Assembly: GCA_029858345.1 (NCBI GenBank)
Contig: JAOUFG010000011.1
Span: forward strand, 1 to 41,096
Reading direction: 5' to 3'
Source of the DNA: Phycisphaerae bacterium
Lineage (GTDB): Bacteria; Planctomycetota; Phycisphaerae; Sedimentisphaerales; Anaerohalosphaeraceae
DNA: 41,096 bases
This document shows positions 1 to 41,096 of the stretch, one piece after another. The notes below the pieces were generated by a model that saw only the letters and a list, made by a program, of their open reading frames with translations, searched no databases and had not been told where the DNA came from. Every line of letters starts with the position of its first letter. Position 1 is the first letter of the stretch. The position numbers and the translations under genes were made by a program.

Positions 1-48
1 AGCAATCTCTTCGAGTAACTGCGATATGACAACATCTTTATCGTCCAT
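1..48 (-). CDS. 5' end of an unidentified gene running off the left edge
   Basis: A minus-strand ATG at 48-46 opens a frame that stays open to base 1, giving 16 codons that begin MDDKDVVISQLLEEIA. An in-frame TGA lies two codons upstream, so this ATG would be the first possible start. No clear Shine-Dalgarno sequence precedes it. The stretch is rich in acidic and hydrophobic residues, as in an amphipathic helix, but it is too short to assign to a family. It lies 54 bases downstream of the membrane gene at 103-429 on the same strand and could be the next gene of that operon. Confidence 0.4.
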   Translation of the reverse strand, partial: MDDKDVVISQLLEEIA

Positions 49-102
49 AAATCATGGAATAGCAGATAGTTGTGTATCGCGCAAGTCTTTTTTGTGAATT
101 TT

Positions 103-429
103 TCAAAAATAATTGTGAATGGTTACGATTTCAGAATATGCCATCAAGTAAAGAAAGAAACATGCGAATACTAATGTCACCCAGCAGGCCGTCCGTCCTA
201 TTAACCGGTGACCATTAAGACTGATTCGTATCAGCGAGGCCACCGCAAGTAATGGTATCATCACCAGCAGACCGTAGAGAATGTCTTCCAGTAAAAGTTC
301 AGACTGCATCCCAAGTCCATGACGGCCCATCAGCGTCATTAAAAGTGTTATCGACACAACCGTGAAAATTATCAGAATGAGTGTGATCACGCACAGCTTC
401 TTTTGGGGTTTATCGTTTGTGGTATTCAT
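103..429 (-). CDS. small three-TM membrane protein, unknown function
   Basis: The product has 108 residues. After a basic N-terminus (residues 1-11) it has three hydrophobic segments at about 12-34, 47-68 and 78-99, so it is probably an inner-membrane protein. I do not recognise a family. The start is supported by an AGGAGA Shine-Dalgarno sequence six bases upstream. It overlaps the stop codon of the upstream LRR membrane gene in an ATGA arrangement, so the two are almost certainly co-transcribed and translationally coupled. That partnership, one large LRR/membrane protein and one small membrane protein, is the only clue to function. Confidence 0.7.
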   Translation of the reverse strand: MNTTNDKPQKKLCVITLILIIFTVVSITLLMTLMGRHGLGMQSELLLEDILYGLLVMIPLLAVASLIRISLNGHRLIGRTACWVTLVFACFFLYLMAYSEIVTIHNYF

Positions 430-1571
430 CTTTTCTCTCCTGTTTCTGCATTTGGCTCAATGGATTTGGCCCTATGGGTTAGGATGAAAGCAACAGAAAC
501 GACAAGCCCGGTGATAATGCCGCCGACAAAACCAAAAATCGCCCCGATGAATATCGGGGCAAGATGGGGATTCCGATAAGCAACCATCAGCAGAACATGA
601 ACAGTGCTTGAACAAAGGATACCCAAAACGATGCCGACACAAACACCTCTGCCAACAATCCTGCCCCTTTGACATCCTTCATTGAGTGCCAGCCTTAAGT
701 ACTGAGCAAACCAAATACCTGCCAGCAGACAAAGCACTCCGCCGATAACACCGCCGACCCATGGTGGATTTTCATATCCGTTGCCGAAAAACTCGATAAA
801 GGAATCCGTATAGACATACAGAATCTGCGCACCAAGCCCTAAAAAGCAACCCACCCCGGCAGCCACGACTGCCGCGATTGATTCAAAAATCCACCCCCTT
901 GTGTTCCAACTTCGGCAGATGAAAACCAGTGCCACAATAATGAAAACCACAAACACAACCGCCGGAGCGATTAATTGAGTCAGCCGAAAGGCCACGGCAA
1001 TTTCAATTCGAGGATTGTTTTTGCGTATTTGCGGGAGATGGACCCTGTAAGCCTCTTCATTGAGAGGATTATTCTGCAGATTCAGTGCCTTTAGGCCCCG
1101 AAAATCGGTCAATAGGGAAATGTCGCTGATTTGATTGTCATAAAAAGAAAGTGATTCGAGTTTTTCGAGTCCCTTTATTGCGGACACCACACCAGCCAAA
1201 TCAGAAATCCCACACGAAATCAGTTTCAGCTCCCGCAGGTTCCTTAACTCCGAAATCACTGAATAATCATCTATCGAACTCGACTGAATCCCCAATGCTT
1301 CAAGATTGACAGCATATTCAAGTCCGGTCAAATCATCGATATCACAAATCCCAAACGAATATCCATACATAAGAAATTCAGGCAGCCACTCTAATCCTCT
1401 CATATCAAACGGGGTTGGGTTTTCTTTATTCAATGCATTTTCCACTGCTTCTTTGAGATTTCCATCAGCAAACCGGACGGGTTCTTCAGCGAATACGGTA
1501 TGAGCTAAGAATAGTAATGATATGCTGATTAGGATAAACCCGGCCCGACTTTTGAATTCTGCGCCCATCAT
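426..1571 (-). CDS. secreted leucine-rich-repeat protein with C-terminal membrane domain
   Basis: The product has 381 residues. A signal peptide ends near residue 28 (AFA/EE). The following segment (VRFADGNLKEAVENAL) resembles the cap that precedes internalin-like repeats. LRRs run from about 75 to 175, with units such as LESLSFYDNQISDISLL and LKALNLQNNPL. After these come about five hydrophobic helices (near 198-220, 232-252, 272-292, 305-330 and 340-365) and a short polar tail. The LRR part should therefore face outside the cytoplasmic membrane, with the C-terminal half buried in it. This is a probable binding or scaffold protein; no enzyme domain is visible. Two adjacent ATGs (1571, 1568) follow an AGGAG; the second has the better spacing. 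It is coupled to the 108-residue membrane gene by ATGA. Confidence 0.75.
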   Translation of the reverse strand: MMGAEFKSRAGFILISISLLFLAHTVFAEEPVRFADGNLKEAVENALNKENPTPFDMRGLEWLPEFLMYGYSFGICDIDDLTGLEYAVNLEALGIQSSSIDDYSVISELRNLRELKLISCGISDLAGVVSAIKGLEKLESLSFYDNQISDISLLTDFRGLKALNLQNNPLNEEAYRVHLPQIRKNNPRIEIAVAFRLTQLIAPAVVFVVFIIVALVFICRSWNTRGWIFESIAAVVAAGVGCFLGLGAQILYVYTDSFIEFFGNGYENPPWVGGVIGGVLCLLAGIWFAQYLRLALNEGCQRGRIVGRGVCVGIVLGILCSSTVHVLLMVAYRNPHLAPIFIGAIFGFVGGIITGLVVSVAFILTHRAKSIEPNAETGEKR

Positions 1572-1670
1572 TGACTCCTGTTTTTAACCTGTAAATGCGC
1601 AGCACAAGATATGCCCTAAACAGGAAAAAGTCAAGTCAGAATGTCATGCAAAAGTAGAAAACCAAAACCT

Positions 1671-1687
1671 GCCGGCAGGATGCCGGC
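1671..1687 (-). terminator. GC-rich hairpin after the aminotransferase gene
   Basis: A perfect 7-bp stem with a 3-base loop (GCCGGCA-TCC-TGCCGGC on the minus strand) lies just past the aminotransferase stop. Downstream is only an interrupted T tract (GGTTTTGGTTTTC), so termination may be weak. The TCC loop is the same as in the hairpins of the repeat module at 38702-38805, so this could instead be a solitary repeat hairpin. Confidence 0.4.
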
Positions 1688-1695
1688 GGTACAAT

Positions 1696-2820
1696 CTATA
1701 TTTCGTCGAGGCAGGTTCGCAGTTCTTTGCAGACCAATGCGACATCGTCCTGCGTCAGGTTGTTGTAGAACGGCAGTGCGAACGTGCCTTTGACGACTTC
1801 GTCGGTGACGGGCATGTCGCCGACTTTGCAGCCAAACTGTTCGGCGATGAACGGCTGCAGGTGGACCGGCGGGAAGTAGTTGCTGACCTGGATGCCGCGG
1901 TCGAGCATCTTTTTCAGAAGTGTGTTTCGCTGGTCCATGGTATAGCCCGGTTTGAGCCGTGGCACAAAGACAAACCAGCTCATGCGGCCGTTGGCCGGCG
2001 GTTGCGGAAGAATCAGCCGGTCTTCATCGGCCAGCGCGTCCTGATACATCTGTGCGACGTGGGCGCGTTTTGCGATCATTTCCTCAATCCGCGAAAGCTG
2101 GACAATGCCCAACGCGCAGTTAATGTCACACAGGCGATAGTTGTACCCGAGCCGCTCATGGGCCAGCCATCCGCCGCCCCTGCCGCGACCCTGATTCCGC
2201 ATGGAAATACACAATTCCGCTAAGTCATCATCATCGGTCAGGACGACCCCGCCTTCGCCGGTGGTCATCTGCTTGTTGGGATAGAACGCAAATGCGCTCA
2301 TTTGTCCAAATGTACCGACTTTTTTACCGTTAAGGGTCGAGCCCAGTGCCTCGCAACTGTCCTCCAGAACGGGCAGGTTGTGCTTTTTGGCAATTTTGCA
2401 GATTTCATCCATTCCGGCGGGATTGCCAAACACTTCGACCGGCAATATCGCCTTGGTTTTGGGAGTGATTTTTTCTTCAATTTTCGACGGATCCATGTTC
2501 AGCGAAACCGGGTCGATATCGACAAAGACCGGCGTCGCCCCCACCATCATCGGCACCGTGACCGAGCAAATGAACGTAAACGGCGTGACCAATATCTCAT
2601 CGCCCGGCCCCCAGCCCATGGCCTTGGCACACAGATACAGCCCGCTGGTGCCGCTGTTGACGGTAATGGCGTGTTTGATGCCGATATACTGTTCAAACGC
2701 CTGCTCAAATTCGCGTACCTTGGGCCCCAGCGACAGGTTGGGGGTGCGTAAAACATCGACAACGGCCTGTATTTCGGCCTCTGTGATATCCGGACGTGAC
2801 AAATTGACTTTCATTTCCAT
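1696..2820 (-). CDS. DegT/DnrJ/EryC1/StrS-family PLP aminotransferase
   Basis: This is a sugar aminotransferase of the DegT family, which transfers an amino group to keto-sugar nucleotides for surface polysaccharide or glycan synthesis. The core motifs are present: NSGTSGLYL near the N-terminus, PVEVFGNP, LEDSCEALGS, and the PLP lysine in FYPNKQMTTGEGG (Lys183 when counted from the chosen start). The frame stays open to 2958, but I choose the ATG at 2820 (374 residues). The family normally starts around MKVNLSRPDI, TAGGCGG lies about eight bases upstream, and the extra 46 residues would run through the probable promoters. The exact sugar substrate cannot be told. The next gene upstream, purF, is divergent. 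Confidence 0.88.
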   Translation of the reverse strand: MEMKVNLSRPDITEAEIQAVVDVLRTPNLSLGPKVREFEQAFEQYIGIKHAITVNSGTSGLYLCAKAMGWGPGDEILVTPFTFICSVTVPMMVGATPVFVDIDPVSLNMDPSKIEEKITPKTKAILPVEVFGNPAGMDEICKIAKKHNLPVLEDSCEALGSTLNGKKVGTFGQMSAFAFYPNKQMTTGEGGVVLTDDDDLAELCISMRNQGRGRGGGWLAHERLGYNYRLCDINCALGIVQLSRIEEMIAKRAHVAQMYQDALADEDRLILPQPPANGRMSWFVFVPRLKPGYTMDQRNTLLKKMLDRGIQVSNYFPPVHLQPFIAEQFGCKVGDMPVTDEVVKGTFALPFYNNLTQDDVALVCKELRTCLDEI

Positions 2821-2859
2821 CGGGTTCCGCCTAAAAAGTGTTTTCGATAAAAGGTGCAT

Positions 2860-2888
2860 ATTATACTGAATTGCACAAAGATTTCCAC
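2860..2888 (-). promoter_or_regulatory. possible promoter for the aminotransferase gene
   Basis: A perfect TATAAT lies on the minus strand at 2865-2860, with a poor -35 candidate (GTGGAA at 2888-2883, 17-base spacer). It would give a leader of about 33 bases to the ATG at 2820, which fits the shorter start. Visual match only. Confidence 0.3.
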
Positions 2889-2921
2889 TGTTATATTTGG
2901 CCCATTCCGGATACAAAACCA

Positions 2922-2950
2922 TTGACTCGACAAACCCCTTCGGATAGACT
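2922..2950 (+). promoter_or_regulatory. probable sigma70-type promoter for purF-purM
   Basis: TTGACT at 2922-2927 and TAGACT at 2945-2950 are separated by exactly 17 bases. Transcription would start near 2957, about 38 bases before the purF ATG. No purine-box operator or riboswitch is evident in this short leader. Confidence 0.4.
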
Positions 2951-2994
2951 GACTTCAAGACAGGACAGGAACTGAGCCCTTTTTCGAGGTTTTA

Positions 2995-4437
2995 ATGACA
3001 GAAAAGAAAGAAGAGTGCGGCATATTCGCGATCTACGGCGATCCGGATGCGGCACAGAAAACATATTTTGCGCTTCACAGTCTTCAGCACCGCGGTCAGG
3101 AATCGGCGGGGATCGCCTCCGGCGACGGCGAACTGATCCACTGCTTTACAGGGATGGGGCAGGTCAGCCGGGTTTTTCGGTCCAGCCGGGGCGTCCTTGA
3201 GCGGCTGGAAAATCCAATGGCGATCGGGCATGTGCGGTATTCGACGACGGGTTCGAGCAATCCGACCAACGCCCAACCGTTTTTGAGCGAATTCTCGCGT
3301 GGACAGGTCGCTGTAGCGCATAACGGAAATCTGATCAATGCATCGCTGCTCCGTGACGAGTACGAGGCCTACGGCCATATCTTTAAGACCTCCAACGATA
3401 CGGAGATCATCGTGCATCTGATGGCCAAGCCGACGCATGTCACCAAGCCGGACCCGCTGGGCCATGTACTGAATCACTTGCAGGGTGCTTACTCCCTGCT
3501 GTTTTTGTTTCCGGACCGCATCGAGACAGCTCGGGATCCTTACGGAATCCGCCCGTTATGCCTGGGTAAAACGAAAAGCGGCGCTTATTGTGTTGCCAGT
3601 GAGACGTGTGCTCTGGATGCGATTAACGCGGACTATGTCAGGGATGTTGAGCCGGGCGAAATTATTACGCTCGACAAGGACGGTTTAAGCAGCCGGTTCT
3701 TTGTCACACCGGGCACGGTGACGCCGGGGCACTGCATTTTTGAACACGTTTATTTTTCCAAGCAAAGCAGCATGATTTTTGGCGAGAATGTACATGATGT
3801 TCGGGTTCGCAGCGGTCGACAGCTTGCCATCGAACACCCGGTTGACGCGGACTTGGTGATGCCGGTGCCGGATTCGGGTACCAGCGCCGCCATCGGCTAT
3901 GCCAATGAAAGCGGCATCCCGTTTGATATGGGGTTTGTGCGGAGCCACTATATTGGCCGCACGTTTTTGTCGCCGTCTCAGACAATGCGGGATCTGGCGG
4001 TCAAACTGAAACTGACGGTCGTCAAGAGCGTTGTGGAAGGCAAGCGGCTTATCGTCATCGACGATTCTATCGTCCGGGGCACCACCACAAAGGGCAAGAT
4101 TAAATCGCTGCGTGAGGCCGGCGCGAAAGAGATCCACATGCGGGTGGCCTGTCCGCCGATCAAGCATCCCTGTTTTTACGGTGTTGACTTTCCCACACAT
4201 GAAGAACTGCTGGCCAACCAGATCGACTCCATTGAGGAAATCCGCAAGTTCCTTGGCGTTGATACGCTGGGATATATTTCACTGGAGGGCCTGCTTAGCT
4301 GTGCGTCTCTGCCGTCGGACCATTATTGTACAGCGTGCTGGAGCGGCAAATATAAAATCCCCGTCAATAAAGTGGTGAACAAATTTTCGATGGAACGCCA
4401 TCAGACGCAGCTTTTTGATCAAAATGAGATGGAATGA
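2995..4437 (+). CDS. purF: amidophosphoribosyltransferase (PurF)
   Basis: PurF catalyses the first committed step of purine synthesis, making phosphoribosylamine from PRPP and glutamine. The product has 480 residues. It has a short leader before Cys8, which would become the N-terminal glutaminase nucleophile after processing (CGIFAIYGD, then HRGQESAGI). The phosphoribosyltransferase half carries the PRPP loop VIDDSIVRGTT (about 354-364). Cys247, Cys393, Cys445 and Cys448 fall where the 4Fe-4S ligands of the Bacillus-type enzyme lie, so this looks like the iron-sulfur, propeptide-containing class, which is oxygen-sensitive. A GAGG lies about eight bases upstream of the ATG. The stop overlaps the purM start (ATGA), so the two genes are coupled. 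Confidence 0.95.
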   Translation: MTEKKEECGIFAIYGDPDAAQKTYFALHSLQHRGQESAGIASGDGELIHCFTGMGQVSRVFRSSRGVLERLENPMAIGHVRYSTTGSSNPTNAQPFLSEFSRGQVAVAHNGNLINASLLRDEYEAYGHIFKTSNDTEIIVHLMAKPTHVTKPDPLGHVLNHLQGAYSLLFLFPDRIETARDPYGIRPLCLGKTKSGAYCVASETCALDAINADYVRDVEPGEIITLDKDGLSSRFFVTPGTVTPGHCIFEHVYFSKQSSMIFGENVHDVRVRSGRQLAIEHPVDADLVMPVPDSGTSAAIGYANESGIPFDMGFVRSHYIGRTFLSPSQTMRDLAVKLKLTVVKSVVEGKRLIVIDDSIVRGTTTKGKIKSLREAGAKEIHMRVACPPIKHPCFYGVDFPTHEELLANQIDSIEEIRKFLGVDTLGYISLEGLLSCASLPSDHYCTACWSGKYKIPVNKVVNKFSMERHQTQLFDQNEME

Positions 4438-5507
4438 AAAAAGAAGATTATCTCAGTTATGAACAGTCCGGCGTCAGCATCGACGCCAATGACCGCATGG
4501 TCGAACGTATCAGCCGGTCGGTTGCCTCGACCCATGGCCCACGGGTGATCAATATGCATAACGCCTTCGCCGGGCTGTTTCGTCTGGACTATGACGAAAA
4601 GCTGTTCAAGCGCAATTATAAGAGTCCCGTGCTGGTCGCCTGTACCGATGGCGTTGGCACAAAGGTCATTATTGCCCAGCAGATGGGACGCTATGACACC
4701 ATCGGGATCGACCTGGTCGCGATGAGTGTCAACGATATGATCGTTCAGGGCGCCGAACCGCTGTTCTTCCTCGATTATCTTGCCGTCAACCATCTCGATC
4801 CCGAGCAGGTCGCCCAGATGGTCGAAAGCGTTGCCGCGGGTTGCCGCATGGCTGATTGTGCTTTGATCGGCGGCGAGACCGCGGAAATGCCGGACCTGTA
4901 CGGCAAGGACGAATACGACATGGCCGGTTTTGCCGTGGGTGTGGTCGAGCGGGATCGCATCGTCACCGGCGACAATGTTCAGCCGGGCGATGTCATTTTG
5001 GGCCTGGGTTCCAGCGGCATCCACAGCAACGGATACTCGCTCGTTCGGAGCATCTGCTTTAAGAAATGCAAACTCAACGTCACCGACTGTATTGATGAAC
5101 TCGACGGAAAACGTCTGGGCGACGTGCTGCTGGAACCGACGCGAATTTATGTCAAACCGATTGTCAAACTGCTGAGGGGCTACAAAGTCAAGCAAGTCGT
5201 CCATGCCATGGCACACATCACCGGCGGCGGACTGGTCGGAAACATCCCGCGGGTGCTGCCGAAGGATTGTAATGCCGCCCTGAGAACGAAATCATGGCCG
5301 GTTCCGCCGATATTCAGGTACCTGCAGGAACAAGGCCCGGTCGAAGACGAGGAAATGTACCGCGTGTTCAATATGGGCATCGGCTTTGTGCTGGTGGTTG
5401 CCCCGGACTTTGCAGATTCCATCTGCCAAAAACTGACCCGTTCCGGCGAGCAGGTTTATAAAATCGGCACCATTACCGCCGGCTCAGGTAAAGTAACCCT
5501 GAAATAG
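4434..5507 (+). CDS. purM: phosphoribosylformylglycinamidine cyclo-ligase (AIR synthetase, PurM)
   Basis: PurM closes the imidazole ring, converting FGAM to AIR with ATP, in the fifth step of purine synthesis. The product has 357 residues, near the family norm of about 345. Recognisable blocks are GVSIDANDRMVERI at the N-terminus, CTDGVGTKV, IGIDLVAMSVNDM, ALIGGETAEMPDLY, ILGLGSSGIHSNGYSLVR and HITGGGLVGNIPRVLP. The C-terminal domain is complete and ends with YKIGTIT. It overlaps purF by four bases, so it forms a two-gene purine operon; no other purine gene is in the window. Confidence 0.95.
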   Translation: MKKEDYLSYEQSGVSIDANDRMVERISRSVASTHGPRVINMHNAFAGLFRLDYDEKLFKRNYKSPVLVACTDGVGTKVIIAQQMGRYDTIGIDLVAMSVNDMIVQGAEPLFFLDYLAVNHLDPEQVAQMVESVAAGCRMADCALIGGETAEMPDLYGKDEYDMAGFAVGVVERDRIVTGDNVQPGDVILGLGSSGIHSNGYSLVRSICFKKCKLNVTDCIDELDGKRLGDVLLEPTRIYVKPIVKLLRGYKVKQVVHAMAHITGGGLVGNIPRVLPKDCNAALRTKSWPVPPIFRYLQEQGPVEDEEMYRVFNMGIGFVLVVAPDFADSICQKLTRSGEQVYKIGTITAGSGKVTLK

Positions 5508-5516
5508 GGTTCATGG

Positions 5517-5668
5517 AACCACGAATACACACGAATATACACTAATTCATTTTCTCAAAAGATAATGGCAAGTGCGTCTAAGAAAAAGAATTGTCTGTAA
5601 CGATGCAAATCGCCGATAATACCTGTATATAGATCTTTATTTGGGTAAATTCGTGTTTATTCGTGGTT
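5517..5668. repeat. 152-bp element bounded by 20-bp inverted repeats
   Basis: The 20-base arm at 5517-5536 (AACCACGAATACACACGAAT) matches the reverse complement of 5649-5668 at 19 of 20 positions. The 112 bases between are AT-rich and without a gene. The arms themselves contain a CACGAATA-like subrepeat. The element fills the purM-membrane protein spacer. It could be a MITE-like repeat or a long-range hairpin acting as transcript end; I cannot see a target-site duplication. Confidence 0.55.
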
Positions 5669-5688
5669 TTTATTGATAAAGGTATCGA

Positions 5689-6726
5689 ATGGGAAGCTCG
5701 TTTCCGGAACTTGCCAAAAAACGCATTGCGGCAGGGGTCAGTGCCAACGACATTGCCGCTATCGCCTTCTATCTCTGTCTCGCTGTCTTCCTCTATTTGC
5801 CCGTGCTGGGCGTGGATAATTTCAAAACAGTCTGCGCAATGAATGCCGTCGCCGCGGCATGGGGGGCCTACTTTATCAGTAAACGCTGGATTAACAACTG
5901 GACACCGTCGTTTTTCACCGGCGCCGTTTATGGCTTTGGGCCGTTTGCGTTAAGCTTTGAGATGTTTCATCCGTTCGCAGGACTGTCGTTTGTTATGATA
6001 CCGTGGCTGCTGCTTCCGGCGGTGTATTGGCACAAGGGAAAAACGCCGGATACGTTCCGTTTTTCTGTTCGTGCACTGCTGACGCTGCTGCCGTTTGCGG
6101 GGATTGTTCTGCTGTTCTGGGTCACGGCACAACCGTGGACCGGCCCCCATTTCCTGATGCCGAAAGAGCTTTCCATGACGGTAAAAGATTTCGTCGATTT
6201 GATCTTTCCGCTCCACAGGTCCGGCGGCATTGTCCCCTTCGGATTGTACCATTGTTCGCTCATTTTTGCCCTGATGGGCGTTTTTGTCTATGTCAAACTC
6301 CAGCGCATCGCCCTGCTGATCCCCATCGCCGCCGGAGTGGTTCTGTCTTTCTGGGAGCCGGTCTTTCAGATCTCACCCGTTGTCTGGGCAGCGTTTCCGA
6401 TTTTGTTTTTGTCAGTGTTATGCGGCCTCGGCTTTCAGGCGTTTCTCTTTGCGGGCAAAGCGGATACGAAGTGGCTTCTGGTTTGTGCTGCGACCGTATC
6501 GATTCTGGCGGCATTCTTCGCCGGACTGGCAATTCGAATCATTGCCATCCGGGAAGTTTTTGAATTGACCATGCTCATGTACGCCCTGACCGCAGCGGCA
6601 CTGTGGATCCTGCTGGCCCTGGTAAGACTAAACCTCCGCTGGCCCTGGTTCAAATGGGCCATCCTCACCGCCGCCATCACCATCGACCTGCTCTTCTCCG
6701 CGCGGTATCTGATTGACAAGTTTTAG
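5689..6726 (+). CDS. polytopic membrane protein, unknown function
   Basis: The product has 345 residues and about nine or ten hydrophobic helices spread over the whole length, including GIVLLFWVTAQPW near 138-150 and a last one near 323-341. Loops are short; the longest is a probable extracytoplasmic loop after the fourth or fifth helix (residues about 150-185). It has the general look of the membrane core of YfhO/GT-C-like glycosyltransferases, but the acidic first-loop signature is not evident, so I do not assign it. The start is supported by AAAGG six bases upstream of the ATG. It lies alone, between the inverted-repeat element and a repeat-rich spacer. Confidence 0.65.
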   Translation: MGSSFPELAKKRIAAGVSANDIAAIAFYLCLAVFLYLPVLGVDNFKTVCAMNAVAAAWGAYFISKRWINNWTPSFFTGAVYGFGPFALSFEMFHPFAGLSFVMIPWLLLPAVYWHKGKTPDTFRFSVRALLTLLPFAGIVLLFWVTAQPWTGPHFLMPKELSMTVKDFVDLIFPLHRSGGIVPFGLYHCSLIFALMGVFVYVKLQRIALLIPIAAGVVLSFWEPVFQISPVVWAAFPILFLSVLCGLGFQAFLFAGKADTKWLLVCAATVSILAAFFAGLAIRIIAIREVFELTMLMYALTAAALWILLALVRLNLRWPWFKWAILTAAITIDLLFSARYLIDKF

Positions 6727-6732
6727 CGTGGT

Positions 6733-6770
6733 AATAGGTTGTCATCCCGAGCAAAGTCGAGGAACCTATT
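6733..6770. repeat. short dispersed repeat with 8-bp inverted ends
   Basis: AATAGGTT at 6733-6740 is inverted at 6763-6770. The interior reads GTCATCCCGAGCAAAGTCGA, a type of intergenic repeat seen in many environmental bacterial genomes. A related GTCATCCCGA string is found at 23101. It could form a hairpin in the 3' end of the membrane-protein transcript. Confidence 0.45.
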
Positions 6771-6804
6771 GAATTACTGACGGCGAAGCCATCCCCAAGA
6801 AACC

Positions 6805-6889
6805 GTCTGAAAGACTGTAGGAATATAGCCCAGGGCAACGCCCTGGGTTTATGAATCACACAAACAACCTTTTTGCCCTGTAAGGGCAA
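6805..6889 (-). repeat. REP-like three-hairpin module, left of the transposase
   Basis: Read on the minus strand, three hairpins follow each other: TTGCCCT-TAC-AGGGCAA (6889-6873), CCCAGGGC-GTT-GCCCTGGG (6847-6829) and GTCT-TTC-AGAC (6815-6805). The order, the GTT loop and the spacings match the modules at 7357-7437 and 37601-37682, with compensating stem changes. It is inverted relative to the right-hand copy. Confidence 0.75.
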
Positions 6890-6894
6890 TGTAA

Positions 6895-7347
6895 TCAATC
6901 CCACAGATAACGTTCATCGTATTGTACGTTATATTTTCGAAGAAATTCAAGAAGCTCCTCTTTGAATGAGAGCTCTCGATGGTGCTCTTTCTGACAAGTA
7001 ATATAACGCTTAACCGAATCCATTCTGGAACTGCTAACCGAAAATGCCCCATACCCATTCTGCCAGGCAAACTTTTGATACATTTGGCCCTTTGTTTTAA
7101 TCCATTGACTGCTGGGGCGTTTGATTCCTTCAATAAATTTTGCTATTGTAACGGTTCTGGGCAAGGCTGACAAAATATGCACATGATCGGCCGTCCCGTT
7201 AATCAGGCATGGGAAACCATCCATTTTTTTGATTGCACCGGCAATATATGCGTAAAGCTCCGATTCAATGTCCGTTTGAATAAAAGGTCGTCGTTCTTTG
7301 GTACTGAAGACGATGTGTATGTATATCTGTGCTAATGATTGTGCCAT
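6895..7347 (-). mobile_element. Y1 HUH transposase gene, IS200-like/REP-associated (TnpA family)
   Basis: The 150-residue product is a single-domain tyrosine HUH nuclease that moves or processes single-stranded DNA hairpins. It begins MAQSLAQIYIHIVFSTK, typical of the IS200 TnpA superfamily. The HUH motif is His55-x-His57 in DHVHIL. Tyr115 in KRYITCQ is the likely nucleophile, with Gln119 four residues later as the third metal ligand, the spacing known from IS608 TnpA. WQNGYGAFSVS is also typical. The gene seems intact. AGGAT five bases upstream of the ATG lies just beside the first hairpin of the right-hand REP module. It is flanked by inverted REP modules rather than a tnpB gene, which favours a REP-associated (RAYT) transposase over a full IS605. 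Confidence 0.88.
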
Positions 7348-7356
7348 TTTTTATCC

Positions 7357-7437
7357 TGCCCCTTCAGGGCACCTTTTGTTGGGGGACTTTTTACCCAGGG
7401 CGTTGCCCTGGGCTAAATTACATCGGCCTTTCAGGCC
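7357..7437 (+). repeat. REP-like three-hairpin module, right of the transposase
   Basis: On the plus strand the hairpins are TGCCC-CTTCA-GGGCA (7357-7371), CCCAGGGC-GTT-GCCCTGGG (7394-7412) and GGCCT-TTC-AGGCC (7425-7437). The twelve-base gap between the second and third hairpin is the same as in the distant copy at 37601-37682. It lies directly upstream of the transposase start and ends three bases before the ankyrin gene's stop codon. Confidence 0.78.
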
Positions 7438-7440
7438 AAT

Positions 7441-7884
7441 TTATCCCAAATCAAAGAACTGCATCAAATCCTTCGCACTATCCCGTGCACGATCAATAAC
7501 TTTAACACCATAATTGTTTTCTGAGTATGGATCGGCACCTGCCTTCAAAAGCATCCTTATTATTACTCCTGCGTCCGGTTCATCATTCGCCATGGCAGCA
7601 TAGCAACTATGCAAAGCTCGCATTAATGGTGTGTTGCCATAAGAATCCTTTACATCTACTCGTACTCCAGATTCTAATAAAATTTTCACGATCTCTTTAT
7701 TATTCTCTTGAACTGCGAAATGCAATGCAGAAAAACCATTATCATCAAGTGTATTAATATCTACACCCTTCTTTATAAGTCGGCGTACATATTTCGGTTT
7801 GTTCTCCAAAGCCGCATAATGAAGATCATTACGGCCGTATTCATCAATTCCGGGGCGACTTTTCTTTTTGGGAATTTTCCACAT
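7441..7884 (-). CDS. small ankyrin-repeat protein
   Basis: The product has 147 residues and no signal peptide, so it is probably cytoplasmic. It consists of about four ankyrin repeats: YGRNDLHYAALENK, NGFSALHFAVQENN, YGNTPLMRALHSC and a weaker one starting ENNYGVKVIDRA. Each has the usual D-x-x-G-x-T/A-x-L-H-x-A pattern. Such proteins mediate protein-protein contacts; the partner is unknown. The basic N-terminus (MWKIPKKKSRPG) precedes the first repeat. GGGGTGA upstream of the ATG lies in the last codons and stop of the upstream DNA glycosylase gene, four bases away, so translation is probably coupled. A functional link to DNA repair is possible but only inferred from this position. Confidence 0.82.
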   Translation of the reverse strand: MWKIPKKKSRPGIDEYGRNDLHYAALENKPKYVRRLIKKGVDINTLDDNGFSALHFAVQENNKEIVKILLESGVRVDVKDSYGNTPLMRALHSCYAAMANDEPDAGVIIRMLLKAGADPYSENNYGVKVIDRARDSAKDLMQFFDLG

Positions 7885-7888
7885 AACA

Positions 7889-8653
7889 TCACCCCTTCTT
7901 CTTCGGGATCGGCAGGTCCAATTCCTTTAGCACTTTCATCATATCCTCCCAGACGCGTTTTCGGTTGTCGTAGGAGTAATTCCTAAGCAGATACGCCGGG
8001 TGGTAGGTGGGCATGAGTTTGGCCGGCGGGAGGTCGTCGGAGAATTTGTATTCGTGGAAGCGGCCGCGGAGTTTGCCGATGGCTTCTTTTGTATCCAACA
8101 ATGTTCGAGCCGCATGGGCACCCAATGCTACAATGATTTCCGGCTGGATAGTCTCCAACTGCTGCTTCAAATACGGCCAGCAATTATCGATCTCGTCGAG
8201 TTTGGGGTCGCGGTTCCCCGGCGGACGGCACTTAAGGATATTACCGATAAAGACTTCTTCCCGCGTCAGTCCCATCGCGGTAATAATATCGGTCAGCAGT
8301 TTACCCGCCCTACCGACAAACGCCAGTCCCTGCTGGTCCTCATCGGCCCCCGGCGCCTCACCCACGAACATCAGCCGGGTCTTGGGGTTACCCTGTCCGG
8401 GAACGGCGTTGGTACGGGTCGAACCGATCTCACATTTCCTGCACGAACGCACGGTTTTTGCGATGGCTTCGAGAGCTTGTGCCATATCAGAGTTCTCCTG
8501 TCCGGGTCTTGTTTCTGCCGGAACCTCCGCGAACAGCTGGCCGCCGCCCCTGACGGAAAAATCGCCCGCAAAAAAAGATTCCATCTCCAGATGCTGTTTG
8601 AGTACTTTATTTAAATCCGTCTGTTGCTCTGTCATAAAAGCTATTGTATGCAT
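7889..8653 (-). CDS. family 4 uracil-DNA glycosylase with 4Fe-4S cluster
   Basis: This enzyme removes uracil from DNA to start base-excision repair. The 254-residue product has a non-conserved N-terminal region of about 65 residues and then a complete family 4 core. The iron-sulfur ligands Cys71, Cys74, Cys142 and Cys158 are spaced as in thermophile enzymes. GEAPGADED (99-107), AFVGRAGKLL and MPTYHPAYLLRN near the C-terminus are the catalytic and DNA-binding motifs. The first ATG (8653) has GGCGG close upstream; an internal ATG at 8635 is also possible. It is followed by the ankyrin gene at four bases and preceded by the terminator of the upstream gene. Confidence 0.92.
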   Translation of the reverse strand: MHTIAFMTEQQTDLNKVLKQHLEMESFFAGDFSVRGGGQLFAEVPAETRPGQENSDMAQALEAIAKTVRSCRKCEIGSTRTNAVPGQGNPKTRLMFVGEAPGADEDQQGLAFVGRAGKLLTDIITAMGLTREEVFIGNILKCRPPGNRDPKLDEIDNCWPYLKQQLETIQPEIIVALGAHAARTLLDTKEAIGKLRGRFHEYKFSDDLPPAKLMPTYHPAYLLRNYSYDNRKRVWEDMMKVLKELDLPIPKKKG

Positions 8654-8671
8654 TTACCGCCAAAAAACAAT

Positions 8672-8702
8672 AAAAAAGGCCTCCCCCGAAGAGAAGGCCC
8701 TT
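8672..8702 (-). terminator. intrinsic terminator of the PEP-synthase-like gene
   Basis: On the minus strand a stem GGGCCTTCTC / GGGGGAGGCC with a UUCG tetraloop (two G-U pairs) is followed by TTTTTTATT. It lies about 25 bases past the stop of the gene at 8728 and just before the glycosylase start, so the two are separate transcription units. Confidence 0.8.
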
Positions 8703-8727
8703 GTGTTTGGTCAAACAATGCCCGTTC

Positions 8728-11358
8728 TCATGATTTTTTGGAACGGGAAGGATTGAAATAACAGACTAATTTTTGGCTGAAAGCATCGGCTTCCAGCATC
8801 AGCGTGTCATCTTTAATCTCATAGACAAACACGGTATCGCGATATTTTTCCGCTTCCGGAAGAATCTGTGTCAGCATGTTCGGCCGGCGATGCAAAAGAC
8901 CCGCCTGGAAAACGACATCGCTTTTCTCGCAAAACAGGGCGATGTAATATGTCTGCCCCTCTACAAGGTCCATAAAGAAATGGCTTCCGTAGGACAACTC
9001 GGGCATGAGATTGCCGCCGGGATAAGACATCTCGCATAACGCCGCCATCTGGTTAATTTCCGAAAACCGTACCGGAACTCCCAGCGAAGGCGTCGAAGTC
9101 CCCCATCGGCCCGGACCTATCAGCATCGTAAAGTCCGTCTTTTTATGACAGAACTGACCGTTAAGTTTTCCGATCAGGCGCGCAACTTCATGCTTTTCCT
9201 GCTGAGACAGCTGAATATACGCCGAGGGTTCCACATATATAACTTTGTTAACCGCCTGCGAAATACTGCCCCCCATAAAACTGCCGTGTGTCCGAATCAG
9301 TGTACGCTCCGGAATCAACTGTTCCGGCAAACTAACTTTTTGACGAATACCGGAGGCCTGAAGCGGTCTGCACTGAAGAAGATTGATCTGCGGGGTGGCA
9401 TCGTCGGAAAAATTGACCGTAAATTCAATATCAACCGGGTAATCATAAATACGTCCCAATGTTTCCAGCAAACGCCGCATGAGAGGCACGAATTCCGTCT
9501 TTTCGAGCAACGGATCAAACGTCAAAATAACCTGCCTGCCGCAATCAAGACCAAGCTGTTTGGCACGTATCATCGCATCCTGATCTTCGGTTGCCAAAAG
9601 ATCAATATTCCAAGCCGGATCATGGGCCAAATACTGCTTCACAGAAAGCGTTTCGTACTGGTTATCCTCAATATTCAGCATATCAATATAATGCTGCGAA
9701 AAATGCCGTTCGTTATCTTTACTTAAATGGGGCCGCATAAACGGAACATCCAGCGCAATCAGCCGCGGATAATCGTCGTCCGTTCTCTCTACCGCCCGCG
9801 TTCCCAGGCCTGCCACAACACGAAGCATTCCTGCTTTCGGATCAAGTTCCTTATTCCAGACAAATGTGTTATATGAAATGCCAACCCCCGCCACATCCGG
9901 AAAAAAGTACTGGCCATGATGCGTCCCGGAAACGCGCTGCACCAAAAGCGCCATTTGTTCATCCATCTGGTCAAGTCCGCGCTGAAGCCGATAGGTCAGG
10001 GCGTCTTCGCTCATGGTGCTGGCATAAATCGTGCGAACGGCCTCCTCAAATTTTTCATAGCGGTCTTCCGGTGAACCCTGATTGACCAGAAACAGACTTT
10101 CATATTTCCCGGCAAAGGCGTTGCCAAAACTGTCCTCCAAAAGACTGCTGGAACGAACAATGATCGGCGACTGGCCGAAATACTCAATCATTTCCTGAAA
10201 CTGTTCCCTGATTTCGTTTGTAAACCGCCCTTTCAGAAGCCCCTGCGCGAGCGCTTCGGACTTTGCAAAATAACCGGCCGGCGTTTTCTGATCCATGCGC
10301 AGTTTCCACAGGCCATTCTGGACGACATAGGTGTGGAAGATATCCGAGCCAATATAAAATGAATCATGTTGTTCCAGATGTTCCGTCCAGTCAAACGAGG
10401 TGTCTTCACAAAGAATTTTCCGGGCAATGAGCATCCCCACCGCCTTGCCCCCAATATAGCCGGTCCCAATCAACCGGGCCTTGATATCCAGTAAATCCCG
10501 CAGGGAAAAATGCGATTTCAGAAGTTCGAGCATACGCTCTTCGCGTCCCACCATGATGCGGCAGATGGTATCGACGGCCTGGGTGTATTCCGGAATGGCG
10601 ACATTGTACGCCGAGTCCTCAGAAGAACGCCCAACCAGGTTCTCGGCGTTCAGGAACAATTGATCCCAGTAATCCAGTTTTCGCCGTGTCCGGCCGCGGG
10701 CAATATCAGAAATATAAGAAAACAGACGCGCGGCATCCACGCTGTCTATGACCGGTGTGAACTGATCCCCATCATCCCGATGCGGCAGAAACATTGTGTG
10801 TGAATGCCGATTCCAGATTTTCAGCGGATGGACATAACGTGTTCCCTCGAGACGATACACATCCAGCAGCAGTTGGGTCGTCCCGCGTATCCGGGCCACC
10901 GTTTGAAAGGAATGACGATTTCGCAGCAACGCGAAGTAAGCAATGGTATCCAATTCATAGAGATACGGACAGGTCACGGTAAAAAAGTTACCCACCATCA
11001 AATCGGTCGCCCACGTGGTTAACAGATCCGACAGGCTGTCGAACACGTAAAAGGCACCCTTGCCCTGCTGGGAAATCACATGGTGGACCTGTGTTGAGAA
11101 GCTTTCAAAGCCGGTATCGGCATCCAACTCGACAATCGTTAAACCGGGTCTTGGTTTCAACAGGGCTTCGTGCTGCGCAAACCGAATATAAACGATCTTA
11201 CGATGTTCGGAAATGGCCCGTTCCGCATACGGAACCACCAGTTCCCGATAATGAGCAATATCATCCACCTGCCAAACAACATTGTCGCCATACTGAAGCC
11301 GGGTCAGCATTTCATCCAGATGGTCCAACCCCGTACTCGGATAAGGAAATCGTTCCAT
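8728..11358 (-). CDS. KaiC-like domain fused to a PEP-synthase/PPDK ATP-grasp domain; no phosphohistidine domain
   Basis: The product has 876 residues from the ATG at 11358; a GTG three codons earlier is the alternative. Residues about 10-210 look like a KaiC/RecA fold (GLDHLDEMLTRLQYGDNVVW, then FYVFDSLSDLLTTW as a Walker B-like strand), but the GKT of Walker A is missing. From about 300 a PPDK N-terminal ATP-grasp domain begins (YIGGKAVGMLIARKIL) and continues through IIVRSSSLLEDSFGNAFAGKYES and GLGTRAVERTDDDYPRL. The family's swivelling His domain and PEP-binding barrel are absent; a unique C-terminal part contains GPGRWGTSTPSLGVPV and YGSHFFMDL. It cannot be a normal PEP synthase. It may be a nucleotide-dependent phosphotransferase or regulator. 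It stands alone between two terminators. Confidence 0.75.
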   Translation of the reverse strand: MERFPYPSTGLDHLDEMLTRLQYGDNVVWQVDDIAHYRELVVPYAERAISEHRKIVYIRFAQHEALLKPRPGLTIVELDADTGFESFSTQVHHVISQQGKGAFYVFDSLSDLLTTWATDLMVGNFFTVTCPYLYELDTIAYFALLRNRHSFQTVARIRGTTQLLLDVYRLEGTRYVHPLKIWNRHSHTMFLPHRDDGDQFTPVIDSVDAARLFSYISDIARGRTRRKLDYWDQLFLNAENLVGRSSEDSAYNVAIPEYTQAVDTICRIMVGREERMLELLKSHFSLRDLLDIKARLIGTGYIGGKAVGMLIARKILCEDTSFDWTEHLEQHDSFYIGSDIFHTYVVQNGLWKLRMDQKTPAGYFAKSEALAQGLLKGRFTNEIREQFQEMIEYFGQSPIIVRSSSLLEDSFGNAFAGKYESLFLVNQGSPEDRYEKFEEAVRTIYASTMSEDALTYRLQRGLDQMDEQMALLVQRVSGTHHGQYFFPDVAGVGISYNTFVWNKELDPKAGMLRVVAGLGTRAVERTDDDYPRLIALDVPFMRPHLSKDNERHFSQHYIDMLNIEDNQYETLSVKQYLAHDPAWNIDLLATEDQDAMIRAKQLGLDCGRQVILTFDPLLEKTEFVPLMRRLLETLGRIYDYPVDIEFTVNFSDDATPQINLLQCRPLQASGIRQKVSLPEQLIPERTLIRTHGSFMGGSISQAVNKVIYVEPSAYIQLSQQEKHEVARLIGKLNGQFCHKKTDFTMLIGPGRWGTSTPSLGVPVRFSEINQMAALCEMSYPGGNLMPELSYGSHFFMDLVEGQTYYIALFCEKSDVVFQAGLLHRRPNMLTQILPEAEKYRDTVFVYEIKDDTLMLEADAFSQKLVCYFNPSRSKKS

Positions 11359-11437
11359 ACACACCACTTTCTGTCTTCAACAGCTTCTTGTTAAGCCGCA
11401 TCTTAACAAATCAAGCGCTCTTTTCAACCGAAAGCCC

Positions 11438-11473
11438 AAAAAAATCCCCTCGCCTGATGGCAAGGGGATTTTG
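11438..11473 (-). terminator. intrinsic terminator of gdhA
   Basis: On the minus strand AATCCCC pairs with GGGGATT around a loop that contains a smaller GCC/GGC pairing; the stem is followed by seven Ts. It lies about 48 bases past the gdhA stop. Confidence 0.8.
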
Positions 11474-11520
11474 AAGTTCTTCACATGTTTAACATTTCGG
11501 GCCCAATGTCACTTGCTTGA

Positions 11521-12915
<1,395 letters not shown>

Positions 12916-13014
12916 TTACGCAACTCTCAATAGCCCCCTTTACAATTTTTTACTGTATTTTTATTTGATAAACCCCATTTTAAAGACGAAAAAACAGGCC
13001 TTAAAAAGAATCTG

Positions 13015-13042
13015 TTTACATCGCATCGGTATTCCTTATAAT
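13015..13042 (+). promoter_or_regulatory. probable promoter of the LysR gene
   Basis: TTTACA (13015-13020) and a perfect TATAAT (13037-13042) are separated by 16 bases, giving a leader of about 55 bases. An ATTC-N9-GAAT inverted repeat (13031-13047) overlaps the -10 box and could be an autoregulatory LysR site. Confidence 0.45.
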
Positions 13043-13067
13043 AGAATTAATTGAACTGTTATGCCAA
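13038..13067 (-). promoter_or_regulatory. possible divergent gdhA promoter overlapping the lysR promoter
   Basis: On the minus strand TTGGCA (13067-13062) and TATTAT (13043-13038) are 18 bases apart. This would give gdhA a long leader of about 170 bases. Overlapping divergent promoters are usual for LysR regulators and their targets, but this is a visual match only. Confidence 0.28.
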
Positions 13068-13104
13068 TAATAATTCGAGATAGTTAATATCAGTACCTTT
13101 AATA

Positions 13105-14001
13105 ATGTCAATGAATCTGGAAAGCGCAAAAATCTTTTGTAATCTGATCGAGCTGAAGAACTTCTCCCGGACTGCGGACCTTCATGGAATCAGCCAATCG
13201 GCCGTCTCCCAGCAATTAGCCCAGTTGGAAATGGCCCACAAGGTCCAGCTCATCAACCGAAAAAAACGCCCCTTAGAGTTAACGGCAGCCGGACAGGCCT
13301 TTTATCGTGCATGCAAGGACATTCTGGAACGCTATGACCAGTTTAACTATGAATTGACCACACTGACAAAAACAAGCTGTAGAGTCAATCTGGCATCCAT
13401 TTTCAGCATCGGCATGCATACGCTTCAGCCGTATATCAAAAAATTCATAAAAATATATCCCGATGTCAATCTTGTCGTGGAATACCTGGACGCCAAAGAC
13501 ATTTATGCAAGACTATTGAGAGGCAGTATTGACATGGGAATCGTAGCGATTCCAAAACAGGAACGTAATATCCATATATATCCGTTTGAAAGCGAATCCC
13601 TGGTGCTGGTGTGTTCGCCGTCGCATCCCTTTACGACCTCCCGTGAAATAGACATCCACCAACTGCAGGGAGAAAAGTTTATCGCTTTTTCTCAAGACGT
13701 CCCGACACGGGTCCATATTGACCGGATCCTTAAACGTTACGGCGTTTCGGTGCAGGTTGTCATGGAGTTTGACAATATCGAAACGATCAAACGCGCCATT
13801 GAAATTAAGTCCGGAATCAGTATTCTTCCCCTGCCCAGCGTCCAAATGGAAATATCCAGCGGAACACTGGTCACGATCGAATTTTCAAATGAACATTTCT
13901 ATCGCCCCACAGGTATTATCATCCGAAAAGACCACCAATTGAACAAGGCCGCCCAGTATCTGCTGGAACTGATGAAAAACCAAGACGATTCAAAACCATG
14001 A
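13105..14001 (+). CDS. LysR-family transcriptional regulator
   Basis: The product has 298 residues. A winged helix-turn-helix domain occupies about 3-65 (NFSRTADLHGISQSAVSQQLAQLE, with the usual A-x(2)-L-x(3)-Q-x-A-V-S-x-Q pattern). The effector-binding domain covers 90-295 and resembles the CysB/CbbR-type periplasmic-binding fold (RLLRGSIDMGIVAIP, SGISILPLPSVQ). The ATG at 13105 lacks a good Shine-Dalgarno sequence; an ATG two codons later is an alternative. It is divergent from gdhA, so a role in nitrogen control is plausible but inferred. Its stop overlaps the start of the HAD gene (ATGA), so it heads a regulator-phosphatase-lipoprotein operon. Confidence 0.9.
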   Translation: MSMNLESAKIFCNLIELKNFSRTADLHGISQSAVSQQLAQLEMAHKVQLINRKKRPLELTAAGQAFYRACKDILERYDQFNYELTTLTKTSCRVNLASIFSIGMHTLQPYIKKFIKIYPDVNLVVEYLDAKDIYARLLRGSIDMGIVAIPKQERNIHIYPFESESLVLVCSPSHPFTTSREIDIHQLQGEKFIAFSQDVPTRVHIDRILKRYGVSVQVVMEFDNIETIKRAIEIKSGISILPLPSVQMEISSGTLVTIEFSNEHFYRPTGIIIRKDHQLNKAAQYLLELMKNQDDSKP

Positions 14002-14597
14002 AAATCAAAGCCGTCATCTTTGATTTGGATGGAACCCTAACGGAGCCCATGCTGGATTTTAACCAAATTCGCCAGGAAATCGGCCTCAATGCCGCCTCCG
14101 GAGATATTCTCTCCGCCATTGGGACAATGGATACCGCTCGACGCCGTCAGGCACACGCGATTCTGGAGCGGCATGAGCAGCATGCGGCCCAACATTCCCG
14201 ATTAAACGATGGTGTCACGGAATTGCTCACCGAACTTCGCAAAAGAAAACTTTCCATTGGCCTGTTGACACGGAATACACGCAGAAATACGATGTTTGTG
14301 GCCCGCCGGCACGGGCTTGATTTTGACGCGGTCATTGACCGTGATGACGGCCCGGTGAAACCGGATGGTTACGGCGTCCTAAAGCTCTGCGAACAATTCG
14401 ATGCCGTTCCGGCCGGAACGCTCGTGGTCGGGGATTTTCTGCATGACCTGCTGTCTGCGAAAAACGCCGGAGCGATCGCGGTGTTGCTCAAAACGCACCC
14501 GCAGGCCGAAAAATTTCAAATCCATGCCGATTATGTAATCTCTCAGATCGGCGAACTGATAAATGTTATTGAAAAACTCGAAAAGGAATCCGAATGA
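13998..14597 (+). CDS. HAD-superfamily hydrolase (phosphoglycolate phosphatase-like)
   Basis: The product has 199 residues and all four HAD motifs: Asp9-x-Asp11 in VIFDLDGTLT, the Thr of GLLTRNT, the Lys in GPVKPDGYG, and GDFLHDL as the Mg-binding acidic motif. The small alpha-helical cap after motif I places it in subfamily I, close to phosphoglycolate phosphatase-like enzymes. The substrate cannot be predicted from sequence. It overlaps the LysR gene and the following lipoprotein gene by four bases each (ATGA at both ends), so it is translated as part of a tight three-gene unit. Confidence 0.9.
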   Translation: MKIKAVIFDLDGTLTEPMLDFNQIRQEIGLNAASGDILSAIGTMDTARRRQAHAILERHEQHAAQHSRLNDGVTELLTELRKRKLSIGLLTRNTRRNTMFVARRHGLDFDAVIDRDDGPVKPDGYGVLKLCEQFDAVPAGTLVVGDFLHDLLSAKNAGAIAVLLKTHPQAEKFQIHADYVISQIGELINVIEKLEKESE

Positions 14598-15412
14598 GAA
14601 ATAGCACCATCATCGTACTGGCGGCCGTTCTGTGCGGGGCTTGCACCGGGGCGGAAAAAGCGTGCTGTACAAAAAGAAGTCCGGCAAAAGAAACTTCCGT
14701 TTCCCCCGAGGATGCTCAAAAAGAAAGCAAAGCAGCTATCGAGGAAATCCTATCCAAAATGAACACAGCAACAAAAAAATTAAGCTCGTGCCGGGCCAAG
14801 CTGTCATACCTTTCTATTCAGGACCCGGAATTACTCAATTCAAGCACGCTCCAAAACGGCGTCCTTTTTTATCAGAAAACCGATAGCGGTTCAAAGCTAA
14901 GAATCCGGTTTGACGACATGAAACAGGACGACTTCGACCCTGTAAAGCAGAGGGAGGAATACCTTTTCGACGGCATCTGGCTGACGCGAATCAATTACAA
15001 ACTCCAACAGGTTGATATCTATCAACAAGCCCCTGAAGACAAGCCAATCGGCGTTTTTGAGCTGATAAGCCATAATTTCCCCCTGATTGGGTTCTCGAAC
15101 ATAAACGACATCAAGAACGATTTTGATATTTCACTCGCCCCCAAAACCGCTGACCCCAATGAACTTGTCTGCCTTTTATTAAAGGTTAAGAAGGATTCGG
15201 ATTTCATAAAAGACTATGAAAAAATAAGTATGTGGCTCTATAATAACCTATATTTGCCGGCCAAAATGGTGGCCTATACCCGTCAGGGCGATGAGTACCG
15301 CATTGAATTCAAGGACATGGAAATAAATAAAAAATTAGAAAACGCTGTTTTTGCTCTTGAAACGCCCGCGCATTTCCGTAAAAATATAGAGCCACTGAAA
15401 AAAGAGCCATAA
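14594..15412 (+). CDS. putative LolA-like lipoprotein
   Basis: The product has 272 residues. The N-terminus is a short signal peptide ending in a near-lipobox (LCGAC, Cys17), though Cys at -3 is unusual. Cys-rich and Ser/Lys-rich sequence follows to about residue 45. The mature part alternates beta strands such as LYLPAKMVAYTRQGDEYRIE and TRINYKLQQVDIYQ, a pattern like LolA/LppX lipoprotein carriers. The weak similarity makes this a fold-level suggestion only. It would sit on the periplasmic side of a membrane. It overlaps the HAD gene by ATGA and is followed 18 bases later by the flavodoxin gene. Confidence 0.65.
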   Translation: MRNSTIIVLAAVLCGACTGAEKACCTKRSPAKETSVSPEDAQKESKAAIEEILSKMNTATKKLSSCRAKLSYLSIQDPELLNSSTLQNGVLFYQKTDSGSKLRIRFDDMKQDDFDPVKQREEYLFDGIWLTRINYKLQQVDIYQQAPEDKPIGVFELISHNFPLIGFSNINDIKNDFDISLAPKTADPNELVCLLLKVKKDSDFIKDYEKISMWLYNNLYLPAKMVAYTRQGDEYRIEFKDMEINKKLENAVFALETPAHFRKNIEPLKKEP

Positions 15413-15430
15413 CGAAAGGAAATAAAGGTT

Positions 15431-15907
15431 ATGCCCAAGGGACTGGTCCTATACTATTCGAGGAGCGGCAACACAAAAGCCATGGCAACGATTATCGCCG
15501 AGTCCATGGAAAAAGCGGGATTGCCGACAAAGTGCAAAAGCGTTACCGATGCCAAAGTCAAAGACCTTTCCGATGCCGATGCAATCGTCGTCGGATCCCC
15601 GACCTACTACGGAAGAGCAGCGGCCCCGATTGCTCAATTGTTTGATGAATCGGTCAGTATGCATGGAAAACTGGATGGCAAAGTGGGTGCGGCGTTCACC
15701 AGTTCGGCCAATATCGGCGGTGGCAATGAAACGACCATCTGCGGGATTATCAATATGCTGCTTATCCACGGCATGATCATCCAGGGAGACCCCCAGGGCG
15801 ATCATTACGGACCGGCGTCTATCGGTAAACCGGACGAACGGGTCAAGGGCCAATGTGCTCGAAGAGGACAGCGGATTGCCGAACTAACCCTAAAATTGTT
15901 TGAATAA
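15431..15907 (+). CDS. flavodoxin-fold protein, WrbA/NAD(P)H:quinone oxidoreductase-like
   Basis: The product has 158 residues and binds FMN. The phosphate-binding loop is YYSRSGNTKAMA at the N-terminus, after the first strand GLVLYYS. VVGSPTYYGRAAAPIAQLFD is the second FMN loop, and GAAFTSSANIGGGNET the third, as in WrbA-type quinone reductases. It is shorter than WrbA (about 190-200 residues) because the tetramerisation insert is reduced, so an electron carrier role is equally possible. AAAGG precedes the ATG. It lies at the end of the LysR-HAD-lipoprotein run and may be co-transcribed. Confidence 0.88.
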   Translation: MPKGLVLYYSRSGNTKAMATIIAESMEKAGLPTKCKSVTDAKVKDLSDADAIVVGSPTYYGRAAAPIAQLFDESVSMHGKLDGKVGAAFTSSANIGGGNETTICGIINMLLIHGMIIQGDPQGDHYGPASIGKPDERVKGQCARRGQRIAELTLKLFE

Positions 15908-16007
15908 TTCAGAAATTGTATTTGAAAAATAGCTGTAAGACGTGTAAAACTTCGGATTATTAAATAAATAATGTAAATGTTAACTTGTTTCCAAGGAGGC
16001 ATAATTC

Positions 16008-16181
16008 ATGCAGGCATACGAAGATCTTAAACAACTTGTCGCAGAAACTGAAGCAGACATCAACAAGGCCGAAGGCGGCAATAAGGCAGCTGGCACACGC
16101 GTTCGCAAGCAAATGCAGATGATTAAGCAGGCCGCCCAGAACGTACGAAACAACGTACTCGAAATCCGGTCTTCTAATTAA
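16008..16181 (+). CDS. short histone H1-like (Hc1-type) DNA-binding protein
   Basis: This 57-residue gene has a perfect AAGGAGG eight bases before its ATG, so it is probably highly expressed. The product begins MQAYEDLKQLVAETEADI and has the core GGNKAAGTRVRKQMQMIKQ, the pattern of the Hc1 histone-like family found in chlamydiae and planctomycetes. It is only the helical N-terminal core; the long Lys/Ala/Pro-rich tail of chlamydial Hc1 is missing. It would be nucleoid-associated. About 100 bases of AT-rich sequence precede it and 91 bases separate it from the dehydratase gene. DNA binding is inferred from the family. Confidence 0.8.
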   Translation: MQAYEDLKQLVAETEADINKAEGGNKAAGTRVRKQMQMIKQAAQNVRNNVLEIRSSN

Positions 16182-16272
16182 TCGGGTTCTGGAAACAGGT
16201 CCAGCCGTATTTCTCAAAATTAAGTCAGCATTTTAATCCACACTCAAAAACATTTTGAGCAGAGAGGTTTTT

Positions 16273-16746
16273 ATGCCCCCGACTCCCTTGATTGATCTTG
16301 CATCGCTTGATCTGACAAAAGTCCAGTTTGACCGTAATGCGATTGCCGAGGTTAATCCGCAGGCATACGAAATGTCTCAATTGGATGCTATTATCTGGTC
16401 TGACTTGCCGAAAATGCTTTGTCTGGGATACAAAGATGTCACAGACAACGAGTTTTGGATTCGCGGCCATATCCCCGGCCGCCCTATTATGCCCGGTGTC
16501 ATCATGGTAGAGGCCGCTGCGCAGCTTTGCAGTTTCTTCATGAAGCGTATCTACGGTTTAGAGGGGTTTATCGGCTTTTCCGGCATTGGTGAGACCAAAT
16601 TCCGCGGAACGGTACTGCCTGGCTCCCGGCTTTATTTAATGGGGCACATTAACAAGGTGCGCAGCCGGCAGTTTTCTGCTCTGGTTCAGGGCTACGTAAA
16701 CGATCAAATGGTATTCGATACGGTCATCAGCGGCATGAGGGTCTGA
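16273..16746 (+). CDS. FabZ/FabA-like hotdog-fold hydroxyacyl-ACP dehydratase
   Basis: The product has 157 residues from the ATG at 16273, which has AGAGAGG six bases upstream; a TTG six codons earlier is less likely. The active-site region reads GHIPGRPIMPGVIMVEAAAQLCSFF. The His of GH-x-PG and the Glu of VEAAAQ match the catalytic pair of FabZ. Arg replaces the common Asn/Asp after PG, and the N-terminal 50 residues differ from classical FabZ, so this may be a specialised lipid dehydratase. The stop and the start of the next gene share one base (TGATGA), so translation is coupled to the UvrC-like gene. Confidence 0.85.
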   Translation: MPPTPLIDLASLDLTKVQFDRNAIAEVNPQAYEMSQLDAIIWSDLPKMLCLGYKDVTDNEFWIRGHIPGRPIMPGVIMVEAAAQLCSFFMKRIYGLEGFIGFSGIGETKFRGTVLPGSRLYLMGHINKVRSRQFSALVQGYVNDQMVFDTVISGMRV

Positions 16747-17903
16747 TGAACGCCTCTTACGAAGAACTGTTCGATTCTTCGGTTACGCTGAAACAAAATA
16801 ATTGGACCCAGGACGCCCTTGCGGATTTACCGACCTGCAAGGGCGTCCTGTTTTTTGTCAACGCGGCCGGAAAACCGATCCAGTTGTTACAAGCCGCCAA
16901 CTGCCGCAGAACCGCCCAGGCAAAACTGCTGCATAAGGACGCTGACCCTGCGACCCGAAAGCCGGATGTTTCGGACCTGACCACTGTTATTTACCACACC
17001 TGCTGCTATAACAATTTTCTGAGTCAGATCACTTACACGCAACTGGCCCACGCTGTCTTTGGAAAGGACGCCGCCAACTGGATTCAACTTCCGAAGATTT
17101 CCCTGGCCGCGATTGATACGGATGTGTTCCTGCCCTATTTTTATGTCACGGACACCGCCAATGAACACCCCGGCCAACAACGCTTCGGCCTGTTTCCCTC
17201 CCGCAAAGCCGCGGCCGAATTCTGCGACGTCCTCAACACGGTTTTTGTCCTGTGCCGCAATCCCGCCCTGCTGGAAACCGGCAAAGAACAAAGCTGCCCC
17301 TACCTGCAAATGCAAACCTGCCCCGGCCCGTGCCTGCACACGGAGCTAAGAGAAAGCTATGCGAACGCCCTCAACCGGGCAGTAGAAACCGCCGCGGGCA
17401 CTCTCGAGACTCCGCAGCAGCAACTTCAACAGCAAATGCAGCAGGCGTCAAAGCGGATGGAATTCGAACACGCCCAGCAATGCAAAAAGAATCTCGATCT
17501 GCTGCAAAAACTCACTCGCCCGGACGTTCAATATGCCCATCCCCTCCGGGACCTGTGTTTCCTGCACATTGACATCGGTCCCAAAGTCAGCATCGAGGGA
17601 CAAAAACGAAAACAGCAACAACTGATGTGGTTCAAGGTCACTTCTCAGGGGGCATTTCATCTGGGCGATTTTGTCCCCGATACCGAAAACAGCATTTCGG
17701 AATTTCTCGAAACAAACTGGACAAAAACCCCAACACCCCTTCCCTTAAAAGACAGCAAGGAACTGCTGTCTGTTTTGTCCCTGCAACTTTTCAGAAACCA
17801 GCGCCCCGGCATCTGGATCGATGCCACCTTGGGCATCTGGCTTGAAAAAATCATTTCAGAATTGAAGCGTCAATGGAATCTTGATATCACCATCGGCGCA
17901 TAA
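16746..17903 (+). CDS. UvrC-like protein with degenerate GIY-YIG domain and no endonuclease half
   Basis: The product has 385 residues against about 600 for UvrC. Residues 31-60 occupy the place of the GIY-YIG nuclease (KGVLFFVNAAGKPIQLLQAA), but both the GIY and YIG tripeptides are lost. FGLFPSRKAAAEFCDVLN (148-164) matches the region after GIY-YIG in UvrC. The Cys cluster Cys184-x7-Cys192-x3-Cys196 has exactly the UvrC spacing. A UVR motif (UvrB-binding helical hairpin) lies at about 225-256. The last 125 residues do not resemble the RNase H-like or HhH domains of UvrC. It is therefore probably not an excinuclease; it may bind UvrB or DNA. It overlaps the dehydratase gene by one base. Confidence 0.75.
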   Translation: MNASYEELFDSSVTLKQNNWTQDALADLPTCKGVLFFVNAAGKPIQLLQAANCRRTAQAKLLHKDADPATRKPDVSDLTTVIYHTCCYNNFLSQITYTQLAHAVFGKDAANWIQLPKISLAAIDTDVFLPYFYVTDTANEHPGQQRFGLFPSRKAAAEFCDVLNTVFVLCRNPALLETGKEQSCPYLQMQTCPGPCLHTELRESYANALNRAVETAAGTLETPQQQLQQQMQQASKRMEFEHAQQCKKNLDLLQKLTRPDVQYAHPLRDLCFLHIDIGPKVSIEGQKRKQQQLMWFKVTSQGAFHLGDFVPDTENSISEFLETNWTKTPTPLPLKDSKELLSVLSLQLFRNQRPGIWIDATLGIWLEKIISELKRQWNLDITIGA

Positions 17904-17933
17904 AAAAAGACGCCAAGAGGACAACTTGGCGTC
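17902..17933 (-). terminator. intrinsic terminator after tRNA-Glu
   Basis: A perfect 9-bp stem (GACGCCAAG / CTTGGCGTC, 17909-17933) is followed on the minus strand by seven Ts. It ends transcription of the tRNA-Glu gene. On the plus strand there is no good T tract, so it is a weaker terminator for the UvrC-like gene. Confidence 0.85.
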
Positions 17934-17940
17934 TTCGATG

Positions 17941-18013
17941 TAGCCCCAAGGGGACTCGAACCCCTGTCGCCGGGTTGAAAACCCGGTGTCCTAGGCCTCT
18001 AGACGATGGGGCC
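17941..18013 (-). tRNA. tRNA-Glu (anticodon UUC)
   Basis: A 73-base cloverleaf is seen on the minus strand. The acceptor stem is GGCCCCA / TGGGGCT with a G-U first pair, the T loop is GGTTCGAGTCC, and the anticodon stem CCGGG / CCCGG encloses TTTTCAA, with TTC at 17979-17977. No CCA is encoded. It is followed by a strong terminator. Confidence 0.95.
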
Positions 18014-18059
18014 AAATAGTTCTTAGTTAAGGCCAACCCTACGGGCTGGACTATTTAAG

Positions 18060-18099
18060 CTACAAACTACGAACTAAGAACTAAGAACTACGAACTATA
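18060..18099. repeat. degenerate tandem repeat of a 7-base unit
   Basis: About five and a half copies of AACTACG/AACTAAG fill the space between the ferredoxin stop and the tRNA-Glu promoter region. The same repeat unit occurs at 23162-23210. Confidence 0.75.
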
Positions 18100-18100
18100 A

Positions 18101-18274
18101 CTATTCCATACTGATGGCTTCAACGGGGCATTCATCGACGCAAACACCGCAGTCAACGCACTTATCCGCATCCACAACGGCCTTATCCTCTTGCATCTCA
18201 ATGGCTTCACTCGGACAGCAATCAACGCATGCGCCACATCCTGTACAGGTACCGCTATCTACTTTTGCCGGCAT
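18101..18274 (-). CDS. 2[4Fe-4S] ferredoxin
   Basis: This 57-residue gene encodes a bacterial-type 8Fe-8S ferredoxin, a soluble low-potential electron carrier. The two cluster motifs are Cys10-x2-Cys13-x2-Cys16-x3-Cys20-Pro and Cys39-x2-Cys42-x2-Cys45-x3-Cys49-Pro, in two symmetric halves. An extra Cys19 precedes Cys20. GAAAGGGA lies about six bases before the ATG. It stands alone, next to the tRNA. A likely partner in this window is the NfnAB-type transhydrogenase, which uses reduced ferredoxin. Confidence 0.95.
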   Translation of the reverse strand: MPAKVDSGTCTGCGACVDCCPSEAIEMQEDKAVVDADKCVDCGVCVDECPVEAISME

Positions 18275-18449
18275 TTCTAATCCCTTTCATTTTTTTTACC
18301 GATCGACGTCCATAAACAAGGCCGGAAGTTTACATAAATTTGCACTGTAAAACAATATAATTTTCACATTTTTTTCAAAATTGAATTGAGGGGAATCCCG
18401 CTTGGGGCTTGAAAATACGCTTTTCAACGTTTTGGATATAAAAAGCTGT

Positions 18450-20816
18450 CTATTCCGTCGGTTCCGCCGCCGGCTCCTTGGAGACGGGTTCCTTCCCTCC
18501 CAGCGCCAACGCCATACGCCGATTCAAGTGATGGCCGTCATGCTCGCTGGTCCAATCCAGCACTTTCTGAAAGGATTTTGGCTCGGCCTTGGCTAACAAA
18601 TACATCGCCATCATACGCACCGGCCACTTGTCATGATTCAGATTGTCCGAAATCTCGCCAATCATTTCCCCGTCGAGCGGCATGGACAGAGAAACAAGAC
18701 AATCTAACGTATAAACCCGAATTTTCCAGTCCGGATCGACAAGAAGCTTACGGACAGCATCGACCAGCAGTTCCTTTTCCACCTGAACACGTTTATAAAC
18801 CGCGCGGCTCAGATGAAGTGCCTGACTCTCAGCCAAAAGCCCTGTAAACAGGGAGGCCGCCTGATATTTTTGACCGGGCTGCCCCTTGGATAAAACGTCC
18901 AGACGCTGCAAGAGAAAATTGCGGGAAAGCGTAACGCCTCTTCGATATATTTTGGCCTGAACGGGGTCCGTTGTTTTCACTCGATTTTCAACGCGGCCCG
19001 ACGCCAACGTCACCGGATCCAAATACACGGTAAAACGAATCGCTGTCTCGGCCTGAGGGTACGTCATCAGCAGTTTTCGAAGCTGTCCGCAATTAAGGTC
19101 CAGAGGAACGGAAAGATGCTCTCCCGGCAAAACAGGTCCGGAAGGCCTAAAACGCGTACTCAGCAACTCCGGGATTTCGACGTTAAGCCCCCCTTCAAAA
19201 GCAGCATCAATACGAACCCGGCCCTGAAGCAAACCGTCATCAGATATAATCAGCGCATCGGAGGACGTGTTTTCGATTACAAGCCGCGGCTGAATCTCGT
19301 CCCCGTACAGAAAATCAGAACCATTGAACAGCAGCTTGACAGAATACCGCTTTGACGGCTCCATAAAATCAGGCACAATTCGATCGGCGTATTGGCCGTT
19401 AAGAGCATCCTGAATACCGGCAGGATCGACAGCGGGAATGTAATCCGAATCCTGCTCCTCCAGAAGATGGATTGCTTTTTCCGCCACAAACGATTCCGGC
19501 GACATCTCAACCACCGCCCGCAGCGTCTCCAGCGCCGTTTGCTTCTGCTCTTCTTTTGCCAGGTCGACAATTGCCGTCGTCAACAGAGCGATCGGGGGTT
19601 TCTCTTCCGAGGATTCAACGTATTGCTGAGCAAGTTCGTGCTGGCCATTCAGGGCCAGCGTATAAGCAAACATTTCCTTGACGCCCTTGCGGTCGGGAGA
19701 TTCCTCAAATGCCCGATTACTCCACGCCAGGGCCTTTTCCGGCTCTTCCTGAACAAAACTGTAAAACCATGCCAGATGTTCCGGATAAATCGGCTGTGTC
19801 CGCTCTTTTACGGATAAGAGTGCTTCCGCTTTCTCGGCCGCGGATACAAGCAAACGGCGGCCCTTGTCAACCTGACCCATCTTAATCAGGGCCTTGCCGG
19901 CAACCGCCTCGAGCATCAAATCCAACCGGTCGGGATTACGATAGCTCTCTGCAACCTCCAGACATTTTGTTTCCATGCGGTCACTGTGGTAACAGCCCAA
20001 CAGCCATCCATGAACAATATCGTCAGGCACCTGTTGGGCAGGATACAAAAACTGATAGACTTTCGCTGCATAGTCATAAGCATCCGCCGCGGTCTCATAC
20101 AGTTGAAAATGTATCAGCGTATCGGCGTATCGAACCGCCGAATCCAAATCGTAAGGATCGATCGTAAGAACCGCACGCATCTGTACCATCTGAACCTGCG
20201 GCGACGGAGTTGCGTCCGTGCCCGCCGTCAGTTCCCAATACTTGGAAAAAGCCAGTTGATTATAGGGATTCAGTGTATAGCCCGACATGAAAGCGTTTGT
20301 TGCCGATGGCATATCGGATTTTTCAACCGCCAGAAAACCTTGTTGGGTCGCCAAATCCGAACCAAAGACAGGGTTTAAGGACGCGTATTTCTGATAGAGT
20401 TTTTGCAGTAAAGCTTCCCGGTCCATACGGGTGTTCATCCCCACCAGCATGCAGTCTAAGGCACGCGAAACAACCTCCAAATCCCCTCGGGAATGAAGAT
20501 AGCGGTCCATCGCCAAGTTCAGCTTGTCCGTATAATCGGCGCCGGCATAACAATTACCCGCCCCGATACGCAGTGCCTGCTCGGCAATCGACCCCGATAA
20601 GGAATCCAGGGACACCGCGGCATCCAAAAATGTCATGGCCTGCTCGGCTTTCATCGGGTCCAATGGATCCTGCCGATGAATTTCGGAAGCTTGCTTAATA
20701 AAAAGGTTGGCTGTGCTTTCTGAGGACAGACTCGCGGTGTCTAATGCAAGCGACACAGAGACACAAAAACAGACGCCGCAAACGACACCTAAAAACACTT
20801 CCCTTTGTCTGGCCAT
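18450..20816 (-). CDS. large exported protein with TPR-like and HEAT-like repeats
   Basis: The product has 788 residues. A signal peptide covers about 1-25 (VVCGVCFCVSVSLA/LD). Residues about 30-470 are helical TPR-like repeats, for example LYETAADAYDYAAKVYQFL, EKALAWSNRAFEESPDR and LAKEEQKQTALETLRAVVEM. A beta-rich domain with an immunoglobulin-like look follows at about 490-640 (PRLVIENTSSDALIISDDG). The C-terminal part (about 650-770) has HEAT-like units such as LLVDPDWKIRVYTLDCLVSL and HDKWPVRMMAMYLLAK. It ends in a Glu/Lys/Pro tail. It is probably a periplasmic scaffold; I do not recognise a named family. GGAG lies six bases before the ATG. It is a single-gene unit. Confidence 0.75.
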   Translation of the reverse strand: MARQREVFLGVVCGVCFCVSVSLALDTASLSSESTANLFIKQASEIHRQDPLDPMKAEQAMTFLDAAVSLDSLSGSIAEQALRIGAGNCYAGADYTDKLNLAMDRYLHSRGDLEVVSRALDCMLVGMNTRMDREALLQKLYQKYASLNPVFGSDLATQQGFLAVEKSDMPSATNAFMSGYTLNPYNQLAFSKYWELTAGTDATPSPQVQMVQMRAVLTIDPYDLDSAVRYADTLIHFQLYETAADAYDYAAKVYQFLYPAQQVPDDIVHGWLLGCYHSDRMETKCLEVAESYRNPDRLDLMLEAVAGKALIKMGQVDKGRRLLVSAAEKAEALLSVKERTQPIYPEHLAWFYSFVQEEPEKALAWSNRAFEESPDRKGVKEMFAYTLALNGQHELAQQYVESSEEKPPIALLTTAIVDLAKEEQKQTALETLRAVVEMSPESFVAEKAIHLLEEQDSDYIPAVDPAGIQDALNGQYADRIVPDFMEPSKRYSVKLLFNGSDFLYGDEIQPRLVIENTSSDALIISDDGLLQGRVRIDAAFEGGLNVEIPELLSTRFRPSGPVLPGEHLSVPLDLNCGQLRKLLMTYPQAETAIRFTVYLDPVTLASGRVENRVKTTDPVQAKIYRRGVTLSRNFLLQRLDVLSKGQPGQKYQAASLFTGLLAESQALHLSRAVYKRVQVEKELLVDAVRKLLVDPDWKIRVYTLDCLVSLSMPLDGEMIGEISDNLNHDKWPVRMMAMYLLAKAEPKSFQKVLDWTSEHDGHHLNRRMALALGGKEPVSKEPAAEPTE

Positions 20817-20989
20817 AGATACTCCAAAGTTGACTCTATACTGGTCACGATCGAAAATTTCCGTTTCTACGCGGCGGAGTTTATCCCGGACTGGATCCGG
20901 GATCGCCTGTGACCGTAAGTTACGGATTTACCTGCGAGAATTTATTACCCTGAAGGGTATAAAATCTGCTTTTCTGACTAAATAATCGG

Positions 20990-21451
20990 CTATTGCATGT
21001 GATAGCTGAACCTGAAAACACGCGGTTTCGCCAATTTCTTATAGTCGTCCAGGTCCATCCGGATAGCCAATTCGTGCGTTCCGGCCTGAAAAACGATGAA
21101 TGGGTCGTCTTCAAGCGTCTCATCCATCAGTGTTTCAAGACCGTACAGGTCCCCAAATGGCGGCTCGGCCCCCAGCGCACAGTCGGCAAACAGCCGCGCC
21201 ATCCCTTCTTCGTCGGCCAGTTGGATATGCTTGGCTTTGAGTTCCTTTTTCAGCGTATCCATGTCGATCTTGCAGCACGCCGGAAGCACGCAGAGGTAAT
21301 ACGTCTCGTCGGCCAGTACCGCCACCGGTTTGGCGACATTCATCCCCGGCACATGCTCTTCGGCGGCCATTTGCTGTGCGGTAAACGTCGGTCGGTGCTG
21401 AGTCATTTCGTAATGAACGCCCTTGGAATCCAGAAATTCGATCACTTTCAT
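20990..21451 (-). CDS. YbaK/ProX-type aminoacyl-tRNA deacylase
   Basis: The 153-residue product belongs to the YbaK/INS-like superfamily, which hydrolyses mischarged aminoacyl-tRNAs in trans (for example Cys- or Ala-tRNA-Pro). Typical segments are AKPVAVLADETYYLCVLPA, the KID just after it, and LGAEPPFGDLYGL, where the conserved Gly-x-x-Pro-Phe motif lies. The fold is complete. GGAGGTG just before the ATG gives a strong ribosome site. The substrate amino acid cannot be set from sequence. It is 77 bases downstream of murJ in the opposite reading sense of transcription order (murJ lies after it), so it is probably a separate unit. Confidence 0.87.
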   Translation of the reverse strand: MKVIEFLDSKGVHYEMTQHRPTFTAQQMAAEEHVPGMNVAKPVAVLADETYYLCVLPACCKIDMDTLKKELKAKHIQLADEEGMARLFADCALGAEPPFGDLYGLETLMDETLEDDPFIVFQAGTHELAIRMDLDDYKKLAKPRVFRFSYHMQ

Positions 21452-21528
21452 AAGACACCTCCGAATCTGTCAAAACAACATTAGGATATTGCTTCTGGAA
21501 TCCATTATATCCGGATGTGCACAGGCCG

Positions 21529-23088
21529 TCAATTCTCGATAATTTCTGTTTTTCGCTTCCTGCGCCCGATCAAAAGCATCAGCATCTCGCTCTTTAGAAC
21601 AGCGGATGCCCCGGTATACACGCCCGCACAGACAACCACCAGCGCCCCCGTGCGAATCAGGTCGTATTTCAGAGAAACCGGCATCGGCCCCGTAAACATC
21701 AGAACACCGATTCCGGCACACGTCATCACCGCCGTGGCGACGCCCGTCTTGACAATCGTGATCCGCAGCCCCTCGGCCATCTCCACCGGATGCTTCTTTT
21801 TCAGCACGATCATTAAGACAATCACCTGTAAATACGAACAAACCGCCGTGGACAGCGCCAACCCCCCGGTCCCCAGCGGCCAGATGAGAATCAGATTCAG
21901 TACGACATTAACCGCCACCGCCCCAGCAGCGGTAATCGCCGGTACCTTGGAGTCTTTGGTTGAATAAAACGCCCGAATCAGAATCTGCTGCGAAAAGAAC
22001 CCGCACAATCCAATCGCGTAAAATGACAGCGTCCAGGCGGTGCTGCCGGTATCCGCCGCCGTAAACCGCCCGTGTTCAAACAACACCGCGATGAGCGGGC
22101 GAGCAACCAGAATCAAACCAACCGTTGCCGGAACCGCCACAAAGATCGACATCCGCAGCCCCCGCGACACCACCTGCATCATCCTGTCATAAGCGCCTTT
22201 GGCCGCCTCGCTGCTGAGCTCCGGGAAAATAGCCGTCGCAAGGGAAATCCCCAGCACGCCTAAGGGAAACTGGTACAGCCGCTGTGCATAGTACAACTTT
22301 GATACGGCACCCCACGACAAATACTTCCCGAACGCCAGCGCGATCAGGTCGTCGGCCAGCGTATTGATCTGCGTCACTGTCAGGCCCAGCACCATCGGCC
22401 CCATCAGCAGCAGAATCCGCCGGAACGCCGGCGAGTGCGTCTCCCACAACGGCCGCAAAACAAGCCCGTGTTTTCGCAGCGGTCCCATCTGCATTGCAAT
22501 CTGAAGGAGTCCCGCGATAACCACCCCAATCGCCACGACATACACCTGTTGTTCCGGCGGCAAATCCAATTTTAACCCCGCCAACAATGAACTGGCGATG
22601 ATGGCAATATTCAGAACGATCGGCACCGCCGCCGGAGCGAGAAAATGACGATGCACGTTCAGCAGTCCGCTGATGACCGCCGCGATGCAGATACACACCA
22701 TAAACGGCATCATGATCGCCGCCAGGTTCAGGCCCAGGCGGGTTCCTTCATTGGGAGGGAAAATCAGGGCGTAAACAACAATCAACAACTCCGCCAGCAG
22801 CATCACGCCGGTCAGAAACACCGCCAGCACCGTCACCACGCTGCGGGCCAATCGCCGGGCGGCATCCGGGTCTTTTTCCAATTCTTCGCTGTAGATCGGG
22901 ATCACCGACGCCGAGGCAGCGCCCTCGCCGAACAGCCGCCGGGCCAGATTCGGAATCTTAAACCCCATCGTCCAGGCCGTCATCAGCCAGTCCGCCCCGA
23001 AAAAGTACGCAAACACCATGTCCCGCAGCATCCCAAGGATGCGGCTGATAAACGTCAACCCAGCAATCTGCTTAAACCCGCGTATCAT
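21529..23088 (-). CDS. murJ: lipid II flippase MurJ
   Basis: MurJ moves lipid II across the cytoplasmic membrane for peptidoglycan synthesis. The 519-residue product has about fourteen helices and the family signature near the N-terminus: GLTFISRILGMLRDMVFAYFFG and NLARRLFGEGAASASVIPIY. The internal AFYSTKDSKVPA segment is also typical. The frame stays open to 23163, but I choose the ATG at 23088. MurJ proteins begin with this first helix, and the 25 extra residues are encoded by a dispersed intergenic repeat. There is only a weak Shine-Dalgarno sequence. Its presence argues for a peptidoglycan wall. Confidence 0.92.
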   Translation of the reverse strand: MIRGFKQIAGLTFISRILGMLRDMVFAYFFGADWLMTAWTMGFKIPNLARRLFGEGAASASVIPIYSEELEKDPDAARRLARSVVTVLAVFLTGVMLLAELLIVVYALIFPPNEGTRLGLNLAAIMMPFMVCICIAAVISGLLNVHRHFLAPAAVPIVLNIAIIASSLLAGLKLDLPPEQQVYVVAIGVVIAGLLQIAMQMGPLRKHGLVLRPLWETHSPAFRRILLLMGPMVLGLTVTQINTLADDLIALAFGKYLSWGAVSKLYYAQRLYQFPLGVLGISLATAIFPELSSEAAKGAYDRMMQVVSRGLRMSIFVAVPATVGLILVARPLIAVLFEHGRFTAADTGSTAWTLSFYAIGLCGFFSQQILIRAFYSTKDSKVPAITAAGAVAVNVVLNLILIWPLGTGGLALSTAVCSYLQVIVLMIVLKKKHPVEMAEGLRITIVKTGVATAVMTCAGIGVLMFTGPMPVSLKYDLIRTGALVVVCAGVYTGASAVLKSEMLMLLIGRRKRKTEIIEN

Positions 23089-23098
23089 ATAAAAAAAC

Positions 23099-23210
23099 CT
23101 GTCATCCCGACCGACCTGTCCTTCGTAGCTCGAAGAGCGAAGAAGGAAGCCGGGACTCCTCAACTAAGAACTACGAACTAAGAACTACGAACTAAAAACT
23201 ACGAACTATT
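23099..23210. repeat. dispersed repeat plus AACTACG tandem array upstream of murJ
   Basis: The segment 23099-23160 starts GTCATCCCGACCGACCTGTC and contains the inverted GCTCGAAGAGC; its opening resembles the repeat at 6741. It is followed at 23162-23210 by about seven copies of AACTACG/AACTAAG, the unit also found at 18060. From 23211 to 23449 I see no gene and no further clear signal. Confidence 0.65.
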
Positions 23211-23449
23211 GATTTATCGTCATTCCTCCCTTCTTTCCGTGAAAATGCAACGTCCCCCATTGGAATCCCGGATGTGATGCGCACGATGACTTTGAAGATT
23301 CGCCCTACTGCGGCAGCTATTCGGCGATAGGAATGTGAGCGGGCTAAGCCCGAATACAAAATGGAGAATGTAGAGTAAAGGAACTACGATTTTTATATGT
23401 GGCCGTCCCTATTTCCCCTCATTTTCCCTATCTAAATACCTAACCCAAG

Positions 23450-23602
23450 TTAGCCCTGATGATACCTTTCGAAGGATTCACGAGCCAGCATCATTCCCAT
23501 TTTGACATATTTATTTCCTCCAGTTGGAGCTTTTTTCTTTTCAGCGTAATATGCCTCTTTGTATTCATCAAACGTCTTATAGGCCTTTTGTTTTTTTGCC
23601 AT
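23450..23602 (-). CDS. 50-residue basic protein downstream of the Ntn-hydrolase-like gene
   Basis: A minus-strand ATG at 23602 opens a 50-codon frame ending in TAA. GGGAG lies about eight bases upstream. The product (MAKKQKAYKTFDEYKEAYYA at the start) is rich in Lys, Tyr and Glu, and is probably helical and soluble; a GGNK turn lies in the middle. I recognise no family. It starts 19 bases after the stop of the Ntn-hydrolase-like gene on the same strand and has the same AT-rich composition, so the two are probably one operon. A role as partner, inhibitor or substrate of that protein is possible but is inference from position. Confidence 0.55.
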   Translation of the reverse strand: MAKKQKAYKTFDEYKEAYYAEKKKAPTGGNKYVKMGMMLARESFERYHQG

Positions 23603-23621
23603 AAAACCATCTCCCATATAC

Positions 23622-24917
23622 TTAATCTTTAATGTAATTAGCCATAAAATGAGGATTTAATTCAGATTCAAAATAATGTTTTCTTTTTATCCAGACAAAA
23701 CCATCGCCCTTCGAAATAACTGCCACATCGATTTCGCCTCCGACCGTACCAGATGTACCCAAAGAAATCTTTTGTCTAAATGAAGTTAAATTGACTAATG
23801 ACTCAGCCATAGCAGCCAATTCATCTTTGGGGAGGTGCGACACGGAATTTGTAATAGGCAAAACAAAGTTGTTCGTTCTATCTTTTTGTAATTCTTTGTC
23901 AAATTCACGTAAGACACCTTCCCCAACTTTTTGAAGTTTATCTACTATTTCATCACTCTGCTTGTCCTTTGCCTCACAAATCTCTTTGGAAATGTATTCT
24001 GGCAATAAATGCTTCAATAGTCTGGCTAGATTTTTCTCTATGTACTTTCTATGATACGGATGAATTCCTTCCATGAATGACTGAACCATATCACTTTGAG
24101 CAAAAGCAGTTATAGAAGCATGATTGTCCAAAGTAATTTCCTGTTTTTTTTCTACTACGTACTTAAGCATCCCATTAACAGCGCATTCAACTTGCAGGGA
24201 AATTAGCTTTGGAAATATATCCTTTGGGCCGTACCCTGCAAACACAACACCTGATTTGGGGAAAGGAAATTCATTCTTTATGAACATCTGTAAAGCAATT
24301 TCAGTTAACAACCCTTTAAGACTAGACGATATTTGATGATTCTTGAAAACATTGTCAATAACAGAGTCAACCAATTGCTGATATTGCAGCAAGAACTTTT
24401 TTTTGTACCCAGAGGGTGTTTTCCTTAAATCTTCTTTGGCTCTTAAAGAGCTTAAAAAATCTCGCATGACTTTCGCTTTAATCTGTGAAATCTTTGCGTT
24501 TGATATCGATTTCTTTTCTGCTATGGTTTTTTTAACCTGCTCGTCGATCTCTTCTCTTAAATGGTTATAAATTGCAAAAACTTTAGAGGCAACATGTCTA
24601 TCACATCTGTCTTTTGATAACAAAGTCTTATCTTTTTCTAGGTATGACACAAAATCAGAAAGATACTGTTCTAATTGATCGAATTTTTTTGGACCTATAT
24701 GAACTCTATAAGATTTTATAACTGTCTCCCAAGGAATCTCCATGAATTCAGCAGAATCATATATCATGATCGCTACTGGATGAGAATGAGATAGTGCGAA
24801 TAACTTGTTCACTCCATGATAAACATGCTGACTTGAGTTTGCACTAGAAACAGTAACTGCACTATCAGCCGCTAAAGCAATCGCGGACTTATTCATTATA
24901 GCAATTTCTGCGGTCAT
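23622..24917 (-). CDS. proteasome/HslV-like Ntn-hydrolase homologue with large helical insertions
   Basis: The product has 431 residues from the ATG at 24917, chosen because AGAGGAG lies just upstream and a homologue-like start MTAEIAIM follows; the 28 earlier codons have no ribosome site. After Met removal Thr becomes residue 1. Asp17 and Thr21 in LAADSAVT are in register with proteasome beta and HslV. Lys37 in NKLFAL is a candidate for the catalytic lysine (position 33 in those enzymes) if a four-residue insertion is allowed. A late strand VVFAGYG and the C-terminal GGEIDVAVISKGDGF also fit the proteasome fold. Long charged helical segments separate these blocks. It is AT-rich, co-directional with the 50-residue gene. 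Proteolytic activity is inferred, not shown. Confidence 0.7.
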   Translation of the reverse strand: MTAEIAIMNKSAIALAADSAVTVSSANSSQHVYHGVNKLFALSHSHPVAIMIYDSAEFMEIPWETVIKSYRVHIGPKKFDQLEQYLSDFVSYLEKDKTLLSKDRCDRHVASKVFAIYNHLREEIDEQVKKTIAEKKSISNAKISQIKAKVMRDFLSSLRAKEDLRKTPSGYKKKFLLQYQQLVDSVIDNVFKNHQISSSLKGLLTEIALQMFIKNEFPFPKSGVVFAGYGPKDIFPKLISLQVECAVNGMLKYVVEKKQEITLDNHASITAFAQSDMVQSFMEGIHPYHRKYIEKNLARLLKHLLPEYISKEICEAKDKQSDEIVDKLQKVGEGVLREFDKELQKDRTNNFVLPITNSVSHLPKDELAAMAESLVNLTSFRQKISLGTSGTVGGEIDVAVISKGDGFVWIKRKHYFESELNPHFMANYIKD

Positions 24918-25117
24918 AATCTCCTCTGGTACGTCATTTTTTATTCGATCCCTTGATATCGAACAACTTAATGATACAAAAATGTATACAAAAAACCACA
25001 AAAAAATGAAATAATAAAACTAATTAATCCCCTTAAAATTACCCATATCCATAACATCAGGAACTTTGCATTTGGGGATAAATACTGAATGCTAACTTCG
25101 GATTACTGATATATTTT

Positions 25118-25333
25118 TCAAATACCGCTTGAAAACGGACAATATAAGAATTTGGAAAGCCATCGCTCCAGACTTCCCTTGACATCCTTTTGAGGAATGA
25201 CCCGGCCTGCCCTGACATCGGCCAACCCCTTGTCAATCGCAGCGAGAAAGTGGATACGCTCCTCGATGTCATCCCAAGTCACCGAGTCCGGCATATCCTG
25301 AATCGTCTTAATGGCAGTCTCTTTGTTCGTCAT
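25118..25333 (-). CDS. orphan antitoxin-like small protein
   Basis: The product has 71 residues. The first 58 (DMPDSVTWDDIEERIHFLAAI, then GLADVRAGRVIPQKDV) follow the pattern of small antitoxins usually encoded directly before a RelE/ParE-type toxin: a helical region, an R-AG-R-V turn, and a final helix with a Trp. The last dozen residues (FLYCPFSSGI) look like a run-on past the usual end. No toxin is found in the following 200 bases, so the partner is missing or the gene is a remnant. It lies 77 bases past pheS and in the same direction. Confidence 0.55.
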   Translation of the reverse strand: MTNKETAIKTIQDMPDSVTWDDIEERIHFLAAIDKGLADVRAGRVIPQKDVKGSLERWLSKFLYCPFSSGI

Positions 25334-25410
25334 AATAAATCATTATACTGAATTGACGGCAATAAAGTCAAGGCCTGAAAATCGGTGAAAATCTGTGGCT
25401 AAAAAACAAA

Positions 25411-26400
25411 TCAGAATTGTTTCAGGAAGCGAAGGTCGTTTTCGAAGAGCAGGCGGATGTCGGTGATGCCGTACTTTTTCATGGCTAATCGCTCGATGCC
25501 GAAGCCGAACGCCCAGCCGGTGTATTTTTCGCTGTCGATGCCGACCGCGTCGAAAACGTTCGGATCGACCATGCCGCAACCACCGATCTCCATCCAGTTT
25601 TCGCTGCCGCTCTTGTCCACCCAGAGGATATCCACCTCGCAGCTTGGCTCGGTAAACGGGAAAAAGCTTGGACGGAACCGCCATTTTGTCTCAGATCCAA
25701 AAAAGGTATGAATGAACTGGTTGACGCTGCTCTTGAGGTCCACCATCGTCACACCCTCATCGACGACCAGCGCCTCAAGCTGATGGAACATGAACATGTG
25801 CGTTGCGTCCACCGTATCCGGCCGATACACGCGCCCCGGCGCGACCACGCGAATCGGCGGCTTCGTGTTTTCCATCACGCGGATCTGGATCGTCGAGGTC
25901 TGGCTGCGAAGCAGCGTGGAGTCATCGACGTAAAAATTATCAATCGGGTCCCGTGCGGGGTGTTCCGGCGGGATATTCAGCGCGATGAAGTTGTGCCACT
26001 CGTCCTCGACCTCCGGCCCGTAGGCGATATCAAAGCCCATCCGCCCGAAGATTTCCAGCAGTTCCGAAACCGTCTGCGAAATGATATGCGACTTGCCCTG
26101 TGCCGCAGCGATCCCCGGCAGCGTCACATCGATCATCGGCTTTGCTTTTTTCGACGAATCTCCAAGCTCGCCCTTGGCCGCCTCAAACGCCGCGGTGATT
26201 TCCTGCTTGATGGCGTTGGCAAGCTGGCCGCCCTCGCGTTTCTGCTCCTTGGGAAGTTTACCGATCTGGCTGAGCATCCCGGTCACCGAGCCATTGCGGC
26301 CGAGGTATTCAATCCGAAACGCCTCCAGCGACTGGGCATCTGAAACATTTTTCAACGCGGCACGCGCCTGCTCACCGATTTGTCTAAACTGCTCAAGCAT
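25411..26400 (-). CDS. pheS: phenylalanyl-tRNA synthetase alpha subunit
   Basis: PheS is the catalytic subunit of PheRS, which charges tRNA-Phe and needs the beta subunit PheT. The product has 329 residues from the ATG at 26400, close to the E. coli length of 327. I prefer this start because MLEQFRQIGEQA begins the normal N-terminal helix; the frame is open for 14 more codons. Class II motif 2 is RFRPSFFPFTEPSCEVDI and motif 3 is GFGIERLAMKKYGITDIR. It follows rplT at the end of the thrS-infC-rpmI-rplT run. pheT, its usual next gene, is not found in the window. Confidence 0.95.
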   Translation of the reverse strand: MLEQFRQIGEQARAALKNVSDAQSLEAFRIEYLGRNGSVTGMLSQIGKLPKEQKREGGQLANAIKQEITAAFEAAKGELGDSSKKAKPMIDVTLPGIAAAQGKSHIISQTVSELLEIFGRMGFDIAYGPEVEDEWHNFIALNIPPEHPARDPIDNFYVDDSTLLRSQTSTIQIRVMENTKPPIRVVAPGRVYRPDTVDATHMFMFHQLEALVVDEGVTMVDLKSSVNQFIHTFFGSETKWRFRPSFFPFTEPSCEVDILWVDKSGSENWMEIGGCGMVDPNVFDAVGIDSEKYTGWAFGFGIERLAMKKYGITDIRLLFENDLRFLKQF

Positions 26401-26427
26401 AAGTATAAAAATTCGAATGTCTAATAT

Positions 26428-26518
26428 CGAAACTCGAAACAAATTCGAATTTCAAAAATTCAAATGTCCCAAACATTCCTGTTTTGAATTTTGACATTTG
26501 TATTTGTTTCGAATTTCG
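26428..26518. repeat. 91-bp imperfect inverted repeat between rplT and pheS
   Basis: Arms of 17 bases at 26428-26444 and 26502-26518 match at 16 positions, and a second inner pair (CAAATGTC / GACATTTG) lies at 26461-26468 and 26493-26500. The interior is AT-rich with TTCGAATTT-like units. It is followed to 26547 by three copies of CGTATTT. It would form a long hairpin in the rplT-pheS transcript and may reduce read-through. Confidence 0.6.
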
Positions 26519-26547
26519 TGCTTCGTATTTCGTATTTCGTATTTTTG

Positions 26548-26901
26548 TTACAGCGCTGCTTTGACTTGTTCGACAATTTGGTCAAATCCGGCCTCGTCGG
26601 CAATCGCGATCTCGCTGAGCATCTTGCGGTTCAGTTCGATGCCGGCCTTCTTGCAGCCGCTGATGAACTGGCTGTAACGCATCCCGCGCTGCTTGCAGGC
26701 AGCGCTGAGACGGATGATCCACAAACTGCGATAATCGCGTTTTTTCAGGCGACGACCGACACGAGCATTGACCTCGGCGCGAAGGCGGGCCTCTTTGGCA
26801 AGACGGATCTGGGTGCGGACGGCGCCGCGATAGCCCTTCACGGCTTTCAGGACTCGTTTTTTGGCTTGACGGGCAGCTGCCCCTTTACGTACTCTTGGCA
26901 T
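26548..26901 (-). CDS. rplT: 50S ribosomal protein L20
   Basis: The product has 117 residues, the usual length. It starts MPRVRKGAAARQAKKRVLK and contains GYRGAVRTQIRLAKEA and DYRSLWIIRLSAACKQRGMRYSQFI, the highly conserved L20 core. L20 binds 23S rRNA early in assembly and in many bacteria represses its own operon by binding mRNA. GAAAGGAAAG lies seven bases before the ATG. A 223-base structured spacer separates it from rpmI, which is a plausible place for autogenous control. Confidence 0.97.
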   Translation of the reverse strand: MPRVRKGAAARQAKKRVLKAVKGYRGAVRTQIRLAKEARLRAEVNARVGRRLKKRDYRSLWIIRLSAACKQRGMRYSQFISGCKKAGIELNRKMLSEIAIADEAGFDQIVEQVKAAL

Positions 26902-26938
26902 ACCAGCTTTCCTTTCTTTGATATTTAATGTTACTGTG

Positions 26939-27123
26939 TAAGTTCCACTTTTCTTCGCGGCGATGTAACTTTGTCCCGATCTATCGGGATCAGTCTCGAC
27001 TTAACGCGTGGAACTTATCACCCTTAAGGGTGGTTGCTGCGGCAGCTGATGGGGCCGGGAAGCAACCATTGTAAGAGTTCACACTTTAGTGTGCAAAAAA
27101 AAGCTAAAGCTTGAACTCTTACA
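26939..27123 (-). ncRNA. structured rpmI-rplT spacer, candidate L20/L35 regulatory RNA
   Basis: Three perfect stems follow each other on the transcript: 12 bp at 27112-27123/27070-27081, enclosing a CACAC-TTTA-GTGTG hairpin and an AAGCTTTAGCTT-T8 segment; 8 bp at 27061-27068/27031-27038; and 10 bp at 27008-27017/26939-26948. The last ends about 37 bases before the rplT start. The T8 run inside the first stem could act with the small hairpin as a terminator that the long stem prevents. The regulatory role is inferred. Confidence 0.5.
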
Positions 27124-27124
27124 G

Positions 27125-27319
27125 TTATTTATTCAACAACGCCTTGATCTTCTTGGCGCGAACGCCTTCGACCAGCGTACTCTTGGTTAATCCACGACAA
27201 ATCTTCGGGGTGGTCCCGCTCATCAGGTGGCTGCCGTTGCACTTGGGACGCTTGACTTTCCCGGTAGCAGTCACCTTAACCCGCTTGGACAACCCTTTAT
27301 GTGTTTTCTGTTTAGGCAT
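27125..27319 (-). CDS. rpmI: 50S ribosomal protein L35
   Basis: The product has 64 residues from the ATG at 27319, the normal length for L35. It starts MPKQKTHKGLSKRVKVTATG and has SHLMSGTTPKICRGL in the middle. GAAAGAAG precedes the ATG. The frame is open for 16 codons further, but that part is not L35-like. It lies between infC (spacer 111 bases) and rplT, the order seen in most bacteria. Confidence 0.95.
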   Translation of the reverse strand: MPKQKTHKGLSKRVKVTATGKVKRPKCNGSHLMSGTTPKICRGLTKSTLVEGVRAKKIKALLNK

Positions 27320-27430
27320 ATAACTTCTTTCTTTCAATAGACTTAAGCGCAAGGCCCGGGACACCATCCCGATTGGAAACGAGGATGATACACCAAAACC
27401 CCCCGCCTGTCAACCGCGAAATCCCGTTTT

Positions 27431-27949
27431 TTAGTGCTGTTTTTCAGGAACCATGACCATCGTCATCCGTCGTCCAAGCATCAGGGGGCTTCGTTCGACT
27501 TTCCCCTTCTCGGCCAGCGTTTCAACGATCTCGTCCATGATTTTATGCCCGTTTTCGACGTGCATCATCTCGCGGCCGCGGAACAGCATCGAAAACTGAA
27601 CCTTATGCCCCTTTTCGAGAAATTCAGCAGCGTGCTTGACCTTGATATCGCGGTCATGGTCGTCGATTTTCGGCCGCAGGCGGATTTCCTTCAACGTCAC
27701 CGCATGCTGTTTTTTCTGGCTCAATTTCTGCTTTCGCTTTTGCTGATACAGGTATTTGCCGTAATCCATAATCCGGCACACCGGCGGCTCGGCATTCGGC
27801 GAAACCTCCACAAGGTCCAGTCCCAGGTCATGAGCCCGAAACTGGGCTTCCTTGACGTCAACAACCCCCACTTGATTGTTGTTTTCATCGATCAGACGAA
27901 TCGGATTAGTTCGGATCCGCTCGTTAACGCGTAATTTATCTTTACTAAT
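27431..27949 (-). CDS. infC: translation initiation factor IF-3 with AUU start codon
   Basis: IF-3 keeps ribosomal subunits apart and checks start codons. The 172-residue product has the N-domain RVNERIRTNPIRLIDENN, then VVDVKEAQFRAHDLGLDLVEV, and the C-domain KEIRLRPKIDDHDRDIKVKH and VQFSMLFRGREMMH. The start is the unusual ATT at 27949. An in-frame TAG lies nine bases upstream, no ATG, GTG or TTG occurs before the conserved N-domain, and AAAGG lies nine bases before the ATT. AUU start codons are the hallmark of infC in many bacteria and allow IF-3 to repress its own translation. thrS ends 54 bases upstream. Confidence 0.95.
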   Translation of the reverse strand: MSKDKLRVNERIRTNPIRLIDENNNQVGVVDVKEAQFRAHDLGLDLVEVSPNAEPPVCRIMDYGKYLYQQKRKQKLSQKKQHAVTLKEIRLRPKIDDHDRDIKVKHAAEFLEKGHKVQFSMLFRGREMMHVENGHKIMDEIVETLAEKGKVERSPLMLGRRMTMVMVPEKQH

Positions 27950-28003
27950 GGCTCGCTACCTTTCAATTAACAATTAATACTTCGTTACGGACTTACAGTC
28001 CCC

Positions 28004-29929
28004 TTAAAAAGATAAATCCAATGATTTATCGGCAATTTTATCTTGAATAATTGATGTTAATTCACCCAGAGCGATGGTTTGGGTCTCGGTACTCTGCCGC
28101 ATCCGCACATTGACCACGCCCGCCTCGGCCTCTTTCGGCCCCACCACCAGCATATACGGAACCTTATCCGCATGGGCACGGGCGATCTTGGCCCCGACCT
28201 TGTCATCCGACAGATCCACGGACGCCCGCAGATTCTCGATCTTGAGCATATTCAGCACTTCGTTGGCATAATCGGCCGTTTTTTCGCTGATCGGCAGCAC
28301 CCGCACCTGTTCCGGCGACAGCCACACGGGAAAATTGCCCGCGTAATGCTCGATCAGGATGCCCAAAAACCGCTCCAGCGACCCCAAAATCGCCCGATGA
28401 ATCATCACCGGCGTCTTGTCCGTATTGTCCGGGGCGGTGTAGGTCAGCTCGAACCGCTGGGGCATGGAAAAGTCGAGCTGAATCGTCCCCAACTGCCATG
28501 ATCGGTTCAGACAGTCGCTGATATGAAAGTCGATCTTCGGCCCGTAAAACGCCCCGTCGCCCTCGTTGATCTGATAGTCCATCTGCTTATGTTCAAGAGC
28601 GCCTTTCAGGGCGCCGGTCGCGATGTCCCAGATCTCATCAGAGCCGATATGCTTTTCGGGCTTGGTCGACAGCTCGACATGATACTCCTTAAACCCGAAC
28701 GTCGCATAGATTTCCTGAATCAGGTTGATGACGCCGACGATCTCGCTTTCGATCTGTTCTTCGGTGCAGAAGATGTGGGCATCGTCCTGGGTAAACTGCC
28801 GCACCCGCACCAGCCCATGCATCATGCCGCTGGCCTCGTAGCGATGGACCAGCCCGAGTTCGGCCACCCGCATCGGCAGTTCGCGGTAGGAATGCTTGTT
28901 GCTGTTATAGACGAGCAATCCGCCGGGACAGTTCATCGGCTTGACCGCGTAGGTCACCTCGTCCACGATGGTAAAGTACATGTTTTCTTTATAGTTGTCA
29001 TAGTGCCCGCTCCGGTGCCACAGCGACTCGTTCAGCATGATCGGCGTTTTGATTTCGTCGTATTCATACCGGCGATGCACATCCCGCCAGAAATCAATGA
29101 TCCCGTTCCAGACGAGCATGCCCTTCGGATGCAGAAACGCGAATCCCGGCCCTTCGTCGTGAAAGCTGAACAGGTTCATCTGCTTGCCGATGAGCCGGTG
29201 GTCGCGTTTTTTCGCTTCCTCAAGCTGGAACAGGTAATCGGCCAGTTCTTTCTTGTTGCGCCAGCAGGTGCCGTACACGCGCTGCAGCATCTTCTGGGTC
29301 GAATCGCCGTGCCAGTACGCCCCCGCCACGGACATGATCTTGAACGCCCTGGCGTCGATGCTGCTCGTCCGCGGCACATGCGGCCCGCGGCACAGATCCT
29401 CAAACGCCCCGCCGCCGTGGCGGTAAAAGCTGATGACGTCGCCTTTGGCGTGTTCGATATTGTCCAGCTTATACTTATCGCCGGCCATTTTCAATGCCGC
29501 GTCCTGCCGGTTCATCTCGATCCGCTCGAACGGCGTATCCGTTTTGACGATCTCGGCCATTTTCTGTTCGATTTTCTCGAAGTCTTCCGGCCGGATGGGC
29601 GTGTCCAGGTCGATGTCGTAATAGAAGCCGTTATCGACGGTCGGGCCGTACACAAGCTGCGTCTTCGGCCAGATCGAGCAGATCGCCTCGGCCATGATAT
29701 GCGCACAACTGTGCCGCATGGTTTCAAGACCCAGATCGTCTTTTGAGGTGATGATGACCGCATCGACCGTGCCGGTGATCGGCGTCGACAGGTCGCAGAA
29801 CGTGCCGTTGATTTTCGCCGCGATGGCCGCTTTCGCCAGTCCCGGGCCGATCTGAGCCGCCAGATCCGCCACGGTGGCCCCGTCAGCGACCTCTAAAATG
29901 CTTCCGTCAGGAAGTTTTGCTTGTGCCAT
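28004..29929 (-). CDS. thrS: threonyl-tRNA synthetase
   Basis: The product has 641 residues from the ATG at 29929, near the E. coli length of 642. Domain order is complete: TGS (about 1-62), the editing domain with HSCAHIMAEAI and CRGPHVP, the class II core (NCPGGLLVY, GLVRVRQFTQDDAHIFC, DFSMPQRFELTY) and the anticodon-binding domain (about 535-641). A TTG four codons earlier is possible but lies too near its ribosome site. A good promoter lies 54 bases upstream, so this is the first gene of the thrS-infC-rpmI-rplT-pheS unit. Confidence 0.96.
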   Translation of the reverse strand: MAQAKLPDGSILEVADGATVADLAAQIGPGLAKAAIAAKINGTFCDLSTPITGTVDAVIITSKDDLGLETMRHSCAHIMAEAICSIWPKTQLVYGPTVDNGFYYDIDLDTPIRPEDFEKIEQKMAEIVKTDTPFERIEMNRQDAALKMAGDKYKLDNIEHAKGDVISFYRHGGGAFEDLCRGPHVPRTSSIDARAFKIMSVAGAYWHGDSTQKMLQRVYGTCWRNKKELADYLFQLEEAKKRDHRLIGKQMNLFSFHDEGPGFAFLHPKGMLVWNGIIDFWRDVHRRYEYDEIKTPIMLNESLWHRSGHYDNYKENMYFTIVDEVTYAVKPMNCPGGLLVYNSNKHSYRELPMRVAELGLVHRYEASGMMHGLVRVRQFTQDDAHIFCTEEQIESEIVGVINLIQEIYATFGFKEYHVELSTKPEKHIGSDEIWDIATGALKGALEHKQMDYQINEGDGAFYGPKIDFHISDCLNRSWQLGTIQLDFSMPQRFELTYTAPDNTDKTPVMIHRAILGSLERFLGILIEHYAGNFPVWLSPEQVRVLPISEKTADYANEVLNMLKIENLRASVDLSDDKVGAKIARAHADKVPYMLVVGPKEAEAGVVNVRMRQSTETQTIALGELTSIIQDKIADKSLDLSF

Positions 29930-29982
29930 GTACTCGTCCAAATCCTCGAATCATTCATTTTTTCACAAAAAACACCCGTTAC

Positions 29983-30011
29983 AATGTAAATAAATACCCC
30001 GCGAATGTCAA
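29983..30011 (-). promoter_or_regulatory. probable sigma70-type promoter of the thrS operon
   Basis: On the minus strand a perfect TTGACA (30011-30006) and TACATT (29988-29983) are separated by 17 bases. The leader would be about 47 bases. No T-box or long leader structure is seen, so regulation by uncharged tRNA is unlikely here. Confidence 0.55.
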
Positions 30012-30377
30012 TAGACAATAATCAACAAAAAGCTCCTCCCCTGCCAAGGGCCAGTGTCACAAAGTGACAAGGGGGTTTATCGTCCACAGATTACACAGAT
30101 TTTTTGACAGGATTACAAGATTTACGTATCAATTAATAACTGCCTACTGCCTACTGACTTTCCCTTCCCTCAAGTTCCTCCCCCAATCTATAATCTAAAA
30201 TATCCAATATACAATTGTAACCCATTATTCAATAGTCATTAATCAATAATCAATTGAAACACCCCCCGCCAACATTGTTAAGAGTATCCCCATCGGCTTC
30301 AGTTTCATAGATAATTTTCTCCCTTCCATATTAAATCATAATAAAGCCTAAGTGTAAAAGAAGTTGAAAACCAGCGA
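30012..30377. other. gene-free spacer with low-complexity repeats
   Basis: I see no gene in these 366 bases. They contain CCACAGATTACACAGATTTT (30074-30093), two copies of TGCCTAC at 30140-30154, and at 30225-30256 a short run of ATTCAATAGTCATTAATCAA related to the array at 33551-33618. The spacer separates the translation operon's promoter from the end of the AT-rich two-gene module. Confidence 0.6.
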
Positions 30378-31703
30378 CTACTTGCCAACCCAAGTAAAAC
30401 ATTTTGCTCTGGGTAGTTTGTCTTTATCAAAATCCCAATAAAATGTTATATCTACCGGGCAATTTCCCATAGCTTTATTCACTTCTTCTTTTTCTAATTT
30501 ACCCGAAGCAATAGCATCTCTTATCTCTCTAGGCGACCAAGTCCTGATATTCAAATATCCAAATTGTCCCTTTTCAACAACCTCTTTTCTAACTCGCATG
30601 CCGAACCACTTCCTAAGATCAACCGCCACAACTTTTTGGCAATGTGTTTTTTCTTCATCTTCTACTTCCGCTTTCTTTGGTTCACGAAGTCGAATAATTG
30701 GATACCCTCGGTAAAATCCATCGAACCCTTCTGCTTTCACTTCTTCCCTCCATGAAGGAACAAAATCCTTGTCTTCGCGTAACTCAATCTCAGGTAACTT
30801 GTCACTTACAACAATAAGAAATCCATTACCATTATCACACGGCATCTTCTCCAACCACTTAACAGACTCATCGATCGCTTTAGACATGTTATCTTGACTC
30901 TCTGACTTTGATTTACTGCTTTCAACAATTGTACACAGTAGATCCTTTTCCATCTGATGTCCGATATCGCAACCATAGCGATCACCATCTGCCCCGCTTA
31001 TCGGGTATTTATAATTGATTAAAGCTATCTTTGGCAAAAGATATCTCTTCTGATCTTTTACGTCGTCAACAATTTCGTAATTTCCATTTTTAAGACACAT
31101 CGATAGCAGAGGTATAGCCCTTTTATATGCTTCCCAAAACTTAGCAATATGTTCTTCACGCTTCGCCAAGTCAATCGATGCCTCTGCGATTTCTTCTGCT
31201 TCTTTCGTCTGGTCTAATCTATCACAGTTTTGAAGCCATGTTTCCAACAACTTAAGTCCATGTGAAAGATCATTAAAAACATCTCTTATCGTTTGGATAT
31301 CTCTTTTTATAAACTTTTCTGATATACCAGGTATTGGATCGGGTAACGGATGGACAGTTGCAAGTGCATGACCTGCAAGATATATAAAAGCGAGTGACGT
31401 CTCCTGATATCCAACTACACCGGAACCCGATGAAGATGAACTGCCTGTTAATAAGTCCCGGCGTACCCCTGTAGGTGAGTAGAATATATTTAAATACGAA
31501 TCCAATGTCTTAACAGGTAGGGAAATATCACGATAAAATGTAACGAGTTCGTGAAAGTCCACCTTGGGCTCATGTTCATGGCGATCACGAAATAACTTTT
31601 CAATTGCACTTGCACTAACCCTCTTTTCTCTGGCCATGTTAATTAAGCGTCCAAAAAGAATAAAATGCTGTGTAACAACTTCTTTATGTTCAAAATTGAT
31701 CAT
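30378..31703 (-). CDS. unrecognised soluble protein, second gene of a two-gene module
   Basis: The product has 441 residues from the ATG at 31703, with GGTGAAG upstream; a TTG five codons earlier is less likely. No signal peptide or membrane helix is seen. The N-terminal part (about 1-80) is helical, followed by a Gly/Ser linker (GSSSSSGSG at about 87-95). A helical middle part covers about 100-210. The C-terminal half is mixed alpha/beta, with GFLIVVSDKLPEIEL as a buried strand and several Trp and Cys residues (CPVDITFYWDFDKDKLP). I recognise no family or catalytic motif. It starts one base after the stop of the upstream membrane gene, so the two are coupled. Both are AT-rich compared with neighbours. 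Confidence 0.7.
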   Translation of the reverse strand: MINFEHKEVVTQHFILFGRLINMAREKRVSASAIEKLFRDRHEHEPKVDFHELVTFYRDISLPVKTLDSYLNIFYSPTGVRRDLLTGSSSSSGSGVVGYQETSLAFIYLAGHALATVHPLPDPIPGISEKFIKRDIQTIRDVFNDLSHGLKLLETWLQNCDRLDQTKEAEEIAEASIDLAKREEHIAKFWEAYKRAIPLLSMCLKNGNYEIVDDVKDQKRYLLPKIALINYKYPISGADGDRYGCDIGHQMEKDLLCTIVESSKSKSESQDNMSKAIDESVKWLEKMPCDNGNGFLIVVSDKLPEIELREDKDFVPSWREEVKAEGFDGFYRGYPIIRLREPKKAEVEDEEKTHCQKVVAVDLRKWFGMRVRKEVVEKGQFGYLNIRTWSPREIRDAIASGKLEKEEVNKAMGNCPVDITFYWDFDKDKLPRAKCFTWVGK

Positions 31704-31704
31704 G

Positions 31705-33312
31705 TTATTCTTCACCAAAAACTATATTCTTTCCCGCTTCACACAACTGCTCGACAAGTTCTTCATCATTTTTCTCAATCGCCACCAAGATCCATTCGGT
31801 CAGTCCTTTATGCAAAACCAACCGCATTTTATTTATATCCTCTGTTTCCTTCACATCACTTTTTTCCAGCCATCCGCTGGCAAATTCGTAAAAACCTCCA
31901 AATTGCCCGCGCATTTCGTGTAGATCTTCGCTATTGTCTTCAATGAAATTATAAATCCTTTGAACTAACCATGTATATAATTCCATTGTATGGTAATCCA
32001 TTTCTTGCAGTATTTTTTTCGCTTCTTCCCAGATAGATTCACGTACTTTATATGGCATCTCAAGTGCGTTTAGATACAAAGATAAAAGTTGATAAGCTCT
32101 TCTGACATATTCTCCATAAGCATCCCGTACAACTTTATGCCGTTTTCTCACTTGTCTCAACACCGTTAGTGGAACATTCACAGCATCTAAATATGCTTTT
32201 ACTTGTATTGGATCTTTCTTTTCAATGGCCAGTTTTATTGCCTCATCAAGTTTACTTACCTGACTGTCCCAAAAATCATCATCATTCTCCAAATACTTAT
32301 ATTTCCGCCACTTTATAACCTTTCTTCCTTTTCTGTACACCTCTGATCGTATTTCTTCATGTTGTTTTGTATTCGTGTAACTTAGGACACCCAATCCCTT
32401 TTGCTCGCTTTCATAGTCCGGCGAACTCAGATACAACTCAGCTTTTTTCTTCTTCAAATACTTGTCCAGTTTTGCAAGTCTTTTCAGGTCATAATCCTTG
32501 TATACATCTTGTCCCTTTTCGCTCCCGTCCAGTTCGATTTTTACATCATTGTCTCCGTTACCGGAGTAAAGACTCGATTTGAAGTAATGGCCGTAATACT
32601 GTGAAGGTGGGTGAATATTTCTTCCTACACACCATTTCTCCAGATAAACCCCATACTGACATCTGAAAAGTTTGAAATAAGAATCATTCACAAAACCATA
32701 AGTTAGCTTTCTCGCTGCATATCGTGAAACGACTTTTATCAATTCGCTGGGTATCGAGCATCGTATCGTTTCGAGTATTACGAATGCAAGCATTGCAAGA
32801 GAGTTGACAGATGTACCTATAGATATTGCACATATCCCTACAGTCAAAAAATTTGGAACCCACTCAATTGTAGATAAAAAACGCCCCACGAGCCCACAAA
32901 GAACAGCTACTAATGTTAAACAGCAAAACAATCGTGTCTTGCAAGCGTCATTCAAGTATTCTCCGGCAAATCTTCCTGACTCGCTAATCGTTCGTGAAAG
33001 AGCGACTAGTGAAAGACCAATTGTAAATGTAGGAATAGTAATCCTAACTGCCAGAATTGCCCACTCCCCAGCTTTGTCGTAGCTTGGCATAAGCCATGAA
33101 AATAAAATACCTGTTACAGCGCTAATGATAATAAAAAGCACCCATCCGGGGCGAAACCATGTCAGTTCAGTACTCAAAAATCTTCTCCCCGGCTCACTGT
33201 AAGCTGAGGGGTTGGCGGCATCTTGGTACTCAAGGATTAATTTTACCGAATCCGAGAGTGCATTCCTTACCTCCGGCTGTTCTTTTACACAAGATGAAAG
33301 CCATTTCCTCAT
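31705..33312 (-). CDS. unrecognised four-TM protein with large cytoplasmic domain, first gene of the module
   Basis: The product has 535 residues. After about 50 polar residues there are four hydrophobic segments at about 56-74, 84-106, 126-146 and 152-181. The remaining 350 residues are polar and mostly helical, with a charged Lys/Glu-rich part (about 285-370, KKKKAELYLSSPDYESEQ) and helical repeats after it. Both ends should face the cytoplasm. The layout is like a membrane-anchored effector or sensor, but no known motif is visible. AGGATAATAA precedes the ATG. It is followed at one base by the soluble gene. AT-rich codon use suggests acquisition by transfer. Confidence 0.7.
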   Translation of the reverse strand: MRKWLSSCVKEQPEVRNALSDSVKLILEYQDAANPSAYSEPGRRFLSTELTWFRPGWVLFIIISAVTGILFSWLMPSYDKAGEWAILAVRITIPTFTIGLSLVALSRTISESGRFAGEYLNDACKTRLFCCLTLVAVLCGLVGRFLSTIEWVPNFLTVGICAISIGTSVNSLAMLAFVILETIRCSIPSELIKVVSRYAARKLTYGFVNDSYFKLFRCQYGVYLEKWCVGRNIHPPSQYYGHYFKSSLYSGNGDNDVKIELDGSEKGQDVYKDYDLKRLAKLDKYLKKKKAELYLSSPDYESEQKGLGVLSYTNTKQHEEIRSEVYRKGRKVIKWRKYKYLENDDDFWDSQVSKLDEAIKLAIEKKDPIQVKAYLDAVNVPLTVLRQVRKRHKVVRDAYGEYVRRAYQLLSLYLNALEMPYKVRESIWEEAKKILQEMDYHTMELYTWLVQRIYNFIEDNSEDLHEMRGQFGGFYEFASGWLEKSDVKETEDINKMRLVLHKGLTEWILVAIEKNDEELVEQLCEAGKNIVFGEE

Positions 33313-33779
33313 TTATTATCCTGGTGAAATAAAGGTGTCCCGTACCTTTTCCGGCCTCTGAATGTCGTGTGCTGTGCCATATCTTCTTGTCGCCTCAATC
33401 GAAAACTCCTTACGGCCCTAAAATGATCGCGTTCAATCCTGTCCAACGCCCGATTCTCCCGTTTCAATCTAATTCAAAATTCAACATTAAGAATTCAAAA
33501 TTGCCCTATATCCCTGTATCTTCAAAAAACCACCCGGACGACTTCCGACTCATTAATCATTAATCATTATTCATTAATCAATAGTCATTAATCAATAGTC
33601 GTTAATCAATAGTCATTTAAAACCCCCCGCCTCCGGCGGAAGTCCATAACTCATAACTAAAAACTCATCATTCAAAACTGCCCTTCACATACTTGTATTC
33701 CTACATCCCTACAATCCACAAAATCCAACCGTGAATGAAATACCGATTGTCATTTTCTAAACAGAGACGGGTATCTACA
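33313..33779. repeat. gene-free spacer with ATTAATCAATAGTC tandem array
   Basis: No convincing gene is present. At 33551-33618 a degenerate 14-base unit (ATTAATCAATAGTC) and its 7-base halves are repeated about five times. Just after it, 33623-33641 is a C-rich then GGCGGA stretch, and 33647-33668 repeats ATAACT/AAAACTCAT units. The unit is related to the shorter run at 30225-30256 on the other side of the two-gene module. Confidence 0.65.
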
Positions 33780-34001
33780 CTATTGCTCATTTACCTCCAG
33801 TTTAAACATTCTATAGAACAGATAGTGATACAGATAATAAATCAATAAATTTATTCCATTCCAGATAACCGAGGCACCGAAGGCCACTTTTAACTCTCCC
33901 GTCGTTGCCCAAAAAAAAAGTGTTTGGGCACAGAGAATTAATAATCTATACACCAATCCACTTTTAACAAATAGCTCGAGGTTTATTTTTCTCCATAGCA
34001 T
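33780..34001 (-). CDS. small DUF2061-like membrane protein
   Basis: The product has 73 residues and two hydrophobic helices (about 18-33 and 45-64). KSGLVYRLLILCAQTLFFW, then TTGELKVAF and INLLIYYLYHYLFYR, follow the pattern of DUF2061, small membrane proteins whose function is unknown. The conserved Trp-x-x-TG is present as FWATTG. It is a single gene on the minus strand, divergent from the GH130 gene. Homologues are sometimes found beside sulfate or sugar-nucleotide genes, but nothing here helps to assign it. Confidence 0.65.
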   Translation of the reverse strand: MLWRKINLELFVKSGLVYRLLILCAQTLFFWATTGELKVAFGASVIWNGINLLIYYLYHYLFYRMFKLEVNEQ

Positions 34002-34463
34002 TTTACATTTCCTCCAAACAGACAGTTCCTATTGATTTGATTTCAGGAAAATTTAAAGAGTCAGACACTTTAATTCCTCATTTTTAACATTATTAAAAAC
34101 CTCTTTCCAACCTGTCCTGTTTGTCCGCCATAGCTCGCAGAGCAACGGCGGAAGCAAGGTCGAAGGTTTCATTCAAGTTCCTCACGCCTCATGTCTCGGG
34201 TCTCAGGACTTTGCCGCAATTATACCCAATCTTTCTCCAATTCCAACAAAAAAACCATACATTCCGACAATTCACAATAATATAAAATGAAAAACTCTGT
34301 GTCATCGGACTTCGGCGAGCTCAGTCGAGCCGTGGACTAAAAAAACGAAAAACAAACCCATTTCAAATCTTCCGCGCGGGCGCCCCCCTGCGAAAAAAAA
34401 TCTTGTAAATCCCATTTGGATTGACTATTGTCGATTGACGAATGACGATTTAGGGAAATTATC
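34002..34463. other. gene-free divergent spacer with dispersed repeats
   Basis: No gene is evident in 462 bases. At 34110-34165 there is a repeat-like stretch (CCTGTCCTGTTTGTCCGCCA, then GCTCGCAGAGC as a palindrome), and at 34301-34340 another (GGCGAGCTCAGTCGAGCC, mostly palindromic). At 34422-34450 a run of GATTGAC/GACGA-like units precedes the GH130 gene. A clear promoter cannot be picked. Confidence 0.5.
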
Positions 34464-35510
34464 ATGTTAGTAGAGAGATCACCGGAAAATCCGATTATCA
34501 CGCCTGCGGATGTGCCGCCGAGCAGGGATGATTACGAGGTCGTCGGTGCGTTTAATCCGGGGGCGACGATTTTTAATGATAACATCCTGCTGCTGCTGCT
34601 GCGGGTGGCCGAGCGGCCCAAAGACAAAGCCGACGATGAGCAGGTGGCGCCGATACTGAATCCGGACACCGGCGAGCTCGAACTTTTGCGGGTCAAAAAT
34701 GACGATCCGAATATTACCGACATTCCGGATTCGCGGTCGTTTTATTATAAAGACGAGATGTTTCTGACGAGCATTTCGCATCTGCGAATCGCCCGCAGCA
34801 AAGACGGTATCCATTTTACCGTGGATCCGGCTCCGGCGGTGTTTCCGGAAATGCCGTACGAAACCTACGGACTGGAGGATCCGCGGATTACGAAAATCGA
34901 AAACCTGTATTACATTACCTATAAAGTCGTCAGCGATAAAGGAATCTGCACGGCGCTGTTGACGACGGAAGACTTTACCCATTTTAACAGGCGCGGCATT
35001 ATCTTTTGTCCGGAGAACCTGGATGTCGTCATTTTTCCCGAGCGCGTCGACGGAAAATACTGGGCGCTGACCCGCCCTGTTCCCCGCTATATCGGGCCGC
35101 GGGGGATCTGGATCGCTTCGTCGCCGGATGCGGTGCACTGGGGAGAGCATTTGCCGCTTGTGCTGCCGCAGGAAGGAACATTTCACGACGGCAAAACCGG
35201 CGGAAGCTGCGTGCCGATTAAAACGGATGACGGCTGGCTGGAAATCTATCACGGCTCCGACATACACGATAAGTACTCGCTGGCGGCGGTATTATTGGAC
35301 CTGAACGATCCAAGTAAAGTGATCGCACGGGGAAAAATACCGATTATGGAGCCCGCCGCTCCGTATGAATTACAGGGTTTTTACGGAAATGTGGTGTTTT
35401 CCTGCGGCGCGATAGAAAAGGACAATTCTGTCCTGATTTATTACGGCGCTTCGGATGAATTTACGGCGGTCGCGAAAACAACAGTTAGCAGGATTTTGTC
35501 AACATTTTAA
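34464..35510 (+). CDS. GH130-family glycoside phosphorylase or mannosidase
   Basis: The product has 348 residues and a five-bladed propeller pattern typical of GH130, whose members phosphorolyse or hydrolyse beta-mannosides. ENPIITPADVPPSRDDYEV, GAFNPGATIF, YGLEDPRITKI (the Glu-Asp-Pro-Arg at 138-141), FHDGKTGGSCVPIKTDDGWL and IYHGSDI are the conserved blocks. There is no signal peptide, so it acts in the cytoplasm. No phosphate-binding signature can be checked by eye, so phosphorylase versus hydrolase is open. AGGGAA lies nine bases before the ATG. No sugar transport genes are adjacent. Confidence 0.9.
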   Translation: MLVERSPENPIITPADVPPSRDDYEVVGAFNPGATIFNDNILLLLLRVAERPKDKADDEQVAPILNPDTGELELLRVKNDDPNITDIPDSRSFYYKDEMFLTSISHLRIARSKDGIHFTVDPAPAVFPEMPYETYGLEDPRITKIENLYYITYKVVSDKGICTALLTTEDFTHFNRRGIIFCPENLDVVIFPERVDGKYWALTRPVPRYIGPRGIWIASSPDAVHWGEHLPLVLPQEGTFHDGKTGGSCVPIKTDDGWLEIYHGSDIHDKYSLAAVLLDLNDPSKVIARGKIPIMEPAAPYELQGFYGNVVFSCGAIEKDNSVLIYYGASDEFTAVAKTTVSRILSTF

Positions 35511-35531
35511 ACATCTTTTTTAAATTGTTTC

Positions 35532-35560
35532 TTGAATTCGCGAACGGCTGCTATTAGAAT
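35532..35560 (+). promoter_or_regulatory. possible promoter of the CheW-like gene
   Basis: TTGAAT (35532-35537) and TAGAAT (35555-35560) are 17 bases apart. A short hairpin AAATGC-TTAATT-GCATTT follows at 35571-35588 in the leader of about 95 bases. Visual match only. Confidence 0.35.
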
Positions 35561-35664
35561 AGAAGCATAAAATGCTTAATTGCATTTCTCAGATCATCTA
35601 TTGAAATCATCTCTTTGACTGAGTGGAAGAAAACGATCGGGCAGTTATTTAGGAGAACATAGTT

Positions 35665-36078
35665 ATGGAAACGGAGTTTTTGCCCTTTGAAAATGGTGAT
35701 GAGAAGCAATGCGGACAGCATATCACTGCATTTACCGCAATCAAACAGGAATACGGACTTCAGGTTCAGGTAGCGGGCTGTGTGTGTTTACGACCGGCAC
35801 AAAACGGCTCGAAAAAAGTGATCGGTATCGTGGAACTGGATGACCAGGTGGTTCCGGTGCTGGACGCCCGAAAGGCACGCACAGATGACATCTCCGATCT
35901 TTCCTGCATCGTACTTTTTGAAAACCTTGTCGGCCAAACCACTATCGTTACAGGGCGTCTTTATGATAACGCCTGTCAGGTGTTCGATTTGATCGTCGAA
36001 TGCATGGACGAACCGGCAACACATGAAAACCTGTATACGCCCTCAGAGCATCATCTGGTGGGTGAATCCGCGGAATGA
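35665..36078 (+). CDS. CheW-like domain protein
   Basis: The product has 137 residues. The central part (VAGCVCLRPA, KKVIGIVELDDQVVPVLDARK) follows the CheW pattern in which a strand ending in V-x-G-V/I-x-x-L-x-x-x-V-I-P-V-x-D is diagnostic. ISDLSCIVLFEN and the strand after it fit the second half of the fold. There are no membrane helices. The N- and C-termini (about 20 and 25 residues) are not conserved. It would act as an adaptor in a chemosensory or related two-component array, but no CheA or receptor gene is in the window. AGGAGA lies seven bases before the ATG. Confidence 0.55.
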   Translation: METEFLPFENGDEKQCGQHITAFTAIKQEYGLQVQVAGCVCLRPAQNGSKKVIGIVELDDQVVPVLDARKARTDDISDLSCIVLFENLVGQTTIVTGRLYDNACQVFDLIVECMDEPATHENLYTPSEHHLVGESAE

Positions 36079-36091
36079 ATCTTAAAGCCCC

Positions 36092-37558
36092 TCAGTCCTT
36101 TAGATACTGATTGATTGCGGCGGCCGCAATGCGTCCCTGGCCCATGGCGAGAATAACGGTTGCCGCTCCGAGTACAATATCCCCGCCCGCATAAACTCCC
36201 TGCAGAGAAGTCTTGCATTTTTCATCCACAACAATATTGCCCCACTTATTGAATTCCAGACCGGGCGTGGTTTGCTGGATGAGCGGATTGGCCCCGTTGC
36301 CGATAGCGACGATGACGGTATCGACATCAATCACAAACTCGCTGCCCTTGATCGGCACCGGGCGGCGACGGCCGGAGTCGTCGGGCTCGCCGAGTTCATA
36401 CTTGAGGCATTCGGCGCCGACGACATTGCCTTTTTCGTCGCCGAGGATGCGTTGGGGATTTTGGAGCGTGCGGAATTGAACGCCCTCTTCTTTGGCGTGG
36501 TGGACCTCTTCGATTCGCGCGGGCATTTCTTTTTCGCTGCGGCGATAGACGAGATAGACGTTTTCGGCGCCCAGCCGGACGGCCATTCTCGCGGCATCCA
36601 TTGCGACATTGCCGCCGCCGAGGACAGCGACGTTTTTGCTGACGGCGATCGGCGTGTCGGAACCTTTGCCGAATTGGTAGGCCTTCATCAGATTGGCGCG
36701 GGTGAGGTATTCGTTGGCGCTGTAAACGCCGACCAACTGCTCACCGTCAATATTCATGAACTTGGGCAGGCCCGCACCAACACCGACATAGACCGCATCG
36801 AAGCCGTCTTCGGTCATGAGCTGCTCGATGGTGCGGGTGCGGCCGACGATGAAATTGCAGGTAATCTTGACGCCCATTTTTTCCAGGACGTCGATTTCCT
36901 CCTGCACGATGGATTTGGGCAGGCGGAATTCGGGGATGCCGTAGATCATGACGCCGCCGGGCTTGTGGAAGGCCTCAAAAACCGTCACGTCGTGGCCGGC
37001 CCTGCGGACATCGGCGGCGACGACAATGCCGCCGGGGCCGGAGCCGATGATCGCCACTTTTTTGCCGGTAGGCGGCGCGACTTTGGGCGTTTCGCCCTGT
37101 TTTCCAAAACGGTCAGCGACATAGCGTTCCAGGCGACCGATGGAGACGCTTTTTTCCGGATCCTTAAATTTTTTGCCAACGGTACAGGTTTCCTGACACT
37201 GAACCTCCTGCGGACAGACGCGGCCGCAGACCGCCGGCAGGAGGGAGTTTTCTTTGATGATAGCCAGCGCTTCTTCGAAGCTGCCGTTGGCGATGGCGGT
37301 GACAAACTCGCGGATGCGAATGCGGACCGGACAGCCCTCCATACAGGGAGCATTTCGGCATTGCAGGCAGCGCATCGCTTCGAGGCGGGCCTGTGTTTCG
37401 GTGTAGCCGAGGGCGACTTCGTTCATGTTTTCGCGGCGTTCGGTCCCGTCCTGTGCGGGCATATCCTGTGCGGGAATCTCGTAGCGGTCTTTGGCTTTTA
37501 AGGTTCCGGCGTTTTGTTTTTCAAGCAGTTCTTTTAGCATTTGTTCCTGGGTTTTCAC
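36092..37558 (-). CDS. nfnB: NfnB/GltD-type NADPH oxidoreductase, large subunit
   Basis: The product has 488 residues. Two 4Fe-4S clusters are formed by Cys64, Cys67, Cys72, Cys76 and by Cys111, Cys115, Cys121, Cys125. The FAD site is VAIIGSGPGGIVVAADVRRAG and the NADPH site is AVLGGGNVAMDAARMAVRLG; the C-terminal VYAGGDIVLGAATVILAMGQG is a second FAD block. Such proteins are either GltD (glutamate synthase small subunit) or NfnB. I choose NfnB because the next gene upstream encodes the NfnA-type partner. The complex reduces NADP with NADH and reduced ferredoxin by electron bifurcation or confurcation. The start is a GTG; an ATG at 37540 with a better AGGAA is an alternative. Confidence 0.88.
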   Translation of the reverse strand: MKTQEQMLKELLEKQNAGTLKAKDRYEIPAQDMPAQDGTERRENMNEVALGYTETQARLEAMRCLQCRNAPCMEGCPVRIRIREFVTAIANGSFEEALAIIKENSLLPAVCGRVCPQEVQCQETCTVGKKFKDPEKSVSIGRLERYVADRFGKQGETPKVAPPTGKKVAIIGSGPGGIVVAADVRRAGHDVTVFEAFHKPGGVMIYGIPEFRLPKSIVQEEIDVLEKMGVKITCNFIVGRTRTIEQLMTEDGFDAVYVGVGAGLPKFMNIDGEQLVGVYSANEYLTRANLMKAYQFGKGSDTPIAVSKNVAVLGGGNVAMDAARMAVRLGAENVYLVYRRSEKEMPARIEEVHHAKEEGVQFRTLQNPQRILGDEKGNVVGAECLKYELGEPDDSGRRRPVPIKGSEFVIDVDTVIVAIGNGANPLIQQTTPGLEFNKWGNIVVDEKCKTSLQGVYAGGDIVLGAATVILAMGQGRIAAAAINQYLKD

Positions 37559-37600
37559 TATGATCTCTTTTTTGTCATTACAAATTGACTTTTTTATGCT

Positions 37601-37682
37601 GCCCTTTCAGGGCGTTTGTTCTGTTGATCGTCTTTATTCCCAGGGCGTTGCCCCGGGCTATATTACACAGGCCTTTCAGGCC
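37601..37682 (+). repeat. third REP-like three-hairpin module, inside the nfn operon
   Basis: The hairpins are GCCCT-TTC-AGGGC (37601-37613), CCCAGGGC-GTT-GCCCCGGG (37639-37657, one mismatch) and GGCCT-TTC-AGGCC (37670-37682). The order, loops and the twelve-base gap before the third hairpin equal those beside the transposase at 7357-7437, 30 kb away. The third hairpin contains the nfnA stop codon (TGA at 37678-37676). Confidence 0.8.
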
Positions 37683-38536
37683 GTCTGGTCGAGTCCGATT
37701 TTGCATTGGTGTTTTTGGTACTGTTCCAGGGCTTTTTGTTCGAGTTCTTTGTAGGCGCTCATGCGACGCATCATCTGGTCGAAATTGACCTGGTGGCCGT
37801 CAAATTCCGGCCCGTCCACGCAGACGAATTTTGTTTGGCCGCCGACTTCGACACGGCAGCCGCCGCACATGCCGGTGCCGTCCACCATGATGGTGTTTAA
37901 GGATACCTGTGTCGGGACGTTGAATTCTTTTGTGGTGTCACAGCAGAATTTCATCATCACGGCCGGTCCAATGGCGATGGCACAATCGGGCTTTGGATCA
38001 CGACTGCAAATCTCTTTGAGCGGTTCGGTGACCAATGCCTTGCGGCCGCAAGAGCCGTCGTCGCTGACGACGATAAGTTCATCGCTGATGGCCCTGAATT
38101 CATCTTCGAGAATGAGCAGTTCCTTTGTTCTGGCGCCGATGATGCTGATGATGGTGTTACCGGCTTCTTTGAGAGCGGTGGCAATGGGCAGCAGCGGCGC
38201 GTTGCCGATGCCGCCGCCAACGCAAACCACGGTGCCGAATTTTTTGATGTGAGTGGGTTGGCCCAGCGGACCGGCGACATAGCCCAGCGATTCGCCTTCG
38301 GCCAGGTCGGCCATCTGTGTCGTGGCCTTGCCGACACGCTGGAAAATCAGGCGAATCGAACCGTTTTCGGCATCCGCGGCGGCAATGGTCAGCGGAATGC
38401 GTTCGCCGGCGTCCTGGTCCACCGATACGATGACAAATTGACCGGCCTTGCGGGACCGGGCCACCAGCGGGGCCATGACATCCATTTGAAAGACGTTTTC
38501 CGATAACTGCTTTTTACTTAGAATCTTAAATGACAC
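37676..38536 (-). CDS. nfnA: NfnA-type FAD/NAD-binding ferredoxin-NADP reductase subunit
   Basis: The product has 286 residues. The FAD-binding barrel occupies about 1-100 (RIPLTIAAADAENGSIRLIFQ, GYVAGPLGQPT). The NAD-binding part includes VVCVGGGIGNAPLLPIA and SDDGSCGRKALVTE. The 2Fe-2S site is DGTGMCGGCRVEV followed by KFVCVDGPEFDGH, as in the dihydroorotate dehydrogenase electron-transfer subunit and NfnA. The start is a GTG with AAGGA seven bases upstream. It is followed by nfnB after a 117-base spacer that is largely a REP module. The last five residues (LDQTA) are encoded in or beside the third hairpin of that module. Confidence 0.9.
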   Translation of the reverse strand: MSFKILSKKQLSENVFQMDVMAPLVARSRKAGQFVIVSVDQDAGERIPLTIAAADAENGSIRLIFQRVGKATTQMADLAEGESLGYVAGPLGQPTHIKKFGTVVCVGGGIGNAPLLPIATALKEAGNTIISIIGARTKELLILEDEFRAISDELIVVSDDGSCGRKALVTEPLKEICSRDPKPDCAIAIGPAVMMKFCCDTTKEFNVPTQVSLNTIMVDGTGMCGGCRVEVGGQTKFVCVDGPEFDGHQVNFDQMMRRMSAYKELEQKALEQYQKHQCKIGLDQTA

Positions 38537-38701
38537 TTGTTCGTCCTTAATTTACGTAAAAATACACTGTGATACCATCGATTTTCGTTATTAGGGGCGC
38601 CAATAGTAATGAAAATTGAGGGATATTACAAGACCTTTTCAGCGATACATTACAAATATACTGCTAAAATCATACCTGTTCGTTCAATTATCCCCCGTAT
38701 T

Positions 38702-38805
38702 CGACCCCTCCGGGGTCGGCATCGTTTTTTGCTACCTTAACCACGGGTTTCGTTCGCTCCGCTCACTGCACCCGCGGCGATTCTTATTCTAAGCCCTCCG
38801 GGCTT
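38702..38805 (+). repeat. REP-like module of a second type (TCC loops)
   Basis: Three hairpins follow each other: CGACCCC-TCC-GGGGTCG (38702-38718), CCACGGGT / ACCCGCGG (38741-38748 with 38770-38777, one mismatch, loop rich in CGTTCGCTCC) and AAGCCC-TCC-GGGCTT (38791-38805). The layout parallels the first REP type but sequence and loops differ. It lies in the 313-base gene-free spacer between the permease stop and nfnA, where no other feature is seen. Confidence 0.65.
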
Positions 38806-38849
38806 TAATTATCACGTTAATCCCGTCGATTTGACAACAGAAAATCATC

Positions 38850-39902
38850 TCAATCACCAGATGGTTTCGCGCCAGAGCCAGTACGCATCTTAACATAAAT
38901 ACCAAAGACCAGTATCGCCAGGAGTGCAACCGCGCTGGCCTCCTTCAACCACTCCGGCAACATCGCCCCGTGAGCATGGTGAATGCTGGACAAATCGCCC
39001 TGGAAGATGGCGTCCAGAACGATCCCCCCTGCCAGCGCACAACCGGCCACTGTCAGCAGATAGACAATTGCCGTACGCCAGCCCAATTGTGAGCCGAGGG
39101 TTGATAGAGTTGCGGCATTGGTCGCAGGCCCGGTCATCAGAAACACCAGCGCTGCCCCGGGATTAAGCCCCTTGGCAATCAACACCACGGCAATCGGCAC
39201 AGACGCCGTTGCGCAGACATATACCGGGATGCCCAGCACCATCATCACCAGCATGGCAATGATGCCGCCGCCGCTGACACCCAGCGCCCCGGCAAAAAAG
39301 TCTTCGGGAACAATCGCAGAGATCGACGCCGCAATCAAAATGCCGATGAGCATTGCTCTGCCGATGTCCGCCGGAAGTGTCACAAATCCATGCTTCATCG
39401 ACCGGATAAACCAGCTTGTTTTGTTTTCCTGCGAACAGCACTCATCGGTGCACTTTTCTTCATGCTGTTGCGGGGAAATAATCTCATGCTTTTCGATGGC
39501 GTTGATAATCGTCCCGCCCAACAGGCCCGTAAGCAATGCCGCAACGGGCCGAAAGATTGCAAACACCGGCCCCATCAAGCTGTACGTCACGAGGATGCTG
39601 TCCACCCCTGTTTGCGGCGTGGAAAGCAAAAACGAAACCGTCGCCCCTTTACCGGCTCCATGCTTATACAATGACATCGACACCGGAATCACCCCACACG
39701 AGCACAACGGCAACGGCACCCCGAACAGCGCCGCCTTGAACACCTGCCAGAAACCTGCGCCGCCCAAGTGGCGTTCAACCACGCCGGCATTGATCCAGAC
39801 GCTTAACAGGCCCGCAATCAGAAACCCGAAAAGAAGATACGGTGCCATCTCAGAAAGCGTTGCCCAAAAATCAAACACAATTGTCTCGAAAAACCCGGCC
39901 AC
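38850..39902 (-). CDS. SO_0444/ArsP-type permease, probable heavy-metal efflux
   Basis: The product has 350 residues and about eight to ten membrane helices. The family signature VPLPLCSCGVIPVS (Cys67, Cys69) is followed by STPQTGVDSILVTYSL and, in the second half, GIPVYVCATASVPIAVVLIAKG with MTGPATNAATLSTLG. Between the halves a cytoplasmic loop carries KCTDECC, a likely metal-binding site. Members are annotated as copper/zinc or organoarsenical exporters; the substrate here is unknown. The start is a GTG with AAGGGG five bases upstream. It is separated by 198 bases without a visible signal from the response regulator gene upstream. Confidence 0.88.
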   Translation of the reverse strand: MAGFFETIVFDFWATLSEMAPYLLFGFLIAGLLSVWINAGVVERHLGGAGFWQVFKAALFGVPLPLCSCGVIPVSMSLYKHGAGKGATVSFLLSTPQTGVDSILVTYSLMGPVFAIFRPVAALLTGLLGGTIINAIEKHEIISPQQHEEKCTDECCSQENKTSWFIRSMKHGFVTLPADIGRAMLIGILIAASISAIVPEDFFAGALGVSGGGIIAMLVMMVLGIPVYVCATASVPIAVVLIAKGLNPGAALVFLMTGPATNAATLSTLGSQLGWRTAIVYLLTVAGCALAGGIVLDAIFQGDLSSIHHAHGAMLPEWLKEASAVALLAILVFGIYVKMRTGSGAKPSGD

Positions 39903-40100
39903 TTATACCCCTTGTCAGAAATTTTATGCATCACTCCATAGAATTACGTTATGCGACGGCATCTTGTTCTCATTAATAGCATTGGAAGAAATCCAGGAAA
40001 TGCAACGTCCGTACAACATATACAAGCAACCCTTCGCGATGAAAACGAAAAAATGATTTGGCGGCAGCATGCATACTATTGTGTCTTGAAAAAAACCCAC

Positions 40101-40748
40101 TTAGGGCGTCGTCATCCCTTCGCGAATCGCATACTTCGTCAGCCCGGCGATATTCCGGATGCCCAGCTTTTCCATAATATGCTCACGATGTGAATCGATT
40201 GTCTTCGTGCTTAAATTAAGGATCTCTGCGATTTGTTTGGTCGTGTGGCCTTCGGCAACTAACTGAAGGACCTCTCTTTCCCGACTGCTCAACCCATCCC
40301 CATCCATCGCCTTGGGATTTGTAACCAGATCAACATAGTCCGAGAAAACAACCTTGGAAATTTTATTGCAGAGAAATGTTCTTCCGTCCTGCAGTGTATT
40401 CAGTCCCTCGACCAGTTCCTCAAATGCCGATTCCTTGAGGATATACCCCTTCGCGCCGGCTTTAATCATTTTAGCAACAACCGCTCCGTCCGAATGAGTC
40501 GACAGGGCCATTATCTTGAGATTCGGATTCATCGACAACAATTGCTTCGTTGCATCGATGCCGTTCAGGTTCGGCATCCCAACATCCATAATGACAATGT
40601 CGGGTTTAAGCTGGGAGGTCATCTCCAATGCCCGACGTCCGTCAGCCGCCTGCCCCACAACCTCAAATTCCGAGTACCTCCGCAGGAGAGCAGTGATCCC
40701 CTCGCGCATGATCTCGTGGTCGTCCACCAGCAATACCTTTGTCGCCAT
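40101..40748 (-). CDS. NarL/FixJ-family response regulator
   Basis: The product has 215 residues from the ATG at 40748, which has GGGAG ten bases upstream; the frame is open for 27 more codons that are not conserved. The receiver domain has Asp9-Asp10 in VDDHE, the phosphorylated Asp55 in VIMDVGMP, and Lys105 in ILKES. The LuxR-type helix-turn-helix is near 150-210 (LSSREREVLQLVAEGHTTKQIA, NLSTKTIDSHREHIMEKLGI). No histidine kinase gene is adjacent. Whether it controls the permease downstream is unknown. Confidence 0.93.
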   Translation of the reverse strand: MATKVLLVDDHEIMREGITALLRRYSEFEVVGQAADGRRALEMTSQLKPDIVIMDVGMPNLNGIDATKQLLSMNPNLKIMALSTHSDGAVVAKMIKAGAKGYILKESAFEELVEGLNTLQDGRTFLCNKISKVVFSDYVDLVTNPKAMDGDGLSSREREVLQLVAEGHTTKQIAEILNLSTKTIDSHREHIMEKLGIRNIAGLTKYAIREGMTTP

Positions 40749-40980
40749 AGCCCGTTCTCCCAATAATCCAACATTCACCGATTTCGTATTATGCCTTTCA
40801 GGGTAGGAAATTCCCGCAAGCGAAGCCATCGCTTACGATCGTAGCCCTACATAGCCGCGACCCGACGGGAATTTTCAACCGCGACCACTATGCTCCGAAA
40901 AGTATACTCAATACCCTCATGGATTGCAACCGTATTTTTTCGGATTGCAAAAAAACCAACTCCCGCAGAGGGGGTGTTCG

Positions 40981-41004
40981 CTTGAAATAGTGTTATATTT
41001 CAAG
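40981..41004. promoter_or_regulatory. 9-bp perfect inverted repeat before the last gene
   Basis: CTTGAAATA (40981-40989) and TATTTCAAG (40996-41004) form a perfect palindrome around GTGTTA, 64 bases before the ATG at 41068. This size and spacing suit an operator for a dimeric regulator; a short hairpin without T tract is the alternative. The rest of the 319-base spacer from 40749 holds only a small AAGCGA/TCGCTT hairpin at 40821-40837. Confidence 0.4.
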
Positions 41005-41067
41005 GAACTTTTTGGATTTGTCCGATAACAGTGGCATGGTTTAACTGTTTTTTTAGGAGTACTTACC

Positions 41068-41096
41068 ATGCCAGCAAAACTGATTGACCAAACGGA
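41068..41096 (+). CDS. 5' end of an unidentified gene running off the right edge
   Basis: TAGGAGT lies eight bases before an ATG at 41068 that opens MPAKLIDQT and continues past the end of the window. Nine codons are too few for identification. It is divergent from the response regulator and has its own spacer of about 300 bases. Confidence 0.55.

Follow-up and report, generated by a model that had tools for sequence, protein, structure and literature searches.

What a protein with a proteasome-type active site may do in a genome that lacks HslV and gives no HslU match above cut-off is the question raised by a 431-residue ORF of a Phycisphaerae bacterium. The ORF lies in contig JAOUFG010000011.1, of which positions 1 to 41,096 (41,096 nucleotides, the window) were analyzed as a whole. 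In the whole genome there is no PF00227 match, HslV is absent, and nothing matches HslU above cut-off, which extends to genome scale an earlier remark that no HslU gene lies nearby. That remark comes from a sequence-only reading of the window, in which the product was described as a stand-alone, undescribed threonine hydrolase of the proteasome/HslV type, with a Met-Thr start and helical insertions, either self-compartmentalising or single-chain and perhaps provided with a substrate-recognition domain of its own. As detailed below, the enzyme type is borne out, and the two adjectives are not.

Reaction centre, fold and family of the large protein

Features of the locus are collected in Table 1. 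The ORF is present as described, its ATG being preceded at about 6–12 nt by an SD-like AGAGGAG and followed directly by ACC (Thr). The start is constrained in the family, as a start codon (ATG, GTG or TTG) is followed by ACN in 170 of 171 complete homologous genes, and ATG is followed by AGT (Ser) in the remaining one. Among 93 distinct proteins that were aligned and numbered with this Thr as 1, position 1 is Thr in 92 and Ser in one; Asp17, Ser18 and Lys37 are found in all 93, and Thr21 in 90, with Ser in the other 3. The residue count proposed for Asp17 and Thr21 was correct, and the suggestion that Lys37 takes the role of Lys33 agrees with its invariance. The probable counterpart of the oxyanion Gly47 is position 54, which is Gly in 80 of 93 members and Asp in the window protein; at a position of this type it is the backbone amide that would act. 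The start-codon constraint and the invariant triad give strong evidence for Thr1 as an N-terminal nucleophile, which methionine aminopeptidase would expose. Removal of the initiator Met is expected from the established specificity of this enzyme and would by itself expose Thr1; therefore a propeptide would not be needed.

Table 1. Features of the large and the small gene in the window.
Feature	Coordinates	Strand	Basis
Gene of the predicted proteasome-like Ntn hydrolase, 431 aa	23622..24917	-	Start codon then Thr (mature Thr1); PHROG 5990, AlphaFold2, Foldseek
Codon of Thr, protein residue 2 (mature Thr1, predicted nucleophile)	24912..24914	-	Thr in 170 of 171 genes, Ser in 1
Codon of Asp18 (mature Asp17)	24864..24866	-	93/93 in the alignment
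Codon of Lys38 (mature Lys37, probable counterpart of proteasome Lys33)	24804..24806	-	93/93 in the alignment
Insertion 1, residues 98-213, about 116 residues, four helices between H2 and S6	24279..24626	-	AlphaFold2 model
Insertion 2, residues 287-360, about 74 residues, long helices between H3 and H4	23838..24059	-	AlphaFold2 model
H4-S10-S11 block, residues 361-421, most conserved part, with GG-x-IDVAVISKGDGFVWIKRKHYF	23655..23837	-	Conservation and match to Thermoplasma beta subunit
Small partner gene, 50 aa (MAKKQKAYKTFDEYKEAYYAEKKKAPTGGNKYVKMGMMLARESFERYHQG)	23450..23602	-	Directly 3' of the large gene; found by family profile

An AlphaFold2 model built with the 93-sequence alignment (mean pLDDT 93.5, pTM 0.89) arranges the elements as S1-S5, H1, H2, S6-S9, H3, H4, S10, S11, which is the order of proteasome subunits. 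H1 spans residues 63-74 and H2 residues 82-95, a short loop connects S3 and S4, and a short C-terminal helix follows S11. Foldseek retrieved nine PDB structures at E ≤ 0.001, every one a 20S proteasome at probability 1.00; TM-scores are moderate (0.4–0.6 on the shorter chain), as expected because about 190 residues are inserted. A proteasome-like C-terminal strand had been noticed from the sequence, and in a profile search the GGEIDVAVISKGDGF stretch aligns, weakly (E = 0.015) and at the correct place, to residues 176-193 of the Thermoplasma beta subunit 1pma_B. On model and alignment, the prediction of a proteasome-beta fold in which the Thr1/Asp17/Lys37 centre is complete is near certain, and the Ntn type assigned to the protein stands.

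The inserted helices also noted at that time are resolved by the model into two insertions. The helices of insertion 1 occupy residues 102-213, and H3 runs on into those of insertion 2 (residues 287-359). Both are variable in sequence, with 0 of 116 and 0 of 74 positions, respectively, reaching 90% conservation, and insertion 1 is fairly constant in length (98–124 aa). In the H4-S10-S11 block, 33 of 61 positions are conserved at 90% or more. The combination of a conserved H4-S11 core with variable insertions could fit a fixed reaction centre provided with a variable recognition surface, by which a changing partner or target might be tracked. Weak Pfam matches of the insertions to coiled or helical families, and a match to Cullin-3, were judged to be driven by composition and were discarded.

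Taken alone, the window protein looks unknown, because searches of Pfam, NCBIfam and, with the single sequence, PDB gave nothing useful. It is matched over its full length (residues 1-428, E 2.5e-114) by the profile of PHROG 5990, the listed function of which is unknown. The Pfam family matched by most members is Proteasome, and the matches are weak (7 of 93 members, best 2.4e-4). Twenty-two new proteasome-like families have been described by Fuchs, Alva and Lupas in 2021 (PMC8665760). Only two of them, PMI-3 and PMI-4, have insertions at both places, a long one after H1/H2 and another between H3 and H4; PMI-3 includes 28 sequences at 90% identity and no phages, PMI-4 includes 411 sequences at 70% identity, from nearly all bacterial groups, Euryarchaeota and phages (PMC8665760). 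The family of the window protein is therefore assigned to PMI-4, by architecture and distribution as described in that study, and not to PMI-3, because its distribution (archaea, many phyla, phages) fits PMI-4 alone. Shared traits are the proteasome-like core, the sites of the two insertions, the absence of a propeptide in both, and hundreds of members spread over many bacterial phyla, Euryarchaeota and phages. The family is thus already catalogued (PHROG 5990; PMI-4 type, 2021) and uncharacterised, and the label undescribed has to be dropped. No functional study of it was found in the full-text open-access literature (preprints and closed journals fall outside this scope).

The protein differs from its better known relatives. 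HslV shares the Thr1, Asp17 and Lys33-type centre and has members in bacteria and phages, but it is about half as long, lacks large insertions and is partnered by HslU; with 431 aa, two insertions and a genome in which HslU was not detected above cut-off, the window protein falls outside HslV. Beta subunits of the 20S proteasome share the fold and the C-terminal strands and supply the best structural matches; in contrast, the window protein has no propeptide and two large insertions, and an alpha partner was not found. Connectase, a specific protein ligase of the proteasome superfamily (PMC8665760), resembles the enzyme proposed here because it acts without an unfoldase. Connectase lacks H1/H2 and carries a two-helix insertion between S3 and S4, whereas in the model of the window protein H1/H2 are present and the insertions are located elsewhere.

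The downstream gene and the spread of the pair

A second gene, tightly linked to the large one, was missed by the sequence-only reading. In the window its ATG is preceded at about 10 nt by an SD-like GGAGA, and an alternative in-frame upstream ATG is possible at 23617. ORFs of 40–85 aa, starting from -50 to +30 of the stop of the large gene, were counted in non-redundant loci with enough sequence, and were found directly behind the large gene in 109 of 116 (94%). The corresponding control values are 24% for other long ORFs in these loci and 21% after the DNA was shuffled. The term stand-alone is misleading for this reason. In close pairs of small genes dN is well below dS (e.g. dN 0.10, dS 0.96), and the ORFs are regarded as real genes because synonymous change far exceeds non-synonymous change. 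Large and small gene, the latter co-directional and encoding a protein of 45–75 aa, very likely make a two-gene module. The study that defined PMI-4 found no functional clue in the genomic context of the new families and no co-occurring AAA+ protein, and does not mention a small partner gene (PMC8665760); the near-universal partner looks therefore like a new result.

An iterated profile search of the ORFs located behind homologues found relatives of the window small protein in 66 of 168 loci, which come from archaea and many bacterial phyla; the lowest E-value was 9e-20, in a search set of this small size. The family profile finds the window copy, itself a profile member, at E 7.7e-11. In loci outside this main group, too, the position behind the large gene is taken by an ORF of comparable size. 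Overall, one linked cluster takes in 77 of the 138 unique small sequences, and the others are singletons or belong to several smaller clusters. Across 392 genomes from the phylum, the main profile matches beside the large gene in the window genome and in one other (G310), and one further match is marginal and contains stops. Two other large-family members of the phylum are accompanied by a variant small protein, VFKTxxEYxxFYS, close to AYKTFDEYKEAYY of the window copy. A short [FY][FLY]P[KEN] motif is found in many small proteins, and is replaced by YYAEK in the window; no motif is conserved near either end, and whole groups lack the central one. ORFs behind viral loci (e.g. L133, L139, L096, L127) feature group-specific motifs, such as KDFF, LREWQKxFNPS, FFNxP and TGRR. 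As judged from these comparisons, the small proteins are too divergent for proof of common homology, and they may make one family or several unrelated ones recruited to this position.

The small protein usually diverges faster than the large one. Over 66 main-cluster loci the distances of the two proteins correlate (r = 0.75), a value expected for co-inheritance and by itself no proof of contact. An AlphaFold2 model of the two proteins fused as one chain, based on loci in which the small gene is in frame behind the large one and the stop was read through, gives no answer on contact either way, since with its shallow alignment the core itself did not fold (mean pLDDT 72).

The large gene was confirmed in 489 stretches from a scan of 84,980 genomes and in 164 IMG/VR stretches from a scan of viral contigs; plasmid and phage collections added 23 records with relatives at 29–42% identity. 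Hosts belong to ANME and other Euryarchaeota, Nitrospirae, Planctomycetota, Cloacimonadota, Chloroflexi, Firmicutes, Proteobacteria, Bacteroidetes, Cyanobacteria and Actinobacteria, and many homologues reside in prophages. Occurrence is low at close range, with about 6 solid matches in the 392 genomes of the phylum and 2 in 40 near relatives, the window's own genome being counted in both. The gene pair is a mobile module that occurs sporadically, on plasmids, in prophages and phage satellites, and in scattered genomes. Satellite phages of Streptococcus carry the two genes as their last ones, on the side distal to the integrase; in phage Javan85 the module is at the distal end, as last gene; in a Providencia phage it lies between antiterminator Q and holin. 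Such positions are the usual cargo sites of temperate phages. Repressors, Q antiterminators, holins and endolysins are numerous among the neighbours in viral contigs, where IrrE-like peptidases also occur. Apart from the small gene, no recurrent family was found among 126 chromosomal neighbours, and defence genes near chromosomal copies were scattered matches only, which were not taken as a sign of enrichment in defence islands. The large protein did not match known defence models (best PADLOC score 17.4 bits, on a helical stretch). A conserved gene order behind pheS was not found in the genus, and since this order varies an empty insertion site could not be defined.

In two Rhizobiales plasmids (L200, L201) the large gene is broken by frameshifts, which is consistent with a dispensable accessory gene. 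In plasmids of Rhizobium and Mesorhizobium the module lies about 1–3 kb from an operon encoding multiubiquitin, ThiF (E1) and DUF6527, in two different arrangements (L006 2416-5912, L013 8699-12207, L014 7671-11227, L200 10687-14203), and in the Rhizobium plasmids a ClpP-like gene is also near. A functional link to ubiquitin was considered and rejected: at the other loci, all of which were covered by BLAST, the operon did not appear and a lone ThiF-like match in L092 was the only hit, and the neighbourhood is regarded as lineage-specific because of its absence from the other loci.

Possible roles of the gene pair

In the mechanism proposed, removal of the initiator Met would yield an active Thr1, and the Thr1 acyl-enzyme would hydrolyse a peptide bond, or transfer it, in a restricted group of target proteins. 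The large enzyme would act alone or in a small assembly, without an AAA+ unfoldase. The small protein would bind and control it, most likely as inhibitor or specificity adaptor, and a trigger would release or redirect the small protein. As accessory cargo of prophages, satellites and islands, the module would most likely serve in conflicts of phages with other mobile elements. Points against this proposal are the missing match to a known defence model, the merely scattered defence genes beside chromosomal copies, the divergence among the small proteins, and Asp at the probable oxyanion position 54 of the window protein. Whether the small protein is a binding regulator of the large one is evenly poised. 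A role of the module in conflict falls a little short of that, and so does the proposal as a whole, a Thr1 enzyme controlled by a bound small protein and carried as conflict cargo. More tentative still is the view that the pair makes a novel two-component system, in which an unfoldase-free Thr1 hydrolase or ligase has an obligate, small, fast-evolving inhibitor, adaptor or tag, and which phages and satellites have spread in bacteria and archaea as an immunity or competition module.

The small protein may instead be the substrate of the large one: in the manner of connectase, the large enzyme would cleave it and ligate a fragment to other proteins, or would simply mature it. The precedent of a specific ligase working without unfoldase in the same superfamily (PMC8665760) lends this some weight, and so does the [FY][FLY]P[KEN] motif common to many small proteins. 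A dedicated substrate gene beside its enzyme is a common arrangement. The ends of the small proteins have no conserved motif, though, the central one is missing in whole groups and is YYAEK in the window, and the large protein, in the AlphaFold2 model, retains H1/H2 and lacks the S3/S4 insertion of connectase; we hold this alternative to be unlikely. Equally unlikely is a toxin-antitoxin or abortive-infection unit, in which the free protease would be toxic and the small protein would neutralise it until infection. The layout of a large and a small gene fits such modules; the partner is small and evolves fast, and the distribution is sporadic and mobile, with cargo positions in prophages and satellites. 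Against this, the small gene is second in order, and known systems were not matched in PADLOC. Such a unit is a special case of control by a bound small protein, the explanation we prefer.

A self-compartmentalising general peptidase, made by a ring of subunits for which the small protein would be an assembly factor or a pore plug, is less probable again. It would be suggested by the proteasome fold and the conserved H4, as by the multimeric state of all characterised proteasome relatives other than connectase (PMC8665760). Insertions at these sites could, however, hinder the assembly of double rings (PMC8665760), no ATPase partner was found among chromosomal neighbours, nor HslU above cut-off in the window genome, and a sporadic distribution is ill-suited to a housekeeping protease. 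Finally, the strong differences among small ORFs of different groups might suggest an unrelated or non-functional frame lying behind the large gene by chance, a very remote alternative that appears already contradicted by its frequency (94% versus 21–24% in the two controls), by dN well below dS, and by homologues in archaea and many bacterial phyla at E-values down to 9e-20.

A partner gene beside 94% of the members of one of the largest proteasome-like families is the first concrete lead to their function, and allows the question to be addressed experimentally with just two small constructs. Should the hydrolase be controlled by the small protein, or process it, this would be a new regulation of a proteasome-type site without AAA+ ATPase; the same reading, if true, would link the proteasome fold to phage conflict.

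Other genes in the window

Three further genes of the minus strand encode proteins that are poorly characterised or uncharacterised. The 788-aa product of 18450-20816 has a marginal match to HEAT repeats alone (E 4e-4). Two genes at 30378-31718 and 31705-33312, overlapping by 14 nt, have no match in Pfam or NCBIfam; the product of the latter (535 aa) features apparent membrane segments near the N-terminus. On the same strand, infC (IF3, 27431-27949) has no in-frame ATG, GTG or TTG at the right place. A rare AUU start is known for infC, and reading from an ATT codon (ATT AGT AAA GAT AAA) located behind GAAAGGTAGCGAGCC gives the N-terminus, which is consistent with such a start.
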